Shown here piece after piece: positions 1 through 64,000 of a stretch of DNA of 64,000 bases. The DNA lies in NCBI GenBank assembly GCA_026984795.1, contig JALSRK010000015.1, forward strand, positions 1 to 64,000. Reading direction: 5' to 3'. The position numbers were made by a program, and so were the translations under genes. Positions within the stretch are counted from its first letter, which is position 1. Each line of letters begins with the position of its first letter. The DNA is from Solibacteraceae bacterium (lineage in GTDB: Bacteria; Acidobacteriota; Terriglobia; Bryobacterales; Bryobacteraceae). The notes under the pieces were generated by a model. That model worked only from the letters and a program-made list of their open reading frames with translations, had not been told where the DNA came from and did not search any database.

Positions 1-1
1 C

Positions 2-775
2 AAGACGCTGCTGATTTCCGGGGCGACCGGCATCGCCGCCGCGGCAGCGCGCCAGGCGGGCGCGGAGGGAGCGCGGCTGTTCCTGGTAGCTCTAGGCGAG
101 GACGAGTGCGCCGCGATCCGGGACGAGCTTGCCGCCGCGGGCGTGGCCGTACGGACGCTCGCCGGGGATCTGACCCGGCCGGAGACGGCCGGCCGGGCGG
201 TCGAAGAATGCGTGGCCGCTTTCGGGCGCATCGACGGCCTGTTCAACGTGGCGGGCGGCAGCGGACGGCGGTTCAGCGACGGCCCGTGGCACGAGTGTAC
301 GGAGGACGGCTGGCACGCCACCCTGGCGATGAACCTGACCACGACGTTCCTGCTCACCCGCGAGGTACTGAAACAGATGCTCCGCCAGGAGCCCGACGCC
401 GAGGGCCGCCGCGGGGCGATCGTCAACACCGGCTCGGTGACCGCCTTCCACCCCGAGCCGGAACGCTTCGCCACCCACGCCTATGCCGCCGCCAAAGGGG
501 CCATCGAGGCGCTCACCGTCGCCGCCGCTTCCTACTACGCGCGCTGGAAGATCCGGGTGAACGCAGTGGTCCCGGCGCTGGTGCGCACCCCGATGAGCCG
601 CCGCGCCCAGGCCGACGCCGGGATCATGGAGTTCATCGCCCGCAAGCAGGCGCTGGCCGGGGGCATCCTCGAGCCCGAGGACGTGGCGCGCGCCGCCTTG
701 TTCCTGCTGAGCGGCGAGGCTCGCAACATTACCGGCGAAGTGCTCGCCGTGGATGGCGGCTGGCGCCTCGGCTAG
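2..775 (+). CDS. SDR-family oxidoreductase, 5' end cut by window edge
   Basis: The reading frame is already open at base 2, so the true start lies outside the window. The visible part has a slightly degenerate dinucleotide-binding loop near the start (SGATGIA, one residue shorter than the usual TGxxxGIG), an NVAGG version of the NNAG motif, a serine in NTGSV, and the catalytic YxxxK motif in AYAAAKGA. It ends with the usual DGGW-type tail. The family are NAD(P)-dependent dehydrogenases or reductases; the substrate cannot be told. It lies 50 bp upstream of the tctCBA transporter genes on the same strand and may be co-transcribed, which would fit a carboxylate or sugar-acid catabolic operon, but that is inference. 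Confidence 0.88.
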   Translation, partial: KTLLISGATGIAAAAARQAGAEGARLFLVALGEDECAAIRDELAAAGVAVRTLAGDLTRPETAGRAVEECVAAFGRIDGLFNVAGGSGRRFSDGPWHECTEDGWHATLAMNLTTTFLLTREVLKQMLRQEPDAEGRRGAIVNTGSVTAFHPEPERFATHAYAAAKGAIEALTVAAASYYARWKIRVNAVVPALVRTPMSRRAQADAGIMEFIARKQALAGGILEPEDVARAALFLLSGEARNITGEVLAVDGGWRLG

Positions 776-825
776 ACGGCGCTTCCCTGCCCCGCGCAGC
801 GGTTCTGATAGCCTGAGTAATTTCG

Positions 826-1785
826 ATGCGCCCGCTCCGCCTCATCCTCGCGCTGGCTGCAGTCCTGGCCCTGGGCGGCTGTCATCGCTCCGAGGGCCCG
901 TACCCGTCGCGGGAGATCAAGCTGATCGTCCAGGCCGCGCCCGGCGGGCTCTCTGACACGGTTTCGCGGGTGATCGCGGCAGGCATGGAACCCGTGCTGG
1001 GCGTGCCGGTCGTTTGCGAGAACAAGCCCGGGGCCGCCGGAGCGCTCGCCTTCTCCTACGTGACGCGGCGTCCGCCGGACGGCTATACGATCGGCCACGG
1101 GCCGGTGGAGATCGCCATGGTGCGGGCGCTGGGCTTCGCGCAGGTGGGCCCGGAAGACATGGACCTGCTGTGCCTGGTGTCGAAGACGCAGCCGGTGCTG
1201 GCGGTGCACGCCGACGCCCCATGGCAGGATCTGGGGGCTTTCCTGAAGGCGGCGCGGCAGCGGCCCGGCTTCTACGTGGTGGGAAACTCGGGGACGGGCT
1301 CGATCTGGCACATCAACGCGCTGCTGCTCGAGCGGACCACGGGCATCCGGCTGATCCATTGTCCGTTTGGGGGATCATCGGCTTCGCTGACGGCGCTGCT
1401 AGGGCGGCACCTGGACGCTGCGGTGGCCGGGGCCGGCGAAGTGGCCCCGCACGTGGCGGCCGGCGGACTGCGCGTCCTGGCCGTGCTCGACGCGCGGCGC
1501 TCGAGGATCTTTCCGGATATCCCGGCGATCACCGAGTTCGGCTACGAGCCGGGAGCCAGCGCCTGGAGCGGCTTCTACGCTCCTCGGGGGCTGCCGGCCG
1601 ACCGCCGGGACAAGCTCGTCGCCGCCATCCGGCGCGCCTTCGAGACGCCGGCCTTCCAGAAGGTGTGCGAGCAGCGGGGCATGGAACCGGTGTTTCTGCC
1701 GCCGGAGGAATTCCGGAAGTTTGCGTTGGAACAAGCGCAGTTCTTCGCCCGGGTGATTCCGGAACTGTTGAAAGGGGGCGCATGA
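826..1785 (+). CDS. tctC: Tripartite tricarboxylate transporter substrate-binding lipoprotein (TctC/Bug family)
   Basis: This 319-residue protein has a lipoprotein signal ending in LGGC (Cys 19). The mature start, YPSREIKLIVQAAPGG, is the hallmark of TctC/Bug periplasmic binding proteins, which capture a carboxylate and pass it to the TctAB membrane complex. The length is normal for the family. Its stop codon overlaps the start of tctB (ATGA), so the two are translationally coupled, and tctA follows. The ligand is not predictable; the family binds citrate, other di- and tricarboxylates, and aromatic acids. A lipid anchor rather than a free periplasmic form is a variation seen in some members. 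Confidence 0.93.
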   Translation: MRPLRLILALAAVLALGGCHRSEGPYPSREIKLIVQAAPGGLSDTVSRVIAAGMEPVLGVPVVCENKPGAAGALAFSYVTRRPPDGYTIGHGPVEIAMVRALGFAQVGPEDMDLLCLVSKTQPVLAVHADAPWQDLGAFLKAARQRPGFYVVGNSGTGSIWHINALLLERTTGIRLIHCPFGGSSASLTALLGRHLDAAVAGAGEVAPHVAAGGLRVLAVLDARRSRIFPDIPAITEFGYEPGASAWSGFYAPRGLPADRRDKLVAAIRRAFETPAFQKVCEQRGMEPVFLPPEEFRKFALEQAQFFARVIPELLKGGA

Positions 1786-2213
1786 GCAGGCGAGGCGATC
1801 TGGGCGTAGGCGCGGCCTTCCTGGCGCTGGGCTTGGTTCTGGTGGTGACCGGGATGGGGTTTCCTCCCGGGATGGCGGGTCTGCCCGGCCCGGGGTTCTT
1901 CCCGGTGACGATCGGCGCCGTCGTGTGCCTGTTGTCGGGCGCTCTGTTGTGGCAGGCCCGGAGAACGCCGGCCGGCGGGACGGCTGCAGCGCCGCTCCAT
2001 GACAAGGGCCGGTTGGCCGTGGCCGTGGCCTTGCTCGCGGGCTACCTGCTGCTGTGGGGCGTCGTGCCCTTCCCGCTCCGGACGTTCGTGTTCTTGCTGG
2101 CCTTTCTGCGCCTGGCGCAGGAGCGATGGCGGTCGGCCGCGGCGGTGTCGGCAGTGCTGACGGCCGCCGTCGTGGCCGCCTTTCAATTCGGTTTGCGGGT
2201 GTCGCTGGAGTAG
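1782..2213 (+). CDS. tctB: Tripartite tricarboxylate transporter small membrane subunit TctB
   Basis: This 143-residue protein has four predicted transmembrane segments (about residues 7-25, 40-58, 75-105 and 118-138) and the MAGLPGPGFFPVTIG stretch typical of TctB between the first two. Its ATG overlaps the tctC stop by four bases, which fixes the start. It is the poorly conserved small subunit of the three-part, ion-driven transporter; identification rests as much on its place between tctC and tctA as on sequence. Confidence 0.9.
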   Translation: MSRRGDLGVGAAFLALGLVLVVTGMGFPPGMAGLPGPGFFPVTIGAVVCLLSGALLWQARRTPAGGTAAAPLHDKGRLAVAVALLAGYLLLWGVVPFPLRTFVFLLAFLRLAQERWRSAAAVSAVLTAAVVAAFQFGLRVSLE

Positions 2214-2216
2214 GCG

Positions 2217-3713
2217 ATGGAGAGCTTCGCCGCGGGTTTGCAAGCAGTCCTGCAGTGGGACGTGCTGCTGTTCCTGGCGACCGGCGTCCTGCTCGGGGCA
2301 GTGTTCGGCGCCTTGCCGGGCCTGACGGCGACCATGGGCGTGGCGGTGCTGACGCCGCTGACCTTCTGGGTCTCGGCCGAGAAAGGCCTGGCGATGTTGC
2401 TCGGCATCTACTGCGGGGCGATTCCGGCCGGGGGCATTCCGGCGATCCTGCTGAACATACCCGGCACGCCGGCCTCGATCGCCGCCACCTGGGACGGCTA
2501 TCCGATGGCGAAAGCGGGCCGGGCGGGCCTGGCGCTGGGCATCAACGCGGCGACGGCGCTGATGGGGCAGTGGATCAGCTTCGCGTTTCTGGCGCTGGCG
2601 GCCTTTCCCATCGCGGCCTTCGGCCTGAGGTTCGGCCCGGCCGAGTACTTCGGGCTGGCGCTGTTCGGCATCAGCCTGATGGCGGGGGTCTCGAGCGGGA
2701 ATGTATTGAAAGGGATGCTGGCCGGGATGTTCGGCCTGGCGCTCTCGACGGTGGGGCTGGACCCGATGACGGCGTGGCCGCGCTACACCCTGGGGGTTTC
2801 CGAGCTTCTCGACGGCGTCTCGTTCATTCCGTTCATGATCGGGCTGTTCGGCCTGGGCGAGGTGCTGGGGCAGATGACCGAGGGGGGCGGTCCGCGGGCG
2901 GCCTTACCCCCGGCGTTGGGCCGGATCCTGCCCCGGTGGAGCGAGTGGAAGCGGATGCTCCGGCCGGGCGTGCTCGGGTCGGGCGTCGGCACCCTGGTAG
3001 GGGCGATTCCGGCGGCGGGGGGCGACATCGCCTCGGTGATCGCCTGGGAGCAGGCGCGGCGGCTCTCCCGCCGGGGGCAGGAGTTCACGAAGGGCTCGGT
3101 GGAGGGCCTGGCGGCGGCGACCGGGGCGTGCAACGCGGCCATCGGCGGGGCGATGACGACGATGTTGACGCTGGGGATTCCCGGCGACGCCCCGTCGGCG
3201 GTGCTGATCGGCGCGCTGCTGATCCACGGGATCCAGCCGGGGCCGCTACTGTTCCGGGACCACGCGGGGCTGGTCTACACGATCGTGGTCACCATGGCGC
3301 TGGCGGCGGTGGGGATCGCGGTTCTCGGACTCGTGGCCGCCCGGCCGCTGGCCCGGGCCTTGCGGATTCCACGGCCGTGGCTGTGGGCGGGCATCGTGCT
3401 GATGGGGATCGTCGGCTCCTACGCCTTGAATAACAGCGTCGCCGACGTGTGGGTGATGTTCGCCGCCGGCCTGCTCGGGCTGCTGTGCCGGCGGTTCGCC
3501 GTTCCGTTGGGACCGCTGGTGCTGGGGCTGATCCTGGGTCCCATCATGGAGGCGAATCTGCGGCGGGCGTTGATTCTGAGCCGGGGCGATTGGGGGGCGG
3601 TACTGGATCGCCCTATCGTGATGTTCTTTCTGGCCGCCACCGTCGCCTCGCTGCTGTGGCCACTGATCCGGAAGGGCCGCGTGGCCCCCGGCTCAGCCGC
3701 CGGAAGCAAGTGA
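2217..3713 (+). CDS. tctA: Tripartite tricarboxylate transporter large membrane subunit TctA
   Basis: At 498 residues this is the normal length for TctA, the permease that couples carboxylate uptake to an ion gradient. The conserved signature region is clear: GALPGLTATMG near residue 35, then GAIPAGGIPAILLNIPGTP near 65-85, and a second related stretch (GAIPAAGGDIAS and TLGIPGDAPSAVLIGAL) in the second half, reflecting the internal duplication of the family. About a dozen hydrophobic segments are visible. It starts three bases after the tctB stop. Its 3' end overlaps the convergent gene on the other strand by 21 bp. Confidence 0.95.
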   Translation: MESFAAGLQAVLQWDVLLFLATGVLLGAVFGALPGLTATMGVAVLTPLTFWVSAEKGLAMLLGIYCGAIPAGGIPAILLNIPGTPASIAATWDGYPMAKAGRAGLALGINAATALMGQWISFAFLALAAFPIAAFGLRFGPAEYFGLALFGISLMAGVSSGNVLKGMLAGMFGLALSTVGLDPMTAWPRYTLGVSELLDGVSFIPFMIGLFGLGEVLGQMTEGGGPRAALPPALGRILPRWSEWKRMLRPGVLGSGVGTLVGAIPAAGGDIASVIAWEQARRLSRRGQEFTKGSVEGLAAATGACNAAIGGAMTTMLTLGIPGDAPSAVLIGALLIHGIQPGPLLFRDHAGLVYTIVVTMALAAVGIAVLGLVAARPLARALRIPRPWLWAGIVLMGIVGSYALNNSVADVWVMFAAGLLGLLCRRFAVPLGPLVLGLILGPIMEANLRRALILSRGDWGAVLDRPIVMFFLAATVASLLWPLIRKGRVAPGSAAGSK

Positions 3714-4616
3714 CTCGATCAGTTCGATGGGGATGGGCCAGCGCCCTTCCACGCGGTCGCCGACGCTCTGAAACTCGCCCTTGGTGAGCACACCGCTGAG
3801 GTCGCGCGGGTTGGGCTGTTTCCGCTCCTTGCTCAACAGGCGGCGAAGCAGGCGGGTGGCCGCCTGCAGACGGCCGGCCAACGTCTCGGCCTCGCGGGGT
3901 GACCGGCATTGGACCCGCAAGCGGGCTTCGAATCCCGTAGGGACGGCATCCATGGCGAGAACCAGGCGTTCGGCGTTGGCCAGGGGGCGGGCGAAGGCTT
4001 TCGTGCCGGCGGGGAGCCAGTCACGGTCACGGAGCATCCAGCCGGGCATCATGACCCACACGGGTTCGGCGGGCACATTCTCTGGGTTCAGTTCCCGCTT
4101 CGGCCACTGGTACTCGTATCCGGCGTATGGGTTCGCGCCTGAAACAAGCACCAGAACCCGCGTCGTCAACGGGAAGAAAGAAATCCATCGTTCCGGCGTG
4201 CTTCCATGCAAGCGGCAATAGGCGTTGAGGCACTGGCCGGCACGCTGCTCGGTGTAGCGGTAGATCCGCTTCCAGTCGAAGCGTCCCCGGGCGAAGAAAG
4301 CGGTCTCCGTAGAACTCCAGACCGCGAGCAGCTCATCGAGGTCGTCGCGATAGTCGAACCCGGTTTCGCGCACGAAGGCCCGATAATCGGGTTCCTCGTC
4401 GGCCGGACTTCCCGCCAGGACGCCCAGTAGTCCGCTGGCGCGCAGTGCAGCGACATCGACGTAGACGAGCAGCCGGTCTTGGTCGGGCAGCCGATCGAGC
4501 CACCGAACAACGGTTTCCTCGTGGGCAGTCGTCCAACGCCACAAGCTGAGAGCCAGCACCACGCAGGCGGCGCCCACGAGAGCTGCCAGCAGTAAAGGGC
4601 GCACACGGAACGCCAT
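3693..4616 (-). CDS. Hypothetical membrane-anchored protein, 307 aa
   Basis: I do not recognise this protein with certainty. It has an uncleaved N-terminal membrane segment (about residues 8-27) followed by a soluble domain of some 275 residues outside the cytoplasm. The stretch LPDQDRLLVYVDVAAL just after the anchor loosely resembles exported proteins of the DUF3352 type, but this is weak. An ATG at 4616 is preferred over an in-frame GTG immediately before it. It lies 25 bp downstream of aroF on the same strand and could be the last gene of that transcript. Its end overlaps the end of tctA tail to tail. Confidence 0.75.
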   Translation of the reverse strand: MAFRVRPLLLAALVGAACVVLALSLWRWTTAHEETVVRWLDRLPDQDRLLVYVDVAALRASGLLGVLAGSPADEEPDYRAFVRETGFDYRDDLDELLAVWSSTETAFFARGRFDWKRIYRYTEQRAGQCLNAYCRLHGSTPERWISFFPLTTRVLVLVSGANPYAGYEYQWPKRELNPENVPAEPVWVMMPGWMLRDRDWLPAGTKAFARPLANAERLVLAMDAVPTGFEARLRVQCRSPREAETLAGRLQAATRLLRRLLSKERKQPNPRDLSGVLTKGEFQSVGDRVEGRWPIPIELIESLASGG

Positions 4617-4641
4617 CACTCAACGTTACCAGGGTCGCAGT

Positions 4642-5682
4642 CTAGTGCGCTGCCGCCGCCGGTTGCGGGCGATGCTCCCGCCACAGTTCGATGTACGGCT
4701 TCAGCTCCTCCATGAGCTGCTGGAACTGCTCGATGTAGAGTGACTGCTTGCCGTCACTCCAGGCTGCCTCCGGGTTCGGGTGGACTTCGATCATGAGGCC
4801 GTCGGCGCCGATCGCCACGCCGGCTTTGGCGAGCGGCGGGACCAGGCTGCGCCGGCCGGTCGCATGACTCGGGTCGAGCAGCACGGGCAAGTGGGTCTTC
4901 TCCTTGAGTACCGCCACTGCGGTGATGTCGCAGGTGTTCCTCGTTTCGGTCTCGAAAGTGCGGATGCCGCGCTCACACAGGATCACTTGCGAATTCCCGT
5001 GGGCGACGATGTACTCGGCCGACATGAGGAGTTCCTTGATCGTCGAACTCATCCCCCGCTTGAGCAGGATGGGCTTCCCGACGCCGCCGAGGGCTTTGAG
5101 CAAAGCGAAGTTCTGCATGTTGCGGGCGCCGATCTGCAGGACGTCGGCATACTCGGCTACGACCGGGACGTTACGATCGCTCATCACCTCGGTGACGATA
5201 GCCAGGCCGGTAGCCTCCTTGGCCTTACGCAGCAGCTTCAGCCCGTGCTCCTGGAGACCCTGAAAGTCGTAGGGAGAAGTCCGAGGCTTGTAAGCGCCGC
5301 CGCGCAGCAGCCTGGCGCCGGCTTTGGCGACCCCTTCGGCAGCCCGCATGATCTGGTCTTCGGACTCGACCGAGCAGGGCCCGGCGATGATAGTAAAGTC
5401 ACTCCCCCCGAACTCCGCGCCGTTCACCCTGATCACGGTATTCTCCTTTCGGAACTCCCGACTCACGAACTTGTACGGGGCGGAAATCGCCACCGCCTTC
5501 TCGACCTGGTCCATTGCTTCGAGGGCCTCCAGACACGGCGTGACATCGCCGATGCCGACAGCGCCGATCACCACGCGCTCCTCCCCTTCGATGGTGTGGA
5601 TTTTGTAACCGAACTCCCGGATGCGGCGGCACACGGCTTCGATCTCCTCCCTGGTGGAGTGTCGTCTCATCGAAATGATCAT
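4642..5682 (-). CDS. aroF: 3-deoxy-7-phosphoheptulonate (DAHP) synthase, class I-beta
   Basis: It catalyses the first step of the shikimate pathway, joining phosphoenolpyruvate and erythrose 4-phosphate. The 346 residues comprise an N-terminal ferredoxin-like (ACT-like) regulatory domain of about 70 residues and a TIM barrel with the motifs GPCSVES (near 107), [16 protein letters not shown] (near 135) and GARNMQNF. This is the Thermotoga-type architecture, in which the N-terminal domain senses aromatic end products. It lies about 210 bp downstream of the trpEG fusion on the same strand. The gap carries an aromatic-rich leader peptide and attenuator, so expression is likely set by Tyr/Phe/Trp-tRNA charging as well as by feedback inhibition. 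Confidence 0.96.
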
Positions 5683-5710
5683 GACTACCTCGCCATGGGG
5701 GTGTTCCCCA

Positions 5711-5743
5711 AAAGAAAAAGCCCCACTCGCCGCGAGTGGGGCT
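5711..5743 (-). terminator. Intrinsic terminator of the aroF attenuator
   Basis: On the minus strand AGCCCCACTCGC (5743-5732) pairs with GCGAGTGGGGCT (5730-5719), a perfect GC-rich stem, followed at once by a T-rich run (TTTTTCTTTT). It ends trpEG transcripts or, in the regulated setting, cuts the aroF leader RNA. It lies only about 30 nt before the aroF ATG, so it must be bypassed for aroF to be expressed. That placement is what marks it as an attenuator rather than a simple gene-end terminator. Confidence 0.9.
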
Positions 5744-5791
5744 GGTCTGGAAATCTCTTTGCGTCCGGCCTATACCAACTCCACCCGCGAC

Positions 5792-5842
5792 TCAGCCATA
5801 AGGCCAAAATCGAAAGGCGAAGCTGGGATAGGGGTACCGCAT
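5792..5842 (-). CDS. aroF leader peptide, 16 aa with Tyr3 Phe3 Trp1
   Basis: Reading ATG 5842-5840 to TGA 5794-5792 gives MRYPYPSFAFRFWPYG: seven of 16 residues are aromatic, and all three aromatic amino acids are present. Such density is very unlikely by chance. It lies directly ahead of RNA segments able to form antiterminator and terminator stems before the DAHP synthase gene. No Shine-Dalgarno sequence sits at the normal distance; a promoter-like sequence 11 bases upstream suggests a nearly leaderless mRNA. The peptide has no function of its own: its translation reports the supply of charged tRNA-Tyr, tRNA-Phe and tRNA-Trp. Confidence 0.85.
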   Translation of the reverse strand: MRYPYPSFAFRFWPYG

Positions 5843-5852
5843 CAAGAGAAAC

Positions 5853-5881
5853 AGTGTAAGACAAACTCCGGGCGAATGCAA
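5853..5881 (-). promoter_or_regulatory. Candidate promoter of the aroF leader
   Basis: On the minus strand TTGCAT (5881-5876) and TACACT (5858-5853) are 17 bp apart, a plausible if imperfect sigma-70 pair just after the trpEG stop. The expected start point, near 5846, lies about four bases before the leader-peptide ATG. Confidence 0.5.
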
Positions 5882-5890
5882 GGCCAAAAT

Positions 5891-8095
5891 TCAGCGGCGG
5901 ACCGGCCGCTGGACGGGAGGCGCCCCTCCGCGCTCTACCTCCCCGCGGCGCCCGTAGATCCGCACGACGTTTTCCATCAGCTTCAGCCCGCAGTCGTCCT
6001 CGAGCGTCAGGATCGATTCGGGGTGAAACTGTACGGCCTCAACGGGCAGCTCCTTGTGGCGGACGCCCATGATCACCCCGTCGTCGGACTCGGCAGTGAT
6101 TTCCAGGCAGGAAGGCAGCTTCTCGCGGACGGCGTAGAGCGAGTGATAGCGGCCTACTTTGAAGCGCTCCGGGAGGCCGGCGAAGACGCCGGCGCCTTGG
6201 TGATGCACAATCGACGGCTTGCCGTGCATCGGGTAGTCGAGCACGCCGAGCTCGCCGCCGAAGGCTTCGACGGCCCCTTGCAGGCCGAGACAGACGCCGA
6301 ATACGGGAATGCCGCGGGCGGCGGTTTCCCGCACGAGATCCGGGACGCCGAAGTCGGCGGGACGGCCAGGTCCCGGCGAGATGAAGACGATGTCGGGCGC
6401 TTCCTTTTCCAACAGCTCCATGGGGAAGCCCCAGCGGTAGGTGACCACCGTGGCGCCGGTCTGACGAACGTAGTTCGATAGGGTGTGGATGAAGCAATCC
6501 TCGTTGTCGACCAACAGCAGCTTGGCACCCTCGCCGGGGCGCTCCCGGATTTCGACGCGAGGCGTCTGGGGTTCGGGCTCCTCCCGGATGGCGCGGAAGA
6601 ATCCGGTGGCCTTCATTCGCGTTTCGCGCTCCTCTTGCTCGGGAATCGAGTCGTACAGCAGCGTGGCGCCGACCCCGTATTCGGCCTTCCCGTTGCGCAG
6701 GTGAACAGTGCGGATCAGGATGCCGGTGTTCATGTCGCCGTTGAGCGAGATCATGCCGATAGCGCCGCCGTACCAGCCGCGAGGGGTCTTTTCGAGGTCT
6801 TCGATCGCCTGGGCCGCGGCCTTCTTCGGGGCTCCGATCATGGTCACCGACCACATGTGGGTCAGGAAAGCGTCGAGAGAGTCGAAACCCTCGGCCAGAA
6901 TCCCCTCCACATGGTCTACCGTGTGGAACACGCCGGCGTAAGCTTCGATCAGGCGCCGGCCGATGACCTTGACCGAGCCGGGCACGCAGACGCGGGACTT
7001 GTCGTTGCGGTCCACGTCGGTGCACATGGTAAGCTCGGACTCTTCTTTCGGCGAGGCGAGCAGGTCGCGGATGCTCTCGGCGTCGCGGAGTGGATCGCCG
7101 GTGCGCTTGGCGGTACCGGAAATCGGCGAGGTCTCCACGCGGCGGCCTTCGACGCGGACGAACATCTCCGGCGAGGCGCCGACCAACTGTTCGTCGCCGA
7201 ATTGCAGGAAGAACTCGTAGGGGCTGGGACTGGCCACCTGAATCCTCCGGAACAGCTCCGAGGGACTCTCCGAGAAGGGGGTGCTGAAGGTCTGGCGCAG
7301 GACGACCTCATAGAAGTCGCCGCGGCGCATGCCCTCACGGACGGTTTCCACCTTGGCCATATACTCTTCCGGCGTGTGGTCGGAGACCACCTTGCCCGGG
7401 GGCAGCCGGGGCGTCTCCGGGACCTTCTCGCCGGAACGGGCGAGCCCCAGTGTGGAGTGCCTGCCCCACTCGAAGTCGTACTCGTAGCGGTGGATGACCT
7501 CCTTCTTGCGGTCCATGAAGTAGATGTCGTCGCAGAGGAACAAGTGGAGGTCTTTCGGCCGGTGGCGGGGCTTTTTCTGCTCGATGGGGTCGAAGCGGTA
7601 AAGAAGGTCGAAGCCGAAGGCGCCGACGAGCGCGAGGTGAGGATCATTGCCGGGGCGGAACTCGTTGATCAGGGCCCGGATCACGGAGAAGGCCGACGGC
7701 TGTTTACTGCGTTCCTCTTCCGGAAACAGGGCGGGCAGAGGCTTCAGCACTCCCGCGATGGCGCCGTTCGTGAGCTCGCAGCTCTCCCAGTGCGGATGAT
7801 CTTTCAGGATCTCGAAGAAGATCCGGTTCAAAACCTCGCCGCGCGCGTTCAGCGGCCGGAAGTCTACCCGGCGCTCGAAGGCGACAATCTCCAGCGGCGG
7901 GCGAATCGAGGCGATGTCCCACCGCGAGTAACGGCCGGGATACTCGTAGCCCGAGGAGAGGTAGATTCCCCGATACTCGTCCATCTGGCTGAGCAAGTGG
8001 GCGAGGCCCCGCTCATACGGGATTGGGGTCACCTGCCGGATCACGGCGATCCCGCTGGCCGTCTCATAGCGCCTGTCGTGCATTGCTCGTTCCAT
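5891..8095 (-). CDS. trpEG: Anthranilate synthase, fused component I and II (TrpEG)
   Basis: This 734-residue protein makes anthranilate from chorismate and glutamine, the first committed step to tryptophan. Residues 1 to about 515 form the chorismate-binding TrpE part (typical motifs near PSPYEFFLQFG, ISGTAKRTGDP and the SVTMIGAPKKAA stretch). Residues from about 530 form the class I glutamine amidotransferase, with nucleophile Cys in GVCLGLQ and the His-Glu of FHPES. Fused TrpEG is known from Rhizobium and relatives and is an alternative to separate trpE and trpG. An ATG at 8083 preceded by GGAACGAG is a possible later start. aroF follows behind an attenuator. Confidence 0.95.
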   Translation of the reverse strand: MERAMHDRRYETASGIAVIRQVTPIPYERGLAHLLSQMDEYRGIYLSSGYEYPGRYSRWDIASIRPPLEIVAFERRVDFRPLNARGEVLNRIFFEILKDHPHWESCELTNGAIAGVLKPLPALFPEEERSKQPSAFSVIRALINEFRPGNDPHLALVGAFGFDLLYRFDPIEQKKPRHRPKDLHLFLCDDIYFMDRKKEVIHRYEYDFEWGRHSTLGLARSGEKVPETPRLPPGKVVSDHTPEEYMAKVETVREGMRRGDFYEVVLRQTFSTPFSESPSELFRRIQVASPSPYEFFLQFGDEQLVGASPEMFVRVEGRRVETSPISGTAKRTGDPLRDAESIRDLLASPKEESELTMCTDVDRNDKSRVCVPGSVKVIGRRLIEAYAGVFHTVDHVEGILAEGFDSLDAFLTHMWSVTMIGAPKKAAAQAIEDLEKTPRGWYGGAIGMISLNGDMNTGILIRTVHLRNGKAEYGVGATLLYDSIPEQEERETRMKATGFFRAIREEPEPQTPRVEIRERPGEGAKLLLVDNEDCFIHTLSNYVRQTGATVVTYRWGFPMELLEKEAPDIVFISPGPGRPADFGVPDLVRETAARGIPVFGVCLGLQGAVEAFGGELGVLDYPMHGKPSIVHHQGAGVFAGLPERFKVGRYHSLYAVREKLPSCLEITAESDDGVIMGVRHKELPVEAVQFHPESILTLEDDCGLKLMENVVRIYGRRGEVERGGAPPVQRPVRR

Positions 8096-8249
8096 CGCGG
8101 GCTCAACCGCCGCCGGCCGGATAAAGTGGTAACCCTTTGCCGCACGAGGGTTGCAGTTGCGTACATCCTGTCCGCCGCGGAGGGTTCGAGCAACAGTGAC
8201 CGGGACGGTAACCGCGACTTCAGCATAACACGCCGCCGGCGAAGAACGC

Positions 8250-8278
8250 TTGACGGTTGCTCAGGCGGCGGTTATGCT
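8250..8278 (+). promoter_or_regulatory. Sigma-70 promoter of the sugar isomerase gene
   Basis: TTGACG (8250-8255), a 17-bp spacer and TATGCT (8273-8278). The ATG of the gene begins only nine bases after the -10 element, so transcription would start one or two bases before it: a leaderless mRNA. Confidence 0.65.
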
Positions 8279-8286
8279 CGCGGGAG

Positions 8287-9171
8287 ATGAAGCGGAGAAA
8301 CTTCCTGAAAGTAGCAACACCGCTGCTCGCCTGGCGGGCAGGCCGTACGCAGTCCGATCCGAAACAGGCTGCGATCCGGTCTTCCGTGATGCTGTGGACG
8401 CTGCCTGGTTCGCTGGAGGAGAAGCTGGAGCAGGCGGCGCGGGCCGGCATCCAGTCCGTCGAGCTGGGCGGCGAGCATCTGGACTGGGACCGGGCGGAGT
8501 TGGACGCGTTCCGCCGCACGGCGCAGTCGTTCCGCCTGGGGATCGATTCCATCACGGCCATCCCGTATCAGCGGATGGACGAGTTCTCGATGGTGAATCC
8601 GGAGCGCCGGGAGGCGATGTTGGCCGAGGTGAAGCGCAACATCGAGCGGGCCAGGCGGCTCGAGTGCCCGGTGATCCTGCTGCTCACCGGACGGCGGGTT
8701 GAAGGAGTCCCCCGCAAGGAGCAATGGAAGAGCCTGGTAGAGGGGTGCAAGCGCTGCGGCGACCTGGCGGCGAAAGCAGATCTGAAAGCTGTAGTGGAGC
8801 CCCTCAACGACAAAGTCGAGACGCCGGGTTATTTCTTGACAACGGTGAAGGACGGCGTCAAGCTGATGCGCGAGGTCGCTCATCCTCACGTGGGGCTCGT
8901 CTTCGACATCTATCATGAGCAGGTCCAGACCGGGGACATCATCGACACGATCCGCGAGGCGGCCGATTTTACACGTATCTATCACGTGGCGGACGTGCCG
9001 GGGCGCCACGAGCCGGGCACCGGGGAGCTCAATTACACGAACATCTACCAGGCGATCCAGAAGACCGGCTTCCGGGGCTATATTGCAATGGAGTTCGAGC
9101 CGACGAAAGATCCGGTGGCTTGTCTCATCGCCGCCGTGGACCAGATGCGGGAAGCCCTGGCGGTCCCCTGA
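8287..9171 (+). CDS. Tat-exported sugar phosphate isomerase/epimerase (hydroxypyruvate isomerase-like TIM barrel)
   Basis: The 294-residue protein starts with a twin-arginine signal (MKRRNFLKVATPLLAW) and continues as a xylose-isomerase-like TIM barrel. The C-terminal half carries metal-site motifs close to hydroxypyruvate isomerase: EPLN, FDIYHEQ, HVADVPGRHEPGTGELNY and MEFEP, supplying Glu, Asp, His and Glu ligands. Exported members of this superfamily are common in Acidobacteriota and Planctomycetes, often with unknown sugar substrates. The ATG at 8287 was chosen because it begins the Tat signal; the in-frame TTG at 8257 would sit inside the promoter. It is divergent from trpEG. Confidence 0.88.
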   Translation: MKRRNFLKVATPLLAWRAGRTQSDPKQAAIRSSVMLWTLPGSLEEKLEQAARAGIQSVELGGEHLDWDRAELDAFRRTAQSFRLGIDSITAIPYQRMDEFSMVNPERREAMLAEVKRNIERARRLECPVILLLTGRRVEGVPRKEQWKSLVEGCKRCGDLAAKADLKAVVEPLNDKVETPGYFLTTVKDGVKLMREVAHPHVGLVFDIYHEQVQTGDIIDTIREAADFTRIYHVADVPGRHEPGTGELNYTNIYQAIQKTGFRGYIAMEFEPTKDPVACLIAAVDQMREALAVP

Positions 9172-9192
9172 CCCGGCCCCCTGCCGGCCAGC

Positions 9193-9828
9193 TCAGGCCC
9201 CCAAGTTGACGCCCTTTACGATGACGGAGATCGGCGTCTCGCCCACCTTCACGCTGAGCACCCAGTCTTCTCCCGTCTGGGCCAGCCCTTGCTGCCAATC
9301 GCCCGGCTCGGCCTTCCAAACGGGGATGACCGCCGGGTGGCGCGTGCCGGAGGCTTTTCGGCTCATGTCCATCAGTTGGTCGAAGCTGGGCGTGGCGTTG
9401 GCGTCCTTGTCGATGGAAGCTGGAGAAAGCACCAGGAAGTCCCGGCTGGGCTCCACGCCTTGATGCGCACCGTCAACCGGATAGTAACTGAAGCGCAGCG
9501 TGTAGACGCCGGGCCGGATCTTCTGGCCGCGGCGGTCTTCGCCGCCATTCGGGTAGCGGATGACACCGATCAGCGTGCCGTGGGGCACCGTGTCCCAAGT
9601 GACGTCAACTTCGCCGGTGGGAGGGCCCTCGGGGGAGTCTTTGCGGAACCAGAGTTCCGCGTAGACCTGGCCTTGGTCATCGACAACCTTATAGCCCTGG
9701 GGGGCGAGAATCGCCACTATGCCGGGCGAAAGCTCGCCAGGTGGTGGGCCGGCGGGCTGAAGCGCGTAGCCGGCCCACAGAAGTGCGGCGACCGAGACTG
9801 ACATCAATAGCAACAGAAACCGTTTCAT
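9193..9828 (-). CDS. Hypothetical secreted protein, 211 aa
   Basis: I do not recognise the family. It has a signal peptide (MKRFLLLLMSVSVAALLWAG) and a hydrophilic, probably beta-rich mature part with WDTVPHGTLIGVIRYPNGG and RPGVYTLRFSYYPVDGAHQG, which resembles small exported proteins that carry an immunoglobulin-like fold. The ATG at 9828 has an AGGAG element ten bases upstream; an upstream in-frame extension lacks both signal peptide and ribosome site. It is convergent with the isomerase gene (21 bp between stops) and divergent from the phosphate transporter. Confidence 0.75.
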   Translation of the reverse strand: MKRFLLLLMSVSVAALLWAGYALQPAGPPPGELSPGIVAILAPQGYKVVDDQGQVYAELWFRKDSPEGPPTGEVDVTWDTVPHGTLIGVIRYPNGGEDRRGQKIRPGVYTLRFSYYPVDGAHQGVEPSRDFLVLSPASIDKDANATPSFDQLMDMSRKASGTRHPAVIPVWKAEPGDWQQGLAQTGEDWVLSVKVGETPISVIVKGVNLGA

Positions 9829-9932
9829 GCGCTCATCGCTCCTCACAATGTGGCCTACCACTTTAATGTTACGCAACTCGAGCGCAGACATGCGCCGGCG
9901 GGGCTCGTCAGACCCCGCAAATCAGAACGAAC

Positions 9933-9978
9933 CTGTAACGGATCTGTAACGCGGCTGACACACGCAGGCGGATACAAT
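9933..9978 (+). promoter_or_regulatory. PHO-box-like triple repeat and -10 element of the Na/Pi transporter gene
   Basis: Three seven-base units, CTGTAAC (9933-9939), CTGTAAC (9944-9950) and CTGACAC (9955-9961), are each separated by four bases, the 11-bp period of PhoB-type boxes (model unit CTGTCAT). TACAAT (9973-9978) follows at the distance expected when PhoB replaces the -35 element. The gene below encodes a phosphate transporter, which fits. Confidence 0.72.
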
Positions 9979-9994
9979 ACGGTGCATAAACCCC

Positions 9995-11158
9995 ATGCAA
10001 CCCCTGGCGACGCCCCGCGCATTGCAGAAACAGATCACCGCCTCACCCTGGTTCGGAGCCGTTCTTGCCTTTCTGGCGCTCTACGTGTTCCTGGTGGCGG
10101 TGCATGGCCTCGGGGGCGGCTTCAAGTCATTGGGCGGCGGGCTGCTGGAAGGGTTTTTCCGAGCGACGACCAATCCGTTTCTGGGCTTGATCATCGGCTT
10201 GCTGACGACCACCATCGTCCAGAGCTCTTCGGTGACGACCTCGCTGATCGTGGCGATGGTCGCGGCGCCGGAGAACCCGCTGCCGATTGCCAACGCAGTG
10301 CCGATGGTCATGGGGGCGAACATCGGGACGACGGTGACGAACACGATCGTCTCCCTGGCTCACATGGGACGGCCCGACGAATTCCGGCGGGCCTTCGCGG
10401 TGGCGACATGCCATGATTTCTTCAACTTCTTCTCTGTCTTGATACTGCTGCCGCTCGAACTGGGAACGGGGTACCTGCAGAAGTCCGCCACGTGGATCGC
10501 TTCGGAACTGGCGGGTTCGGTAGAGGGCGTCCATTATCACAGCCCTATCAAGGCGGCGATCAAGGCCGGAGCGAAACCGCTGCATGCTTTCGCTGCCTTC
10601 ATCAGTGATTCGACCCACGTCCAAGCGATCCTGACGATCACCATCTGCGGCGTGCTGATCTACGCATCGCTACTGACGCTGGTGCGGCTGATGCGCACCT
10701 TGCTGCGGGAGAAAGTGGAAGCAGCCGTCTCGCGGGCGCTGGACAGGAATCCGGTGTTCGCGATGCTGATCGGGCTGGTGGTGACGGCGATCATCCAGTC
10801 GAGTTCGATCACGACCTCACTGCTCGTGCCGCTGGGCGGCGCGGGAATCATCACCCTCGCCCAGGCGTTTCCGGTAACCATCGGCGCCAACATCGGGACC
10901 ACGGTCACGGCGCTGCTGGCGTCGCTGGCGGTCACCGGCGAGAACGCGACCGCGGGGGTGGCGATCGCACTGGTGCATTTGCTGTTCAATCTGAGCGGCA
11001 CCGTACTGATCTATCCGGCGCCCCAGATTCGGCGCCTGCCGCTGGCAGCAGCCCGCCTGCTGGCCGAGGTGGCGGGCCGCAACCGGGTGTTGGCGCTGGC
11101 TTATGTTGGTGGACTATTCTATCTGTTGCCGATGGTCCTGGCCGCGCTGAACCACTAG
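9995..11158 (+). CDS. Na+/phosphate cotransporter (Na_Pi_cotrans, NptA-like)
   Basis: This 387-residue inner-membrane protein carries the two inverted repeats of the SLC34-type family. The first has TTTIVQSSSVTTSLIVAMV and MGANIGTTVTNTIVS; the second has AIIQSSSITTSLLVPLG and TIGANIGTTVTALLAS. The QSSS motifs form the substrate and sodium site. About nine hydrophobic segments are visible. It imports phosphate with sodium. A PHO-box-like repeat lies just upstream and a PhoU-domain gene just downstream, as in many phosphate operons. The predicted transcript has a leader of about ten bases without a Shine-Dalgarno sequence. Confidence 0.93.
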   Translation: MQPLATPRALQKQITASPWFGAVLAFLALYVFLVAVHGLGGGFKSLGGGLLEGFFRATTNPFLGLIIGLLTTTIVQSSSVTTSLIVAMVAAPENPLPIANAVPMVMGANIGTTVTNTIVSLAHMGRPDEFRRAFAVATCHDFFNFFSVLILLPLELGTGYLQKSATWIASELAGSVEGVHYHSPIKAAIKAGAKPLHAFAAFISDSTHVQAILTITICGVLIYASLLTLVRLMRTLLREKVEAAVSRALDRNPVFAMLIGLVVTAIIQSSSITTSLLVPLGGAGIITLAQAFPVTIGANIGTTVTALLASLAVTGENATAGVAIALVHLLFNLSGTVLIYPAPQIRRLPLAAARLLAEVAGRNRVLALAYVGGLFYLLPMVLAALNH

Positions 11159-11186
11159 GCGCAGCCGGAAGACTCAGGAGGTCACC

Positions 11187-11885
11187 ATGCTTCAAGAACT
11201 ACTATCGATCTTCCGGGCCGAGTCACCGCTGCAGAAGATGGCGAGCAATTTTTCGGAAATGCTCACCATCAGCCGCGAACTCGTCGAAAAGGCGGGAGAA
11301 GCTTTCTTCAAACACTCCATCTCACCCGAAGAGCGGACGGCCTTGCAGAAGAAGGACGTTCGGGTGAACAAACTGGAACGCCGGATCCGCAAGCAGGTGA
11401 TCTTCCACTTGTCCATCGACGGCAAGACCCCGGACCTGCCGTACTGCCTGTTGCTGATGAGCCTGGTGAAGGACGTCGAGCGCATCGGCGATTACGCGAA
11501 GGAGTTGGCCACGCTCGCCGACCTGCCCTGCGGCACGTTCCCCGAGGGGGCACTGTTCGACGAGCTCAAGGAGATCCGCGCTGGGGTGGAAGCCGACTAC
11601 CGGAGTGCGGTGGAGGTCGTGCAGGCTGCCGACCGGGAACGGGCTGTCGAGTTGATCCACTGCGGGCGGGACACGGTGGAACGGTGCGAACAGTTGATCC
11701 AGCGGATCGCCCAGAGCGACCACACGGCGGGCGAGGCGGTGATCCTCACACTGGGGACCCGCTTCTACCAACGGATTGCCGGCCACGTTCTGAACCTGTT
11801 GTCGAGCGTCGTTGTGCCCTTGCACAAGCTGGACTACTACGACGAGAAAGACATCGCCAAGGCGGAGAAGAAGCTCGGCGGGTAA
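11187..11885 (+). CDS. PhoU-domain protein
   Basis: This 232-residue all-helical protein has the PhoU pattern of two related three-helix bundles; the regions around LLLMSLVKDVERIGDYAKEL and LTLGTRFYQRIAGHVLNLLSSVV contain the metal-binding E/DxxxD-like positions of the family. PhoU proteins modulate phosphate transporters and PhoR-type kinases. Its position 28 bp after the Na/Pi cotransporter, with a strong AGGAGGT ribosome site, suggests it controls that transporter. NptA-type transporters often carry such a domain fused at the C-terminus; here it is a separate gene. Confidence 0.88.
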   Translation: MLQELLSIFRAESPLQKMASNFSEMLTISRELVEKAGEAFFKHSISPEERTALQKKDVRVNKLERRIRKQVIFHLSIDGKTPDLPYCLLLMSLVKDVERIGDYAKELATLADLPCGTFPEGALFDELKEIRAGVEADYRSAVEVVQAADRERAVELIHCGRDTVERCEQLIQRIAQSDHTAGEAVILTLGTRFYQRIAGHVLNLLSSVVVPLHKLDYYDEKDIAKAEKKLGG

Positions 11886-11904
11886 GGCCCGGCGGGCGGC
11901 TCGG

Positions 11905-12882
11905 TCACTGCTTCACTAGTTCCACCCGGCGGTTCTTCGCCCGCCCCTCTTCGGTGTCGTTACTGGCGATGGGAGCGAGCAGACCGACCCCCATGGGGGC
12001 CAGCCTGCCCGCGTCGATGCCGTAGTTTTTCACCAAGGCATGCACGACGGCCTCGGCTCGCCGCCGTGACAGGTCCATGTTGTAGTCCAGATCGCCGACG
12101 TTGTCGGTGTGGCCGACGACGTAGAGCTTCAACCCCGGATCCTGCTCGAGGAGCTTGGCGATTTCGCTCAGTGTAGATTCCGACTCAGGCTTGATCTCGG
12201 CCTTGCCGGTATCGAAATAGAGCCCGTAGAGCGCCACGCTGCCTTTGGCCGCGATGTCCCGGGCCATGGTTTCGGCGTTGACGATCTCGCCGGTATCTTC
12301 AGCCTCGCTCTCGATGACGTCGAGCTGCACCAGAACGCGGCCCTCGAACTTCGTATGGGGGGATGTGTGCTCGAAAACGAAGAGCGAGACGTAGACGTCT
12401 CCTTCCGAGCGAGGGAGCCTGGCGGAGAGGTAGCGTTCGTCCTTGAAGTGCCCGCTCAACGTGTACTCGTACAGCTCATTGGCGAGTGTGGGGGTAAAGT
12501 TGAAGAGACTCCCGCAGGCCGGTGAGAAACAGGAAAACAGCACTTCGAAGCCGGCCTTTTTGAGCGCCCTCTCGTAAGTCCGGTAGACCTGCAGCGTAGA
12601 ACTGCGCGGCGGGGTCAAATAGAGGATGCGGGTGATCTTCCCTTCCAGGCGCTTGCTCTTTTTCAGAACGACCTTGTCGTTCTTGTCCCTGGTCTGCGGG
12701 CCCAGGGCGATGGTGAATTCGTTGTAGTCACGCTGGTCGTAGCCGATAATCGTGGAGCCCTTGAACCGGCCGATCAGCGGGTGGTCCTGGCTGCCGGCTT
12801 TGTCGCCGCCCTGCGCCCACAGCGGCGCAACAACGAGAAACAGGCAATAGATGCCGCACGCGCGACTGAGTGGTGTTGTCAT
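11905..12882 (-). CDS. OmpA-family protein with N-terminal DUF4892-like domain
   Basis: The 325-residue protein starts with a signal peptide (MTTPLSRACGIYCLFLVVAPLWAQ). Residues 30-190 resemble DUF4892, a domain of unknown role found before OmpA modules. The C-terminal 110 residues form the peptidoglycan-binding OmpA fold (GLYFDTGKAEIKPESESTL, VVGHTDNVG, NMDLSRRRAEAV, NRRVELV). It probably sits in the outer membrane or periplasm and tethers to the cell wall. The ATG at 12882 has a strong GGGAGGAG upstream. It is convergent with the PhoU gene. Confidence 0.88.
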   Translation of the reverse strand: MTTPLSRACGIYCLFLVVAPLWAQGGDKAGSQDHPLIGRFKGSTIIGYDQRDYNEFTIALGPQTRDKNDKVVLKKSKRLEGKITRILYLTPPRSSTLQVYRTYERALKKAGFEVLFSCFSPACGSLFNFTPTLANELYEYTLSGHFKDERYLSARLPRSEGDVYVSLFVFEHTSPHTKFEGRVLVQLDVIESEAEDTGEIVNAETMARDIAAKGSVALYGLYFDTGKAEIKPESESTLSEIAKLLEQDPGLKLYVVGHTDNVGDLDYNMDLSRRRAEAVVHALVKNYGIDAGRLAPMGVGLLAPIASNDTEEGRAKNRRVELVKQ

Positions 12883-13176
12883 GAATCTCCTCCCAGAATC
12901 GTTTGTCGATGACCGCCGCCAGGCGGCGGCGCTCAATCGGTGGGAATGGCCCTTCCTATCCCGGCTGTTCAACTGGACGTGTTACCGAGATCGGGAATGG
13001 AGGAGCCAGCTTACGCCTCCACCTGAGCATTCCCGGCCGGAGAACCGGCGGCGTTCCCAGTTCGCAAGCGCGCCGGCGCGTCCGGACACCGGGTTCATGA
13101 TGGATATACACTCGCACTCCTGCCGTTGTCAAGATACGCCGCGGGTGGGCGCCGGCGGGCACAGCGGGAAGGCCGC
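12883..13176. other. 294-bp intergenic region, nothing recognised
   Basis: The upstream region of the minus-strand OmpA gene follows the 3' end of the minus-strand TPR gene. I see no convincing ORF, intrinsic terminator or structured RNA in it. Confidence 0.5.
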
Positions 13177-14085
13177 CTATCGGTCTTCGGGCCCCGGCGC
13201 AGGCGGCGCGACGGGCAGACCCGTTCCTTGTCCGGTTGCCGTTTCGCCGCCGCTCTCGAGCAGAGAATCGAGCTGGGCGAGCATGCGGGCAGCAGCGGGG
13301 TCGTTCGGATTGGCCGCGCGGAGCTGGTCCATCAATGGACGGACTTCGGTGTAAAGCCCCATCTGGATGTAGAGCCGGGCAAGGTTGCCGTAGGCGCGGG
13401 TGAGGCGCGGGTCGAGCTCGATCGCCTTGCGGTACATTTCGATAGCGCGGCCCGTGTTCTCCTGCCTCTCGTAAGCCATGCCGGCGTTGTTGTATACGGA
13501 GGCGTCGCTGGGGTTGAGCAGCATGGCCTGCTCGAACTCGCGGAGGGCGGCTTCGTAGTCGCCTTTCATACCGTAGGCGACGCCGAGCATGTCGTGGTAG
13601 CCGGCTGACCGCGGGCGGAGTTGCAGGGCGCCCCGGTAGTAGCGGATCGCCTCGTCCGGCCGGTCGAGTTCCAGGTAAGCCTTGCCGATGTTGGCCAAGG
13701 TTTCCGGCGAAGAGGGATCCAGGCGGGCCACTTCTTCGAAAGCGCGTATCGCTTCCTGATAGCGTCCTGTCCGGGCGAGCTGGACGGCTTTCTGGAAGCG
13801 CTCTTGGGCCTGGGCGACCTTTGCCGGAGGTTTCTGAGCTGGCGACGGCAGGGGCGTAGGGGAGATCGGGGCGGGCGGAACCGAAGCGCTGGGAGCGGGC
13901 GACGCCGGGGCCGCCGGCTCCGGCGTGACAGGCGTCTCCTCGGCAGGCGACCGGTGGGCGGCGAACCAGGCGGCCGTCCCTCCGGCCAAGAGAACAGCGG
14001 CGCCGGCGACCAGCCATTTCGGGGCCGGCGAGGACCGGGAGGGTTCGGGGGGCGGTGTCCGCTTCTTGCGTCTGCGCTTGCTCAT
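13177..14085 (-). CDS. Membrane-anchored TPR protein
   Basis: This 302-residue protein starts with a very basic cytoplasmic tail (MSKRRRKKR), one membrane segment (about residues 25-42) and a Pro/Ala-rich linker to about residue 95. It then has five or six tetratricopeptide repeats (for example the units around EAIRAFEEVARLDPSSPET, EAIRYYRGALQLRP, EAALREFEQAMLLNPSDAS and RAIEMYRKAIELDP). TPRs bind proteins; the partner is unknown. The start at 14085 gives the expected positively charged N-terminus before the anchor. It is divergent from the SDR gene at 14186. Confidence 0.85.
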   Translation of the reverse strand: MSKRRRKKRTPPPEPSRSSPAPKWLVAGAAVLLAGGTAAWFAAHRSPAEETPVTPEPAAPASPAPSASVPPAPISPTPLPSPAQKPPAKVAQAQERFQKAVQLARTGRYQEAIRAFEEVARLDPSSPETLANIGKAYLELDRPDEAIRYYRGALQLRPRSAGYHDMLGVAYGMKGDYEAALREFEQAMLLNPSDASVYNNAGMAYERQENTGRAIEMYRKAIELDPRLTRAYGNLARLYIQMGLYTEVRPLMDQLRAANPNDPAAARMLAQLDSLLESGGETATGQGTGLPVAPPAPGPEDR

Positions 14086-14185
14086 CCGGGGTCTCCGCGC
14101 CTGGGTTCCTATTATCAGCCTACCGCGCCCCGGCGCCGCCAGAGTCGCCGCTCCAACTTCCCATCCGGCGGCGGCGCTTGAAATA

Positions 14186-14959
14186 ATGGGGCCCGTGAGG
14201 CTCGAAGACAAAGTTGCCGCCGTTACCGGAGCCGGAAGCGGGATCGGCCGGGCTACGGTCCTGCGCTTCGCCCGGGAGGGAGCCAGAGTATTGGCCGCGG
14301 ACATCGACTCGGGACGCGCCGAAACCGTGGCTCGGGAGGCGCAGGGCCTGGCGGGGACCGCCGAGCCGATCCGGATCGATGTGACCCTGGAGGCCGACGC
14401 CGAGCGGCTCGCCGCAGCCGCAGTGGAGCGCTTCGGCGGCCTGGACATCCTGGTGAACAACGCGGGCATCGTGATTCACGGGACGGTGGCCGACACGAGC
14501 GAAGAAGACTTCCAGCGCACCATCGACGTCAACCTGAAGGGCGTGTTCCTGTGCTCGAAATACGCCGTGCGGCAGATGCGGCACCGTGGCGGCGGCTCCA
14601 TCGTCAACGTCTCTTCGATCAACGGCATCCGGGGCAATCACTTCCACGCGGCCTATTGCGCCTCGAAGGGCGGCGTGGTGTCGCTGACGCACGCCATGGC
14701 GCTCGACCATGCGGCGGAGGGAATCCGCGTCAACTGCGTCTGCCCGGCGACGGTGGAGCACACGGGAATGGTAGATCTGGCGTTCCGTAAGGCCGAAGAT
14801 CCGGAGGCGCTGCGGCGGATGCTGCTCGACAAGCACCCGCTGGGCCGCTTCGCGACCACCGAAGAAGTCGCGGCGGCGATCCTGTTCCTGGCGAGCGACG
14901 AGGCGTCGTTTCTGACCGGTGTGGTGCTGCCGGTGGACGGCGGGAGATCGATCCGGTGA
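14186..14959 (+). CDS. SDR-family dehydrogenase
   Basis: This 257-residue classical short-chain dehydrogenase has TGAGSGIG for cofactor binding (about residues 15-22), an Asp at the end of beta-2 (LAADID), which favours NAD over NADP, NNAG, a catalytic Ser in NVSSING, YCASK as the YxxxK motif, and a DGG tail. The insert around CPATVEHTGMVDLAFRKAEDPEALR resembles 2-keto-3-deoxy-L-fuconate-type dehydrogenases, which would fit the fucosidase elsewhere in the window, but the substrate is not certain. Start is ATG 14186; the in-frame GTG at 14195 is possible. Confidence 0.87.
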   Translation: MGPVRLEDKVAAVTGAGSGIGRATVLRFAREGARVLAADIDSGRAETVAREAQGLAGTAEPIRIDVTLEADAERLAAAAVERFGGLDILVNNAGIVIHGTVADTSEEDFQRTIDVNLKGVFLCSKYAVRQMRHRGGGSIVNVSSINGIRGNHFHAAYCASKGGVVSLTHAMALDHAAEGIRVNCVCPATVEHTGMVDLAFRKAEDPEALRRMLLDKHPLGRFATTEEVAAAILFLASDEASFLTGVVLPVDGGRSIR

Positions 14960-14986
14960 GCGCGATCGGGGCGGGCCTGCTCTGCC

Positions 14987-16300
14987 CTAGGTGAGCACGG
15001 TCAGCGGATCCTGTTCGCGCAGGCCGGCGGGGGTGAGGGAGCCAACCTCGACCTCGATGATCTGGTTCGGCTCGCGGGGCCGGGCCAGTTCCACCGGAAT
15101 GTAGTTGTCGCTGAGGGCGCGGCGCTCCTCACCGAGGGTGACGACCGAGAGGCGCCGTCCGAGAAACCGCCGCCGGAACTCGAGGTTCTTGGCTGCCGCC
15201 AATTCGCGGAGGATCCGGTTCCGTCCCTTGCGAACGCGCTTCGGCACCTGGTGCGGCATCTCCGCCGCCGCGGTGCCCGGGCGCTCCGAGTAAGTAAAGA
15301 CGTGCAAATAGGTGAAGGGAAGGTTCTCGATGAAGCGGCGGTTCTCTTCGAAGTCTTCGTCGGTCTCGCCAGGAAAGCCGACCATCACGTCGGCGCCGAT
15401 GGCAGCGTCCGGCATCATCCGGCGGGCTCTCAGAACACGGTCGGCGTAATGCCGCGCGCGGTAGCGGCGGCGCATGAGCCGGAGGATGCGGTCCGAACCG
15501 GTCTGCAACGGGGCATGCACATGCTTGGCGATCCGGGGTGACTCGGCCACGAGTCCCAGCAGGTCGTCCGACCAGTCCATGGGTTCGACTGAGCTGAGCC
15601 GCAGGCGCTCGACGTCGGTCTCTTCCAACAGAAGGCGTAACAGGTCCGCCAACCGCATGCCGATCCCCGGTTCCCTGCCCCACCGGCCTAGATTGATACC
15701 GCTCAGAACGATCTCGCGGTAGTGCTGCGCCAGTTCCCGAACCTGCCGGACCACCTCGGCGGCGGGCATGCTGCGGCTACGGCCGCGAACGAAGGGGATA
15801 ATGCAAAACGAGCAGCGGTTGCTGCAGCCGTCCTGGATCTTGAGGTTCGGGCGGGTGCGGTCGCCGGAAGCCTCTTCGACCGGGGCGGCGAGAAAGTCGC
15901 GTTCGGCGAAAATGTCGCCGACGAAGATCTGGCCGTGGTAAGGGGTTCCGGACGCCTCGCCGGAGAGGATCTGCGGGATCTGGGTCTTGTGGGAGTTGCC
16001 CACCACCCAGGCGACGCCGGGTAACGCGGCGATTTCCTCGGGCGCCCTTTGGGCGTAACAGCCGGTAACCAGGATTCTGGCGCCGGGATTCTCGCGGTGG
16101 ATGCGGCGGACAGCCTGGCGGAGATCGTGATCGGCCGACGAGGTGACGGTGCAAGTGTTCAGGATCACCACGTCGGCCTCGGCCGCCTCGTGTACCTCAG
16201 CCATGCCCCGGCGCTCGAGCAGCGTCTCGATAGCGGCTCCGTCTGCCTGGGTTGCGCGGCAACCGAAATTGTGGATCAGGAACTTCCCCACTCTGTCCAC
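14987..16300 (-). CDS. mtaB: tRNA t6A37 methylthiotransferase MtaB
   Basis: This radical-SAM enzyme adds a methylthio group to t6A at position 37 of ANN-decoding tRNAs. The N-terminal UPF0004 domain has three cluster-binding cysteines (FGCRAT, NTCTVT, TGCYAQ). The radical-SAM domain has CSNRCSFC. The C-terminus carries a TRAM domain. The stretch NTCTVTSSADHDLRQ and VTGCYAQ match the MtaB branch better than MiaB or RimO. About 437 residues is normal. Homology begins near VGKFLIHNFGC, so the start is GTG 16300 or GTG 16291; the open frame further upstream is non-homologous. Confidence 0.92.
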   Translation of the reverse strand: MDRVGKFLIHNFGCRATQADGAAIETLLERRGMAEVHEAAEADVVILNTCTVTSSADHDLRQAVRRIHRENPGARILVTGCYAQRAPEEIAALPGVAWVVGNSHKTQIPQILSGEASGTPYHGQIFVGDIFAERDFLAAPVEEASGDRTRPNLKIQDGCSNRCSFCIIPFVRGRSRSMPAAEVVRQVRELAQHYREIVLSGINLGRWGREPGIGMRLADLLRLLLEETDVERLRLSSVEPMDWSDDLLGLVAESPRIAKHVHAPLQTGSDRILRLMRRRYRARHYADRVLRARRMMPDAAIGADVMVGFPGETDEDFEENRRFIENLPFTYLHVFTYSERPGTAAAEMPHQVPKRVRKGRNRILRELAAAKNLEFRRRFLGRRLSVVTLGEERRALSDNYIPVELARPREPNQIIEVEVGSLTPAGLREQDPLTVLT

Positions 16301-16484
16301 GATCTTAGCAAGGCAGGGCCGGGCGCTGGGCCAGCGAGAGCGCCGGGAGCCGGCCGGGACGGTCGCTTCTACATGGCATGTCAGAATTACACGGTGAATA
16401 ACTACGCTAACACTATGAAGACACAGTACTTGTCGATTGGCCCCGAACTTGCTCTTGATGAATGCGCGAAAGGAGAGCATGCAG

Positions 16485-17234
16485 ATGGCATTCAGATTGG
16501 ATCGGGCCAGCCTGGCGGTGGGAGTCGTGGCGATCGTCGCCACGGTGGCGTTTTCCGGCTGCGCGACCAAGAAGTTTGTGCTGAACAAGATCAATCCGTT
16601 GTCCAAGCGCGTCGATACCCTTGAAACGGCTTCCGAACAGCACGGCCAGGATATCGAAGGGCTGGAGAGGGAAGTGTCCCTGGCTGACGAACATGCGATG
16701 ACCGCCGATCAAAAGGCGGGTGAGGCCTCCCAAGCGGCGGAGATAGCTCAAGGCGAGGCCGAGAAGGCCCAAAGCGCAGCCGACCGGGCGCAGTCGGCCG
16801 CTGACCGGGCTATCCGGGGCGTGGATACCCTCGCGAACCGTTTGGAGGCGTTGGACGACTACGAGGTCGTGGCTCGCGAAACCGTCCTGTTCGCCTTCGA
16901 GAGCAGCAAGCTGAGCGACGAAGCAAGAACCAAGCTGGACGCGGCAGCGTCACGGTTGACCGGGGAAACGCCGTTCGTGATCGAAGTCAGAGGCTTCACC
17001 GACAAGACGGGCAACCCGGACTACAACTTGCGGCTGAGCGAGAAACGGGCCCAGGCGGTAGTGCGATACCTGATCACCCGGCACAACATCCCGCTGCACC
17101 GGATCTTCACGGCGGGCTTGGGCAGTGAGAACCCGGCGGCGGACAACACGACGCGAGAGGGGCGGAAGATGAACCGCCGGGTGGAGGTCACCGTTTACCA
17201 GGCGAACGTGCCACCGCTGGCGGCTGGACTGTAA
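16485..17234 (+). CDS. OmpA-family lipoprotein with Ala-rich coiled coil
   Basis: The 249-residue precursor has a lipoprotein signal ending in VAFSGC. Residues 30-115 form an alanine-rich coiled coil (AADRAQSAADRA-type repeats), reminiscent of the Lpp/OprI-like spacer. The C-terminal part is an OmpA peptidoglycan-binding domain (VLFAFESSKLSDEARTKL, VRGFTDKTGNPDYNLRLSEK, GRKMNRRVEV). It should tether the outer membrane to the cell wall. AGGAGA lies eight or nine bases before ATG 16485, better than for ATG 16479. A terminator follows 100 bp downstream. Confidence 0.9.
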   Translation: MAFRLDRASLAVGVVAIVATVAFSGCATKKFVLNKINPLSKRVDTLETASEQHGQDIEGLEREVSLADEHAMTADQKAGEASQAAEIAQGEAEKAQSAADRAQSAADRAIRGVDTLANRLEALDDYEVVARETVLFAFESSKLSDEARTKLDAAASRLTGETPFVIEVRGFTDKTGNPDYNLRLSEKRAQAVVRYLITRHNIPLHRIFTAGLGSENPAADNTTREGRKMNRRVEVTVYQANVPPLAAGL

Positions 17235-17337
17235 GAAGGGCCGCGGGCGACGTTTCCGCCTGGATTCGAGACCGCGCCGAAGGCCGAGTCGCGCGGACGC
17301 TCAACGAAGCATCTGTTCTTCCCTCGCCGACGATGAG

Positions 17338-17381
17338 AGGGCCACACCGGGGCTGTGTTCTGGGGTGGCCCTTCTTTTTTT
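17338..17381 (+). terminator. Intrinsic terminator after the OmpA lipoprotein gene
   Basis: AGGGCCAC (17338-17345) pairs with GTGGCCCT (17365-17372), extendable by a few pairs with one mismatch, and is followed by a run of T (TTCTTTTTTTG). A second small stem (CCCTC with GAGAGG) lies just before it. Confidence 0.82.
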
Positions 17382-17644
17382 GTCGGCCGCCTCTCGCCGG
17401 CCGGGGAGCGTGAGAAACGCTAAAGTTTCGAGGGGTGGCGGGGGACCGCGAGACGGAAGAACTGGCGCAGGCGGAGGACCGGCATGTCTTGGCTCGTGAC
17501 CGCTTGGTGGGCGTCCGCGGCCACGCGACTGCGTCCAAGGAGGGACCGGTACCCCGCCCGCACTAAGGGTGGATCTTTTGCCTCCCCTCCTACCTTTTAG
17601 TCTACATCGGCTGCGCCCCGGCCGGCGGCGGCAGATCCGATAGA
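17382..17644. other. Gene-free stretch between convergent genes
   Basis: About 260 bp of GC-rich sequence after the terminator. I tested it by eye against common riboswitch cores (c-di-GMP, cobalamin, TPP, glycine) on both strands and found no match, and no coding frame with a start and ribosome site. Confidence 0.5.
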
Positions 17645-17668
17645 GTACCGGTACGAAACTACCGGTAG
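17645..17668. repeat. Two tandem palindromes across a stop codon
   Basis: GTACCGGTAC (17645-17654) and CTACCGGTAG (17659-17668) share the core TACCGGTA, which can pair with itself or with its neighbour around a CGAAA-type loop. The second unit contains the TAG stop (17659-17661) of the minus-strand DUF296 gene. No T run follows, so it is at best a weak or factor-dependent terminator. Confidence 0.6.
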
Positions 17669-18201
17669 GTCTTATCGTCCACCCGGTCGAGCCGCACCTC
17701 GTCGCCGAACACGCCTAATGTGATGATGGCGAAGGTGAAAGCGTTGGTCCCCGGCTCGAGGTGCCCGCCGAAGGCCTTGTCGCCGTCGGCCAGGGTGATA
17801 TGGGCGTGGACGCGGCCGTCGATAATGTAGCCGTTCACGCTGAGGATGTCGGCCGGGTGGCTGGGATCCTTCACGTAGACGTTCTTCGATGGGAAATCCC
17901 GATTGCTGACAGCATGGACGTGGTAGTTACGCACTGAGCCGATGCCGGCGAGGATCACAGCATTCCGGATGCCGTGCCGCTCGACCATCCTCTTCAGACC
18001 GGCGAGTAGATCGGCCTTGTATTTGAAGCGAAGGACCAACACCTTATCGATACGGGCCGGGATCGCATAGACTTCCGGCACGGCGTCGCTGTTGGGTTTC
18101 TGGTCCTCGCCCGAAGGGGCGGGTTTGGTGACTTCCCGCACGGTCCTCTGGGCAAGGGCCACAGAGGGAACGAGGCAGAGAGCGAGCAAGAAGCGTTTCA
18201 T
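17659..18201 (-). CDS. Secreted PPC/DUF296-domain protein
   Basis: The 180-residue precursor has a signal peptide (MKRFLLALCLVPSVALAQ) and a PPC (DUF296) domain from about residue 45. It is recognisable from the HGIRNAVILAGIGSVRNYHVHAV start and the HAHITLADGDKAFGGHLEPG core, where the His residues could bind a metal. PPC domains form trimers and are fused to AT-hooks in plants; bacterial single-domain members are usually cytoplasmic and of unknown role. Export outside the cytoplasm is unusual. It is convergent with the OmpA lipoprotein. Confidence 0.85.
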   Translation of the reverse strand: MKRFLLALCLVPSVALAQRTVREVTKPAPSGEDQKPNSDAVPEVYAIPARIDKVLVLRFKYKADLLAGLKRMVERHGIRNAVILAGIGSVRNYHVHAVSNRDFPSKNVYVKDPSHPADILSVNGYIIDGRVHAHITLADGDKAFGGHLEPGTNAFTFAIITLGVFGDEVRLDRVDDKTYR

Positions 18202-18280
18202 GCCCGCCAGTCTATCCCGGGTGGCGCCGCCCGTCCACGGGTCCGGACGGCGCCCTCGCCGGACGCGTGCTGAGGTGATC

Positions 18281-18832
18281 TCAGTTGACCGGCTTGATGA
18301 TCCCGCAGGCGGCCCGGGAACCTCCGGCGCAGCCTTTCGTGGGCCCCTCGGGGCAGTAGGTGTCCGGGTTGTCGTGGATGATGAACGCGCTGCCGTCGGC
18401 GTCGAAAAGGCTGAGCGGGCCGGGCGACAGGGTGACGCGTGTGGTCACAGTTTCGAGAACGCCGCGTCCGTTATGGACATCGATGTTAATCAGATCGCCC
18501 ATGTGGAACGGATGATTGCCATCCGGGTTGGAGTTGGAGTTCGGACCCGGGTCAAAATGCCCGGCGGCGGCCCCACAGGGAGTGCAAGTGCCCTTCTCGT
18601 GGATGTGAACCGCGTGCTTGCCGTCTTTGAGACCCTGAACTTCCATACGGACGGTTACTTTCTTGATCCCCTCGTCGCTGACCTCCTCGACCAGCGTGGC
18701 CTTGCCGGTGATCTTTTCGCCCTCACGGCAAGCGTGGATGACGGCTTCAGCCCGCTTCGGCTCGGCTGCCCAGACGCCCGCAGCGAGGTACGCGGTGACG
18801 CAGGTCAGCAATACAGGTGCGGAATAGCGCAT
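18281..18832 (-). CDS. sodC: Cu/Zn superoxide dismutase
   Basis: The 183-residue precursor has a signal peptide (MRYSAPVLLTCVTAYLAAGVWAA) and directs the enzyme to the periplasm, where it converts superoxide to hydrogen peroxide and oxygen. Copper and zinc ligands are visible: HAVHIHEKGTC, GHFDPG, NHPFHMGDL and FIIHDNPDTY, followed by the GGSRAACGII end with the second disulfide Cys. ATG 18832 has GGAGGG nine bases upstream. Confidence 0.94.
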   Translation of the reverse strand: MRYSAPVLLTCVTAYLAAGVWAAEPKRAEAVIHACREGEKITGKATLVEEVSDEGIKKVTVRMEVQGLKDGKHAVHIHEKGTCTPCGAAAGHFDPGPNSNSNPDGNHPFHMGDLINIDVHNGRGVLETVTTRVTLSPGPLSLFDADGSAFIIHDNPDTYCPEGPTKGCAGGSRAACGIIKPVN

Positions 18833-18941
18833 GTATGTCCCTCCAGTGAAAGTCTTTCTCGAATTGGATGAGAGTGAGCGTGCCAAGGTCGCGAGGGAAA
18901 TGGAGGTTGCGCCCGGAAGTGGGGGTCAGGCAGGTTGGACC

Positions 18942-20042
18942 TCAGACGTACTCCCAGTCCCGCAGCCAGCGGTATTGCGGCCTCAAGTTCGCCCACATGC
19001 GCTTGCCGAAGGCTTCGAGTTCGGCTTTTTCCTTCAGGTCCAGCTCACGCCGTTCCCGCACAGCGAGGGCGGCGTTGTCCACCTGGTGGCGGTTGATCAT
19101 GCCGGGGATGGGCGCCGTGATCGCCGGGTTGCTGAGGATGTAGCGGATGGCGAGGCGCGCCCGCCGGTCGTCCTGGTCGCGGTACGGGCTATCGAGGGAA
19201 CTGTCGCCGACGAACAGGGAGTTGTCGGCGAACGGCTTGATGGCGAAGACGCCGACTTTGTACTTCTGGACGACGTCGAAGATGCTGTCCACCGGCAAGC
19301 GCTTGGTGGCGGCGGTATAGGGGAACAGCACGACCTCGATCTGCTCAGGGTACTGTCTGATGAGCTGGGCGAGCCAGGTGCGGTTGTGGCTGGAAACGCC
19401 GCCGATGCGGATCTTGCCGGCCTTCTTGGCGCGATAGAGGGCCTCGGTGGCGCCCTCTTCGACGCGCTTCAGTTCGCTAAGGGACTGGACGCGGGTCATC
19501 GGCAGGGAGATGCGCCAGAGGTCGATGTAGTCGAGGCCGGCCTCCTTCATGCCCTCGTCGAGACCTTTGAGCAGCGCGGGCGCGGTCTGGTACTCCTTGA
19601 ACCGCGACTCGCGCACGTGCCAGGAGTAACCGAAGTACATCTTGTCGCGGCGGCCCTTCAGGGCCTTGGCGTAGGCCAGGATCTCCGGCCCGGCGCAGGC
19701 GTCCACGTAGTTGATGCCGACCTCGATGGCGCGGCTGACGACTTCGGTGCGGTTCTTGATGAAGGCGGGGTCGTTGACGTTGTCGAAGTCGACCTTGTTG
19801 TAGCCCTCGCCGGAGAAGCCGGACCCGAGGACGGTGGCCAGCCGTTTCCAGTGCCCGCCCAGGCAGACGGCCGAAACCAGCAGCCCGGTCTTGCCGAGCG
19901 GCCGGTACTCCATGTTCTCGTTGTAGTTGAGGATCTTGCTGGTGTCGTAGCCGCGAGCTCCAACGGCGCGGGCCCTGATGATTCCCACGCCTGCGGCGAA
20001 CCCTGTCCTGGCAAACTCGCGCCGGGTGATGCGACGGCTCAT
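18942..20042 (-). CDS. Tat-exported aldo/keto-reductase-like protein lacking the usual catalytic Tyr and Lys
   Basis: The 366-residue protein begins with a twin-arginine signal (TRREFARTGFAAG) and then shows the aldo/keto reductase barrel: YRPLGKTGLLVSAVCLGG, GINYVDAC, LDYIDLWRI, IGVSSHN-like IRIGGVSSHN, and PIPGMINRHQVDNAALA near the end. The catalytic tetrad looks broken. After Asp in NYVDAC the usual AxxYG is replaced by CAGPE, and the expected Lys-containing strand reads RDKMYFGYSW. It may use another chemistry or bind without turnover. Such exported AKR-like proteins are frequent in Acidobacteriota and Planctomycetes. Confidence 0.87.
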   Translation of the reverse strand: MSRRITRREFARTGFAAGVGIIRARAVGARGYDTSKILNYNENMEYRPLGKTGLLVSAVCLGGHWKRLATVLGSGFSGEGYNKVDFDNVNDPAFIKNRTEVVSRAIEVGINYVDACAGPEILAYAKALKGRRDKMYFGYSWHVRESRFKEYQTAPALLKGLDEGMKEAGLDYIDLWRISLPMTRVQSLSELKRVEEGATEALYRAKKAGKIRIGGVSSHNRTWLAQLIRQYPEQIEVVLFPYTAATKRLPVDSIFDVVQKYKVGVFAIKPFADNSLFVGDSSLDSPYRDQDDRRARLAIRYILSNPAITAPIPGMINRHQVDNAALAVRERRELDLKEKAELEAFGKRMWANLRPQYRWLRDWEYV

Positions 20043-20203
20043 GAGCGCCTCCCTTGGTGCAGTTCAGGGCTGGTGCCCGACACGTATCTTATACCAAGGC
20101 CGGCGCTGCAGCACGCATAGAATCGAAAGAAGCCGACGGAAACCTAAAGCGGCTCGCCGGCACGTCCGAAAGAAGGAGAGCCGCCGCAGGGACGCTGAGG
20201 AAG

Positions 20204-20548
20204 ATGCGCGTCAGAAACCTCACGAAGAAGACAGTGCTGGCCGAGGAAGCGACGGTGGCCAACACGAGCGCCACGCGACGGCGGGGCTTGCTGAAGCGCC
20301 AGGATTTCCCCCGGGGCGAAGGGCTGTGGATCGTGCCCTGCGAAGCCGTTCACACCTTCTGGATGAAGTTTCCCATCGATCTGGTCTACCTGAACAAGCG
20401 CAAGCAGGTGGTAAAGGTGCGCCATGCGGTACCGCCGTGGCGGATCTCGGCGTGCCTGAGGGCCCACTCGGTGCTCGAGCTGCCCGCCGGCGTGGCCCGC
20501 GACACGAACACCAAGCCGGGCGACCAATTGAAATTCGAACGCGACTGA
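20204..20548 (+). CDS. DUF192 protein
   Basis: This 114-residue protein matches the DUF192 (COG1430) family throughout: RRRGLLKRQDFPRGEGLWIVPC, HTFWMKFPIDLVYLNKRKQVVKV and the VLELPAGVARDTNTKPGDQL end. The family is of unknown function and often secreted, but no signal peptide is visible here. ATG 20204 has GAGG five bases upstream; the frame is open further upstream but without homology. Confidence 0.85.
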   Translation: MRVRNLTKKTVLAEEATVANTSATRRRGLLKRQDFPRGEGLWIVPCEAVHTFWMKFPIDLVYLNKRKQVVKVRHAVPPWRISACLRAHSVLELPAGVARDTNTKPGDQLKFERD

Positions 20549-20622
20549 CCGCCGCCAGGGCCCATCTCCGGGAACGAAACAGGCCTTTCCAGCGTAGCAT
20601 TGGTGAGAGAGGAGCACCGGTC

Positions 20623-21048
20623 ATGTACTGCACCGCCTGCGGTCACGAACTCGAAGAGAACCACAACTACTGTCCCAACTGTGGAAAGCCCGTGAAAGGG
20701 CGCGCGCCGCGCCCCACTTTCCAGAGCGCCGCGGGCAAGCGCCTGGTGCGCCCGATGCACAAGAAGAGTATTGCGGGCGTCTGCGCCGGCTTCGCCGACT
20801 ACCTGGACGTGGACGTGACGCTGATGCGGATCATCTGGCTCGGCGCGGCGCTGTTCACCGGCGTCGGTTTCATCGCTTACGTGATTTGCTGGATCGTGAT
20901 GCCGAAAGACTGGGGGCCGGCCGAGGCCGCTGGCCCAGCCCCGCAGGCGAAGCCGGCTCCAGAGGCGGCCGGCGAACCGAAGGCAGGCGGTGAAACGGCG
21001 GCGCCGAGAGCCGGCGAGGAGACTCAGGGAAGCTCGCCGGTGGCTTGA
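20623..21048 (+). CDS. Zinc-ribbon PspC-domain membrane protein
   Basis: In 141 residues there is an N-terminal zinc ribbon (CTACGHE and CPNCGKP), a basic linker and a PspC domain (residues 47-102: KKSIAGVCAGFADYLDVDVTLMRIIWL, then a membrane helix ending in CWIVMPKD). A low-complexity Pro/Ala/Glu tail follows. PspC proteins sense membrane stress or help gene regulation in the phage-shock response; no other psp gene is nearby. AGAGGAG lies nine bases before ATG 20623. Confidence 0.88.
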   Translation: MYCTACGHELEENHNYCPNCGKPVKGRAPRPTFQSAAGKRLVRPMHKKSIAGVCAGFADYLDVDVTLMRIIWLGAALFTGVGFIAYVICWIVMPKDWGPAEAAGPAPQAKPAPEAAGEPKAGGETAAPRAGEETQGSSPVA

Positions 21049-21066
21049 GGCAGGCCGTCCGGGACT

Positions 21067-21096
21067 TTGACACCCCCACTCGCGGTCTGATAGTTT
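21067..21096 (+). promoter_or_regulatory. Sigma-70 promoter of the ADP-ribosylglycohydrolase-family gene
   Basis: TTGACA (21067-21072), an 18-bp spacer and TAGTTT (21091-21096). The ATG begins at 21104, so the transcript would be leaderless. Confidence 0.5.
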
Positions 21097-21103
21097 CGCC
21101 CTC

Positions 21104-22696
21104 ATGTGGATGAGAGCGTTCAGCGTGGCCGCCGTCTGCGGTCTTCTATTTGCATCCTGCGCCCGGCGCGAAACCCCGAGCGGGCCTGAGATGCGCGAGT
21201 TGCCGCTGTCCCAGCTCCAGGACAAGGTCAAAGGCGGCTGGGCCGGCCAGATGATCGGCGTCAGCTACGGAGCGCCGACCGAGTTCGGCTGGAAGGGCGA
21301 GATCATCCCCGAGGAGGAGCTGCCGGAGTGGACGCCGGAGCGGGTGCAGAACTCCCTCCGGCAGGACGACATCTACGTGGACATGACCTTCGCCGAAGTC
21401 TTGGAGAAGAAGGGGCTCCGCGCCACTACGGAGGACTTCGGGGAAATGTTCAAGAACAGCCGCTACCGGCTCTGGCACGCCAACCTGGTGGGGAGGCGGA
21501 ATCTGCGGCACGGGATTCCAGCGACGGAGACGGGCCATCCACGCTACAACGCCCACGCCAACGACATCGACTTCCAGATCGAAGCCGACTTCATCGGGCT
21601 GATGGCCCCCGGCATGCCCCGGGCGACGAACGACTTCTGCCTGCGGGCCGGCCGGGTGATGAACTACGGCGACGGCATTCACGGAGGGATGTTCGTCTGC
21701 GGGATGTACGCGGCGGCGTTCTTCGAAAGCGATCCGCGGAAGCTGGTGGAGGCGGGCCTGGCGTGCCTGCCGCCGGAGAGTCCTTACGCTCGGATCATCA
21801 GCGATACGCTCGAGTGGTCCCGCCAGCACCCGGACGACTGGACAGCCGTCTGGCGGCTGATCGAAGACAAATGGGACCGCGACGACCCCTGCCCCCACGG
21901 TGCGCTGGCCCCCTTCAACATCGACGCCAAGCTGAACGGCGCCTACGTCGCTCTCGGTCTGCTATACGGCGGAGGGGATTTCGAGAAGACGCTGCGGGTG
22001 GTCACACGAGCCGGACAGGACTCCGACTGCAACCCGGCCAGCGCCGGCGGCGTGCTGGGCGTCGTGTACGGCTACGAGCGCATCCCGGAGAAGTTCAAGG
22101 CGGGGATCCCGGAGATCGAGGACGAGAAGTTCAGCTACACGAACCACAGCCTGCGGACGATCACGGAGGCCACGGTGCAGCGGGCCATCGAACTGGCCCA
22201 GCAGCGGGGCGGCAAGTTCCTGGGCGATACGCTGGTGGTGCCGGTCGAGCAGCCGGAACCAGCCCCGCTCGAGGTTTGGGACGACTACGGGACGCCCGTC
22301 GAGCGGATCCCGAGCAGCGACGAGCGATGGAACTGGAAAGGCCGGTGGGTGACCCATACGGCCGGAGGCGGCCGCAAGCGCGAGGGGATGAAGCGTGCCT
22401 GGCAAAAAGGGGCCGAGACCTCGATCCGGTTCCAAGGCACGGGTTTCATTCTCACTGGCTCGTATCTGACTTCCGGAGGCAAGGCGGACGTGTATCTCGA
22501 CGACGAGGAGCCGGTGACCATCGACGCCTATATGGAGGACGGCGAACGCGGCGGCGAGAGCCTCTACCATCGCTTCGGCCTGGAGCCGGGCCCGCACACG
22601 GTGCGGCTGGTGGTGCGGGGCGAACCCTACGAGGGGTCCAAGGAAGAAAAGAAGGGCCGCGATATCGTCGTCCACGACCTGATCGTGTTCCGCTGA
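21104..22696 (+). CDS. Lipoprotein with ADP-ribosylglycohydrolase-family domain
   Basis: The 530-residue precursor has a lipoprotein signal ending in FASC. Residues 38 to about 360 match the ADP-ribosylglycohydrolase fold (KGGWAGQMIGVSYGAPTEF, DDIYVDMTF and GQDSDCNPASAGGVLG), with acidic metal-ligand positions in place. The last 130 residues form a beta-sandwich-like domain (IRFQGTGFILTGSYLTSGGKADVYLDDEEP) like those on carbohydrate-active enzymes. ARH enzymes normally act in the cytoplasm; an exported, lipid-anchored form suggests a glycan or nucleoside-type substrate. The product name should therefore be read as family membership only. Confidence 0.87.
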   Translation: MWMRAFSVAAVCGLLFASCARRETPSGPEMRELPLSQLQDKVKGGWAGQMIGVSYGAPTEFGWKGEIIPEEELPEWTPERVQNSLRQDDIYVDMTFAEVLEKKGLRATTEDFGEMFKNSRYRLWHANLVGRRNLRHGIPATETGHPRYNAHANDIDFQIEADFIGLMAPGMPRATNDFCLRAGRVMNYGDGIHGGMFVCGMYAAAFFESDPRKLVEAGLACLPPESPYARIISDTLEWSRQHPDDWTAVWRLIEDKWDRDDPCPHGALAPFNIDAKLNGAYVALGLLYGGGDFEKTLRVVTRAGQDSDCNPASAGGVLGVVYGYERIPEKFKAGIPEIEDEKFSYTNHSLRTITEATVQRAIELAQQRGGKFLGDTLVVPVEQPEPAPLEVWDDYGTPVERIPSSDERWNWKGRWVTHTAGGGRKREGMKRAWQKGAETSIRFQGTGFILTGSYLTSGGKADVYLDDEEPVTIDAYMEDGERGGESLYHRFGLEPGPHTVRLVVRGEPYEGSKEEKKGRDIVVHDLIVFR

Positions 22697-22713
22697 GGGG
22701 CGGGCGGCGGCTC

Positions 22714-23880
22714 TCAGTCGCCGGGATCGGCCCCGGCTTCGGCGAGGCGGCCGGATTCAGTTCGGGCGGCGGGCAGCGGCTCGGGCAGCGAGGCCACGTG
22801 GAGGGTTTGGGTCGGAAAAGCGATCTCGGCGCCGTGGGAGTCAATGATGTCGGCGATCTTGAGCAGGATCTCGTGCTTCACCTGGTGGAAGTAGGCCCAA
22901 TCGGTGGTCTTGGTGAAGGTGTAAACGAAGAAGTTGCAAGAAGATGCGGCGAACTCGTTGAAGTAGACCATGAGAATCTGGTTCGTGTCGATCTCCGGGT
23001 GGTTGCGCAACATTTGCTCGACGTCGCGGGTGATGGCATCCATCTTACGGATATCGTCGTAGCGGACGCCGATAGTCTCGTAGATGCGGCGATTGAGCAT
23101 GCGCTGCGGGTTCTCGATCACGATGGTAGTGAAGACGGCGTTCGGCACGTAGAGCGGGCGCTTGTCGAAAGTCCGGATCCGGGTGTGCCGCCAGCCGATG
23201 TACTCGACGGTGCCTTCGATCTCGCGGTCCGGGGAGCGGATCCAATCTCCCACTTTGAAGGGCTGGTCGAGATAGATTGTCAAGCCGCCGAAGAAGTTGG
23301 CCAGCAGATCTTTGGCGGCGAAACCCACGGCTACGCCGCCGATACCGCCGAAGGTGAGCACGGCGGTGATGTCGATCTCCAGGTAGGAGAGGGCGACGAG
23401 CACGGCGGTGATGTTTACGGTGAGCCGGAGGAGCTTGCCCACGGCGTGGACGGTGGTGGGATCGAGACGCTCGTCGGGCTTTTTCTTCGCCTGATTGAGT
23501 TTGATCAGCTCCTCTTCGGTGCGCCGGATCCAGCGGACGAAGAACCAGGCGGCGTCAGCGATCAGAACAATGACAAAGAAGTCCGTGACGCGGGGGTGAG
23601 AAAGAATCTGGCCGTCGATGACATGGGCGGCGACGAAGAGGCCGGTGGACCAGATGGCCACGGTGACCGGCCCGGGCAGCGCGTCGAAGAAAGCGTCGTC
23701 CCAAGGGTTCTCCGTACGGGCGATGATGTTCTCGCGCACGCGGCGCAGGATGCGGCGCACGATGAGATTGATCGTGCCAGTGACGAGGACGACGATGAAG
23801 ACGTGGACGATAGGACTCTCCCACGTGTTGTGGCGGAGCGTCTGGACCCAGTCGGACGAGAGCAAAGCGTCGAAGCTCAT
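22714..23880 (-). CDS. MscS-family mechanosensitive channel
   Basis: The 388-residue membrane protein has four or five hydrophobic helices and then the MscS pore helix and beta domain (ITAVLTFGGIGGVAVGFAAKDLLANFFGGLTIYLDQPFKVGDWI, here cited in part, then GTVEYIGWRHTRIRTFD and VPNAVFTTIVIEN). It releases small osmolytes on hypo-osmotic shock. The ATG at 23880 (MSFDALLSSDW) starts the conserved part; no clear ribosome site precedes it, and a small membrane-protein gene ends 16 bp upstream, so translation may be coupled. Confidence 0.9.
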   Translation of the reverse strand: MSFDALLSSDWVQTLRHNTWESPIVHVFIVVLVTGTINLIVRRILRRVRENIIARTENPWDDAFFDALPGPVTVAIWSTGLFVAAHVIDGQILSHPRVTDFFVIVLIADAAWFFVRWIRRTEEELIKLNQAKKKPDERLDPTTVHAVGKLLRLTVNITAVLVALSYLEIDITAVLTFGGIGGVAVGFAAKDLLANFFGGLTIYLDQPFKVGDWIRSPDREIEGTVEYIGWRHTRIRTFDKRPLYVPNAVFTTIVIENPQRMLNRRIYETIGVRYDDIRKMDAITRDVEQMLRNHPEIDTNQILMVYFNEFAASSCNFFVYTFTKTTDWAYFHQVKHEILLKIADIIDSHGAEIAFPTQTLHVASLPEPLPAARTESGRLAEAGADPGD

Positions 23881-23896
23881 CGGAATAAAGAGGATA

Positions 23897-24121
23897 TCAC
23901 GGCCTGCGGCGGCGTTTGTCGGCCCGGCCCGCCTGCCGCTGCAGGTAGCCCAGGGCGGCGAACGCAACGGCGATGACGCAGCGCAAAGCGATGAGCAGCG
24001 GCCGGCCCCCGCGCAGGCAATAATAGATGGCCAGCAGGAAAAACCCGGCGGAGATAGCGAAATACCACCACGCGAACCAGGGCGACTCCTGCCAGCGGCC
24101 GCGGTGCCGATTATCAGGCAT
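23897..24121 (-). CDS. Small hypothetical membrane protein, 74 aa
   Basis: The predicted protein has two hydrophobic segments (about residues 16-36 and 41-59) and a very basic C-terminus (RADKRRRRP). It lies 16 bp upstream of the MscS gene on the same strand, with GAGCGAGG seven or eight bases before ATG 24121. I do not recognise the family; the membrane pattern and spacing make it likely to be real. Confidence 0.6.
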   Translation of the reverse strand: MPDNRHRGRWQESPWFAWWYFAISAGFFLLAIYYCLRGGRPLLIALRCVIAVAFAALGYLQRQAGRADKRRRRP

Positions 24122-24173
24122 GGGAACCTCGCTCGATATAAGGGTAGCCGATCATGGGGGGTAAACTCTGCAC

Positions 24174-24202
24174 TTGACATCACCAGAGCAAGGCGTCAGA
24201 CT
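24174..24202 (+). promoter_or_regulatory. Candidate promoter of the outer-membrane protein gene
   Basis: A consensus TTGACA (24174-24179) lies 17 bp before a weak CAGACT (24197-24202). The gene starts about 100 bp downstream. Confidence 0.4.
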
Positions 24203-24300
24203 CAGTTTTTGCAGCGCGGCCTGGGATGACAGCCGCCGGGCGGAAAGGCGGGCGCCTGGAGCTGCCGCAAGAGGCAGGAACTACGCAGCGAGGAGTAGCT

Positions 24301-25635
24301 TTGTCAAGACGGGTATGGCTTGTACTCGCCCTGGGATCCGTCACGGCGGTATGGGGGCAAAACGTAGGCGGTTACACGGGGCCGGCAGTGCTGAGCCGCG
24401 CCGGAGCGCCATTAGGGAAATACCTGGGCCAGCCGATCACGTTCCGTTTTCATGCGGGTGTTCAGGCGAGCTATTTCACAGACCTGTTCGCCCCGGCGAC
24501 CGATGAAGTGGGCAACCTGATTACCGGAAGCGGCCCGGGCGTAGTCGGCACAGTGGGCGTGTACGGGGCACGGCACGGCCGGCATGACACGCTCGCGGTC
24601 GACCTTCTGGGCGCCTACCGGGCATACTCGAGAACCGACCTACGGAGCTACAACGGAGCCGACGTCCGTCTCGGCCTCGACTACGCCCGGCAGACTTCGG
24701 TGCGCACGGCGTTCGAACTCGGGATCAACGCATCCAGTTACAGTTACAGCTACGGCGGCCTGTACCAGCCGGTGGCGCCCGATCCGACGGAAGACCTGGA
24801 CGGATCGGCCGTGGAACCGTTCGACACCCGAACGACGCGGCTTTCCGCCCGGGCGGGCGTAAGCCATTTCCTCACCCAACGGTGGTTCTTCACTGTGCGC
24901 GGCGGCGGCTACACGGCACAGCGGCACTCCAAGGCTCTGCTCGACTCCTCCGGGTTTTCAGGGGGCGCAGCGCTCCGATACCGTCTCAGTGCAAACACGA
25001 CGATCGGTCCGGCGTACCAGTACTCCCAATTCTATTTCAGCGCCAATGTCGGCCAGAGCTGGATTCACGACATACAACTGGCGCTCGATCACAAGTTCTC
25101 TCCCCATTGGCAGATCGTCCTCGGCGCAGGGGCGTACTATGTACGGTCGGAGCGGGTCACCACCGTTCCGCTCGACCCGGTGATCGCGGCCATCATCGGT
25201 CGTCCGACGACGCTCCAGCCGGTGACGGACAAGAGGACGGGGCCATCGATCCGCGCCACGTTGAGCCGCGCCTTCCGTCGAGGCAGTTTGTCGTTTTTCG
25301 TCTATCAGGGAGTCCGGCCCGGCAACTCTTTCATGGCCACGTCAGAGACGACGAATGTCGGCGTGAGGTACAGCTACACGGCGACCTCCCGGGTGAATTT
25401 TGGGCTGCGGGCGAATTACTACCGGGCCAACGCCACGATGGGGCGCGACGTGAGGTATGACAACTACGGAGCCGGGGCGGCGATGAGCGTTCGGTTGGCG
25501 CGGTCGCTGCACTTCACGGCCGGCGTCGATTACCGAACTCAGGACTTGCGGAATTCCAACTACAACCGCAACCGGCTGCGTGCATTCGTGGGCCTGGTAT
25601 TCAGCCCCGGTGAAATCCCAGTTTCGCTGTTCTAG
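24301..25635 (+). CDS. Predicted outer-membrane beta-barrel protein
   Basis: The 444-residue precursor has a signal peptide (MSRRVWLVLALGSVTAVWGQ). The remainder shows the alternating pattern of amphipathic beta strands with aromatic girdles, for example FELGINASSYSYSYGGLY, RVNFGLRANYYRANATMG and LRAFVGLVFSP at the end. It resembles exopolysaccharide-associated or generic outer-membrane barrels, but no family is clear. The TTG start at 24301 was chosen because AGGAG lies five bases upstream and the signal peptide begins there. Confidence 0.7.
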   Translation: MSRRVWLVLALGSVTAVWGQNVGGYTGPAVLSRAGAPLGKYLGQPITFRFHAGVQASYFTDLFAPATDEVGNLITGSGPGVVGTVGVYGARHGRHDTLAVDLLGAYRAYSRTDLRSYNGADVRLGLDYARQTSVRTAFELGINASSYSYSYGGLYQPVAPDPTEDLDGSAVEPFDTRTTRLSARAGVSHFLTQRWFFTVRGGGYTAQRHSKALLDSSGFSGGAALRYRLSANTTIGPAYQYSQFYFSANVGQSWIHDIQLALDHKFSPHWQIVLGAGAYYVRSERVTTVPLDPVIAAIIGRPTTLQPVTDKRTGPSIRATLSRAFRRGSLSFFVYQGVRPGNSFMATSETTNVGVRYSYTATSRVNFGLRANYYRANATMGRDVRYDNYGAGAAMSVRLARSLHFTAGVDYRTQDLRNSNYNRNRLRAFVGLVFSPGEIPVSLF

Positions 25636-25652
25636 TCCCGCAGGCATTGAAA

Positions 25653-26009
25653 ATGGCGGCACGTGTTCTCGTGGTGGAAGACGAGGAGATCCTCCTCCGC
25701 CTGCTGGAGCGCTTCCTGAACCAGTCCGGCTTCCGGATCGCGGCTTTCGTGAGGGGGTGCGAGGCGCTGTCGGCATTCGATGAGGACCCGACAGCCTACC
25801 AGGCCGCCGTGATCGACCTGACGTTGCCGGACATGGCGGGCACCGAACTGCTGGCCGGCTTGCGCTCCCGGAGGCCCGAGCTGGCCGCGGTGCTCTGCAG
25901 CGGCTTTCCGGAACCTCCCCGGGAAGCCTCCCAGCCGCGCACCTGCTTCTTGCAAAAGCCGTTCCTGCCTCAACAGTTACGCGAGGCTCTCCTGAGCCTG
26001 CTGGGCTAG
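25653..26009 (+). CDS. Single-domain response regulator (CheY-like)
   Basis: In 118 residues this is only a receiver domain: acidic pocket VVEDEE (about 8-12), phospho-acceptor Asp 55 in AAVIDLTLPD, a Ser in LCSGFP and the conserved Lys in LQKPF. It has no output domain, so it must act through a partner protein. No kinase gene is adjacent; the nearest is at 27941. Its end overlaps the convergent gene by four bases. The ATG at 25653 follows an in-frame TTG at 25647. Confidence 0.88.
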   Translation: MAARVLVVEDEEILLRLLERFLNQSGFRIAAFVRGCEALSAFDEDPTAYQAAVIDLTLPDMAGTELLAGLRSRRPELAAVLCSGFPEPPREASQPRTCFLQKPFLPQQLREALLSLLG

Positions 26010-26593
26010 CCCCCGGCTTGCCGGGCTTCCATCCGCGAGAGGGCCTCCTGGAGCCGCTCGGCGAAGTTGCCGCCGGACTCGGACCACAGCAGGCGCTTGT
26101 CAACCGGCAGCGCGTCGTCCATGTCGTGGACGAGGTGCAGCAAGCTGCGAATGTTGTGGCGGAACGGCGCCAGTGGGCGGCTCAACTCGGGGCCGGGCAA
26201 GAACAGCGTCTCGAGGCCGAACTCGAAACGGAGCTGTTCGCCGTATTCGCTGGGAAACAAGGGGCCATAGCACCAGATCCCGATCGGCGCCGGACGGAGT
26301 TTCCATTCCTCGTCGGCCAGCGTCCACAGGTCCCAAAAGGTTGCCAGCTCGAAAGCGTGGTCGGGCTTGCTGTGCCAGCGGCAGGCCTCGATGATCGCCC
26401 GGGGATCGATTTCGCCGGCGTACTCGCGCTCGAGCAGGGGCGCCTCGGCCAGATCGACCGCCCGGACGGCCAGCAGAGCCTGCGGGCGCATGCGGGAGAA
26501 CGGGAAGTGCCGCAGAGCGTTCTCGAAGTGGCGCAACATGTTGTGCTCGGTGAAGCCCCGGAGCCAGTAGGAAAGGTAGAGGCGATCGGGCAT
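26006..26593 (-). CDS. Conserved hypothetical protein, 195 aa
   Basis: There is no signal peptide or membrane segment. The protein starts MPDRLYLSYWLRGFTEHNMLRHFENALRHFPFS (given here only as its character: aromatic and basic) and has an acidic middle region with WDLWTLADEEWKLRPAPIGI. I recall similar unnamed proteins from Acidobacteriota but cannot give a function. The ATG at 26593 is preferred over one nine bases upstream. It is divergent from the gene at 26657 with 63 bp between them. Confidence 0.68.
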   Translation of the reverse strand: MPDRLYLSYWLRGFTEHNMLRHFENALRHFPFSRMRPQALLAVRAVDLAEAPLLEREYAGEIDPRAIIEACRWHSKPDHAFELATFWDLWTLADEEWKLRPAPIGIWCYGPLFPSEYGEQLRFEFGLETLFLPGPELSRPLAPFRHNIRSLLHLVHDMDDALPVDKRLLWSESGGNFAERLQEALSRMEARQAGG

Positions 26594-26656
26594 CGCTCTC
26601 ATTCTAACGGGCGGCAGCGGCGGGCCGTGCGGTACAATTTCCCTTTGAATTGTTCT

Positions 26657-27247
26657 ATGCGCAAGTGCGTTTTGCTATTGGCGGCCCTGGCGGCGCCGGT
26701 CCTAGCCGGGGATTGGTTCGCGATAGGGGTCCGGGCGGGGGCGCCGTTGAGCGACGCCTTCGAATCCGTCAAACGGGAATCGTTTCGCTTCAATCCGTCT
26801 ACGGCGCGCTTCACCATCGGGCCGACGGCCGAGTTGTTCTTGCCGTTCGGTCTCGGTCTAGAGGCCGACTTGCTCTATCGGCGGACCGAGATGAAGGTTA
26901 CGCAGGCGGCGGGCAGCGGAGAACCGTCGGCCTCGAAAGAGACGGTGGGCAACTGGGACATCCCGTTGCTGGCCAAGTTCCGGTTTCCGGGGGCGGGCCT
27001 TCGGCTCTTTGTAACGGCAGGGGGCGCATACCGCAGTTTCGGCGACTTGCCCGCACTGGCCACGAATCTGAAGGATAGCGGCTGGGGCCTTGTCCTGGGC
27101 GGCGGGCTCCAGATCAAGATCGGGCGTCTTCGCCTCTCCCCGGAGCTGCGCTTCACCCGGTGGGGATCGGGCGAGAGCGGACGCGGGCCGACAGTGATCC
27201 AATACAACCGAAACCAGGCCGATTTCCTGTTCGGCATTACGTTTTGA
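26657..27247 (+). CDS. Small outer-membrane beta-barrel protein
   Basis: The 196-residue precursor has a signal peptide (MRKCVLLLAALAAPVLAG) and about eight predicted beta strands, ending in a terminal Phe (ADFLFGITF), the usual signal for insertion by the BAM complex. It fits the OmpA-like eight-strand barrel or OMP_b-brl class. TACAAT (26633-26638) could be its -10 element, giving a leader of about 12 bases without a Shine-Dalgarno sequence. nadD follows after nine bases. Confidence 0.78.
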   Translation: MRKCVLLLAALAAPVLAGDWFAIGVRAGAPLSDAFESVKRESFRFNPSTARFTIGPTAELFLPFGLGLEADLLYRRTEMKVTQAAGSGEPSASKETVGNWDIPLLAKFRFPGAGLRLFVTAGGAYRSFGDLPALATNLKDSGWGLVLGGGLQIKIGRLRLSPELRFTRWGSGESGRGPTVIQYNRNQADFLFGITF

Positions 27248-27256
27248 GGCTTCAGG

Positions 27257-27850
27257 ATGCCCCCAGCCAGGAAGATCGGGCTCTTTGGAGGCACGTTCGA
27301 CCCAGTCCATTCCGGCCACATCACAGTCGCCAAAGAGGCCGCCGACCAGTACGGGCTCGATCAGGTGCTTCTGGTTCCAGCCGCTGCTCCCCCGCACAAG
27401 CACGGCGCCGCAGCGGCGCCATATGAAGACCGCCTGCGAATGGTGGAGCTGGCCTGCCAGGGCGATCCGCGTCTGGTGGCTTCGCGCCTTGAAGAAAACC
27501 GTATCCCTTCCTACACCCTCGACACGGTCCGGGCGGTGAAGGGCTCCCTCGGGCAGGACGACGAGCTGTATTTCATCATTGGAGCGGACGCCTTCAACGA
27601 GATCACGACCTGGCACCGGTGGGAGGACCTGCTGCGTGAAGTGCAATTCATTGTAGCCACGAGGCCGGGGCACGACTACGAGGAGCCGCCCGGGGCCCGG
27701 GTTCACCGTCTGGACACGCTGGCGCTTCCGGTTTCCTCCTCGGAGATCCGCGCCCGTCTGGCGGCGGGCGAGTCGCCCCCGGAACTGCCCCCGGCGGTGC
27801 GCGAGTATATCCTGGCCAAAGGCCTTTACCGGCCGTCCCCTGCAGAGTGA
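27257..27850 (+). CDS. nadD: Nicotinate-nucleotide adenylyltransferase
   Basis: NadD makes deamido-NAD from nicotinate mononucleotide and ATP in NAD synthesis. The 197 residues show the nucleotidyltransferase motif GGTFDPVHSGH (11-21), PPHK for substrate binding, IGADAF, and the C-terminal SSSEIRARL that closes over ATP. The length is normal. It starts nine bases after the barrel protein and is on the same strand; obgE/rsfS, common neighbours elsewhere, are absent. Confidence 0.95.
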   Translation: MPPARKIGLFGGTFDPVHSGHITVAKEAADQYGLDQVLLVPAAAPPHKHGAAAAPYEDRLRMVELACQGDPRLVASRLEENRIPSYTLDTVRAVKGSLGQDDELYFIIGADAFNEITTWHRWEDLLREVQFIVATRPGHDYEEPPGARVHRLDTLALPVSSSEIRARLAAGESPPELPPAVREYILAKGLYRPSPAE

Positions 27851-27940
27851 AGGGCGGTTTTCGTGCAGGCCGCTGACGGGCCGGCCGAAGCGGCCCGTAC
27901 AATGTAGAGTTGCACGACTGAAGACCTTCCGGAGAGCAAG

Positions 27941-29413
27941 TTGACCGCGCGCATCCTGGCGAAATTTCTGGCGGCCGCGCTGTGCGTCCTGGTGATTACT
28001 CTCGCCGCCCTGGAAGCGCTAGTGACCCGGCGCACGGAAGCCAGCTACATGGCGCAGAGGCAGCGGGACTTGATCGAGAAGGCCAGGCTGTTGGCCGAAC
28101 TCTCCCCGACCGGCTTCTCGGAGCTGTCTCACCAGAGGTTCCAGGATCTCGGCCGCAAGGCCGGGGCGCGCATCACAGTGATCTCCCGCGACGGCTCGGT
28201 GCTCGCCGATTCGGACGCCGATCCCCAACGGATGGAGAACCACGCCGGGCGCCCGGAGGTGGCGGCGGCTTTGCGGGGCGAGACCGGCAGCAGCCGGCGG
28301 GTGAGCCCGACGATGGGCATCATGTTCTACTACGTCGCGATACCGATCCCCGCCGGCGCGCTGCGGGTCGCGGTGCCTCTCGCCGACCTGGAAACCGAGA
28401 TCGCGGCCATGCGCAAAGAGACGTTGCTGTCGATGCTCTACGCCTTCGTCCCGGCGATGCTCGTGGCGGCGTTCCTGGCCCGGCGGTTCTCCTCCCGTCT
28501 CGGGCGCATCATTGAATTCGCCGGCCAGCTTGCCGACGGCGGCTTCCGCCAACGCTTGAACTGGCACGGCCGGGACGCGCTAGCTCTGTTGGCTTCGAAG
28601 CTGGACGAGACGGCCGCTAAGCTGGAGCACTCTTTCAACCAGCTTACGCGGGAGCAAGCCGAGCTGGAACGGATGGAACGGATACGGAGAGATTTCGTGA
28701 TCAACGTCTCCCACGAGCTCCGGACGCCGCTGGCGTCGATTCAAGGTTACACGGAGACGCTGCTCAACGGGGCCATCAACGACTCTGAGCACAACGTCCG
28801 GTTTCTCAACATCATCCGGGCTAACGCCGAGCGGCTGACCAACCTGGCGAACGATCTGCTCACCCTCTCGCGGATCGAACAGAAACTCCAAACGCTGGAG
28901 CCGGCGCGATGGCCCGTCGATCAACTGGTAAACCGGTGTGTGGAGATGCTCAAACCCCTGGCCGACCGCAAGCGTATCACGTTGGAGACACACCCTGCCG
29001 GCGATGAGGCGGTGGTCTACTGCGACGCCGAGGGTTTCCACCAGGCCCTCAGCAACTTGCTGGACAACGCCATCAAGTTCACGCCTGAAGGCGGATGGGT
29101 GCAGGTCACGGCGGCGCCGAAGACAAAGAACACAGGCGCGGGCCACATCGAGATCGCTGTGAGGGACTCCGGTCCCGGGATTCCTGCGGAGCATCTGCCG
29201 CGGCTGTTCGAGCGTTTCTATCGGGTGGACAAGGCCCGGTCGCGGGAATTGGGAGGCACGGGGCTGGGGTTGGCGATCGTCAAACATGTGGTCAAGGCCA
29301 TGGGCGGAACGGTGCGGGTGGAGAGCACGTACGGAAACGGGGCCACCTTCGCTTTCACAGTGCCCTCCGGCGACGCCCGCGGGCGCCACCGGTTAACTCG
29401 AGATTCATGCTGA
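27941..29413 (+). CDS. Sensor histidine kinase, PhoR-like
   Basis: This 490-residue inner-membrane kinase has a first helix (about 7-27), an extracytoplasmic sensor of about 130 residues, a second helix (about 165-182), a HAMP-like linker, a dimerisation/phosphoacceptor helix with His 258 (INVSHELRTPLASIQGY), and a HATPase domain (NLLDNAIKFTPEGG, RDSGPGIP, RFYRVDKARSRELGGTGLGLAIV). No PAS domain is evident. TTG 27941, with GGAGAG upstream, is the best start. The response regulator gene follows. The domain layout and the PHO-box-like site beyond the pair favour a PhoR role, but ligand specificity is inferred. Confidence 0.92.
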   Translation: MTARILAKFLAAALCVLVITLAALEALVTRRTEASYMAQRQRDLIEKARLLAELSPTGFSELSHQRFQDLGRKAGARITVISRDGSVLADSDADPQRMENHAGRPEVAAALRGETGSSRRVSPTMGIMFYYVAIPIPAGALRVAVPLADLETEIAAMRKETLLSMLYAFVPAMLVAAFLARRFSSRLGRIIEFAGQLADGGFRQRLNWHGRDALALLASKLDETAAKLEHSFNQLTREQAELERMERIRRDFVINVSHELRTPLASIQGYTETLLNGAINDSEHNVRFLNIIRANAERLTNLANDLLTLSRIEQKLQTLEPARWPVDQLVNRCVEMLKPLADRKRITLETHPAGDEAVVYCDAEGFHQALSNLLDNAIKFTPEGGWVQVTAAPKTKNTGAGHIEIAVRDSGPGIPAEHLPRLFERFYRVDKARSRELGGTGLGLAIVKHVVKAMGGTVRVESTYGNGATFAFTVPSGDARGRHRLTRDSC

Positions 29414-29467
29414 TGAAACGGTTTTGAAAACAGCCCCGCGAGACTATACAAGGGGAGTAGCCACGGG

Positions 29468-30193
29468 ATGAAAAAGAAGATCGCGCTGATCGAAGACGAC
29501 ACAGACCTGTTCGCGCTGCTCAAGTACAACCTGGAAAAGGAGGGCTTCGCCTTCGTAGGAGCCCATACCGGCAAAGGAGCCTTGGACCTGCTGTTGCACG
29601 AACGGCCCGATCTGGTGCTGCTCGACATCATGCTTCCGGATTCCGACGGCCTGGACATCTGCAAAGCGATCCGCAGCCATCCGGACCTGGCGCACCTGCC
29701 GGTGATTTTCCTCACCGCCCGCGTTTCCGAGGCGGACCGCATCGTGGGACTGGAAATCGGCGCCAACGACTACATCGTCAAGCCCTTCTTCGTAAGAGAG
29801 CTGATCGCCCGGATCAAGACCCAGTTCCGGAGCCGGCGGGCGCCGCCGCGGATCCTGCGCTCGGGCGACCTGGAGTTGGACCGCGGGGCGTGTAGTGTGC
29901 GAGTGAATGGCAGAGAGGTCCGAGTGACAGCCACCGAATTCCGCTTGCTGGAGCACCTGATGGAACGGCCGGGGATCGTGTTCAGCAGGGAACATCTCCT
30001 GAACACCGTGTGGGGCCCGCGTCGCACGGTCACCGAGCGCACGGTGGACGTCTATATCCTGCGGCTGCGGCAGAAGATTGAGCCGGACCCGGCCCACCCC
30101 CAGTACATCCGTTCGGTCCGAGGTTTCGGCTACAGTTTTCGAGAACAGCCGCCGGCTGCCGCCAACAACTCGGCGGCGCCGCCTGAAAGCTGA
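29468..30193 (+). CDS. OmpR/PhoB-family response regulator
   Basis: The 241-residue protein has a receiver domain (phospho-acceptor Asp 53 in LVLLDIMLPD, Thr in LTAR, Lys in VKPFF) and a winged-helix DNA-binding domain (about 135-230: TATEFRLLEHLMERPGIVFSR, TERTVDVYILRLRQKI, YIRSVRGFGY). PhoB is the closest type by its short receiver-effector linker and recognition helix. It lies 54 bp after the kinase, in kinase-first order, opposite to the usual phoB-phoR. A triple direct repeat with 11-bp period lies 123 bp downstream, before the next operon. Confidence 0.92.
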   Translation: MKKKIALIEDDTDLFALLKYNLEKEGFAFVGAHTGKGALDLLLHERPDLVLLDIMLPDSDGLDICKAIRSHPDLAHLPVIFLTARVSEADRIVGLEIGANDYIVKPFFVRELIARIKTQFRSRRAPPRILRSGDLELDRGACSVRVNGREVRVTATEFRLLEHLMERPGIVFSREHLLNTVWGPRRTVTERTVDVYILRLRQKIEPDPAHPQYIRSVRGFGYSFREQPPAAANNSAAPPES

Positions 30194-30315
30194 GGCGTCC
30201 GTCCCTCCTGGATCGCCGGGCCGCTTTTTGGAACGCTTCTCGAATCGCACGGGTTCCGCCCGCCGCGTGTTTCAACCCTCCTCGCGTTGTCATCCTCCCT
30301 GCCCTCCGCCAACGA

Positions 30316-30344
30316 ACTTCACCGAACTTTCACATTCCGTTCAC
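30316..30344 (+). promoter_or_regulatory. PHO-box-like triple direct repeat upstream of the TIGR03437/TonB operon
   Basis: ACTTCAC (30316-30322), CTTTCAC (30327-30333) and CGTTCAC (30338-30344) share TTCAC at an exact 11-bp period. Period and unit resemble the site before the Na/Pi transporter gene (9933-9961); both fit CTKTMAC loosely. An OmpR/PhoB-type regulator is encoded just upstream. No clear -10 element follows at the ideal distance. Confidence 0.6.
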
Positions 30345-30387
30345 CGGATCGAACCGTTGGCGCCCCAAGCTGGCTGGTGAGAAGGTT

Positions 30388-30433
30388 GGCCGGCGCCTGA
30401 GTCGGCGGCGGCGCCGGGGACAAGGCGCCGGCC
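30388..30433 (+). promoter_or_regulatory. Strong inverted repeat in the leader of the TIGR03437 gene
   Basis: GGCCGGCGCC (30388-30397) and GGCGCCGGCC (30424-30433) are perfect ten-base complements around a 26-base loop that can itself fold. The stem ends 19 bases before the ATG. It could shape translation or RNA stability; no T run follows, so it is not an intrinsic terminator. Confidence 0.5.
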
Positions 30434-30452
30434 ATACCGAACGAGAGAACTT

Positions 30453-31241
30453 ATGCGCAAGAGGAAGCAGATCCCACTCCAATGCATCTTGGTACTGATC
30501 ACCACCGCCGTCTGGGCGACTCCGGCGGCGGCGCAGAAAAGCGTCGCCGTGGTCAACGCGGCCAGCTTCGAGGAGGGCTTTCCGGTCTCGCCCGGCTGCT
30601 GGGCCACCGCCTTCGGCGATTTCGAGTCGGTGGGCGTGTTGGACACGTTTGCGGACTCCGTGCCGCTGCCGACGATCCTCGGCGGCGTCCAGGTCTTCGT
30701 GAACGGCGTCGCGGCGCCGATGAACTTCGTGGGCCGGACCCAGATCAACTTCGTCCTGCCCGCCAACGTCCCGGCGAGCGGACGCGTTCCCTTCCGGATC
30801 GCGGTCGCGGGCAACACGACCTACGAAGGATCGCTCACACTCTGGCCGATCAGCCCGGCGTTGATTTCCATCAACCCGGCCGATCCCACGAAACCGGGGG
30901 CCGTGCTGAACCAGAACGGCACGGTCAACTCGCGTGAGAACCCCGCCCGCCGCGGCGAGGTGATTCAGATCTTCGGCGTGGGCGCCGATTTCCGCGAGCT
31001 GCCCTCCGGCGGCGCCGCAGCCCCGCCGGACCGGCTGATCCCGACAGCCACGACGCCGAGGGTCTGGGTCTCCGTTGTCGAGGCCCGCGTACAGTTCAGC
31101 GGTCTCGCCCCCAACCTCGTCAACGCGTGGCAGTTGAACGTGTTCGTTCCCGACGAGGCGTTCATCAAAGGGCAGGTGCCCGTTCTCGCCGAGGTGCGGG
31201 GCGTAAAGACGAACCTGGTCTCCATCTGGGTGGCCGAATGA
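30453..31241 (+). CDS. Secreted TIGR03437-domain protein
   Basis: After a signal peptide (to about residue 28, ending in AAAQ) the 262-residue protein carries the Solibacter-type TIGR03437 domain: VAVVNAASFEEGFPVSPGCW, VFVNGVAAPMNFVGRTQINF, FRIAVAG, and the second half GEVIQIFGVGADF and VWVSVVEARVQFSGLAPNLVNAWQLNV. The domain is largely limited to Acidobacteriota and usually ends long exported proteins; here it stands almost alone. Its function is unknown. It begins an operon with a TonB receptor and a beta-helix-like protein. Confidence 0.87.
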   Translation: MRKRKQIPLQCILVLITTAVWATPAAAQKSVAVVNAASFEEGFPVSPGCWATAFGDFESVGVLDTFADSVPLPTILGGVQVFVNGVAAPMNFVGRTQINFVLPANVPASGRVPFRIAVAGNTTYEGSLTLWPISPALISINPADPTKPGAVLNQNGTVNSRENPARRGEVIQIFGVGADFRELPSGGAAAPPDRLIPTATTPRVWVSVVEARVQFSGLAPNLVNAWQLNVFVPDEAFIKGQVPVLAEVRGVKTNLVSIWVAE

Positions 31242-31333
31242 GTGACGACAACCACTGCTCCGGGGCGCCGGCCTCCTGCGAACCTGACAACGCGCAAGAG
31301 CACGCCGGCGGGCGCTGCGGAGCTGGAGAAAGG

Positions 31334-34129
31334 ATGCCGATGATCAAGAACCCCACGCTTCACCTGATTTGGGCGGCGCTGATCGCCTTGGCGGCGTTGC
31401 TCTCCCCGGCCCTGGCGCAGCAAGAAGCGCCGGCGCCCCGAACGGGCCTGATTGCCGGGGCCATCTATGATGCGCAGAGCGGCGAGCCCGTTCCGGGCGC
31501 CACGGTGGCCGTAGAAGGGTTGCCGGAAACGAAGGCGGTCGCCGATGACAAAGGTCAGTTCGAGGTCGCCCTGCCACCGGGGGTCTATACGCTCACCGTA
31601 ACGGCGCTCGGCTATCTGCCGGCAACGATCGAAGACGTCGCCGTCAGCCCAGGCGGCGTCACGGACGCCTCAACGGTGATCGTCGCCGACGACGCGGTGA
31701 CGACGGTGGAAGTGACCGCCGAAGCCGAGCCCGCCAGGACGACCGCCGACAGTCTGCTCGCCGACCGGCGTGTGGCGTCTGCGGTGCTCGATGGCATCAG
31801 CGCCGAAGAAATCATGAAGATGCCGGTTTCGGACGCCGCCGGAGCGGTGGCGCACGTGACCGGCGTTTCGGTGTTGGGCAATGGCCACGTTTTCGTCCGG
31901 GGACTGGGCGAACGTTACAGCGCCACGATGCTGAACGACACTTCGATTGCTACCACGGAACCGGAGAAACGCGTCGTGCCACTGGATCTATTCCAGTCAC
32001 GGCTCATCGACAACGTAAAAATCGTCAAGACCTACACCGCGGACCTGCCGGGGGAGTTCTCGGGAGGAATGGTCCAACTGGAAACCGTCCGCTTCCCGGC
32101 CTCGAGCGTCCTGGAAGTGGGGGTTAGCGCCGGGTTCAACACCCGAACGACGGGTAAGCCCTTCCATACTTACCCCGGCGGAAGTCTCGATTTCTTCGGT
32201 CTCGATGACGGCACGCGGAGCTTGCCCTCCGGCATCCCCGCCGACGCGCGGCTGTTTCGCGGGGCTTTCACCGACAAGGAGTTGGCCGGGTTCGGACGGC
32301 TTCTCCCGGTGAACTGGGAAGCCACCCCGGTAGCCTCGGCTCGACCACAACAGTCCTACGACCTGCTGGCGGGCGGGACGTTTGGCAAACTCGGCCTGAT
32401 CGGCTCGGTCACCTTCGCCAATGGGCTGCAAGCCTATCCGGAGATCTTCCGGGCGTACCGCCTCGCCGGCCCCGGACGGCAGCAGCTCTTCGTGAACTAC
32501 GACGATTTCCGCGCCGATAGGGAGGCCGCCCACGTCAGTGGGCTGCTGAACGTCTCCTACAAGTTCTCTCCCAATCACAGCATTTCGGTCCACAACACGC
32601 TGACGAATGATGGGGAAAAAGAGGCGCGCCGCTTTTCCGGCTTCGACGGGAACACCGACGAACCAGTCACCGATGAGCGGTTGCGCTGGATCGAACGGCG
32701 GCTGGCGGCGACGCAGGTCGAAGGTACGCACGCGGGCGGCCCCTGGAACAGCCTGCTGAGGTGGCATTTCGGGATGTCGCAGGCGAGGCGCAACGAGCCC
32801 GACCTGCGCGAGGTGAGGCGGATCGTCAGGCCGAACGGCGATATCGACTTTCTCGCCGACCCGGACTCCGGCACACGCTTTTTCGGCAACCTGGACGAGC
32901 GGGTCCTGGAGCCGTCGGCCACCTGGAAGCTGCCCTTTTACCAGGGGTCCGTGTCGGGAAGTCTCGATCTCGGCTTTCGAGGTACGTTCCGGCGACGCAC
33001 CTTCGACAGCCGCCGGTTCCGGTTCACTCCGGGACCCAGGAGCCGGGTGGACCTGTCGCTGCCGAGTAACGAGCTCTTCGCCACAGAGAACATCCGACCC
33101 GACAGGATTCAGTTCCGCGAGATTACCCGCGGGACCGACGCGTACCAAGGGGACATGACGATCTACGCCGGTTTCGCCAGCGTCGAACTGGCGCTGGGGC
33201 AGCGCTGGAGGATCAACGCCGGGATGCGGATCGAGGACGCAGAGGAAAACGTGACGACCCTCGATCCCCTCAACGCCGCCGCGCGTCCCGTGGTCTCGAC
33301 GCTGTGGAACCGCGACCCGCTGCCGGCGGTGAACTTGGCCTGCTCTCTGACCCCGAATCAGGTGCTTCGCTTCGGCTGGGGGAGCACCGTGGCGCGGCCT
33401 GATTTCCGTGAGCTGACGCCTTTCGACTTCACCGAGATCGTCGGCGGCTTCTCGACGGCCGGCAACCCGGATTTGAGGCGCACCTCGATCCAGAATTTCG
33501 ACGCCCGCTGGGAATGGTTCCTTGGGAAAAGCCAACTGCTGGCAGCCGGGTTCTTCTACAAAGACTTCGCCGATCCCATCGAGCTGGTGCTCGAACCTGG
33601 AGCCAATCAGCGGCGGACCTGGGTGAACGCTGCCGGAGCCCGGAATCTAGGGCTGGAAGTCGAGTTCCGCCGGAGCCTGCGGTTCCTCTATAGCGGGCTG
33701 GACGAATTCTTCTTCACCGGCAATCTCGCGCTCGTTGACTCAGCCATCCGGATCGGCGAGGAGACCAAGACCTCGGTGACGAACCGGCGGCGGCCGCTGA
33801 TTGGCCAGTCCCGTTACCTGGTGAACGCGGCCCTGGAGTGGACGAGGCCGCGGTGGCGCAGCAGCGCACGGGTCTACGGGAACTATTTCTCGCGGCGCAT
33901 TTCCGAGGTGGGCTCGTTCGGCCTCGATGACACGTACGAAGAGGGCCGGACCGGCCTGTCGCTCGTCTACGAGTTCCTGCTGCGGGAGGACGGCGGCTGG
34001 AGAATACAGTTCACGGCGGAAAACCTGACGAACGCCGAATACCTCTGGACCCAGGGCGGGCAGGTACGGCGACTCTACCGGCCGGGGCGCACCTACCAGG
34101 TGGGGATGACCTTCGATCTCATCCACTAA
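31334..34129 (+). CDS. TonB-dependent outer-membrane receptor with carboxypeptidase-regulatory N-domain
   Basis: The 931-residue precursor has a signal peptide ending in SPALAQ, a carboxypeptidase-regulatory-like domain (about 38-118: GLIAGAIYDAQSGEPVPGATV and YTLTVTALGYLPATIEDV), a plug domain (GISAEEIMKMPVSDAAGAV, VFVRGLGERYSATMLND) and a 22-strand barrel ending near GMTFDLIH. Such receptors import large or scarce ligands with energy from TonB-ExbBD, which are not encoded here. ATG 31334 and ATG 31340 are both possible starts. Placement behind a PhoBR-like pair and a PHO-box-like site suggests a phosphorus-containing ligand; this is inference. Confidence 0.92.
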   Translation: MPMIKNPTLHLIWAALIALAALLSPALAQQEAPAPRTGLIAGAIYDAQSGEPVPGATVAVEGLPETKAVADDKGQFEVALPPGVYTLTVTALGYLPATIEDVAVSPGGVTDASTVIVADDAVTTVEVTAEAEPARTTADSLLADRRVASAVLDGISAEEIMKMPVSDAAGAVAHVTGVSVLGNGHVFVRGLGERYSATMLNDTSIATTEPEKRVVPLDLFQSRLIDNVKIVKTYTADLPGEFSGGMVQLETVRFPASSVLEVGVSAGFNTRTTGKPFHTYPGGSLDFFGLDDGTRSLPSGIPADARLFRGAFTDKELAGFGRLLPVNWEATPVASARPQQSYDLLAGGTFGKLGLIGSVTFANGLQAYPEIFRAYRLAGPGRQQLFVNYDDFRADREAAHVSGLLNVSYKFSPNHSISVHNTLTNDGEKEARRFSGFDGNTDEPVTDERLRWIERRLAATQVEGTHAGGPWNSLLRWHFGMSQARRNEPDLREVRRIVRPNGDIDFLADPDSGTRFFGNLDERVLEPSATWKLPFYQGSVSGSLDLGFRGTFRRRTFDSRRFRFTPGPRSRVDLSLPSNELFATENIRPDRIQFREITRGTDAYQGDMTIYAGFASVELALGQRWRINAGMRIEDAEENVTTLDPLNAAARPVVSTLWNRDPLPAVNLACSLTPNQVLRFGWGSTVARPDFRELTPFDFTEIVGGFSTAGNPDLRRTSIQNFDARWEWFLGKSQLLAAGFFYKDFADPIELVLEPGANQRRTWVNAAGARNLGLEVEFRRSLRFLYSGLDEFFFTGNLALVDSAIRIGEETKTSVTNRRRPLIGQSRYLVNAALEWTRPRWRSSARVYGNYFSRRISEVGSFGLDDTYEEGRTGLSLVYEFLLREDGGWRIQFTAENLTNAEYLWTQGGQVRRLYRPGRTYQVGMTFDLIH

Positions 34130-34198
34130 GCGCCCCGCAGACGGCCTGCCGTGCCCTTACCCGAGAACAGAACGATTTCACCAACGAGGAGAGTGACA

Positions 34199-35968
34199 AT
34201 GAAGAACCATCTGATACCAACCTTGCTCGCGGCGGCGCTCACGGCTGCCGGGGTACGCGGGGCAAGCCGGACGCCGAGGTTCGATTTCCTCAGCGCGTCG
34301 GAAGCCGCCCGGGCGGCGGCCTACTTCGGCGGTGAGACCCCGGCGCGGGCCTGGGTCTGGACCGACGACTACGTCTACCAGCCCGGCCAGCAGTTGAAAG
34401 CCTGGTGGACGGTGCGGCCCCTCGCCGGCCTCTATCCGGTGACCCTGACTGCGTACTTCCAGAACAACCAGACCGGCGAGAAGCTTTACCTGCCGAACAA
34501 CGCCGGCGAACCCACGGACGTCTTCGGCAACACGATGGAGGACGGCTTCCTGATCACCCGGGTCCCAGAGGCGGAGAGAGCGCCGCTGATCGGCCCCGGC
34601 GGGCTGTTTCCAGCCTGGTCCGTGCCGAACGATCTCGGCATGTACACGCTCGTGGTGGAGTTCCGCGATTACACCGGCAACAGCGTGCTCAAACGTCTGT
34701 ACCAGAAAATCAGCGTGGTGGACGAGATCGTCGACGTGACAGCGCCGATCGAGCAGGACACCACCTGGGTGCGTACGAAATCCTATCTTCTTCAGGGCAC
34801 GATCATCGTCCGCCATGCCACACTGACGATCGAATCGGGCACGGTGATCAAAGGCCGGCCCGGCAGCCAGCCTGCTTCGGCGCTGGTGATCCGGCGCGAC
34901 TCTCGTCTCGTCGCCCGGGGAACGCGTAACCGGCCGATCATCATGACCAGCGCCTTGCCGGTCGGGAGCCGCCAGCCCGGCGACTGGGGCGGCCTCGTTC
35001 TCACGGGTTCGGCCAGCCTGAATTCCGGAGTCGAGGACACGGTAGAAGGACTTCCTCCTGGAGAGGACAGCGTCATGGGCGGCACAAACGACGCGGATTC
35101 CTGCGGGGAACTCACCTATGTCCGAGTGGAGTTCGCCGGCGCGGAACTCTCGCAAGACAATGAACTCAACTCATTCACTTTCGGCGCTTGCGGCGCCGGA
35201 ACTATTGCGCACCATCTACAATCCCATTACGGCTTCGACGACTCGTTCGAGTGGTTCGGCGGCACGATGAACGCCAAGTACCTCGTGGCCACCGCCGGCG
35301 GCGACGACGGCTTCGACATCCAGCGGGGATACCGGGGCAAGGTGCAGCACTTCGTCACCGTCTTCTACGATGACAATCCCGGCGACCACGGCATCGAGGG
35401 TGACAACCTCGAGGAGAACAACTCAGCCGAGCCGTTCAGCGCGCCGGTGCTGTTCAACGCGACGTTTGTCGGCAACGGGCCCGAGGTTTGCCGCCGGTCC
35501 TGCGACGGAGCCCGGTGGCGCCGCGGCTTGAAAGGCAACTTCAGCAACATCGTCCTGACGAACTTCTTCGACGACACTTTGGACATCCGGGACGCGGTCA
35601 CCGAGCAGAATGTCGCGAACGGGGAGCTCACCGCCAACGGCCTGCTCGCTTGGGGCAACAAGGGCGGTGCGGACAACACCATCAACGGCCAGTTCAAAGA
35701 AGGCATCGCCCGGGACTTCGCTACCGGCGTCCGGGGAACGGGCAAGAACATCGTGGTGGCCGATCCGATGTTCCGGTCCACCGTGTTGAGCGACTGGGAC
35801 CTACGTCCTGCTCCCGGCTCCCCGCTCACCGGCTCGCGCTGGGAACTGCCGCCGGCCGACGGGTTCTTCGACCAGACGGCCCGCTACTGCGGCGCCTTCG
35901 GCTCCGGCGACGATTGGACCGAGGAGTGGACGAACAAGAAGCGCGAAAGCGACCTGCTCGTCCAATAA
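34199..35968 (+). CDS. Large secreted protein with beta-helix-like middle region
   Basis: The 589-residue precursor has a signal peptide (MKNHLIPTLLAAALTAAGVRG). Residues 22-180 form a beta-rich domain with GLYPVTLTAYFQNNQTGEKL. Then comes a parallel-beta-helix-like region (LLQGTIIVRHATLTIESGTV, RRDSRLVARGTRNRPIIMTS, DWGGLVLTGSA) to about residue 500. Proteins of this kind are encoded beside TonB receptors in several phyla and may be surface partners that hand over ligand. AGGAGA precedes ATG 34199. It is the third gene of the operon beginning at 30453. Confidence 0.78.
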   Translation: MKNHLIPTLLAAALTAAGVRGASRTPRFDFLSASEAARAAAYFGGETPARAWVWTDDYVYQPGQQLKAWWTVRPLAGLYPVTLTAYFQNNQTGEKLYLPNNAGEPTDVFGNTMEDGFLITRVPEAERAPLIGPGGLFPAWSVPNDLGMYTLVVEFRDYTGNSVLKRLYQKISVVDEIVDVTAPIEQDTTWVRTKSYLLQGTIIVRHATLTIESGTVIKGRPGSQPASALVIRRDSRLVARGTRNRPIIMTSALPVGSRQPGDWGGLVLTGSASLNSGVEDTVEGLPPGEDSVMGGTNDADSCGELTYVRVEFAGAELSQDNELNSFTFGACGAGTIAHHLQSHYGFDDSFEWFGGTMNAKYLVATAGGDDGFDIQRGYRGKVQHFVTVFYDDNPGDHGIEGDNLEENNSAEPFSAPVLFNATFVGNGPEVCRRSCDGARWRRGLKGNFSNIVLTNFFDDTLDIRDAVTEQNVANGELTANGLLAWGNKGGADNTINGQFKEGIARDFATGVRGTGKNIVVADPMFRSTVLSDWDLRPAPGSPLTGSRWELPPADGFFDQTARYCGAFGSGDDWTEEWTNKKRESDLLVQ

Positions 35969-36073
35969 CGGCTGCGACTGCTCCGCGCGGGGGGCCCACG
36001 GCCCTGCCCCGAGGATCTCTTTTTACTCCGGCAGCACGCGTGCGGCGGCTACAATGAAAGCGGAGGCTCCGTC

Positions 36074-36739
36074 ATGAGATTCCCGGCTCTCGCCTGCGCG
36101 GCCTTGTTCGTTTGCGCCGCGGCCGCCGCTACCAAAGGGCCTGCGGCAGCGAGCGGTGAGAACTCGCTGTTCCGCATCGATGCGAAGCTGTACAAAGACC
36201 ACGAACAGGTCAAGCAGCTTCTCGGTCACGATATCGAAAAGGGTATCGTCGTCATCGAGGTCACCATCACACCCAAACAGAAGCCGGTGGAGATCTGGAG
36301 GGACGACTTCATCATCCGCTCGGACAAGGACGGCCAGAAGTCCGAGCCGTACGATCCCGGACAGATCGCGGGGAATTCGGTACTGACGCTGATCTACTCT
36401 TACGAAGGCGCGGCCGTCGCCCAAGAGGACCGCGGGCCGGTGTGGGGCGGCGCCGGCGGAGGGATGCCGGGCCGCCTGCCGGGCCAGGGCGGAGGGATCG
36501 GGAACACGGCCGCGGTCGAGAAGGCGTCGGCGACCGAGGTCCACGAGGATCCGGAAGAGGTTACGAATCCCCTGTTGCGGGTCCTCCGCGAGAAGATCCT
36601 GCCTGAGAAGAAGATCACCGAGCCCGTCACCGGCTATCTCTACTATCCCCTGGAAGGCAAGCACAAGCCGAAACAGGTTTGGCTGCACTACGTCGGCGAG
36701 GGCGGTAAGATCGATCTTCGGTTCCATAGATCCCATTAG
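36074..36739 (+). CDS. Hypothetical secreted protein, 221 aa
   Basis: It has a signal peptide (MRFPALACAALFVCAAAAA), a beta-rich domain (residues 30-110, with GIVVIEVTITPKQKPVEIWRDD cited in part), a Gly/Pro-rich insert (GGAGGGMPGRLPGQGGG) and a C-terminal EKKITEPVTGYLYYPLEG. I recognise the pattern only as an unnamed acidobacterial protein. GGAGG lies seven bases before the ATG, and TACAAT (36050-36055) may be its -10 element. The next gene starts three bases after its stop. Confidence 0.78.
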   Translation: MRFPALACAALFVCAAAAATKGPAAASGENSLFRIDAKLYKDHEQVKQLLGHDIEKGIVVIEVTITPKQKPVEIWRDDFIIRSDKDGQKSEPYDPGQIAGNSVLTLIYSYEGAAVAQEDRGPVWGGAGGGMPGRLPGQGGGIGNTAAVEKASATEVHEDPEEVTNPLLRVLREKILPEKKITEPVTGYLYYPLEGKHKPKQVWLHYVGEGGKIDLRFHRSH

Positions 36740-36742
36740 CTC

Positions 36743-37834
36743 ATGCACATCTCAGAACTCGACACTCCCGCGCTCCTGATCGACCTGGACATCATGGAGC
36801 GCAACCTCCAACGTGCAGCCCGTTACGCGGCCGAACACAATCTGCGCCTCCGGCCGCACACCAAGACGCACAAGATCCCGGAGTTGGCGCGCCGGCAGAT
36901 CAAGCTGGGAGCGGTGGGCGTGACCGTCGCCAAGACGACGGAAGCCGAGGTAATGCTCGCCGCCGAGCCGCCCGACATACTGGTGGCGTATCCGGTGGTC
37001 GGCAGGCGCAAGGTGGAGCGTCTCATAGAAGTAGCCAGACGCGTGCCGGTCACCGTTTCACTCGACAACGAGACAGCGGCGCGATCGATATCAGAAGCGG
37101 CGGCGGAAGCCGGGCTGCGGGTTCAGACGCTGGCGGAAATGGACGTCGGATTGGGGCGTGTCGGCGTCGCGCCCGGAGAGTTGCCCGCGCTGGGGCGTCT
37201 GATTGCCGCCCTGCCCGGCCTGGAGTTGAAAGGGATCGCTTTTTACGCCGGCCATATCAAGAAACTGGACGAAAAGGGCTTCGAGCAGATCGAGCAACTA
37301 GCCGAAACGGTGGAGCGAGCCGTGGCCGACTTCCGGAGCGCCGGCTTGCCGGTGGAGGTCGTGAGCGGAGGCTCCACGCCGACCCTGTACCAGTCCCACC
37401 GAATCCCGGCGATGAACGAGATCCGTCCGGGGACCTACATCTTCAACGACCGCAACTGTGTGGCATGCGGGTGCGCCACATGGAGGGACTGCGCCGCGTC
37501 GATTCTCGTCACCGTAGTCTCCACCGCGCGAGGGAACCGGATGATCGTAGACGGCGGCTCGAAGACCTTCTTCTCCGATGGCCTCGCCACTGGGGCAGAT
37601 CCCTACTTCGGCCGCTTGATCGAAGCGCCGGAGGCGCGGTTCGTCAAGATGAACGAGGAACACGGCTACGTCGACCTCGAGGATGCCGCCGCGCGCTTTC
37701 ACGTGGGAGACCGGGTGCGCATCATCCCTAACCATATTTGCGTAGCGGTGAACCTCCACGAGAAGGTCTACGGAGTGCGTGACGGCCAGGTGGTCGAAGA
37801 ATGGACCGTGGCGGGCCGGGGAAAGCTCCAGTGA
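36743..37834 (+). CDS. D-threonine aldolase/D-serine dehydratase-like PLP enzyme
   Basis: This 363-residue fold-type III PLP enzyme has the alanine-racemase N-terminal barrel with the PLP-binding Lys in RPHTKTHK (about residues 38-45) and a D-serine-dehydratase-like C-terminal domain. The metal site is HxC-like in NHICVAVNLHEKVYGV. The family cleaves D-threonine and other D-3-hydroxy amino acids to glycine and aldehydes, or deaminates D-serine. The exact substrate is not fixed. It starts three bases after the preceding gene. Confidence 0.88.
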   Translation: MHISELDTPALLIDLDIMERNLQRAARYAAEHNLRLRPHTKTHKIPELARRQIKLGAVGVTVAKTTEAEVMLAAEPPDILVAYPVVGRRKVERLIEVARRVPVTVSLDNETAARSISEAAAEAGLRVQTLAEMDVGLGRVGVAPGELPALGRLIAALPGLELKGIAFYAGHIKKLDEKGFEQIEQLAETVERAVADFRSAGLPVEVVSGGSTPTLYQSHRIPAMNEIRPGTYIFNDRNCVACGCATWRDCAASILVTVVSTARGNRMIVDGGSKTFFSDGLATGADPYFGRLIEAPEARFVKMNEEHGYVDLEDAAARFHVGDRVRIIPNHICVAVNLHEKVYGVRDGQVVEEWTVAGRGKLQ

Positions 37835-37897
37835 ACCACTGGGGGCCCAGCCGCGCCGGCTCGGGCCCCCTTCGCACGAGCGAGCTCTGTTGGTGGC

Positions 37898-38209
37898 TTA
37901 ATCGGTGGGCGCCAGGTTCTCGACGCTGTCGATCGTCAGCGTATCGCCCTCCAGTTTCCCGGTGACTTTCACCTGGTGGCCTAATACCTTCATCACCTTG
38001 TCCGGGTTGGAGATCTGGAGCACCTTGCCGTCCTTAGTGACAAAAACCGGTTTCTGGCCGGCCTTCACGCATCCCTTGACGCAGTTGATCGATTTCTCGG
38101 AATGATCCGAGTGCATGGCGCCGCACTTCGAATCCGAAATGTGGCCTGTCCATTCGGCCCCTAAGGCCGCAAAAGCGGCCAGAGAGAGGACGAGAATCGC
38201 CTTTTTCAT
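37898..38209 (-). CDS. Small secreted protein, 103 aa, four cysteines
   Basis: It has a signal peptide (MKKAILVLSLAAFAALGAE), then WTGHISDSKCGAMHSDHSEKS with further Cys in INCVKGCVKAG, and a small beta domain (VFVTKDGKVLQISNPDKVM and GHQVKVTGKLEGDTLTIDSV), possibly an OB fold. The His/Cys cluster near the N-terminus may bind a metal. Similar short proteins are widespread in Acidobacteriota; no function is known to me. AAGGAGGG lies just before the ATG. Confidence 0.82.
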   Translation of the reverse strand: MKKAILVLSLAAFAALGAEWTGHISDSKCGAMHSDHSEKSINCVKGCVKAGQKPVFVTKDGKVLQISNPDKVMKVLGHQVKVTGKLEGDTLTIDSVENLAPTD

Positions 38210-38274
38210 AATCCCTCCTTAGAAGTTGCGAGTCACCGGGCAGTTTCAGAGCCGCCCGGCGAGAACTGATTCGA

Positions 38275-39657
38275 CTATAGCGGAAGCGCGGACGCAGTTG
38301 CAAACATGTTGCCGCGCCCGAGAATCCATTCGGGATCGAGCCGTCTCTTGACCGTCCGCATCGCTTCGATCTCGTCGTGACTGTATTGGATCTCGAGCAG
38401 CTCGGCTTTTCGCTTGCCCAAACCATGCTCGGCGCTCACCGTACCGCCCAGCGCCACGGCGCGGCGGGCGAACTCGAGCATGAGTTCCCGGCCCCGGCCG
38501 AATTCCTCCGGGCAGGAAGGCAGCAGGTTCACGTGCAGGTGCGCGTCGCCGATGTGGCCAAAGATCACGTAAGCGCCGGGAAATTCTTCGTCGGCCCGCC
38601 GGCGGTAGTAGGCCAGCATCTCACCGTTGCACCCGAGCGGGACAGCGTAATCCGAGCCCAGCTTCATCAGGCCCCGCCGGCGGAGGAGACGATTCACTGT
38701 TTCCGGCAAGGCGTGACGGAACTGCCGGAAGCGCTCGCGGTCCCCCTCCCCGGCGGCGAACCAGGATCGATCGAGATCGGCGCCGGCCGCCTCGAGGCGA
38801 TCGAGCCATTCATCCAGAGCCGCATCTGCCTCTACAACGGGTTCCTGCTCGACGAGCAGCGCGCCGCCCGGCTTCGGCGGAATTTCCGGATAGTCCGGGC
38901 GCAGCAGCTCCAGCGACCGGCCGTCGAGGTACTCGAGCATCCGGAGACCGTCGATCAGGCGCCATTCCTCCACCGCTCGCACGACAGCTTCGTCCCCCGG
39001 TAAGAAGACGACCCCGGTGATCAGTGCCCGCGGTAAGGGCAGGAGCGCCAACTCGGCCTCGACCACCACCCCGAGGGTCCCTTCGCTGCCGATGAAGAGA
39101 TCCACCCAGTCCATGCCGTCTTCGAGGTGATAGCCGGCGGTATTCTTTGTGGTGGCCGGGATGGGGATCGCCGGCACCGGGAAATCGAGGCGCTGGCCGC
39201 GCCGCCAGCGCCGGATCTCGCCCGAGGCGAGAACCACGGTGAGCGCCCGCACCCAGCGCCGTGTGGGTCCGTAACGGAAGCTGCGGGAGCCGCTGGCGTT
39301 GGTGGCGATGGCGCCCCCGAGCGAGGCGGATTGCTCGGTCGGATCCGGAGGGTAGAACATCCCAGCCGCCCGCGCCGCCGCTTGCAACTCCCGGAGCGTG
39401 ATTCCGGCGCCCGCCCGAACGGTGCTGTGATGCACTTCGAGCATCTTCAGGCGCTCTGTCGAAACGATCCAGCCTTCCTGGGCGACCGCACCGCCGACAA
39501 GACCGGTCCCAGCGCCGTAGATCGTAACCGGCGTGGCCGAATCCGCAGCCGAGCGCACAATGCGGGCTACGCCTTCTGGGGACTCCGGTTTGAAGAGGCG
39601 CTCCGCCCGCCCCCGAAAGCCAGAAGCATCTTCGAGGTACTCAGCGGGGATGCCCAG
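38275..39657 (-). CDS. FAD-linked oxidase (GlcD/lactate dehydrogenase-like), apparent CTG start
   Basis: The protein has the PCMH-type FAD domain (PVTIYGAGTGLVGG, then PPDPTEQSASLGGAIATNASG) and the FAD-oxidase C-domain (VIFGHIGDAHLHVNLLPS, GGTVSAEHGLGKRK), as in glycolate or D-lactate dehydrogenases. Homology continues in frame upstream of the first GTG (39558): EYLEDASGFRGRAERLFKP. No ATG, GTG or TTG is available there. CTG 39657 has a strong GGAGGTG five bases upstream, inside the end of the RNase J gene whose stop ends at 39660. I therefore propose a CTG start, giving 460 residues. Confidence 0.82.
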   Translation of the reverse strand: MGIPAEYLEDASGFRGRAERLFKPESPEGVARIVRSAADSATPVTIYGAGTGLVGGAVAQEGWIVSTERLKMLEVHHSTVRAGAGITLRELQAAARAAGMFYPPDPTEQSASLGGAIATNASGSRSFRYGPTRRWVRALTVVLASGEIRRWRRGQRLDFPVPAIPIPATTKNTAGYHLEDGMDWVDLFIGSEGTLGVVVEAELALLPLPRALITGVVFLPGDEAVVRAVEEWRLIDGLRMLEYLDGRSLELLRPDYPEIPPKPGGALLVEQEPVVEADAALDEWLDRLEAAGADLDRSWFAAGEGDRERFRQFRHALPETVNRLLRRRGLMKLGSDYAVPLGCNGEMLAYYRRRADEEFPGAYVIFGHIGDAHLHVNLLPSCPEEFGRGRELMLEFARRAVALGGTVSAEHGLGKRKAELLEIQYSHDEIEAMRTVKRRLDPEWILGRGNMFATASALPL

Positions 39658-39659
39658 AG

Positions 39660-41330
39660 CTACACCTCCAGGATGACCGGCAAGATCAAGGGGCGCCGCG
39701 AAGCCTCCTTGTTGATGAAGCGTTTCAGATCCCGGCGGATCTTCTCCTGGATCACCCCGGCGTCGCTGCGTTCCTCGGGTGAGGCTCGCTCGATCGTCTC
39801 GGCCACGACGCGGGCGGCGCGGCGGAGCAAGTCTGAGCCGTCTTCGGAAACGAACCCCCGGCTGACGATCTCCGGCGCGCCTTCGCTCTTCCCGGTGAGC
39901 CGGTTGATGGCGACAATGGGGACGATGAAGCCGTCCTCGGAGAGATGGCGGCGATCCCGGATGACCAAGTCTTCGACGACTTCATCCACTGTCCCCGAAT
40001 CGATGCACAGCCGTCCAACCGGCACATCGTCGCCCCGCCGGGCGCCCCGATGATCGATTTCCAGCACCTGCCCGGTCTCGAGGATGAAGGTCTCTTCGAT
40101 GCCGAGGTGGGCCATCTGCCCGGCCAGCGCCGCGTGTTTGGACAACTGCCGGTACTCGCCGTGGATGGGCACGAAGTAGCGGGGCCGCACAAGGTTCAGC
40201 ACCAGCTTCAGTTCCCCGGAGCTGGCGTGCCCGGAAACATGCACCGGCGGGTCCATGTTGCCGTAGATGACGTCGGCGCCGCGACGCGAAATGTGGTTGA
40301 TCATCCGGTAGATCGCCTTCTCGTTGCCCGGTATGATCCGGGAGCTCAACACCACCGTATCACCCTTCTCCAGGTAGACATTCTTGTGGTCGTCCACTGC
40401 GATACGGGCCATGGCGGACATCGGCTCGCCTTGCGTCCCCGAGGCGACGACCACTACCTTCTCCGGAGGGATCGCCATGATATCTTGCGTTCTCAAAAGG
40501 ATGCCATCTCGAATTTCAAGCAAACCCTGAGAATGGGCGATCTCCGTGACCGAGAGCATGCTGCGACCGACAAAGGCCACCTTGCGCCCGGATTCGGCGG
40601 CCAGATCGAGAATCTGTTGAAGCCGATGGACCGAGGAGCTGAAGCAAGTGATCACGATCTTGCCCTGCGCCCGGGTGAAGATGTCCTCGAAGCGCGGGCG
40701 GACGGCGCGTTCGCTCTGGGTATAGCCGGGACGGTCTACGTTGGTGGAATCCGAAAGCAGAAGCAGGACGCCCCGTTTGCCGTACTCGGCGAAAGTGTGA
40801 AGGTCAAAGAGGAGGTTGTCGGTCGGAGTAGGATCGACCTTGAAGTCGCCGGTGTGGATCAGCACGCCGAGCGGGGTGGTGATGGCCAAGGCCACGGCGC
40901 TGACGATGGAGTGCGTGACGTGTATGAATTCGACCTTGAACGGGCCGATCTCGATGATTTCGCCTGGCTTGACCGGGTTCAGGGAGACGTTGACATCCTC
41001 GAGTTCGTGCTCCTTGAGCCGGCGCTCCACGAGAGCGAGCGTAAATGGGGTGCCATAAACGGGCGCGCTGACTTCCGAGAGTAGAAACGGGGTCGCCCCG
41101 ATGTGGTCCTCATGCCCGTGTGTGAGGAGGAGCGCGCGAACGTGTTGTTTGTTTTCTTCGAGATACGCGAAGTCCGGCGTGACGATATCCACGCCGAGCA
41201 GATCTTCCTCCGGGAACATCATCCCGGCGTCGATGACGATGATGTCATCGCCGTAACGGAGCGCCAGGCAATTCATCCCGAATTCCCCGAGACCGCCCAA
41301 GGGAATGACCTGTAACTTCTTGTCTGTCAT
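39660..41330 (-). CDS. rnj: Ribonuclease J
   Basis: The 556-residue enzyme joins 5' exonuclease and endonuclease action in RNA maturation and decay. The metallo-beta-lactamase core has HGHEDHIG (71-78) for two zinc ions, later His and Asp ligands (THSIVS, HTGDFKVD), a beta-CASP domain (SDSTNVDRPGYTQSE, SGTQGEPMSAM) and a C-terminal oligomerisation domain. The motif HASSGELKLVLNLVRPRYFVPIHGE, here only in part, is diagnostic. ATG 41330 is chosen over the TTG directly upstream. The FAD-oxidase gene begins two bases past its stop. Confidence 0.95.
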   Translation of the reverse strand: MTDKKLQVIPLGGLGEFGMNCLALRYGDDIIVIDAGMMFPEEDLLGVDIVTPDFAYLEENKQHVRALLLTHGHEDHIGATPFLLSEVSAPVYGTPFTLALVERRLKEHELEDVNVSLNPVKPGEIIEIGPFKVEFIHVTHSIVSAVALAITTPLGVLIHTGDFKVDPTPTDNLLFDLHTFAEYGKRGVLLLLSDSTNVDRPGYTQSERAVRPRFEDIFTRAQGKIVITCFSSSVHRLQQILDLAAESGRKVAFVGRSMLSVTEIAHSQGLLEIRDGILLRTQDIMAIPPEKVVVVASGTQGEPMSAMARIAVDDHKNVYLEKGDTVVLSSRIIPGNEKAIYRMINHISRRGADVIYGNMDPPVHVSGHASSGELKLVLNLVRPRYFVPIHGEYRQLSKHAALAGQMAHLGIEETFILETGQVLEIDHRGARRGDDVPVGRLCIDSGTVDEVVEDLVIRDRRHLSEDGFIVPIVAINRLTGKSEGAPEIVSRGFVSEDGSDLLRRAARVVAETIERASPEERSDAGVIQEKIRRDLKRFINKEASRRPLILPVILEV

Positions 41331-41942
41331 CAAGCTTCCAGCCTAGCACACGGCGTAAATCCGCCTCGCGCCGCGGGCTTTCCTGCGAAACCGACAGCCC
41401 GGGAGTGGTGAGCCCGGCCGCCCGTCAGAGACCAGTAAAAATAGTCTTCGTCTGTTGATCGATTCCACCGCCGTTCTGCGCAGTACAGGGTGGAAAAGGA
41501 AGAGCCGCTGCCGGGACGACAAACCCCGGCGGCCGGTTCCGAAGCGGAAGGCATAGCAGAGAAGGAAGGTGTTCCACCCGTGCGGGAGCCCGGGAACGAC
41601 GAGAGCCGTGAGGTGGCCGGAGGGAGGCCGGCTGCGGAGGAGGTCTCGCGGCCTCTCGCTCTCGGGCCGGCATGGGTGGGGCGGGAAGACCGATTGCCGA
41701 TTGGGCGAATCGCCAGCCCAAGTTCCCAGCCGGACGGCGATCCGGCGGGAACAACGCCGGGAGGCGTGGCGAGGGGAGGCGCCACGGCGCCGGGCGTAAC
41801 GGCAGCGGTCTGCAGGCGGCCGGCGAAACAGGCAACCCAAGGGTGCGCCAAGCATTCTCGATCCGGTTTCGGCCCTGGACCGGAGGCGCGCGTCGGGTTG
41901 TCCTCGCCGGCCGGCCTGCACCGTGGGTCCGGCTCCGGTTGT
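41331..41942. other. About 610 bp without a recognised gene
   Basis: Between divergent rnj and the ECF sigma gene. The minus strand near 41430-41460 has a promoter-like TGGAAT, 18 bp, TATTTT that could drive rnj. The plus strand holds GC-rich inverted repeats, for example GTGGCG/CGCCAC around 41770-41795. Frames open across the region have shadow-like composition and no ribosome site. I could not match RNase P RNA, SRP RNA, tmRNA or 6S RNA. Confidence 0.5.
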
Positions 41943-41948
41943 TACAAT
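41943..41948 (+). promoter_or_regulatory. Candidate -10 element of the ECF sigma/kinase operon
   Basis: TACAAT in an otherwise GC-rich context, 65 bp before the sigma factor ATG. No clear -35 hexamer was found. Confidence 0.35.
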
Positions 41949-42013
41949 CGGCTGCGGGGGGCATTGCGGCCCCTGACCCCCGCAGGCGGTTTTCACTGGG
42001 GAGGAGAGCCGGC

Positions 42014-42598
42014 ATGGCCGGACCCACGGACATTACGGGCCTGTTGGTGAAATGGAGCCAGGGTGACAAGAACGCCCTGGCGGAGCTGACCCCGATCCTC
42101 TACGACGAGTTACGCCGTGTGGCGGCGCGGGTGGTGCGGCACGAGCCGCAGAACCTCACGCTTCAGCCCACTGATCTGGTCCATGAGGCGTTCATTCGCC
42201 TGACCGACCAGACGCGGCTGACCTCCAAGGATCGAGCCCATTTCCTGGCCCTGGCAGCACGGGCGATGCGCCAAATCCTGATCGACCATTGGCGGCGCCG
42301 CCGGGCGGCGAAACGGGGAGGCGGGATCAAGATCTCACTGGAGGCGGGCAAGGATGTGGCGGCGGCCGCTCCGCCTGAGATCATCGCCCTGGACGATGCC
42401 TTGCGAGCGCTGGAGAAGATCGACGCCCGCAAGGCGAAGGTAATCGAGCTCCGCTACTTCGGAGGGCTGACGACGGCCGAGATCGCGGAGGTTCTCGGTA
42501 TCTCAACAGCCACCGTGGGACGGGAGATCCGGTTCGCCCAAGCGTGGTTGTACCGGGAGCTGAAAGGAGAGCGGGAGGACCGTGGCGGAGACCGTTGA
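42014..42598 (+). CDS. ECF-type RNA polymerase sigma factor (acidobacterial TIGR02999-like)
   Basis: The 194-residue protein has sigma region 2 (LTPILYDELRRVAARVVRHE, then LQPTDLVHEAFIRL and FLALAARAMRQILIDHWRRR) and region 4 (VIELRYFGGLTTAEIAEVLGISTATVGREI). The region-2 wording is typical of the sigma-70-like family expanded in Acidobacteriota and Planctomycetes. GAGGAG lies seven bases before ATG 42014. It overlaps a Ser/Thr kinase gene, which replaces the usual anti-sigma factor partner, so phosphorylation probably controls it. Confidence 0.92.
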   Translation: MAGPTDITGLLVKWSQGDKNALAELTPILYDELRRVAARVVRHEPQNLTLQPTDLVHEAFIRLTDQTRLTSKDRAHFLALAARAMRQILIDHWRRRRAAKRGGGIKISLEAGKDVAAAAPPEIIALDDALRALEKIDARKAKVIELRYFGGLTTAEIAEVLGISTATVGREIRFAQAWLYRELKGEREDRGGDR

Positions 42599-44330
42599 GG
42601 ACCGGGATTGGTGGCGGCGGGTCGAGGAAGTCTTCGCCGGCGCCTTGGATCTGCCCGAGGCGGACCGAGCCGCCTACCTCGAAAAAGCCTGCGCGGGTGA
42701 CGCGACGCTGCAGGCAGAAGTGCAGTCCTTGCTCCGGTACGAAACAGTTTCCCAGGAAGGGCTGGACCGCGTGGTTGCGGAAGCCGCCGCGACCTACGCC
42801 TCCGAGCGTGCGTCGGACAACGAGGTGAGTTCCGACCTCGGACTGAGAGTCGGGCGGTTCCAGATCGTGCGGGAGCTGGCCCGGGGCGGGATGGGCGTGG
42901 TGTACCTCGGCGTCCGGACCGACTCGGATTATGCCCAGGTGGTAGCGATCAAGCTGATCCGCAGCGGGCTTCGCTCGGACCGGTTCGTACGCCGCTTCCG
43001 GGCGGAGAAGCAGTTTCTCGCCTCCCTCCACCACCCGAACATCGCCATGATCCTGGACGGGGGCTCCACTCCGGATGGGCGCCCCTACATCGTCCTCGAA
43101 TACATCGAGGGGGATCCGATCACCTCGTACTGCCGCCAAAGGAAGCTGGACCTTTCCGCACGGGTGCAGCTCATGGAGACCGTCTCGAAGGCGGTAGGCT
43201 ACGCCCACCGGCACCGGGTGCTGCATCGGGACTTGAAACCGGAGAATATCCTCGTCACCCGGGAGGAAGTGGTGAAGCTGGTGGACTTCGGGATTGCCAA
43301 GCTCCTCGAGCCGGACTCCGAACATGCCCGCCAGACCACCAGCAGCTTCCGCTTCCTGACACCGGCCTACGCCAGCCCGGAACAAATCGCCGGCAAACCT
43401 GTCTCGCCGCCGAGCGACGTGTACTCCCTTGGAATCATCCTGTATGAGGTCCTCACCGGCCGGCACCCGTGGGAGGAGTTCCGCAGTACGCCTTACAAAC
43501 TTTTCATGGAAGCCAACCGGAAAACACCTCCGCCGCCGAGCCGCTCGCCCGGCGGCGACCCGGAACTGAAGCGGCGCATCGATTCGGATCTGGACAAGGT
43601 GGTATTGAAGGCGATGGCCCGCGATCCCTCCGAGCGGTATGCGACAGCTCAAGAGCTGGCGGCCGATCTGGAGCGCTGGCGGCTTCAGATGCCGGTCTCG
43701 GTCGGCGAGCATGGCCGGCTGTCGCGCTTCTGGCGTACGGTGCGGAAGAACCCGGTGGCGAGCGGAGCGATAGCGGTGGCGGTGTTGCTCGCGGCCGCCT
43801 TGGCGGGCGTGATCTGGCGTCAGGCGGCCGTCGAGCGCCGGTGGCGGGCGTCAACCTACCCGGAATTGGCCCGGGCGAGAGACTTCATGGCCAAGCAACT
43901 GGCCGCCGGCGGGGATGTAAGAGCGGCGGCCGATTCGTTCGCCGACTGTCTCCGTTATTTGCGACAGGCCGCCGAAGCCGGGGCTGCGGACAGCGCACTC
44001 GACCCACTGAAAGCGCAGTGTTCCACCGGCGCCGCCTGGGCGGCCCTCCGCCAGGATCAGGCCGAAAAGGCGGCCGCCCTGGCAGCCAGTGCGGTGGAGA
44101 CGGCGCGAAGCATCGGACAACCGGCATTACTGGCGGCGGCGTTGTTCGCCGACGGCGATGCCCGAAGCCGCCGTGGAGACGTCAGCGGCGCCGACGAACG
44201 ATACCGGGAAGCCTGCAACGTGGTGGCGCCTGGAATGGACCTGTCGCTCGCTTCGCCCACGCCGCAGACGGCCGAACAGTGGCTGGAGTTCTGCCGGGAA
44301 GTCCCACCCACCGAGACGCCAACCCGGTGA
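42582..44330 (+). CDS. Transmembrane Ser/Thr protein kinase (PknB-like)
   Basis: Residues 1-80 form an N-terminal acidic extension. Residues 92-360 are a Hanks-type kinase (ARGGMGVVYLG, catalytic HRDLKPEN with His 215 and Asp 217, DFG Asp 235, YASPEQIAG in the activation segment). One membrane helix lies near residues 395-413 and a helical, TPR-like exterior domain follows. GTG 42582 with GGGAGG upstream is the start, overlapping the sigma gene by 17 bp. This strict coupling suggests the kinase signals to the sigma factor. Confidence 0.93.
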   Translation: MAETVEDRDWWRRVEEVFAGALDLPEADRAAYLEKACAGDATLQAEVQSLLRYETVSQEGLDRVVAEAAATYASERASDNEVSSDLGLRVGRFQIVRELARGGMGVVYLGVRTDSDYAQVVAIKLIRSGLRSDRFVRRFRAEKQFLASLHHPNIAMILDGGSTPDGRPYIVLEYIEGDPITSYCRQRKLDLSARVQLMETVSKAVGYAHRHRVLHRDLKPENILVTREEVVKLVDFGIAKLLEPDSEHARQTTSSFRFLTPAYASPEQIAGKPVSPPSDVYSLGIILYEVLTGRHPWEEFRSTPYKLFMEANRKTPPPPSRSPGGDPELKRRIDSDLDKVVLKAMARDPSERYATAQELAADLERWRLQMPVSVGEHGRLSRFWRTVRKNPVASGAIAVAVLLAAALAGVIWRQAAVERRWRASTYPELARARDFMAKQLAAGGDVRAAADSFADCLRYLRQAAEAGAADSALDPLKAQCSTGAAWAALRQDQAEKAAALAASAVETARSIGQPALLAAALFADGDARSRRGDVSGADERYREACNVVAPGMDLSLASPTPQTAEQWLEFCREVPPTETPTR

Positions 44331-44343
44331 GAGACCCGCGGCC

Positions 44344-45333
44344 TCAGATCTCCCACCGCCAGAGGTTGACCGCGGCCGTGTAACCGGCGCCGACGGCCGC
44401 GAACAGGACGATATCCCCTTTTTTCAACTTGCCCGCCGAGACGGCGTCGCGAGTGGCCAGCGGGATCGTGGCCGCGGTCGTGTTGCCGTAACGGTCGATG
44501 TTGATGATAGTCCGCTCAGGCGGGATGCCGAGCCGGTCGGCCGTGGCAGTGATGATCCGCTTGTTGGCCTGGTGAGGGATGAATGCCGCGACGTCGGCGG
44601 CGCTCAGGCCGTTCTTCTCGAGCAACGTTCGGCAGGTGTCATACATCGTGCGGACAGCGTACTTGAAGACCTGTTGGCCGTCCTGATGGACATAGTGCAG
44701 GCGGCGGCGCACGGTCTCGTCGCTGGCGGGCAGGCGGCTGCCGCCGGCGGGCATCTTCAGGAAATCCCCACCGGAGCCGTCAATCAGATTGTAGGCGTCC
44801 ATGAAACCGGTTTCCCCGTCGCCCGCAGGCTCAATGACCATCGCCCCGGCGGCATCCCCGAACAGGACACAGGTGGCCCGGTCCTCGTAATCCACGATGC
44901 GGGACATCGTATCGGCGCCGATGACCAGGACCCGGCCGTAGGAGCCGGACCCCACCAGATTTGCGGCCGTCGTCAACCCATAGAGAAATCCGGAGCAGGC
45001 CGCCACGAGGTCGAAACCCCACGCGCCCGGTATGCCCAACCGGTTCTGCACCAGGCAGGCCGTGGAAGGAAACAGCATGTCGGGGGTGACGGTGCAAACG
45101 ATGACCACATCGATGTCCGACGGCGCCAGGCCCCGGTTCTCGAGCGCCTGGCGGGCCGCCTCGTAAGCCATGTCGGAAGTGGCGACGTCCTTGTCGGCGA
45201 TGTGGCGGACGCGGATGCCGGTGCGTTCGACGATCCACTGGTCGCTGGTTTGCACCATATTCTCGAGATCTTCGTTGGTAAGCACCGCCGGCGGCACGTA
45301 GCAACCCACGGCGCTGATCTTGGCTCTGCGCAA
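44344..45333 (-). CDS. fabH: 3-oxoacyl-ACP synthase III
   Basis: FabH condenses acetyl-CoA or another primer with malonyl-ACP to begin fatty acid synthesis. In 329 residues the Cys-His-Asn triad is present: Cys 113 in VAACSGFLYG, His in FIPHQANKRI and Asn in YGNTTAATIP. TTG 45333 is the start, with AGGAGGT five bases upstream. No other fab gene is adjacent (plsX, fabD and acpP, common partners, are absent). Confidence 0.95.
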   Translation of the reverse strand: MRRAKISAVGCYVPPAVLTNEDLENMVQTSDQWIVERTGIRVRHIADKDVATSDMAYEAARQALENRGLAPSDIDVVIVCTVTPDMLFPSTACLVQNRLGIPGAWGFDLVAACSGFLYGLTTAANLVGSGSYGRVLVIGADTMSRIVDYEDRATCVLFGDAAGAMVIEPAGDGETGFMDAYNLIDGSGGDFLKMPAGGSRLPASDETVRRRLHYVHQDGQQVFKYAVRTMYDTCRTLLEKNGLSAADVAAFIPHQANKRIITATADRLGIPPERTIINIDRYGNTTAATIPLATRDAVSAGKLKKGDIVLFAAVGAGYTAAVNLWRWEI

Positions 45334-45384
45334 ATAACCTCCTGATGAGTTCGGGTGTGGAACGAAACCGTAAACTTCCTTGAT

Positions 45385-46110
45385 ATGTTAAATTTGGACG
45401 AAATGCAAGCCGACGCTCCCAAGGGAAGCGCCGAAGTGGAGGCGATCTGCCGCGATCTCTACGCCCGGCTTCGGCCCGGGGAGCCGACGCCGGTCTTCCG
45501 TGTTGAGTTCGGCCGCTTCGCCGGGGCCAACCATTTCATCCGCCGCCGCGACGGCCAAGTCCGCGTCCGGATCTCCGATCTCTTCGCCGCCGCGCCCCGC
45601 CCGGTACTGGAGTCGCTCGTCTTCATCCTGCTCGCCAAACTGCTGCGTGAACCCGTGCCGGTAGAGTGCCGGCGGCGGTACCGGGATTACCTGAACCGGG
45701 AGGAGGTCCAGCGGCGCCTGCACCAGATCCGCGCCGAACGGGGCCGCAAACGGTTGGGATCGGCGTCGGGCCGCTATTACGACCTGGAGGCGCTGTTTGA
45801 CCGGCTCAACGACCGCTACTTCGGTGGATCGGTTCCCCAGCCGCGTCTCGGGTGGAGCCGCAAAGCCTCCCGGCGGCGGCTGGGGCATTACGATGCAGCC
45901 CACCAGACGATCGTCATAAGCTCCGCTCTCGATGGGGCCGCGGTGCCCGAGTTCGTGATCGAATACGTCCTGTATCACGAAATGCTCCACATCATCCATC
46001 CTGTGCGGCGGAACGGAACCAGCCGCGCAATCCACACGAAAGAGTTCAAAGAGGCGGAGCGCCGTTTTCCGAAGCTTGCCGAAGCTCGGGAATGGCTCAA
46101 GCGCCTCTAG
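45385..46110 (+). CDS. SprT-like zinc metalloprotease domain protein
   Basis: The protein (about 241 residues) ends in a SprT-like domain: YYDLEALFDRLNDRYFGG, then LGWSRKASRRRLGHYD, and the zinc site YHEMLHIIHP with HExxH, followed by HTKEFKEAERRFP. SprT/Spartan-like proteases cleave proteins, in eukaryotes DNA-protein crosslinks. No signal peptide. Start is uncertain: ATG 45385, ATG 45403 (weak GGA upstream) or GTG 45355. It is divergent from fabH. Confidence 0.83.
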   Translation: MLNLDEMQADAPKGSAEVEAICRDLYARLRPGEPTPVFRVEFGRFAGANHFIRRRDGQVRVRISDLFAAAPRPVLESLVFILLAKLLREPVPVECRRRYRDYLNREEVQRRLHQIRAERGRKRLGSASGRYYDLEALFDRLNDRYFGGSVPQPRLGWSRKASRRRLGHYDAAHQTIVISSALDGAAVPEFVIEYVLYHEMLHIIHPVRRNGTSRAIHTKEFKEAERRFPKLAEAREWLKRL

Positions 46111-46117
46111 GAGCGCA

Positions 46118-46897
46118 ATGGGCGTACACCGATTTCTCGTGTGGGCAGTGCTGCCCTTTTCTGCGGCCGGCGCAGAGGGAAGAGTTGCGGCTCCGCCGGA
46201 CACTTCGCTTTACGCCGCCGTGCTCAGCCGGTATGTCAGAGCTGATGGCCAGGTGGACTACGCGGATTTGCGGGCGCACATCGAAGCACTCGACCGGTTC
46301 GTCGGCCAGATCGCCCGCGTGAGCCCGATTTCGGCGCCGGACCGCTTCCCGAGCCGCGAGGCGCGCCTGGCCTATTGGATCAATACTTACAACGCACTCG
46401 TGCTATGGGCCTTCGCCAGGGAATACCCGGAAAAACGGATGCGGCTGAAGGGGCTCATCGGCCGCGCCCTGTTCTTCTACCGGAGGAAGTTTCTCGTGGG
46501 GGGCGCCAAGCTGAGCCTGGCGGCGATCGAGAACCGGATCATCCGCCAGCAGTTCCGGGAACCCCGGATCCATTTCGCTTTGGTGTGCGCGTCAGCCAGT
46601 TGTCCGCACCTGTCGCGGACGCCGTACACGGCCGCGAACCTGCAAGTGCTCCTCGAGGCTGAGACCCGGCGCTTTCTGAACGAGGACCGGAACGTGAGGA
46701 TCGACCGGGATTCGCGCACGGTGACTCTCTCGAGGCTCTTCGACTGGTATGCGAAGGACTTCGGCGGGACACGAGAGGCGGTTCTCGGGTTCGTCGCCCG
46801 TTACCGTCTGGCAGGGGAGATCCTCAAGACAGGAAAATGGAGGATCCGATACTTCCCCTACGATTGGTCGCCCAACGACATACCGGATCCTCGCTGA
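46118..46897 (+). CDS. Secreted DUF547 protein
   Basis: The 259-residue precursor has a signal peptide (MGVHRFLVWAVLPFSAAGA) and a DUF547 domain (LAYWINTYNALVLWAF, ENRIIRQQFREPRIHFALVC, then ASCPHLSRTPYTA). DUF547 has a papain-like or thiol-hydrolase-related fold with a conserved Cys-His pair (VCASASCPHL). Its substrate is unknown. AGGAG lies four bases before ATG 46118, and it starts seven bases after the SprT-like gene. Confidence 0.87.
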   Translation: MGVHRFLVWAVLPFSAAGAEGRVAAPPDTSLYAAVLSRYVRADGQVDYADLRAHIEALDRFVGQIARVSPISAPDRFPSREARLAYWINTYNALVLWAFAREYPEKRMRLKGLIGRALFFYRRKFLVGGAKLSLAAIENRIIRQQFREPRIHFALVCASASCPHLSRTPYTAANLQVLLEAETRRFLNEDRNVRIDRDSRTVTLSRLFDWYAKDFGGTREAVLGFVARYRLAGEILKTGKWRIRYFPYDWSPNDIPDPR

Positions 46898-46928
46898 CCA
46901 GCCCTGAGCGGGCGCCGGAGATGAGTTG

Positions 46929-47471
46929 TCAGGTCCCAGCCGTCAGCCGGACTGGGGCCGCCGGACGCAAGACCGAAGACACGGTCATCCGGGCGTCTTC
47001 GAGGATCGCGAGCAGGCCGCCGACCTCTACCTTGCCCACGCCAAGCGCGTAGAGCTCCAGCCGGGCCCTGGCCATCAGCCAGGCCGAAAAGAAGGTGATC
47101 TTCTGCCGCAGCAGGACGCCACCGATATCCGGAGCTCCCTGCGGAGCCTGCACCACCATCAGGCGCAGAGCGTAGTGCAGCCGGTTGAAGTCCCGGGCCA
47201 GATTCCGGAGGTACAGCCGGAACGCGCGGCAGCGGCTGGCACGCAGCTGCCGGTCCATGCCGGGACGGAACCCAGGCTGCGATTTCAAGAACGCGATGTC
47301 CTCTTCGTTAAGCAATCTCTCCATCGGACGATAGGCCGACACCGAGAATTCCTTCAACCAGGCCGGGTCAACCCCGCGGACCTGCGTCGAGGAGAGAACT
47401 TTCCAGATGAGCGCAACAACCGCCAAGAGCAACAGGGCGGCGGTAGCGCCCGCACCCACGACCACATTCAT
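46929..47471 (-). CDS. Hypothetical membrane-anchored protein, 180 aa
   Basis: A single N-terminal membrane helix (about residues 5-26) precedes a helical soluble part rich in Arg and Leu (SRCRAFRLYLRNLARDFNRL). No family recognised. AGGAGG lies about ten bases before ATG 47471. It is downstream of the seven-helix membrane protein gene on the same strand (107 bp gap) and may belong to the module described at 47579-50042. Confidence 0.72.
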   Translation of the reverse strand: MNVVVGAGATAALLLLAVVALIWKVLSSTQVRGVDPAWLKEFSVSAYRPMERLLNEEDIAFLKSQPGFRPGMDRQLRASRCRAFRLYLRNLARDFNRLHYALRLMVVQAPQGAPDIGGVLLRQKITFFSAWLMARARLELYALGVGKVEVGGLLAILEDARMTVSSVLRPAAPVRLTAGT

Positions 47472-47578
47472 GCTTGAAGCTACCTCCTGGGTCTGCTCTC
47501 TTGAGAAGCATAACCGATATGCGGGAAATTTGCAATGAGACGGTGACGGAAAACCGCCGATTCAGCGGAATTAGGAGC

Positions 47579-48343
47579 CTATTTCTTGGCCGCGCGCAGC
47601 AGCGCAGTGTTGATCGTATCCAGTTGAGCTACAAGGCGATCCTGCGTCTCCCGGCTCCAGCGCTGGCCGAGGATGTAAGTCGTGCGCTCCCCCCTCGGGG
47701 AGAGAAAAATGCACCAAGCCGCCACGCAAAACACGTAGACGCCCATGTGGGCGACGCTCAGCACCCGGGTCAGGCCGGCTCCCCCGACGTTGCGGAACAA
47801 CAGCAAAAGGGCCTGGCTGGCGAAAAACAAACCGAAGACAATTGTATGCAGAACGGTGTTTCGAGGCAGGGGCACAGGGAACCAGAGCAGAAACCCGGTG
47901 ATGACGAGCAAGAAGAAAAGGAGAGCGGAGTATAGGATCCGCTGAAAGACCCTCATGTAGAGGAGGACGGGATAGGGGTCCAGTGAGCCGGAAACGTCTG
48001 GGTAGACGGTGACCGCAGCGGCGATCAGGGACACCGCCAAGGCGAAGGAGATCGCCCAGCGTCCGAGTTTCCCGAGCCCGGAATACCGCTCCAGGACGAG
48101 TGCATACACCTCGAGAACAGCCAGGACATAGCAGATAGCGAGGAGGGGGACAGAAACGAGGTATACCCAACCGTAGGCGTTCGTCCGGGGCTTGATCAGG
48201 GATAAGACGAGGGCCTGCAGAACCTCGGCGAGAACAACAAAAGTAAAACACCGGTATCGCCGCCACAAACCGGTGTGCCAAAGTCGCAAGAGCAAGACGA
48301 CAAGGCTCAGGGAGGCTGTAATCCACAGCCAGCGGTTCATCAT
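47579..48343 (-). CDS. Hypothetical seven-helix integral membrane protein
   Basis: The 254-residue protein shows about seven hydrophobic helices evenly spread (for example WLWITASLSLVVLLLRLW, WVYLVSVPLLAICYVLAVLE, LLFFLLVITGFLLWF) and a soluble C-tail of about 35 residues (RTTYILGQRWSRETQDRLV). I recall many unnamed paralogues of this type in Solibacter-like genomes. The double ATG at 48343/48340 begins the first helix. It lies 115 bp downstream of the small peptide gene on the same strand. Confidence 0.75.
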   Translation of the reverse strand: MMNRWLWITASLSLVVLLLRLWHTGLWRRYRCFTFVVLAEVLQALVLSLIKPRTNAYGWVYLVSVPLLAICYVLAVLEVYALVLERYSGLGKLGRWAISFALAVSLIAAAVTVYPDVSGSLDPYPVLLYMRVFQRILYSALLFFLLVITGFLLWFPVPLPRNTVLHTIVFGLFFASQALLLLFRNVGGAGLTRVLSVAHMGVYVFCVAAWCIFLSPRGERTTYILGQRWSRETQDRLVAQLDTINTALLRAAKK

Positions 48344-48458
48344 GTCGATGCTCAGGACGGCGGCCACTCGGCTCTCCGGCCCGGGTTGGGCTGCCCCATA
48401 TTATCGTCGGCGGCCACCGCCTCTGACAAGCCCCTTGGGGGCGGGAAACGCCAGCGGT

Positions 48459-48629
48459 TCAGAACAGGGCCAGAGGTGAGACCCAGCCGCCACCGCCACC
48501 GCCACCGCCTTTAGTGTCCGGAGGCGGACAGGGGAGGCATTCCGGCCACGGAGCGACCGAAGCCGCGATGAGGCTGGTCGTGGTCACTGCGTGAAACGCA
48601 AGCAAGAGAAAGAGAATCACTTTTTTCAT
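48459..48629 (-). CDS. Small secreted peptide with an octaglycine run, 56 aa
   Basis: The ORF starts at ATG 48629 with GAGGAG about 12 bases upstream. A signal peptide (MKKVILFLLLAFHAVTTTSL) would release a mature peptide of about 33 residues with PECLPCPPPDTK, eight consecutive glycines, then WVSPLALF. The two Cys could form a disulfide. The gene was found outside the usual length cut-offs; signal peptide and ribosome site support it. A palindromic operator-like site shared with the XRE regulator gene lies 100 bp upstream. It may be a signalling or antimicrobial peptide; this is inference. Confidence 0.65.
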   Translation of the reverse strand: MKKVILFLLLAFHAVTTTSLIAASVAPWPECLPCPPPDTKGGGGGGGGWVSPLALF

Positions 48630-48728
48630 CTCGTCAGTTCTCCTCGAAGCGGTGTGATGTCTTTGTCGTGGGTGCGACAGGATCAGGCTAGTAGTAATAG
48701 GAGTCGCGAAACCATAGAGCGGCGGGAA

Positions 48729-48748
48729 CTTTTCGGAAATCAGAACAA
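48729..48748. promoter_or_regulatory. Operator-like palindrome, copy 1
   Basis: CTTTTC, eight bases, GAACAA. Its 13-base core GAAATCAGAACAA (48736-48748) is identical to that of copy 2 on the opposite strand at 50165-50177. It lies between the divergent peptide gene (48629) and the gene at 48845. Confidence 0.65.
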
Positions 48749-48844
48749 GCACTCACCAGAGAAGGAAAGATGGTGTAATATGAATTGCGACGCGAAACGC
48801 AGCCGAGGTCGATCCGAGGCCGTCGTAAATGGAGGCAGCGGCGA

Positions 48845-49303
48845 GTGAAACGGACGGTTCCCAAAGAAAACCTCGATCGCAGCGCAGCCGCCGACCTTTG
48901 GCGGCACACCCTGTCCCAGATCCCTTCCGTGTTCGGCCGACTGGTCTATCTGGCTTCGCTGCGCAACGGCAATACCGACTCCTACGAACACCATGGCTTC
49001 GCGCAGATCTTCGGCCGGGAGATCGCCGAACAGACGCTAAGGCTGAGCCATCGGCAGGCGTTCGCCGAGTGGCTCTGTTTTACGCTCGAAGAACAGAAAG
49101 CGGACCTCGACCTCTATCTGTCGGCCTTATCGGTGGACAAGAAGACGATCGTCGAGGCATGGCTGCGCTTGGCGCCGTACCGGAACCTGGTGCCGAGCAC
49201 GGTGAGGCGGGCGGAGCGGGAGCTGTACCTCGCGGACCTGGAGACGCTGCTCACGCTGCTGAAGAACGAGTACGGCGCCTCCGCGCCTGATCCAGACGCA
49301 TAG
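48845..49303 (+). CDS. Hypothetical cytosolic protein, 152 aa
   Basis: The protein is helical and soluble, with QIPSVFGRLVYLASLRNGNT and CFTLEEQKADLDLYLSAL as the most distinctive parts. Similar unnamed proteins occur beside XRE regulators in Acidobacteriota, as far as I recall. GTG 48845 with TGGAGG nine bases upstream is the best start. TAATAT (48776-48781) may be its -10 element. Its last 53 bases overlap the convergent XRE regulator gene. Confidence 0.75.
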   Translation: MKRTVPKENLDRSAAADLWRHTLSQIPSVFGRLVYLASLRNGNTDSYEHHGFAQIFGREIAEQTLRLSHRQAFAEWLCFTLEEQKADLDLYLSALSVDKKTIVEAWLRLAPYRNLVPSTVRRAERELYLADLETLLTLLKNEYGASAPDPDA

Positions 49304-50042
49304 CTACCCCGGTCACCTGCCCGATGACGTCGATCTCCGCGGGAAAGGCGAACACCTGTGGAACCTGATGGGAGGCCGGATGCGGGAGCACCACGAGCTG
49401 GTCCTCGTCGAGACTGCACCAGCCACACAGGTAGCCGCCCCGGTGTTCGAGAAAGTAGATCGGCCGCTCGAGTTCGCTGCTCCAGCCGCTGCGCTGGATC
49501 TTCCGCTTGGTCTCGTCGATCAGAACCAGGGAACCCGGCAGCAACAGTGGATACATCGTCCAGTCTTCGGTGCCGATGAAGGCGTAGCGGTGGTTGCGCA
49601 AATCCAGCCCGTTGAGGAGCATGAGAGGGAGAGTGCCCCAGCGCTGGATCATGCGGCTGAGGTAAGTCGTTTTGCGCATGTCGAGGCCCGGGTCCAGCGA
49701 AAGCGGCACCTGGATGACGCCGTGCTCCGAGGGCTGGAATCCGATCAGGTGGGTGGTCTCGAGCTGGATGCTGGCCGCGTCGGCCGGCAACTGAGTGAGA
49801 TCCACCGCGTACCACTGTAGGACTTCGACGATATCGAGGCGGTAGATGGCGCAGAGAGAGTACAGCCGGTAGATGTTGGGAACGGTCCCCTTGTTCTCGA
49901 TGTCGGCCAGCCGGCTGAGGGCGATGGCGAACTCGTCGTTCTTGTGACGTTCGGCGATCCGGAGACTGGCCTGTTCGACGTCGCGATAGCGGAGGTTCAG
50001 CCGCTCCCGGGCTTGTTTGAGTTTTCGACCGGCGTCCTCCAT
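49251..50042 (-). CDS. XRE-family transcriptional regulator
   Basis: Residues 5-75 form an XRE-type helix-turn-helix (GRKLKQARERLNLRYRDVEQ, then ALSRLADIENKGTVPNIYRLYSL). The C-terminal 110 residues resemble an S24/LexA-like sheet domain (YPLLLPGSLVLIDETKRKI, YLCGWCSLDEDQLVVLPHP) but I see no Ser-Lys protease dyad, so it is probably a sensor or dimerisation domain. A perfect palindrome (TTGTTC, eight bases, GAACAA) lies 123 bp upstream, and a near copy lies before the peptide gene. Autoregulation plus control of the peptide is likely. Confidence 0.85.
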   Translation of the reverse strand: MEDAGRKLKQARERLNLRYRDVEQASLRIAERHKNDEFAIALSRLADIENKGTVPNIYRLYSLCAIYRLDIVEVLQWYAVDLTQLPADAASIQLETTHLIGFQPSEHGVIQVPLSLDPGLDMRKTTYLSRMIQRWGTLPLMLLNGLDLRNHRYAFIGTEDWTMYPLLLPGSLVLIDETKRKIQRSGWSSELERPIYFLEHRGGYLCGWCSLDEDQLVVLPHPASHQVPQVFAFPAEIDVIGQVTGVAMRLDQARRRRTRSSAA

Positions 50043-50164
50043 GGTATGATTAGCTCCCGGCGGCCGGGAGCCGGAGGCAGAGGTGGTCCTTGCCGGGGCG
50101 AGGCACCCCCTGCCAGTGAATTATACTCGGCGCCGGGGGCGCGGGCAAGTTCCGTCCTCCGATT

Positions 50165-50184
50165 TTGTTCTGATTTCGGAACAA
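50165..50184. promoter_or_regulatory. Operator-like palindrome, copy 2
   Basis: TTGTTC (50165-50170), eight bases, GAACAA (50179-50184): a perfect six-base inverted repeat. It lies between the divergent XRE regulator gene and ubiX, 22 bases before the ubiX start. Confidence 0.68.
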
Positions 50185-50206
50185 GCTTCTTGCGAAGGGG
50201 TGAATT

Positions 50207-50806
50207 TTGAAAATTGTCGTCGGGGTATCCGGAGCGAGCGGTTCGATATATGGTTGGCGCCTGCTCGAAAAGCTCCGCAGGAGGCCGGAGGTAGAGATCC
50301 ACCTGATCCTTACCCGGTTGGGCGAGCGCACCGCGTACCTCGAAATGAGGAAGCGGGCGGCTGATTTCCGGGCCTTGGCCCACTACTGGTATCCGTTGGA
50401 GGACGTCGGCTGCCGACTGGCCAGCGGCTCCTATCCTGTTGATGCCATGGTAGTTGCCCCCTGTTCCGTCCACAGTATGTCGGCCATTGCCCACGGCGTG
50501 ACCTCCAACCTGCTGACCCGGGCTGCCGACGTGACCCTGAAGGAGCGGCGCAAACTGATCCTGATGGTGCGGGAGACGCCGCTGCACCTGGGCCACCTGC
50601 GTACGATGGTCCGGTTGGCGGAGATGGGCGCGATACTAGTACCCCCGATCCCGGGGTTCTATCATCAGCCGCAGACCATCATGGACCTCGTGGACCATTC
50701 CGTGGACCGGGTTCTCGACCTGCTTGGGTTGCCCGACCCCGAAGCGAAGCGCTGGGCCCCGAGTCCGGACGCCGGAGCCGGCGGCGCCGGCGAAGAGCTA
50801 AGCTAG
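50207..50806 (+). CDS. ubiX: Flavin prenyltransferase UbiX
   Basis: UbiX attaches a dimethylallyl group to FMN to make the cofactor of UbiD decarboxylases. In 199 residues it shows GVSGASGS for FMN binding, MVRETPLHLGHLRTM and the conserved PGFYHQPQT. TTG 50207 is the start, with AAGGGGTG upstream. No ubiD gene lies nearby. pheA follows five bases after its stop. A regulatory palindrome lies just upstream, so the XRE regulator may also affect it. Confidence 0.94.
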   Translation: MKIVVGVSGASGSIYGWRLLEKLRRRPEVEIHLILTRLGERTAYLEMRKRAADFRALAHYWYPLEDVGCRLASGSYPVDAMVVAPCSVHSMSAIAHGVTSNLLTRAADVTLKERRKLILMVRETPLHLGHLRTMVRLAEMGAILVPPIPGFYHQPQTIMDLVDHSVDRVLDLLGLPDPEAKRWAPSPDAGAGGAGEELS

Positions 50807-50811
50807 GCCGT

Positions 50812-51654
50812 ATGGCGACCACAAAAGTTGCCTTCCAAGGCGAGAAAGGCGCGTTCAGCCAGGTGGCTGTCCACCAGCTCCTCGGGACAAAGGTGGCGGT
50901 GGTCCCCTGTCCTCAGTTCGAAGACGTTTTTCAGGCCCTGGACCGGGCGCAAGTCGACGCGGCCGTGGTACCGATCGAGAACACCTTGCATGGCTCGGTG
51001 CTCGAGAACTACGACCACCTGCTGAAATATGAGCTGCCGATCACGGGGGAAACGAATGTGCGGATCGTCCACAACTTGATCGCCATGCCCGGCGTCCTCT
51101 GGAAAGACGTCCGGCGCGTCTATTCCCACCCGGTGGCGCTGAGCCAGTGCCGGCGTTTCTTCGCCAGGTACCCACACCTGGAAAAGGTGCCGTACTACGA
51201 CACGGCGGGCAGCGTCAAGATGCTTGCCGAGTCCCGCCCACCAGACGCGGCAGCCATCGCCTCGGCCATCGCCGCGGAGATCTACGGTGGCAAGATCCTA
51301 CGGCGGGCCATCGAAGACGACCACCGCAATTTCACGCGTTTCTTCCTGCTGCGCCGAAAGAACGACGTTCCGCGACTGCCCAAGACCAGCAAGCAGGCGT
51401 ACAAGACCTCGCTGGTCTTTTCCACCCGTAACGTGCCTGGGGCTCTGTTCCGAGCGCTGAGCGCTTTCGCCCTCCGCGACATCAACCTGGCCAAGATCGA
51501 GTCCCGGCCGCTCCGGGGCAAGCCCTGGGAGTACTTGTTCTACCTGGATCTCTACGGCCGGGTGAACGAGGAGCGCGTGGCCAACGCTTTGAAGCACCTC
51601 GCCGAGCTGAGTGATTTTCAGCGGGTGCTAGGCTGCTATCCGCGGGGCGCCTGA
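50812..51654 (+). CDS. pheA: Prephenate dehydratase
   Basis: PheA converts prephenate to phenylpyruvate in phenylalanine synthesis. The 280 residues have the dehydratase domain (FQGEKGAFSQVAV, VPIENTLHGSV, and the catalytic Thr in NFTRFFLL) and a C-terminal ACT domain (TSLVFSTRNVPGALFRALSAF, LAKIESRPLRGKPWEYLFYLD) that binds phenylalanine for feedback inhibition. It is monofunctional, without chorismate mutase. It follows ubiX closely, and no leader peptide is visible. Confidence 0.95.
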   Translation: MATTKVAFQGEKGAFSQVAVHQLLGTKVAVVPCPQFEDVFQALDRAQVDAAVVPIENTLHGSVLENYDHLLKYELPITGETNVRIVHNLIAMPGVLWKDVRRVYSHPVALSQCRRFFARYPHLEKVPYYDTAGSVKMLAESRPPDAAAIASAIAAEIYGGKILRRAIEDDHRNFTRFFLLRRKNDVPRLPKTSKQAYKTSLVFSTRNVPGALFRALSAFALRDINLAKIESRPLRGKPWEYLFYLDLYGRVNEERVANALKHLAELSDFQRVLGCYPRGA

Positions 51655-51696
51655 GCCTCGGGGCGCCGGATTGTTGTACCTTTAGCGACAACGCCT

Positions 51697-54339
51697 ATGG
51701 TGAGGTTTTCCTGGCCGCTCATCGTGGCGCTCGGCGTCCCGACCGCCGCGGCAAGCCCCGATCACGTGCTCTGGTACGCTTCCGAGGCCCGCCAATGGAC
51801 GGAAGCTTTGCCCATCGGCAACGGCCGCCTCGGAGCCATGGTTTTCGGGCGCGTGAAGCGGGAGCGGATCCAGTTCAACGAAGACACGGTCTGGCGGGGC
51901 GAGCCGCACGACTACTCTCACCCCGGCGCGGTGCGCTACCTGGCGAAACTCCGCGAACTGCTCTGGGCCGGCAAGCAGGCCGAGGCCGAGGCGCTGGCCA
52001 TGGAAACGTTCATGAGCATACCCCTGCGCCAGATGCCTTATCAGGCCTTCGGCGACTTGTGGATCGAGTTCCCCGGGGTGGATCCGGCCGCGGTGACGGA
52101 CTATCGGCGCGAGCTGGATCTCGACCGGGCGGTGGCGTCGGTCAGCTTCCGCGCCGGCGGGGTCGCATACCGGCGCGAGGTCTTCGCCAGCTTTCCGGAC
52201 CAGGTGATCGCCGTCAGGATCACGGCCGACCGGCCGGAGGCGCTGCACTTCAAGGCCTCCTTGACGGGAGCCCACGAGGGAGACAAAGTCTACAAGCGCG
52301 GCGGCGAACTGGTCCTTTCGGGGCAGATCCCCGGCGGCGCGATCCGCTACGAGGCCCGGCTGGCGTTGGTTACCGATGGGTTCGCCGAAGTGCGCGACGA
52401 CGGCGTCACGGTCCGTTCGGCGAGCGAGGCGACGCTGCTGTTGGCCGGCGCGACCAACTTCGTCAACTTCCGCGACGTCTCGGGGAATCCCACGGCCAGG
52501 AACGACGAGGCGCTGGACGCGGCCCGGAACCGGACCTACAGCGACTTGCTGGCGCGCCACTTGGAAGACCACCGGCGGCTGTATCGCCGGGTCGAATTCG
52601 AGCTGGAGGGGCCGGCGGCGCCGGATGGTCCGACGGATGTCCGCCTCCGGGAGTTCGCGCGCACCGGCGATGTGGGGCTGGTGTCGCTGCTGTTCCAGTA
52701 CGGGCGCTATCTGCTGATCGCCTCGAGCCGCGACGGCGGCCAGCCGGCGAACCTCCAGGGCCTGTGGAACGAATCGAACGACCCGCCCTGGGGCAGCAAG
52801 TACACCGTCAACATCAACACCGAGATGAACTACTGGCCGGCCGAACCCGGAGCGCTGCCCGAGTGCCACCGGGCGCTGTTCGAGGCGCTCAAAGAGGTGG
52901 CCGTCTCCGGCGCGCGGACGGCGAAGGTCCACTACGGGGCCCGCGGCTGGGTGCTGCACCACAACTTCGACCTGTGGCGGGGCACGGCGCCGATCAACCG
53001 GTCGAACCACGGCATCTGGCCCACGGGAGGAGCGTGGCTGTGCCAGCATCTCTGGCAGCACTACCTCTACGGCGGGGACGAGGCCTTTCTGCGGGAGACG
53101 GCCTACCCGTTGATGAAGAGCGCGGCGGAGTTCTTTGCCGACTATCTGGTGGAGGATCCCAAGCGCGGCTGGCTGATCTCCGGCCCGAGCAACTCGCCGG
53201 AAAACGGCGGGCTGGTGATGGGGCCGACGATGGACCACCAGATCATCCGCAATCTTTTCGGCAACACGATTGCGGCCAGCGAGGCGCTGGGGGTGGACGC
53301 CGAGTTCCGGGAGCGATTGATCGAGATGCGGAGACGGATCGCGCCGAACCAGATCGGCCGGCTGGGCCAGTTGCAGGAGTGGCTCGAAGACATCGACGAT
53401 CCGAACAACAAGCACCGCCACGTTTCGCACCTGTTCGGGCTGCATCCCGGGGTGGAGATCACGCCCTACGGGACGCCGGAGCTGTTCCGGGCGGCGCAGA
53501 AGTCGCTCGAGTTCCGCGGCGACGGGGCCACCGGGTGGTCGATGGGCTGGAAGATCAATCTCTGGGCGCGGCTGCTCGACGGCGACCACGCCTACAAGCT
53601 TCTGCGGAATCTGCTCCAGCCGGTTCCGCCCCCGAGCGAACGCCGGCGGCCCGGAGGGCGCCGCGGAGGCCTGTACCCGAACCTGTTCGACGCCCACCCG
53701 CCGTTCCAGATCGACGGGAACTTCGGGGCGACGGCCGGGATCATCGAGATGCTGCTGCAAAGCCACGATCCGTACGGGACTCCGCTGGGCGAAAGCGAAG
53801 TGCAGAGCGGACGGGCCGGCTTCCTGCATCTGCTGCCGGCGCTGCCGTCGGTGTGGAAGGCCGGCCGGGTGAAGGGCCTGCGGGCGCGGGGCGGCTTCGA
53901 AGTGGCGATCGAGTGGCGCGAGGGCAAACTTCTGGAGGCCCGGGTGACGTCCCGGCTGGGCAAGCCCCTGACGGTACGTTATGCAGGCAAGCAGAAGCGT
54001 CTCGAAACCGAGGCCGGAGCGACGTACCGCGTCGGGCCCGATTTGTCCGTCGAGCGGCTATACGAGGGGCGGCGGTGGCACGGACAAGGCCCTGCGCCCG
54101 GGATGTTACAAGAGTTCCGTGCACCATGGCCGCCAGCTCGCGCATCCGAAGATCGTAGAAGGAGGCGCGATGCTGATCAAACGGCGGCGGGGCTGGGAGA
54201 TCCCCGAAAGCGAGGCGACGCCGGAAGAGGCCTTCTGGAACCGGCGGGAGATTCTGCGGGCGGCGGGCTTTCTGGGGCTGGGCGGCCTGCTCGAGGCGGC
54301 GGAGAGCGCAAACAAGCTCTATCCGGCCCGGCGCAATGA
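51697..54339 (+). CDS. GH95 alpha-L-fucosidase, frame continues past the expected end into msrP
   Basis: After a signal peptide ([20 protein letters not shown]) the protein matches GH95 along its length: [29 protein letters not shown] with the two catalytic Asn, [11 protein letters not shown] with the general-acid Glu, and [13 protein letters not shown] with the catalytic Asp (by analogy to Bifidobacterium AfcA). The natural C-terminus should fall near residue 790 ([13 protein letters not shown]). Here no stop occurs and the frame runs about 90 more residues of Arg/Gly-rich sequence, overlapping msrP by 170 bp. A lost stop or a sequence error near 54060 is likely. Confidence 0.9.
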
Positions 54340-55102
54340 AAAGTTCACGCTCGACCGCCCCATCACGCCTGAGTGGGCGGCCACGGGGTTCAACAACTAC
54401 TACGAGTTCCATCCCACCGACAAGAAGGCGGTGAAAGACCTTACCGGCCGGTTCCGCACGCATCCCTGGACGATCGAGATCCGGGGCCAGGTGAACCACC
54501 CGGGCAAGCTGGACCTGGACGATCTGCTGAAGAAAGTCGAGCTCGAGGAGCGGCTCTACCGGTTCCGGTGCGTCGAGGCGTGGTCGATGGCGGTGCCGTG
54601 GACCGGCTTTCCGATGCGCCGGTTGATCGAGATCGCCGATCCGAAGCCGAAAGCGAAGTACGTGCGGTTCGTCACCGCCAACCGGCCGGCCGAGATGCCG
54701 GGCATGCGCAAGGCGCCGTGGTATCCCTGGCCCTACTACGAAGGGCTGCGGTTGGACGAGGCGGCCAACGAGCTGACGCTGCTGGTGACCGGCGTCTACG
54801 GCAAGCCGTTGCCGGTGCAGAACGGCGCGCCGATCCGGCTGATCGTGCCGTGGAAGTACGGCTTCAAGAGCATCAAGTCGATTGTGAAGATCGAGTTCAC
54901 GGCCAAGCGGCCACGGACCTTCTGGAATGACGTCCAGCCGCGGGAGTACGGTTTCTACGCCAACGTCGATCCCACGAAACCCCACCCCCGGTGGAGCCAG
55001 GCGACCGAAAAGGTGATCCCCAACATGGAGGTCCGGCCGACGCTGCCCTACAACGGCTACGGCGAATGGGTGGCGCAGATGTACACCGGCAAGGAGTACT
55101 GA
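54170..55102 (+). CDS. msrP: Protein-methionine-sulfoxide reductase catalytic subunit MsrP
   Basis: MsrP (YedY) is a Tat-exported molybdenum enzyme that repairs oxidised methionine in periplasmic proteins. The 310-residue protein has a twin-arginine signal ([16 protein letters not shown], about 24-39), the Mo-ligand Cys 134 in [11 protein letters not shown], and the typical [16 protein letters not shown] and [18 protein letters not shown] stretches. AGGAGG lies six bases before ATG 54170. The usual partner msrQ is absent here. It lies between the fucosidase and a sulfatase. Confidence 0.93.
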
Positions 55103-55154
55103 GGCCGCCGCGCGTCCCCTGCATCCCGCCGACGGTGGTATCTTGTCAGGCGCT

Positions 55155-56606
55155 ATGATGCGCCGCGGTCTCCTCCTCATCACGGTTCTCTCGCTCGTCT
55201 GGCCGGCCGCCGCGGCCGCTCAGACCGGGAAGCTCAACGTGCTGCTGGTGATGTCGGACGATCTGAACACCGACGTCAGCTGCTACGGGCACCGGATCGT
55301 CCGGACGCCGAACCTCGACCGGCTGGCGGCGCGCGGGGTACGGTTCACCCGGGCCTACTGCCAGTACCCGCTGTGCAACCCCTCGCGGGCGTCGATGCTC
55401 ACGGGCCTGTATCCGGACCAGACCGGCGTGCGCAACAACCGGGTCTTCTTCCGCGACACCGTGCCGGACGTAGTCACGCTGCCGCAACTGTTCCGCAACA
55501 ACGGCTATTTCACCGCGCGCATCGGCAAGATCTACCACTATGGCGTGCCCCGGCAGATCGGAACGGATGGTATGGACGACCCGGTCTCGTGGGACCGGGT
55601 GGTGAACCCGCGGGGGCGGGACAAGGACGAAGAGGATCTGATCTTCTCCATAGACCGCCTGCGGCACAGTCTGGGCGGGACCCTGAGCTGGCTGGCGGCC
55701 GACGGAACCGACGTCGAGCAGACCGACGGCATCGGGGCGACCGCCTGCATCGAGATGCTCAAGTCGCGCCCCAAGGACAAGCCGTTCTTCATCGCCATGG
55801 GCTTCTACCGGCCGCACACGCCTTACGTGGCGCCGAAGAAGTACTTCCGCCGGTACCCGCTGGAGTTGATCCGCACGCCGGCCGAACCGCTGGACGACCT
55901 GGTGGACATCCCTTTGCCGGCCTGGGTGGACCGGCCGTACCAGCTCGAACTGGACGATCTGACGAAGCGCCAGGCGATCCAGGCCTACTACGCCTCGATC
56001 ACCTTCATGGACGCTCAGTTGGGACGGATCCTGGACGTGATGGACGAGGAGGACCTGTGGGAGAACACCGTCGTCGTCTTCGTCTCCGACCACGGCTATC
56101 ACATGGGCGAGCACAAGCTCTGGCAGAAGACGACGCTGTTCGAGAACTCCTGCCGGGTGCCGCTGATCATCGCCGCGCCGGGGTTCGCCGGCACGGCGGG
56201 CAAGGCCACGGGCGCGGTGACCGAGATGATCGACATCTACCCCACGGTGGCCGACCTGTGCGGGCTGCGGGCGCCGTCCTACCTCGCCGGGCGGAGCCTG
56301 CGGCGGCAGCTCGAGGACGTCTCGGCGCCGGGGCGCGAGGCGGCGCTGACGACGCTCGACAGCCGGGACCGGGTTCACCGGCCGGTGCACTGGCCGCCGA
56401 CAATCGGCTACACGATCCGCACCGAGAGGTACCGTTACACGGAGTGGGCCGACGGGCGGATCGGCGTGGAGCTCTACGACCACCAGGAGGACCCGGAAGA
56501 GTTCGTCAATCTGGCGCTGGCCCCTCACATGCGGGAGACGGTGGCGCGGCTCAAGAAGCTGCTGGCCGAGCGGGTGCGCGAGGCGAAGCAGCGGCCGCGG
56601 ATTTGA
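55155..56606 (+). CDS. Secreted S1-type sulfatase (iduronate-2-sulfatase-like)
   Basis: The 483-residue precursor has a signal peptide ([20 protein letters not shown]) and the sulfatase motif [11 protein letters not shown], whose Cys 74 must be converted to formylglycine. Metal-site residues are in [12 protein letters not shown] and [16 protein letters not shown], and the latter form is typical of iduronate-2-sulfatase-like S1 enzymes. It should remove sulfate from a polysaccharide; with the GH95 enzyme upstream a sulfated fucose-containing glycan is plausible. No formylglycine-generating enzyme is encoded in the window. Confidence 0.91.
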
Positions 56607-56683
56607 CGGGAGCTCGCGCGGGGCCCTCGCCAAAGCTCGAAACCCCACCTCCCCCGGGAGCGAGCCGGTACTTTTGGATCTGC

Positions 56684-56699
56684 AACCCCTTGGGGTTTT
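56684..56699 (+). terminator. Short intrinsic terminator after the sulfatase gene
   Basis: AACCC and GGGTT arms around a CTTG loop (AACCCCTTGGGGTT) followed by TTTT. It lies 78 bp after the sulfatase stop and 26 bp before the YjbQ gene. The stem is short, so efficiency is uncertain. Confidence 0.5.
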
Positions 56700-56724
56700 G
56701 CCGCCGGGTTGCCAAACTAGAGGT

Positions 56725-57138
56725 ATGAAGTTCCACACCGAGTACTTGTGGTTCCACACCAAGAAGCACCGCGAGTACATCAACATCACCGACAAGGTCG
56801 AAGAGGCCGTGCGCAAGAGCGGCGTCCAGGAAGGCATGGTGCTCGTCTCGGCCATGCACATCACGGCCGGCGTCTGGGTGAACGACGCCGAGGACGGGCT
56901 GCTGGCCGACATCGACGAGTGGCTCGAGAAACTGGCGCCGTACCGCGACGACTACCGACATCACCGGACGGGGGAGACCAATGGCGACGCGCACTTGAAG
57001 AGCTTGCTGGTGCACAACCAGGTGATCCTGCCGATCACGGGCGGCCGATTGGATCTCGGTCCATGGCAGCAGGTCTACTACGCGGAGTTCGACGGACAGC
57101 GCCGCAAGCGTGCGGTGATCAAGGTAATGGGCGAATAG
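56725..57138 (+). CDS. YjbQ/UPF0047 family protein (thiamine phosphate synthase-like)
   Basis: The 137-residue protein matches YjbQ throughout: [57 protein letters not shown] and [13 protein letters not shown]. The His and Glu positions form the conserved metal-containing site. E. coli YjbQ shows thiamine phosphate synthase activity, but the true role is unsettled. ATG 56725 begins the homology. Confidence 0.9.
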
Positions 57139-57209
57139 GAAGCGGCGGGCCGGGAAGCAGCGCAGTGCAAGGAGGAGGTATGGCGTCTCGGTGCAGGAGG
57201 AAACGAGTG

Positions 57210-59171
57210 ATGTGGCGCGGATGGGTGGTTTTTCTAGCCTCAGCGGCACTGGCGGCGGAACTGCCGGTGACGACGGTGGTGCTTTACAAGCACGGCGTCG
57301 GGTACTTCGAGCGCGAGGGCGCGCTGCAACCTGGTGAATCGGCGCGGCTGGAGTTCCACCGGGAAGAAATGAACGATGTGCTGAAGTCCCTCACGGTGCA
57401 GACAGAGCAAGGGGCGGTGGCCGCCGTACGCTACGACGCCGCCGAACCGCTCGAGAAAAGGCTCGGGCGTTTCCGGATTCGCCTGGGCCGCGAAGAACCG
57501 TTGAGTCGACTGCTGGATCAGCTCAAAGGGGAACGGCTGGTGATGACCGTCGGTGGCAATCGGGTTACGGGCGTCATCGTCGGCGCCCGTATCGCCGGCG
57601 GCAAGGAACAGCCGGAACGTCAGCAGTTGACCCTGCTCGGGGATACGGGCGCCATCGTCGCTTATGATCTGGCGACCGTCTCCGAACTGCGCTTTGCCGA
57701 CGCCGGTCTTCAGAAAGAGCTTGAAGAATACCTGGCGACAGTGGCCGGCTCGCGGTCTCAGGACAAGCGGAACCTGTACATCGACACCGCCGGCCGAAAC
57801 CCGGGCCGGGTGCGGCTACGTTACATGATTCCCACACCGGTGTGGAAGTCCAGCTACCGGCTCATCTTCCCGGCTGACGGCAAGCCATGGCTCGAGGGCT
57901 GGGCCATCGTGGACAACACGACGGGCGAGGACTGGCGCGGCGTGCGGCTTTCCCTCGTTTCCGGAAGGCCGATCTCGTTCATCAGCCGGCTGTACGAGCC
58001 GAAGTACGCGAAGCGGCCGGTGGCGGAGCTGCCGGAGGAGCGGGCGGCGGCTCCGGTGGTCCACGAGGGGGCGGTGGCGGAGATGGTCCAGGCGCGGCGC
58101 AAGGGAGCCCCGGCGGTCCGGGCGATGAAGGCGGCGCCCGGTTTCGCGGCTGAAGCCATGGCTGCCCCGCCCCCGGCGCCCAGCACGATCACCGGGGCGG
58201 CCGCCGGACGCGAAGCGGGCGAGCTGTTCGAGTACCGCTTCGAGCGGCCGGTGACCATCCCGGCCGGGCAATCGGCCATGCTGCCGTTCCTGCAGGAGAC
58301 GGTGGCGGCGCGCAAGCTGGTGATCTATTCGCCGGAAGACGACGTCCACCCCAGGTACGCAGCGGAACTGACGAACACGACCGGCAAGACGCTGGACGGC
58401 GGTCCGGTGACGGTCTTCGACGGCGGCGTCTATGCCGGCGAGGCGCTGCTGGAGACGCTGAAGGAGGGCGACAAACGTCTGATCAGCTACGGCGTGGATC
58501 TGGGGACGCGGATCACGACGCGGTTCCGTTCCGACCGCGCGGTAGTGCGCGAGGTGCATCTGCGCCGGGGGGTGCTCGAGACGCGCTCGGCGGTGCGCGA
58601 GCGTAAGACCTACTCGATCAAGAACGTCGAGGCGAAACCGAAGACCGTCATCGTCGAGCATCCGGCGCGGGCCGGCTACGAGCTGGTCTCGCCGGAGGCG
58701 GCCGAAAAGACGGCGACGGCGTACCGGTTCCAGGCGCAGGTGGGACCGCGCGATTCCACCGAGCTGACGGTGATCGAGGAGCGGGTCTTGAGATCGACGA
58801 CGGCGGTGACGAACCTCACGCCAGATGTCCTGTTGAGCTATGTCGAAAATACACGCCTGAGCGAAACGGCGCGGCGGCATCTGCGCACGATTCTCGATCT
58901 GAAGCGGCAGATCGCCGAAGCCGACGCCGAGATCCAGCGGATCGAGAGAGCAATTCAGGAGACGGCGCAGGACGAGGACCGGATCCGCAAGAACATTCAG
59001 AGTCTGAGCCGGGTGAGCGGCCAGCAGGAACAGGTGCAGAAATACGCCGCCGAGCTGGCGCGCCTGGAAACGCGGATCGCCGGGCTCCGCGATCAGGCGG
59101 CGGCGGCACGGCAGCGGAAAGCGGAACTCGAGAAGGAGCTGAACCAGGCGCTCGAAGGAATGGAATTCTGA
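57210..59171 (+). CDS. Secreted DUF4139-domain protein with C-terminal coiled coil
   Basis: The 653-residue precursor has a signal peptide (MWRGWVVFLASAALAAE), an N-terminal beta domain (VTTVVLYKHGVGYFEREG), a DUF4139 region in the middle (RVRLRYMIPTPVWKSSYRL, LFEYRFERPVTIPAGQSAML) interrupted by an Ala/Pro-rich insert near residues 270-330, and a long coiled coil at the end (residues 555-650). The family (mucoidy-inhibitor-like) is of unknown function. AGGAGG lies nine bases before ATG 57210; ATG 57180 is an alternative. Confidence 0.85.
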   Translation: MWRGWVVFLASAALAAELPVTTVVLYKHGVGYFEREGALQPGESARLEFHREEMNDVLKSLTVQTEQGAVAAVRYDAAEPLEKRLGRFRIRLGREEPLSRLLDQLKGERLVMTVGGNRVTGVIVGARIAGGKEQPERQQLTLLGDTGAIVAYDLATVSELRFADAGLQKELEEYLATVAGSRSQDKRNLYIDTAGRNPGRVRLRYMIPTPVWKSSYRLIFPADGKPWLEGWAIVDNTTGEDWRGVRLSLVSGRPISFISRLYEPKYAKRPVAELPEERAAAPVVHEGAVAEMVQARRKGAPAVRAMKAAPGFAAEAMAAPPPAPSTITGAAAGREAGELFEYRFERPVTIPAGQSAMLPFLQETVAARKLVIYSPEDDVHPRYAAELTNTTGKTLDGGPVTVFDGGVYAGEALLETLKEGDKRLISYGVDLGTRITTRFRSDRAVVREVHLRRGVLETRSAVRERKTYSIKNVEAKPKTVIVEHPARAGYELVSPEAAEKTATAYRFQAQVGPRDSTELTVIEERVLRSTTAVTNLTPDVLLSYVENTRLSETARRHLRTILDLKRQIAEADAEIQRIERAIQETAQDEDRIRKNIQSLSRVSGQQEQVQKYAAELARLETRIAGLRDQAAAARQRKAELEKELNQALEGMEF

Positions 59172-59232
59172 AGCCGCTCACGCGGCGGCTACGAAGCTGT
59201 GGGCCCGAAGCCGCGTGTTACACTGAAGGACG

Positions 59233-59601
59233 ATGGGCACCGGGTTTTTCCCCTCGGTAAGACGTTGGATTCTATGGGACTATCCGCGGGGGAGCCTGCA
59301 ATACGACATAATGGTCGCGCTCATTCTGGCCTTCATCTTCCTGACACCCCGGGGGATCTTCCATGACCAGCCCCAGCCGAAGCAAGTAGTCATGGTGCAG
59401 GGCGAGGGCGCCGGCGCAGTCTTCTGGCTGGAGGCGGATCTGCTGGAGGGGATTCCGGAAACCCAGATCCGAGCTCGGGTCGAAGAGTTGATCCGGCAAA
59501 GGGCCCGCACGCGCCGGTTTACCGTGACGCGGGTGGAACCGATCTTCGACGCCGAGAAGCAAATAAAAGGCTTTATGGCGTTCGCCCAGCCGGCCCCGTA
59601 G
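59233..59601 (+). CDS. Small membrane protein, 122 aa
   Basis: One membrane helix (about residues 26-42, IMVALILAFIFLTP) is followed by a periplasmic domain of about 80 residues (VVMVQGEGAGAVFWLEADLL, RRFTVTRVEPIFDAEKQIKG). Its layout is ExbD/TolR-like, but the usual Asp in the helix is missing. Similar proteins occur next to LolA-like genes in Acidobacteriota, as I recall. The next gene starts two bases after its stop. Confidence 0.75.
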   Translation: MGTGFFPSVRRWILWDYPRGSLQYDIMVALILAFIFLTPRGIFHDQPQPKQVVMVQGEGAGAVFWLEADLLEGIPETQIRARVEELIRQRARTRRFTVTRVEPIFDAEKQIKGFMAFAQPAP

Positions 59602-59603
59602 CC

Positions 59604-60311
59604 ATGTTCCAAAGGCGGCTCTGGATGCGCCAGACGTTCACGATCTCGCTTATGGTGTTGGCGTTGTCGCTACCCGCGGCGGCGGGCGACCTTCAGCGAG
59701 TTCTCGCCGAGATGGACGCGGCCTCGCGCCGCATCTCCTCGGTAACCGCCCGGATTACGAAGGCAAGCTACACGGCGGTGATCGACGACACGACGATCGA
59801 GCACGGGATCATGTGGTTGGCGCGCAGCGGCCAGCGCCGGAACCGGGTGAGAATGCGGGTCGAGTTCACCGACCCGGATCAGCGCTCGGTCGCTTTCGCA
59901 GGTAACCAGGCGGAGATTTACTACCCTAAGATCCAGACGGTTCAGGTCTACGACCTCGGCAAACACAAGGCGCTGGTGGAAGCGTTCCTGTTACTGGGAT
60001 TCGGTAGTTCGGGCAAGGAACTGGCGAAGGACTATCAGATCCGGCTGGCGGGCGCAGGAGCGGTCGAGGGCGTTCCGGCCTGGAAGCTCGAACTGACGCC
60101 GAAATCGAAGAAGACGCGGGAGAAGATTGTCAAAGTGGAACTGTGGCTGGCCAAGAAGGGGGCCTACCCGGTGCGGCAGAAGTTCTATGCCCCAAGCGGC
60201 GACACGACTACGATCACATACACTGAAGTCCGGTTGAATCCGAAGCTCAAGGACTCCGACTTAAAGTTAAACCTCCCTCCTAACGTCAAACGCGAATACC
60301 CTCAACGCTAG
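59604..60311 (+). CDS. LolA-like outer-membrane lipoprotein carrier/sorting protein
   Basis: The 235-residue precursor has a signal peptide (to about residue 27, ALSLPAAAG) and a LolA-type half-barrel: LQRVLAEMDAASRRISSVTA, MRVEFTDPDQRSVAFAGN, GVPAWKLELTPKSKKTREK and YTEVRLNPKLKDSDLKLNLP. Such proteins carry lipids or lipoproteins across the periplasm. It probably works with the small membrane protein upstream (two-base gap). ATG 59625 is an alternative start. Confidence 0.82.
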   Translation: MFQRRLWMRQTFTISLMVLALSLPAAAGDLQRVLAEMDAASRRISSVTARITKASYTAVIDDTTIEHGIMWLARSGQRRNRVRMRVEFTDPDQRSVAFAGNQAEIYYPKIQTVQVYDLGKHKALVEAFLLLGFGSSGKELAKDYQIRLAGAGAVEGVPAWKLELTPKSKKTREKIVKVELWLAKKGAYPVRQKFYAPSGDTTTITYTEVRLNPKLKDSDLKLNLPPNVKREYPQR

Positions 60312-60349
60312 CCCGGCGGGCGTGGCGAGATCTGGGACGGCAACCAGTT

Positions 60350-61306
60350 TCAAGCGCGACGGGGCCGTTCGGCGCCGGAATAGCGCAGATAGGGGCCGCG
60401 GCTGCCATTGGGCAGGATCGTCGACGGATCGGTCCGGGCTCGAGCGAGTGACTGGACAGTCAGACCGAGCGCCCCTTCGAGATTAGCGCCGCGAAGGTCG
60501 GTGGCGTTCATCCTGGCGTCGTGAAACCGGGCATCTCTGAAGTCGGCACGGCACATGTCGGCCCCGTTCAGGCTTACGCCGCGGAAATCGCAGCCGCGCA
60601 GGTCGGCCCGATGGAAAACGGTGTGGTTCAGTTCGGCGGACTGGAACTTCGCCCCGCTGAGCGCGGCCCGGCTGAAGTCGCAGGCTTGCAGGCGGGCAGA
60701 CCCGAAGTTGGCGCCCGCGGCCGTGGCCCCGATGAATCGGCAATAATTGAGCTTGGCGTGATAGAACTGGGCGCCTTCGAGGTTGGCCTGTGAGAAGGCA
60801 CAGTCGAAGAATCGCGCTTGGTGGAACGCCGCGTGCGGCGCGCTGGCCGTCGAGAGATCGCATTCCTCGAACCGGGCTTCCGTAAAGCGGACTTCCTCCA
60901 TCTCGGCGGCCCGCAAGGAGCACTCTTTCAACACAGCCTCGGTAAAATTGGCATCGCGCAGGGATGCATTGTCGAAACGGACCCGGGCGAGTTCGGCTTC
61001 CATGAAGCCGGCTCCGGAGAGCAAGCAACGGCGAAAGTCCACCTGTTCCAGTTCCGCACCGCCGAACTCGATTCCTGTCAGGTCGGCCTTAAGCCAGGTG
61101 ATGAAGTGGAGCAGGGCCCGGGTGAGGTCAGCCCTCCGCAGAGACGTTCCTGTCAGCGTGATCCCTTTGAGTTCGGCCCGAACGCCATTCTCGACCCCCT
61201 CCAGCCAGTCCCGGTGGGCGAGCAGAATCCGCTTCAAGTCCGGCGCTTCCCCAGCTTCCTGTCCCTGTTTCAGCGATGCCGAGTGCGCGCGACTCATTGT
61301 TTTCAT
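60350..61306 (-). CDS. Pentapeptide-repeat protein
   Basis: After an N-terminal helical part (about residues 20-45, LKRILLAHRDWLEGVENG), about 40 A(D/N)LXX-type pentapeptides follow (for example ADLTGIEFGGAELEQVDFRR, ANLEGAQFYHAKLNYCRFIG, ADLRGCDFRGVSLNGADMCR), which form a right-handed quadrilateral beta helix. Members mimic DNA (gyrase protection) or act as scaffolds; the function here is unknown. ATG 61306 or ATG 61297 starts it. It is divergent from the STAS gene. Confidence 0.88.
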   Translation of the reverse strand: MKTMSRAHSASLKQGQEAGEAPDLKRILLAHRDWLEGVENGVRAELKGITLTGTSLRRADLTRALLHFITWLKADLTGIEFGGAELEQVDFRRCLLSGAGFMEAELARVRFDNASLRDANFTEAVLKECSLRAAEMEEVRFTEARFEECDLSTASAPHAAFHQARFFDCAFSQANLEGAQFYHAKLNYCRFIGATAAGANFGSARLQACDFSRAALSGAKFQSAELNHTVFHRADLRGCDFRGVSLNGADMCRADFRDARFHDARMNATDLRGANLEGALGLTVQSLARARTDPSTILPNGSRGPYLRYSGAERPRRA

Positions 61307-61375
61307 TTCTCTTATCGGCGGCGAGACCGTTTCCTTGAATCCCGCCGCTCGAAGCGGGTCGGCCTTGGAGAGCAC

Positions 61376-61381
61376 TACAAT
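61376..61381 (+). promoter_or_regulatory. Candidate -10 element of the STAS gene
   Basis: TACAAT lies 15 bases before ATG 61397, which would give a leader of about nine bases. No clear -35 hexamer was found. Confidence 0.35.
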
Positions 61382-61396
61382 AAAAGGCTGGTTTTC

Positions 61397-61801
61397 ATGA
61401 GCCTCGAGATCGCTGTTCGCGAAAAGGAAGGGGTCAGAATCCTCGACCTGAAAGGCCGGTTGACGGCCGGCAAAGAGGTGGAGCGGCTCCGGGAGGCAAT
61501 CCACGAACAGCTCGAAGCCGGACATACGAAGCTCGTCCTCAACATGGCCGGGGTGGATTACATCGACTCGACGGGACTCGGCTCCCTGGTGGTTTGCTTC
61601 ACCCGGGTCCAGCGGGCCGGCGGGGCCCTGAAGTTGCTGAACCTGAACCGCCGGGAGATCCAGTTGCTGATTCTGACGAAGCTCACGACCGTCTTCGAGC
61701 TTTTCGACGACGAGCAGGACGCCGTCAACAGCTTCTTCCCGGGGCGCAAGATCAAGCGATTCGACATACTGAGCTTCGTCAAGAAGCACTCCCAGGAGTA
61801 G
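61397..61801 (+). CDS. STAS-domain anti-sigma factor antagonist
   Basis: The 134-residue protein is a SpoIIAA/RsbV-like STAS domain: VRILDLKGRLTAGKEVERL, LVLNMAGVDYIDSTGLGSLV with the phosphorylatable Ser 58, and a C-terminal helix. In its dephosphorylated form such a protein binds a serine kinase/anti-sigma factor and frees the sigma factor. No RsbW-like kinase is encoded beside it. The next gene starts nine bases after its stop. Confidence 0.9.
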   Translation: MSLEIAVREKEGVRILDLKGRLTAGKEVERLREAIHEQLEAGHTKLVLNMAGVDYIDSTGLGSLVVCFTRVQRAGGALKLLNLNRREIQLLILTKLTTVFELFDDEQDAVNSFFPGRKIKRFDILSFVKKHSQE

Positions 61802-61810
61802 GCGGCGCGG

Positions 61811-63115
61811 ATGCGGCTGGTGGTGATCGGTGGAAACGCAGCAGGACTGAGCGCCGCCGCGCGCGCCCGGCGGCTGGATCGCTGGCTGGAGATCGTCGTT
61901 CTGGAAAAGGGTCCGGTCATCTCTTACGCTGCGTGCGGCCTCCCTTACTACATCGAGGGCCGCGTGCGGAGGCTGGAGGAACTGCAAGTCGCCTCGATCG
62001 AGGAATTCCGCACGAAGCGCCGCATCGACGTACGCACCGGCGCGGAAGTGGCGGCCATCCGGCACGCCTCGCGGGAGGTGGCACTGGCCGGCGGCGAGCG
62101 GATCGGCTACGACAAGCTCATCATCGCCACCGGAGCAAGGGCAGTGCGCTCCGGGATCCAAGGGACTGACGAGCCTTATGTGTTCCCCCTGCAGACCTTC
62201 ACCGACGCCGAGCGGTTGCGCACGTTTCTCGAGAAGCGGCGGCCAAGGCGAGCCGCCGTCGTCGGGGCCGGATACATCGGCCTGGAGATGGCCGAAGTGC
62301 TCCGAGCGCGCGGGCAGCGGGTGGCCGTGTTCTCCGCCGACGACCGCTTGCTCGGCTCAGGGAACGGAACGCTGCGGGGGGCGCTGGCACGCCGGCTCGA
62401 GCGGTTCGGCGTGGAGCTGCACGCGAACCGGCCGGTCCGCAGTCTTGGGGAACTGGAGGTGGACGGCCGCGAGCCGGATCTCGTCCTGCTGGCCGCCGGC
62501 TTTCGCCCGAACGTGGAGCTGGCCGCCGAAGCGGGCGTCGAGATCGGGCGGACGGGCGCCATCCGGGTAGACGAGCGTCTGGAGACGAACCTCGGCGGCG
62601 TCTACGCGGCGGGTGATTGCGCCGAAGCGCTCCACAAGATCACCGGACGGCCCGCGTACATCCCCCTCGGCACCACCGCCAACAAGATGGGCCGGGTCGC
62701 CGGGGCCAACGCCGCCGGCCGGCGAGAGCGCTTCCCGGGGGTTCTCGGCACCTCCATTGTGCGGGTGTGCGGCTTGGGCGTCGGGATGACGGGCCTCAGC
62801 GGCGAGGATGCCCGCGCCGAAGGCTTCGAGGCGGTTTCCGCGCGTATCGAAGCCCTGGAACGCCCGGAGTATTTCTGGGGCGTCAAGATCACCGTCGAGT
62901 TGACAGCCGACCGGCGGACCGGGCGGCTCCTCGGCGGCCTGGTGATGGGCGAGCGCGGCGTGGCCCACCGGACGAACGTCATCGCCACGGCTCTCGAAGG
63001 CGGCCTCGGCGTCGAGCAGTTCCAGACGCTCGACCTGGCCTACGCGCCGCCTTACGCGCGCGTCTGGGACCCGTTGCTGATCGCCGCCCAGCAGCTCAGG
63101 AAACTTCTGAGCTGA
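61811..63115 (+). CDS. CoA-disulfide reductase/NADH oxidase-like flavoprotein
   Basis: The 434-residue FAD/NAD(P)-dependent enzyme has an N-terminal FAD motif (VVIGGNAAGLSAA), active-site Cys 42 in SYAACGLPYY, an NAD(P)-binding VVGAGYIGLEMAE, the second FAD motif GVYAAGDCAE and a C-terminal dimerisation domain. The single Cys matches CoA-disulfide reductase and related NADH oxidases/persulfide reductases; no rhodanese domain follows. It keeps CoA or small thiols reduced. It probably shares an operon with the STAS gene. Confidence 0.9.
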   Translation: MRLVVIGGNAAGLSAAARARRLDRWLEIVVLEKGPVISYAACGLPYYIEGRVRRLEELQVASIEEFRTKRRIDVRTGAEVAAIRHASREVALAGGERIGYDKLIIATGARAVRSGIQGTDEPYVFPLQTFTDAERLRTFLEKRRPRRAAVVGAGYIGLEMAEVLRARGQRVAVFSADDRLLGSGNGTLRGALARRLERFGVELHANRPVRSLGELEVDGREPDLVLLAAGFRPNVELAAEAGVEIGRTGAIRVDERLETNLGGVYAAGDCAEALHKITGRPAYIPLGTTANKMGRVAGANAAGRRERFPGVLGTSIVRVCGLGVGMTGLSGEDARAEGFEAVSARIEALERPEYFWGVKITVELTADRRTGRLLGGLVMGERGVAHRTNVIATALEGGLGVEQFQTLDLAYAPPYARVWDPLLIAAQQLRKLLS

Positions 63116-63139
63116 GGGGCTTGCTAGACTGCGATAGTG

Positions 63140-63607
63140 ATGCTTGCCAGCGGAACGAAAGCTCCGGATTTCAGCTTGCAGTCGGCCGGCGGCGGCCGGT
63201 TCACTCTGCGTGAGTTGCTCGCTGAAGGCCCAGTGGCGGTGGCCTTCTTCAAGAGCTCCTGCCCGGTGTGCCAGTTCACATTCCCGTTCCTCGAGCGGTT
63301 GCACCGGGAAGGCAGGGGCGTGCGTTTCTTCGCCGTGTCGCAGGACAACGAGGCGACGACGCAGCGCTTCATCGAGGAGTACGGGCTGACGTTTCCGGTC
63401 CTGCTGGACCGCTTCGACGAGGGCTACCCGGCGAGCAACGCTTACCGGATCCGGGCGGTGCCGTCGTTGTTCCTGATCGAGCCGGACGGGACGATTTCAC
63501 TGACTATGGAGGGCTTTGAGAAGGCCGCCCTCGAAGCGCTGGGAGAACGCGTCCAGGCGGCGCCCTTCCGTGCCGGCGAAGACATCCCGGTCTTCCGCCC
63601 TGGTTGA
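63140..63607 (+). CDS. Cytoplasmic thioredoxin-fold peroxiredoxin/TlpA-like protein
   Basis: The 155-residue protein has a thioredoxin fold of the AhpC-TSA/redoxin class with a CxxC (Cys 41 and Cys 44 in SSCPVCQF), followed by VRFFAVSQDNEATTQRF, a cis-Pro in RAVPSLFLIEPDG and a short C-tail. It has no signal peptide or membrane anchor, so it acts in the cytoplasm, as a thiol reductase or peroxidase. It lies 24 bp downstream of the CoA-disulfide-reductase-like gene, a fitting redox partner. ATG 63140 or the adjacent GTG 63137 starts it. Confidence 0.88.
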   Translation: MLASGTKAPDFSLQSAGGGRFTLRELLAEGPVAVAFFKSSCPVCQFTFPFLERLHREGRGVRFFAVSQDNEATTQRFIEEYGLTFPVLLDRFDEGYPASNAYRIRAVPSLFLIEPDGTISLTMEGFEKAALEALGERVQAAPFRAGEDIPVFRPG

Positions 63608-63693
63608 GGATCGAAGAATTGAGTCCCGGGGCGGGCTCACGGAAAGCACTCGGGTAGCGGTGCGGGTTAGAATCTATACAAGGACGGTTCGAA

Positions 63694-64000
63694 ATGGCGA
63701 AGAGCGCCGGTGTTCTCGACGCGGCAGCGGCCATCGCGAAAGGCCTCGGGGTGACGTTCCGGGAGCTGCTGTCTCCCACCGTCACTGAGGACTACCCGGA
63801 TTCGCCGGTCCGTTTCCAGGAGCGGTTCCGCGGCGGCCATGTGCTGCAGCGCGACGAAGAGGGGATGGAGAAATGCGTCGCCTGCTTCCTGTGCGCGGCC
63901 GCATGTCCCGCGAACTGTATCTACATCGAAGCGGCCGAGAACACCGAGGAAAAGCGCATCAGCGGCGGCGAACGTTACGCCGAGGTCTACAACATCGACT
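63694..64000 (+). CDS. nuoI: NADH-quinone oxidoreductase subunit I, 3' end cut by window edge
   Basis: The first 102 residues are visible. After an N-terminal helix with GVTFRELLSPTVTEDYPD, the first 4Fe-4S motif, CVACFLCAAACPANCIYI, is complete, followed by EEKRISGGERYAEVYNID as in NuoI. NuoI is a peripheral-arm subunit of complex I that passes electrons towards quinone. The second cluster motif lies beyond the window. AAGGA lies nine bases before ATG 63694. Confidence 0.93.
   Translation, partial: MAKSAGVLDAAAAIAKGLGVTFRELLSPTVTEDYPDSPVRFQERFRGGHVLQRDEEGMEKCVACFLCAAACPANCIYIEAAENTEEKRISGGERYAEVYNID

Follow-up and report, generated by a model that had tools for sequence, protein, structure and literature searches.

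What does the 208-bp interval between a fused trpEG gene and aroF do in this Solibacteraceae genome, a 5.2-Mb draft? The window, by which we mean the whole stretch of 64,000 nucleotides analysed, carries both genes on the minus strand, and family profile matches confirm them as the genes between which an earlier note had placed an attenuator: an anthranilate synthase fusion and a class I-beta DAHP synthase. Comparison of the interval with its counterparts in related genomes indicates that the element is very probably a ribosome-mediated transcription attenuator of aroF, which would act as a joint sensor of scarce charged tRNA for Phe, Tyr and Trp.

The aroF leader region

The attenuator region as a whole occupies 5842..5710 of the window on the minus strand, directly 5' of aroF. 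In order of transcription, the features are:

5891..8095, minus strand: fused trpEG, anthranilate synthase of the clade-3 type, upstream neighbour (TIGR01815, E 5e-265; NF010081)
5853..5881, minus strand: putative sigma-70-like promoter, TTGCAT - 17 nt - TACACT, by direct reading
5842-5792, minus strand: leader ORF of 16 codons, putative sensor for the supply of Phe, Tyr and Trp, read directly as ATGCGGTACCCCTATCCCAGCTTCGCCTTTCGATTTTGGCCTTATGGCTGA = MRYPYPSFAFRFWPYG
5815..5832, minus strand: segment 1, inside the leader ORF, predicted anti-antiterminator with segment 2 (MFE fold, synonymous-codon test)
5769..5789, minus strand: segment 2, immediately past the stop codon, partner of 1 or 3 (consensus in relatives (C)GAGTGGCGTTGG)
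5731..5746, minus strand: segment 3, partner of 2 (antiterminator) or 4 (terminator) (consensus in relatives CCAACCCACTCG)
5710..5729, minus strand: segment 4 (GAGTGGG) and U tract, predicted intrinsic terminator 3:4
4642..5682, minus strand: aroF, class I-beta DAHP synthase, the gene proposed as controlled (NF006421, E 2e-149; TIGR01361, E 1e-122)

Direct reading upheld the coordinates and the 16-residue peptide of the earlier note: MRYPYPSFAFRFWPYG contains three Tyr, three Phe and one Trp. Its aromatic fraction of 0.44 is the highest among the 192 ATG-initiated ORFs of 12-25 codons on both strands of the whole window, and the next reaches 0.28. No Shine-Dalgarno sequence was read ahead of this ORF; the trpL, pheL and pheST leader ORFs of enterobacteria have one. 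The -10 hexamer TACACT ends 10 nt 5' of the leader ATG by direct reading, so the leader mRNA is apparently leaderless or nearly so.

Three mutually exclusive pairings had been described for the RNA, and two were recovered exactly by direct reading. The 2:3 helix joins CGCGGGUGGAGUUGGU (5789-5774) to ACCAGCCCCACUCGCG (5746-5731) through the same 15 of 16 pairs, and the perfect terminator with its T run is a hairpin (5743-5719) of 11 perfect pairs and a loop of 3, followed by TTTTTCTTTT. The 1:2 helix involves the segments originally named, but the count differs: instead of 16/17, the MFE fold joins 5832-5815 to 5786-5769 by 17 pairs broken by one mismatch. The fold energy of the region is -74.4 kcal/mol, versus -50.5 +/- 3.9 kcal/mol in shuffles (z = -6.1).

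Conservation and distribution

Is this arrangement kept in relatives? Upstream regions were compared for family aroF loci whose proteins are 70-78% identical, plus a few more distant. Among the 82 loci with enough upstream sequence, which include the window and represent different genera, the element precedes aroF in 63, is absent from 13 and is degenerate in 6. Aromatic leader peptides are therefore kept upstream of aroF as the earlier note had anticipated, with homologous leaders in 62 of the 81 assessable loci besides the window. The shared layout opens with a TATACT-like hexamer, followed 8-10 nt on by an ATG and 13-27 codons in which Phe, Tyr and Trp abound. After the stop codon come (C)GAGTGGCGTTGG, a spacer and CCAACCCACTCG, and then GAGTGGG and a U tract. 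Because the hexamer ends 8-10 nt 5' of the leader ATG (48 of 63 related leaders), the transcript should start at or just before the start codon. An SD-like motif precedes none of the 63 leader ORFs, as against 58 of 63 of their aroF genes. Given this conservation, a chance origin of the window's element is excluded.

A covariance model, R1, was built from 54 leaders. Its single match in the window's own genome is the window element, and one copy per genome is found in 135 of 200 genomes and 54 of 75 genera of the order. Strong matches occur in further families of the class, before aroF at the loci checked. Across the phylum at large R1 matches few genomes (12 of 297 at E 0.01, including some other attenuators), although an aromatic leader, CANWFWWPWHF, precedes aroF in family f31. 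When 69 named aroF loci from many phyla were searched, 11 matched, titled Acidobacteria/Bryobacterales/Terriglobia or Sulfopaludibacter, and the others gave no confident match, the best (E 0.007) lying on the opposite strand. Confident R1 matches among named aroF loci are confined to Acidobacteriota. Nothing relevant was found in Rfam at gathering or permissive thresholds for the window or for the leader and six relatives, and the 208-bp intergenic region had no match in phage records.

Of the weak R1 matches outside the class, most proved on inspection to be other attenuators (of trpE or cysteine genes) and not remote copies of the element. Candidate cysteine attenuators in Acidobacteriota have Cys-run leader ORFs with terminators at L230 (G555:C54:82782-82944), L218 (G410:C1:1693021-1693160) and L219 (G424:C7:199762-199895). 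These ORFs begin MVSPACCCCCCCRP, MIMPNTTSMRCCCCC and MPMCMNNSCCSC, respectively, and are followed in turn by genes that, named by eye, are cysH-like PAPS reductase, peroxiredoxin-like and YeiH-type exporter-like. In other Acidobacteriota families, aromatic or Trp leaders with terminators precede trpE-like genes at L227 (G447:C1:1307373-1307505), L228 (G547:C22:178008-178138) and L231 (G443:C248:41226-41375); the respective leader peptides are MQPAGANNYFWCWYRQGGWSAF, MTTSIRYAWWWYASLREVATD and MISLDANVFFVFGYNYAWRWYSSTRWAVS.

Covariation and placement of codons

The earlier note had called for compensatory changes in segments 1-4. In statistics that count related genomes as independent, the 2:3 antiterminator helix has 91.6% of its cells paired and 17 double-change cells where 6 were expected, and the 3:4 terminator helix 98.8% and 15 where 3.6 were expected; 0 of 500 shuffles reach the observed value in either case. 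Changes are linked across segments 2/3/4, which read GGGTGG / CCCACCC / GGGTGGG in L006 and L084 and GAGCGG / CCCGCTC / GAGCGGG in L035 and L041. Segment 3 is strongly conserved because it must fit both 2 and 4. The prediction was thus borne out for 2:3 and 3:4; in one fixed register, 1:2 is 80.6% paired with no significant compensatory changes. At least two competing 1:2 registers occur among the leaders, which explains the weak signal in a fixed one.

For 1:2, the synonymous-codon bias is positive. When ORF codons were swapped for synonyms drawn from the same leaders, again counting related genomes as independent, the probability of a ribosome-free antiterminator rose from 0.50 with natural codons to 0.77 with resampled ones (Wilcoxon 8e-9), and from 0.23 to 0.59 in the window; natural codons therefore favour 1:2. 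Segment 2 lies within the ORF as R-V-A-L-A in L076 and L078 and outside it elsewhere. Translated in some leaders and past the stop in others, it is evidently kept as RNA, not as peptide.

On the same counting, 397 of 1007 codons within the control zone are aromatic versus 3 of 122 beyond it (Fisher 2e-20). In a fold model of ribosome position, in which the ribosome hides the RNA as far as 13 nt beyond the first nucleotide of its A-site codon, the mean antiterminator probability is 0.92 for a ribosome on aromatic codons, 0.33 for one at the stop codon and 0.50 with no ribosome. About one third of the leaders have a high antiterminator probability in this simple model even without a ribosome. 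As modelled, the aromatic codons are placed so that stalling would free the antiterminator and completion would block it, and this is the design of ribosome-mediated attenuation.

Proposed mechanism

How would such a leader work? With transcription beginning at the leader ATG or a few bases 5' of it, a ribosome would load on the leaderless ORF. With charged tRNA for Phe, Tyr and Trp plentiful, it would reach the stop codon and cover segment 2, leaving segment 3 free to pair with 4, and transcription would end before aroF. With any of the three short, the ribosome would stall on an aromatic codon, on top of segment 1; with segment 1 occupied, 2:3 would pair, the terminator would be blocked and aroF would be transcribed. 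If there were no translation, 1:2 pairing would again allow the terminator to form. We infer the start site, the stalling, the termination and the in vivo response, and a response to each of Phe, Tyr and Trp would be expected by the same reasoning. The sequences themselves show the ORF, the pairings, how these are conserved and covary, and where the aromatic codons lie. The logic of ribosome-mediated attenuation tuned to three aromatics, as originally proposed, gains support from the conserved leaders and from 2:3 and 3:4 covariation. A leader that pools three aromatics would suit an enzyme feeding all three pathways.

Alternative explanations

Could the aromatics act as peptide and not as codons? 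The leader would then be a nascent-chain arrest peptide, like TnaC and the Erm leaders, with a small molecule sensed in the exit tunnel. A core like S-F-x-F-R-F-W does recur and Arg between two Phe is common, but Arg and Ser codons also fall in the paired segment 1 region, and the core tolerates substitution freely (FSFYYW in L024, SPYYRG in L053, YWFWF in L073). Phe, Tyr and Trp interchange at the same places, Arg gives way to G, Y or Q, and neither length nor C-terminus is constant. Across the leaders, only the aromatic content and its placing with respect to segment 2 are kept, and we regard an arrest peptide as very improbable. A T-box or other riboswitch that is not a translated attenuator deserves almost no credence. 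A faint resemblance of segment 2 (GGGTGG/GAGTGG) to a T-box motif and an antiterminator as output speak for it, yet the GUGG is paired in that antiterminator rather than unpaired, and the transcript starts with an ORF and is only ~130 nt long, with no room for a stem I. Scanning the window against Rfam put no family over its threshold, and with permissive settings neither the leader nor six relatives gave a T-box (RF00230).

Does the element instead belong to trpEG? It lies directly after trpEG in the window's genome, and a plain trpEG terminator beside a chance ORF would account for that position. In all relatives, however, the element goes with aroF and not with trpEG, and 2:3 covariation would be useless to a plain terminator; the comparative data already refute this reading, which has next to no chance of being correct. 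An element forming part of trpEG was likewise rejected, since none of the relatives surveyed has trpEG upstream of aroF within the flank examined. The trpEG neighbour is peculiar to the window's genome and stands outside the conserved attenuator-aroF unit. The window has no terminator-like site between trpEG (5891-8095) and the aroF leader, so read-through from trpEG would cross the attenuator too.

The last alternative accepts a working attenuator and holds that it senses mainly Phe (and Tyr), the Trp codons being incidental. Phe is present in 63 of 63 leaders, Tyr in 58 and Trp in 56, and Phe codons are the most numerous. Against this, Trp makes up 6.8% of leader residues versus 0.6-0.8% in AroF and TrpEG (about tenfold over AroF), and Trp codons lie in the control zone as Phe codons do, with mean antiterminator probabilities of 0.90 and 0.94, respectively. 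All three amino acids occur together in 52 of 63 leaders, with means of 3.4 Phe, 1.7 Tyr and 1.2 Trp. Incidental Trp codons are thus unlikely, and joint sensing of the three aromatics is the preferred reading.

Probable loss of the cassette

What precedes aroF where the attenuator is missing? In most of the 13 family loci without a leader, a -10 hexamer lies close to the aroF ATG. A palindrome, ACACC-N7-(A/G)GTGGTG, is found 79-107 nt upstream of a leaderless-looking aroF at 10 of the 13 with at most two mismatches (L043, L057, L060-L062, L067, L069, L070, L075, L083), and the same palindrome lies ~85-90 nt before the leader ATG in L011, L018 and L023, related loci that keep the attenuator. 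Exact copies number 0-3 per genome among the genomes searched, and the palindrome may be the operator of some aromatic regulator. The AroF tree requires 7 changes between loci with and without the attenuator, at least 3 of them forced by well-supported branches. On the simplest reading, the leader-terminator cassette would have been deleted repeatedly while the promoter stayed in place. As some relatives live without the element, the attenuator is not essential.

Among the degenerate loci, L022, L071 and L081 have a terminator without a clear aromatic ORF, and L031 and L080 have a short aromatic ORF without a terminator. These loci may be snapshots of loss or assembly errors.

Taken as a whole, the element probably represents a class-wide Acidobacteriota regulatory RNA family. 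In it, one leaderless leader ORF would pool the supply of three aromatics and so take one on/off decision over the committed first enzyme. The element would be cleanly excisable in evolution, since one promoter can serve leaderless starts of both leader and aroF.

Comparison with known systems

The earlier note knew of no such description for a class I-beta DAHP synthase in a likely Acidobacteriota genome; attenuation of DAHP synthase genes does have precedent (PMC11802643, PMC4046766, PMC8632094). In Corynebacterium glutamicum, aroR precedes aroF and is described as a ribosome-mediated attenuator (Neshat 2014, as reported in PMC11802643; PMC4046766). According to these accounts, a DAHP synthase gene is there too attenuated through an aromatic leader peptide, but the sensor is Phe-Tyr-Phe only and the response is reported under Phe limitation. 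Compared by description with the present element, aroR belongs to another phylum and is not presented as a class-wide conserved family. The uORFC-13-1 motif of Acholeplasma likewise combines a predicted uORF and terminator before aroF, as a predicted attenuator (PMC8632094), but it has Phe codons only, possesses an RBS, is limited to Acholeplasma and environmental sequences, and is a prediction only. Attenuation of E. coli aroF figures as an earlier hypothesis among the works cited in PMC8632094.

The enterobacterial trpL, pheL and pheST attenuators, as outlined through the citations in PMC11802643 (Yanofsky 1981 and others), share the four-segment logic of 1:2, 2:3 and 3:4 and a leader rich in the regulated amino acid, whereas each senses one amino acid and controls end-pathway genes, not the common first step. 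A leaderless leader has a known precedent in ilvBNC of C. glutamicum, where transcription starts 1 nt from the leader ATG and one leader likewise reads several amino acids; that system differs in sensing branched-chain amino acids, in its genes and in a three-hairpin arrangement (PMC11857589). A comparative study of Actinobacteria found no attenuators for Phe or Tyr operons (PMC1262725). Our literature search, largely confined to open-access papers, found no description of this element.

What is known, then, is attenuation before aroF. New are a sensor for three aromatics, its occurrence in this phylum, its conservation across the class and a cassette that has repeatedly been lost cleanly. Attenuators have been inferred in Acidobacteria before, almost none with an assigned function (PMC2965389). 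Unlike most of those predictions, the present attenuator has an assignable target gene, signal and mechanism, and its conservation is enough for an Rfam-style family. Can one leader integrate three amino acids of one shared pathway? The element offers a clean test of this question, and nature supplies many variants of it, including lineages without the switch.
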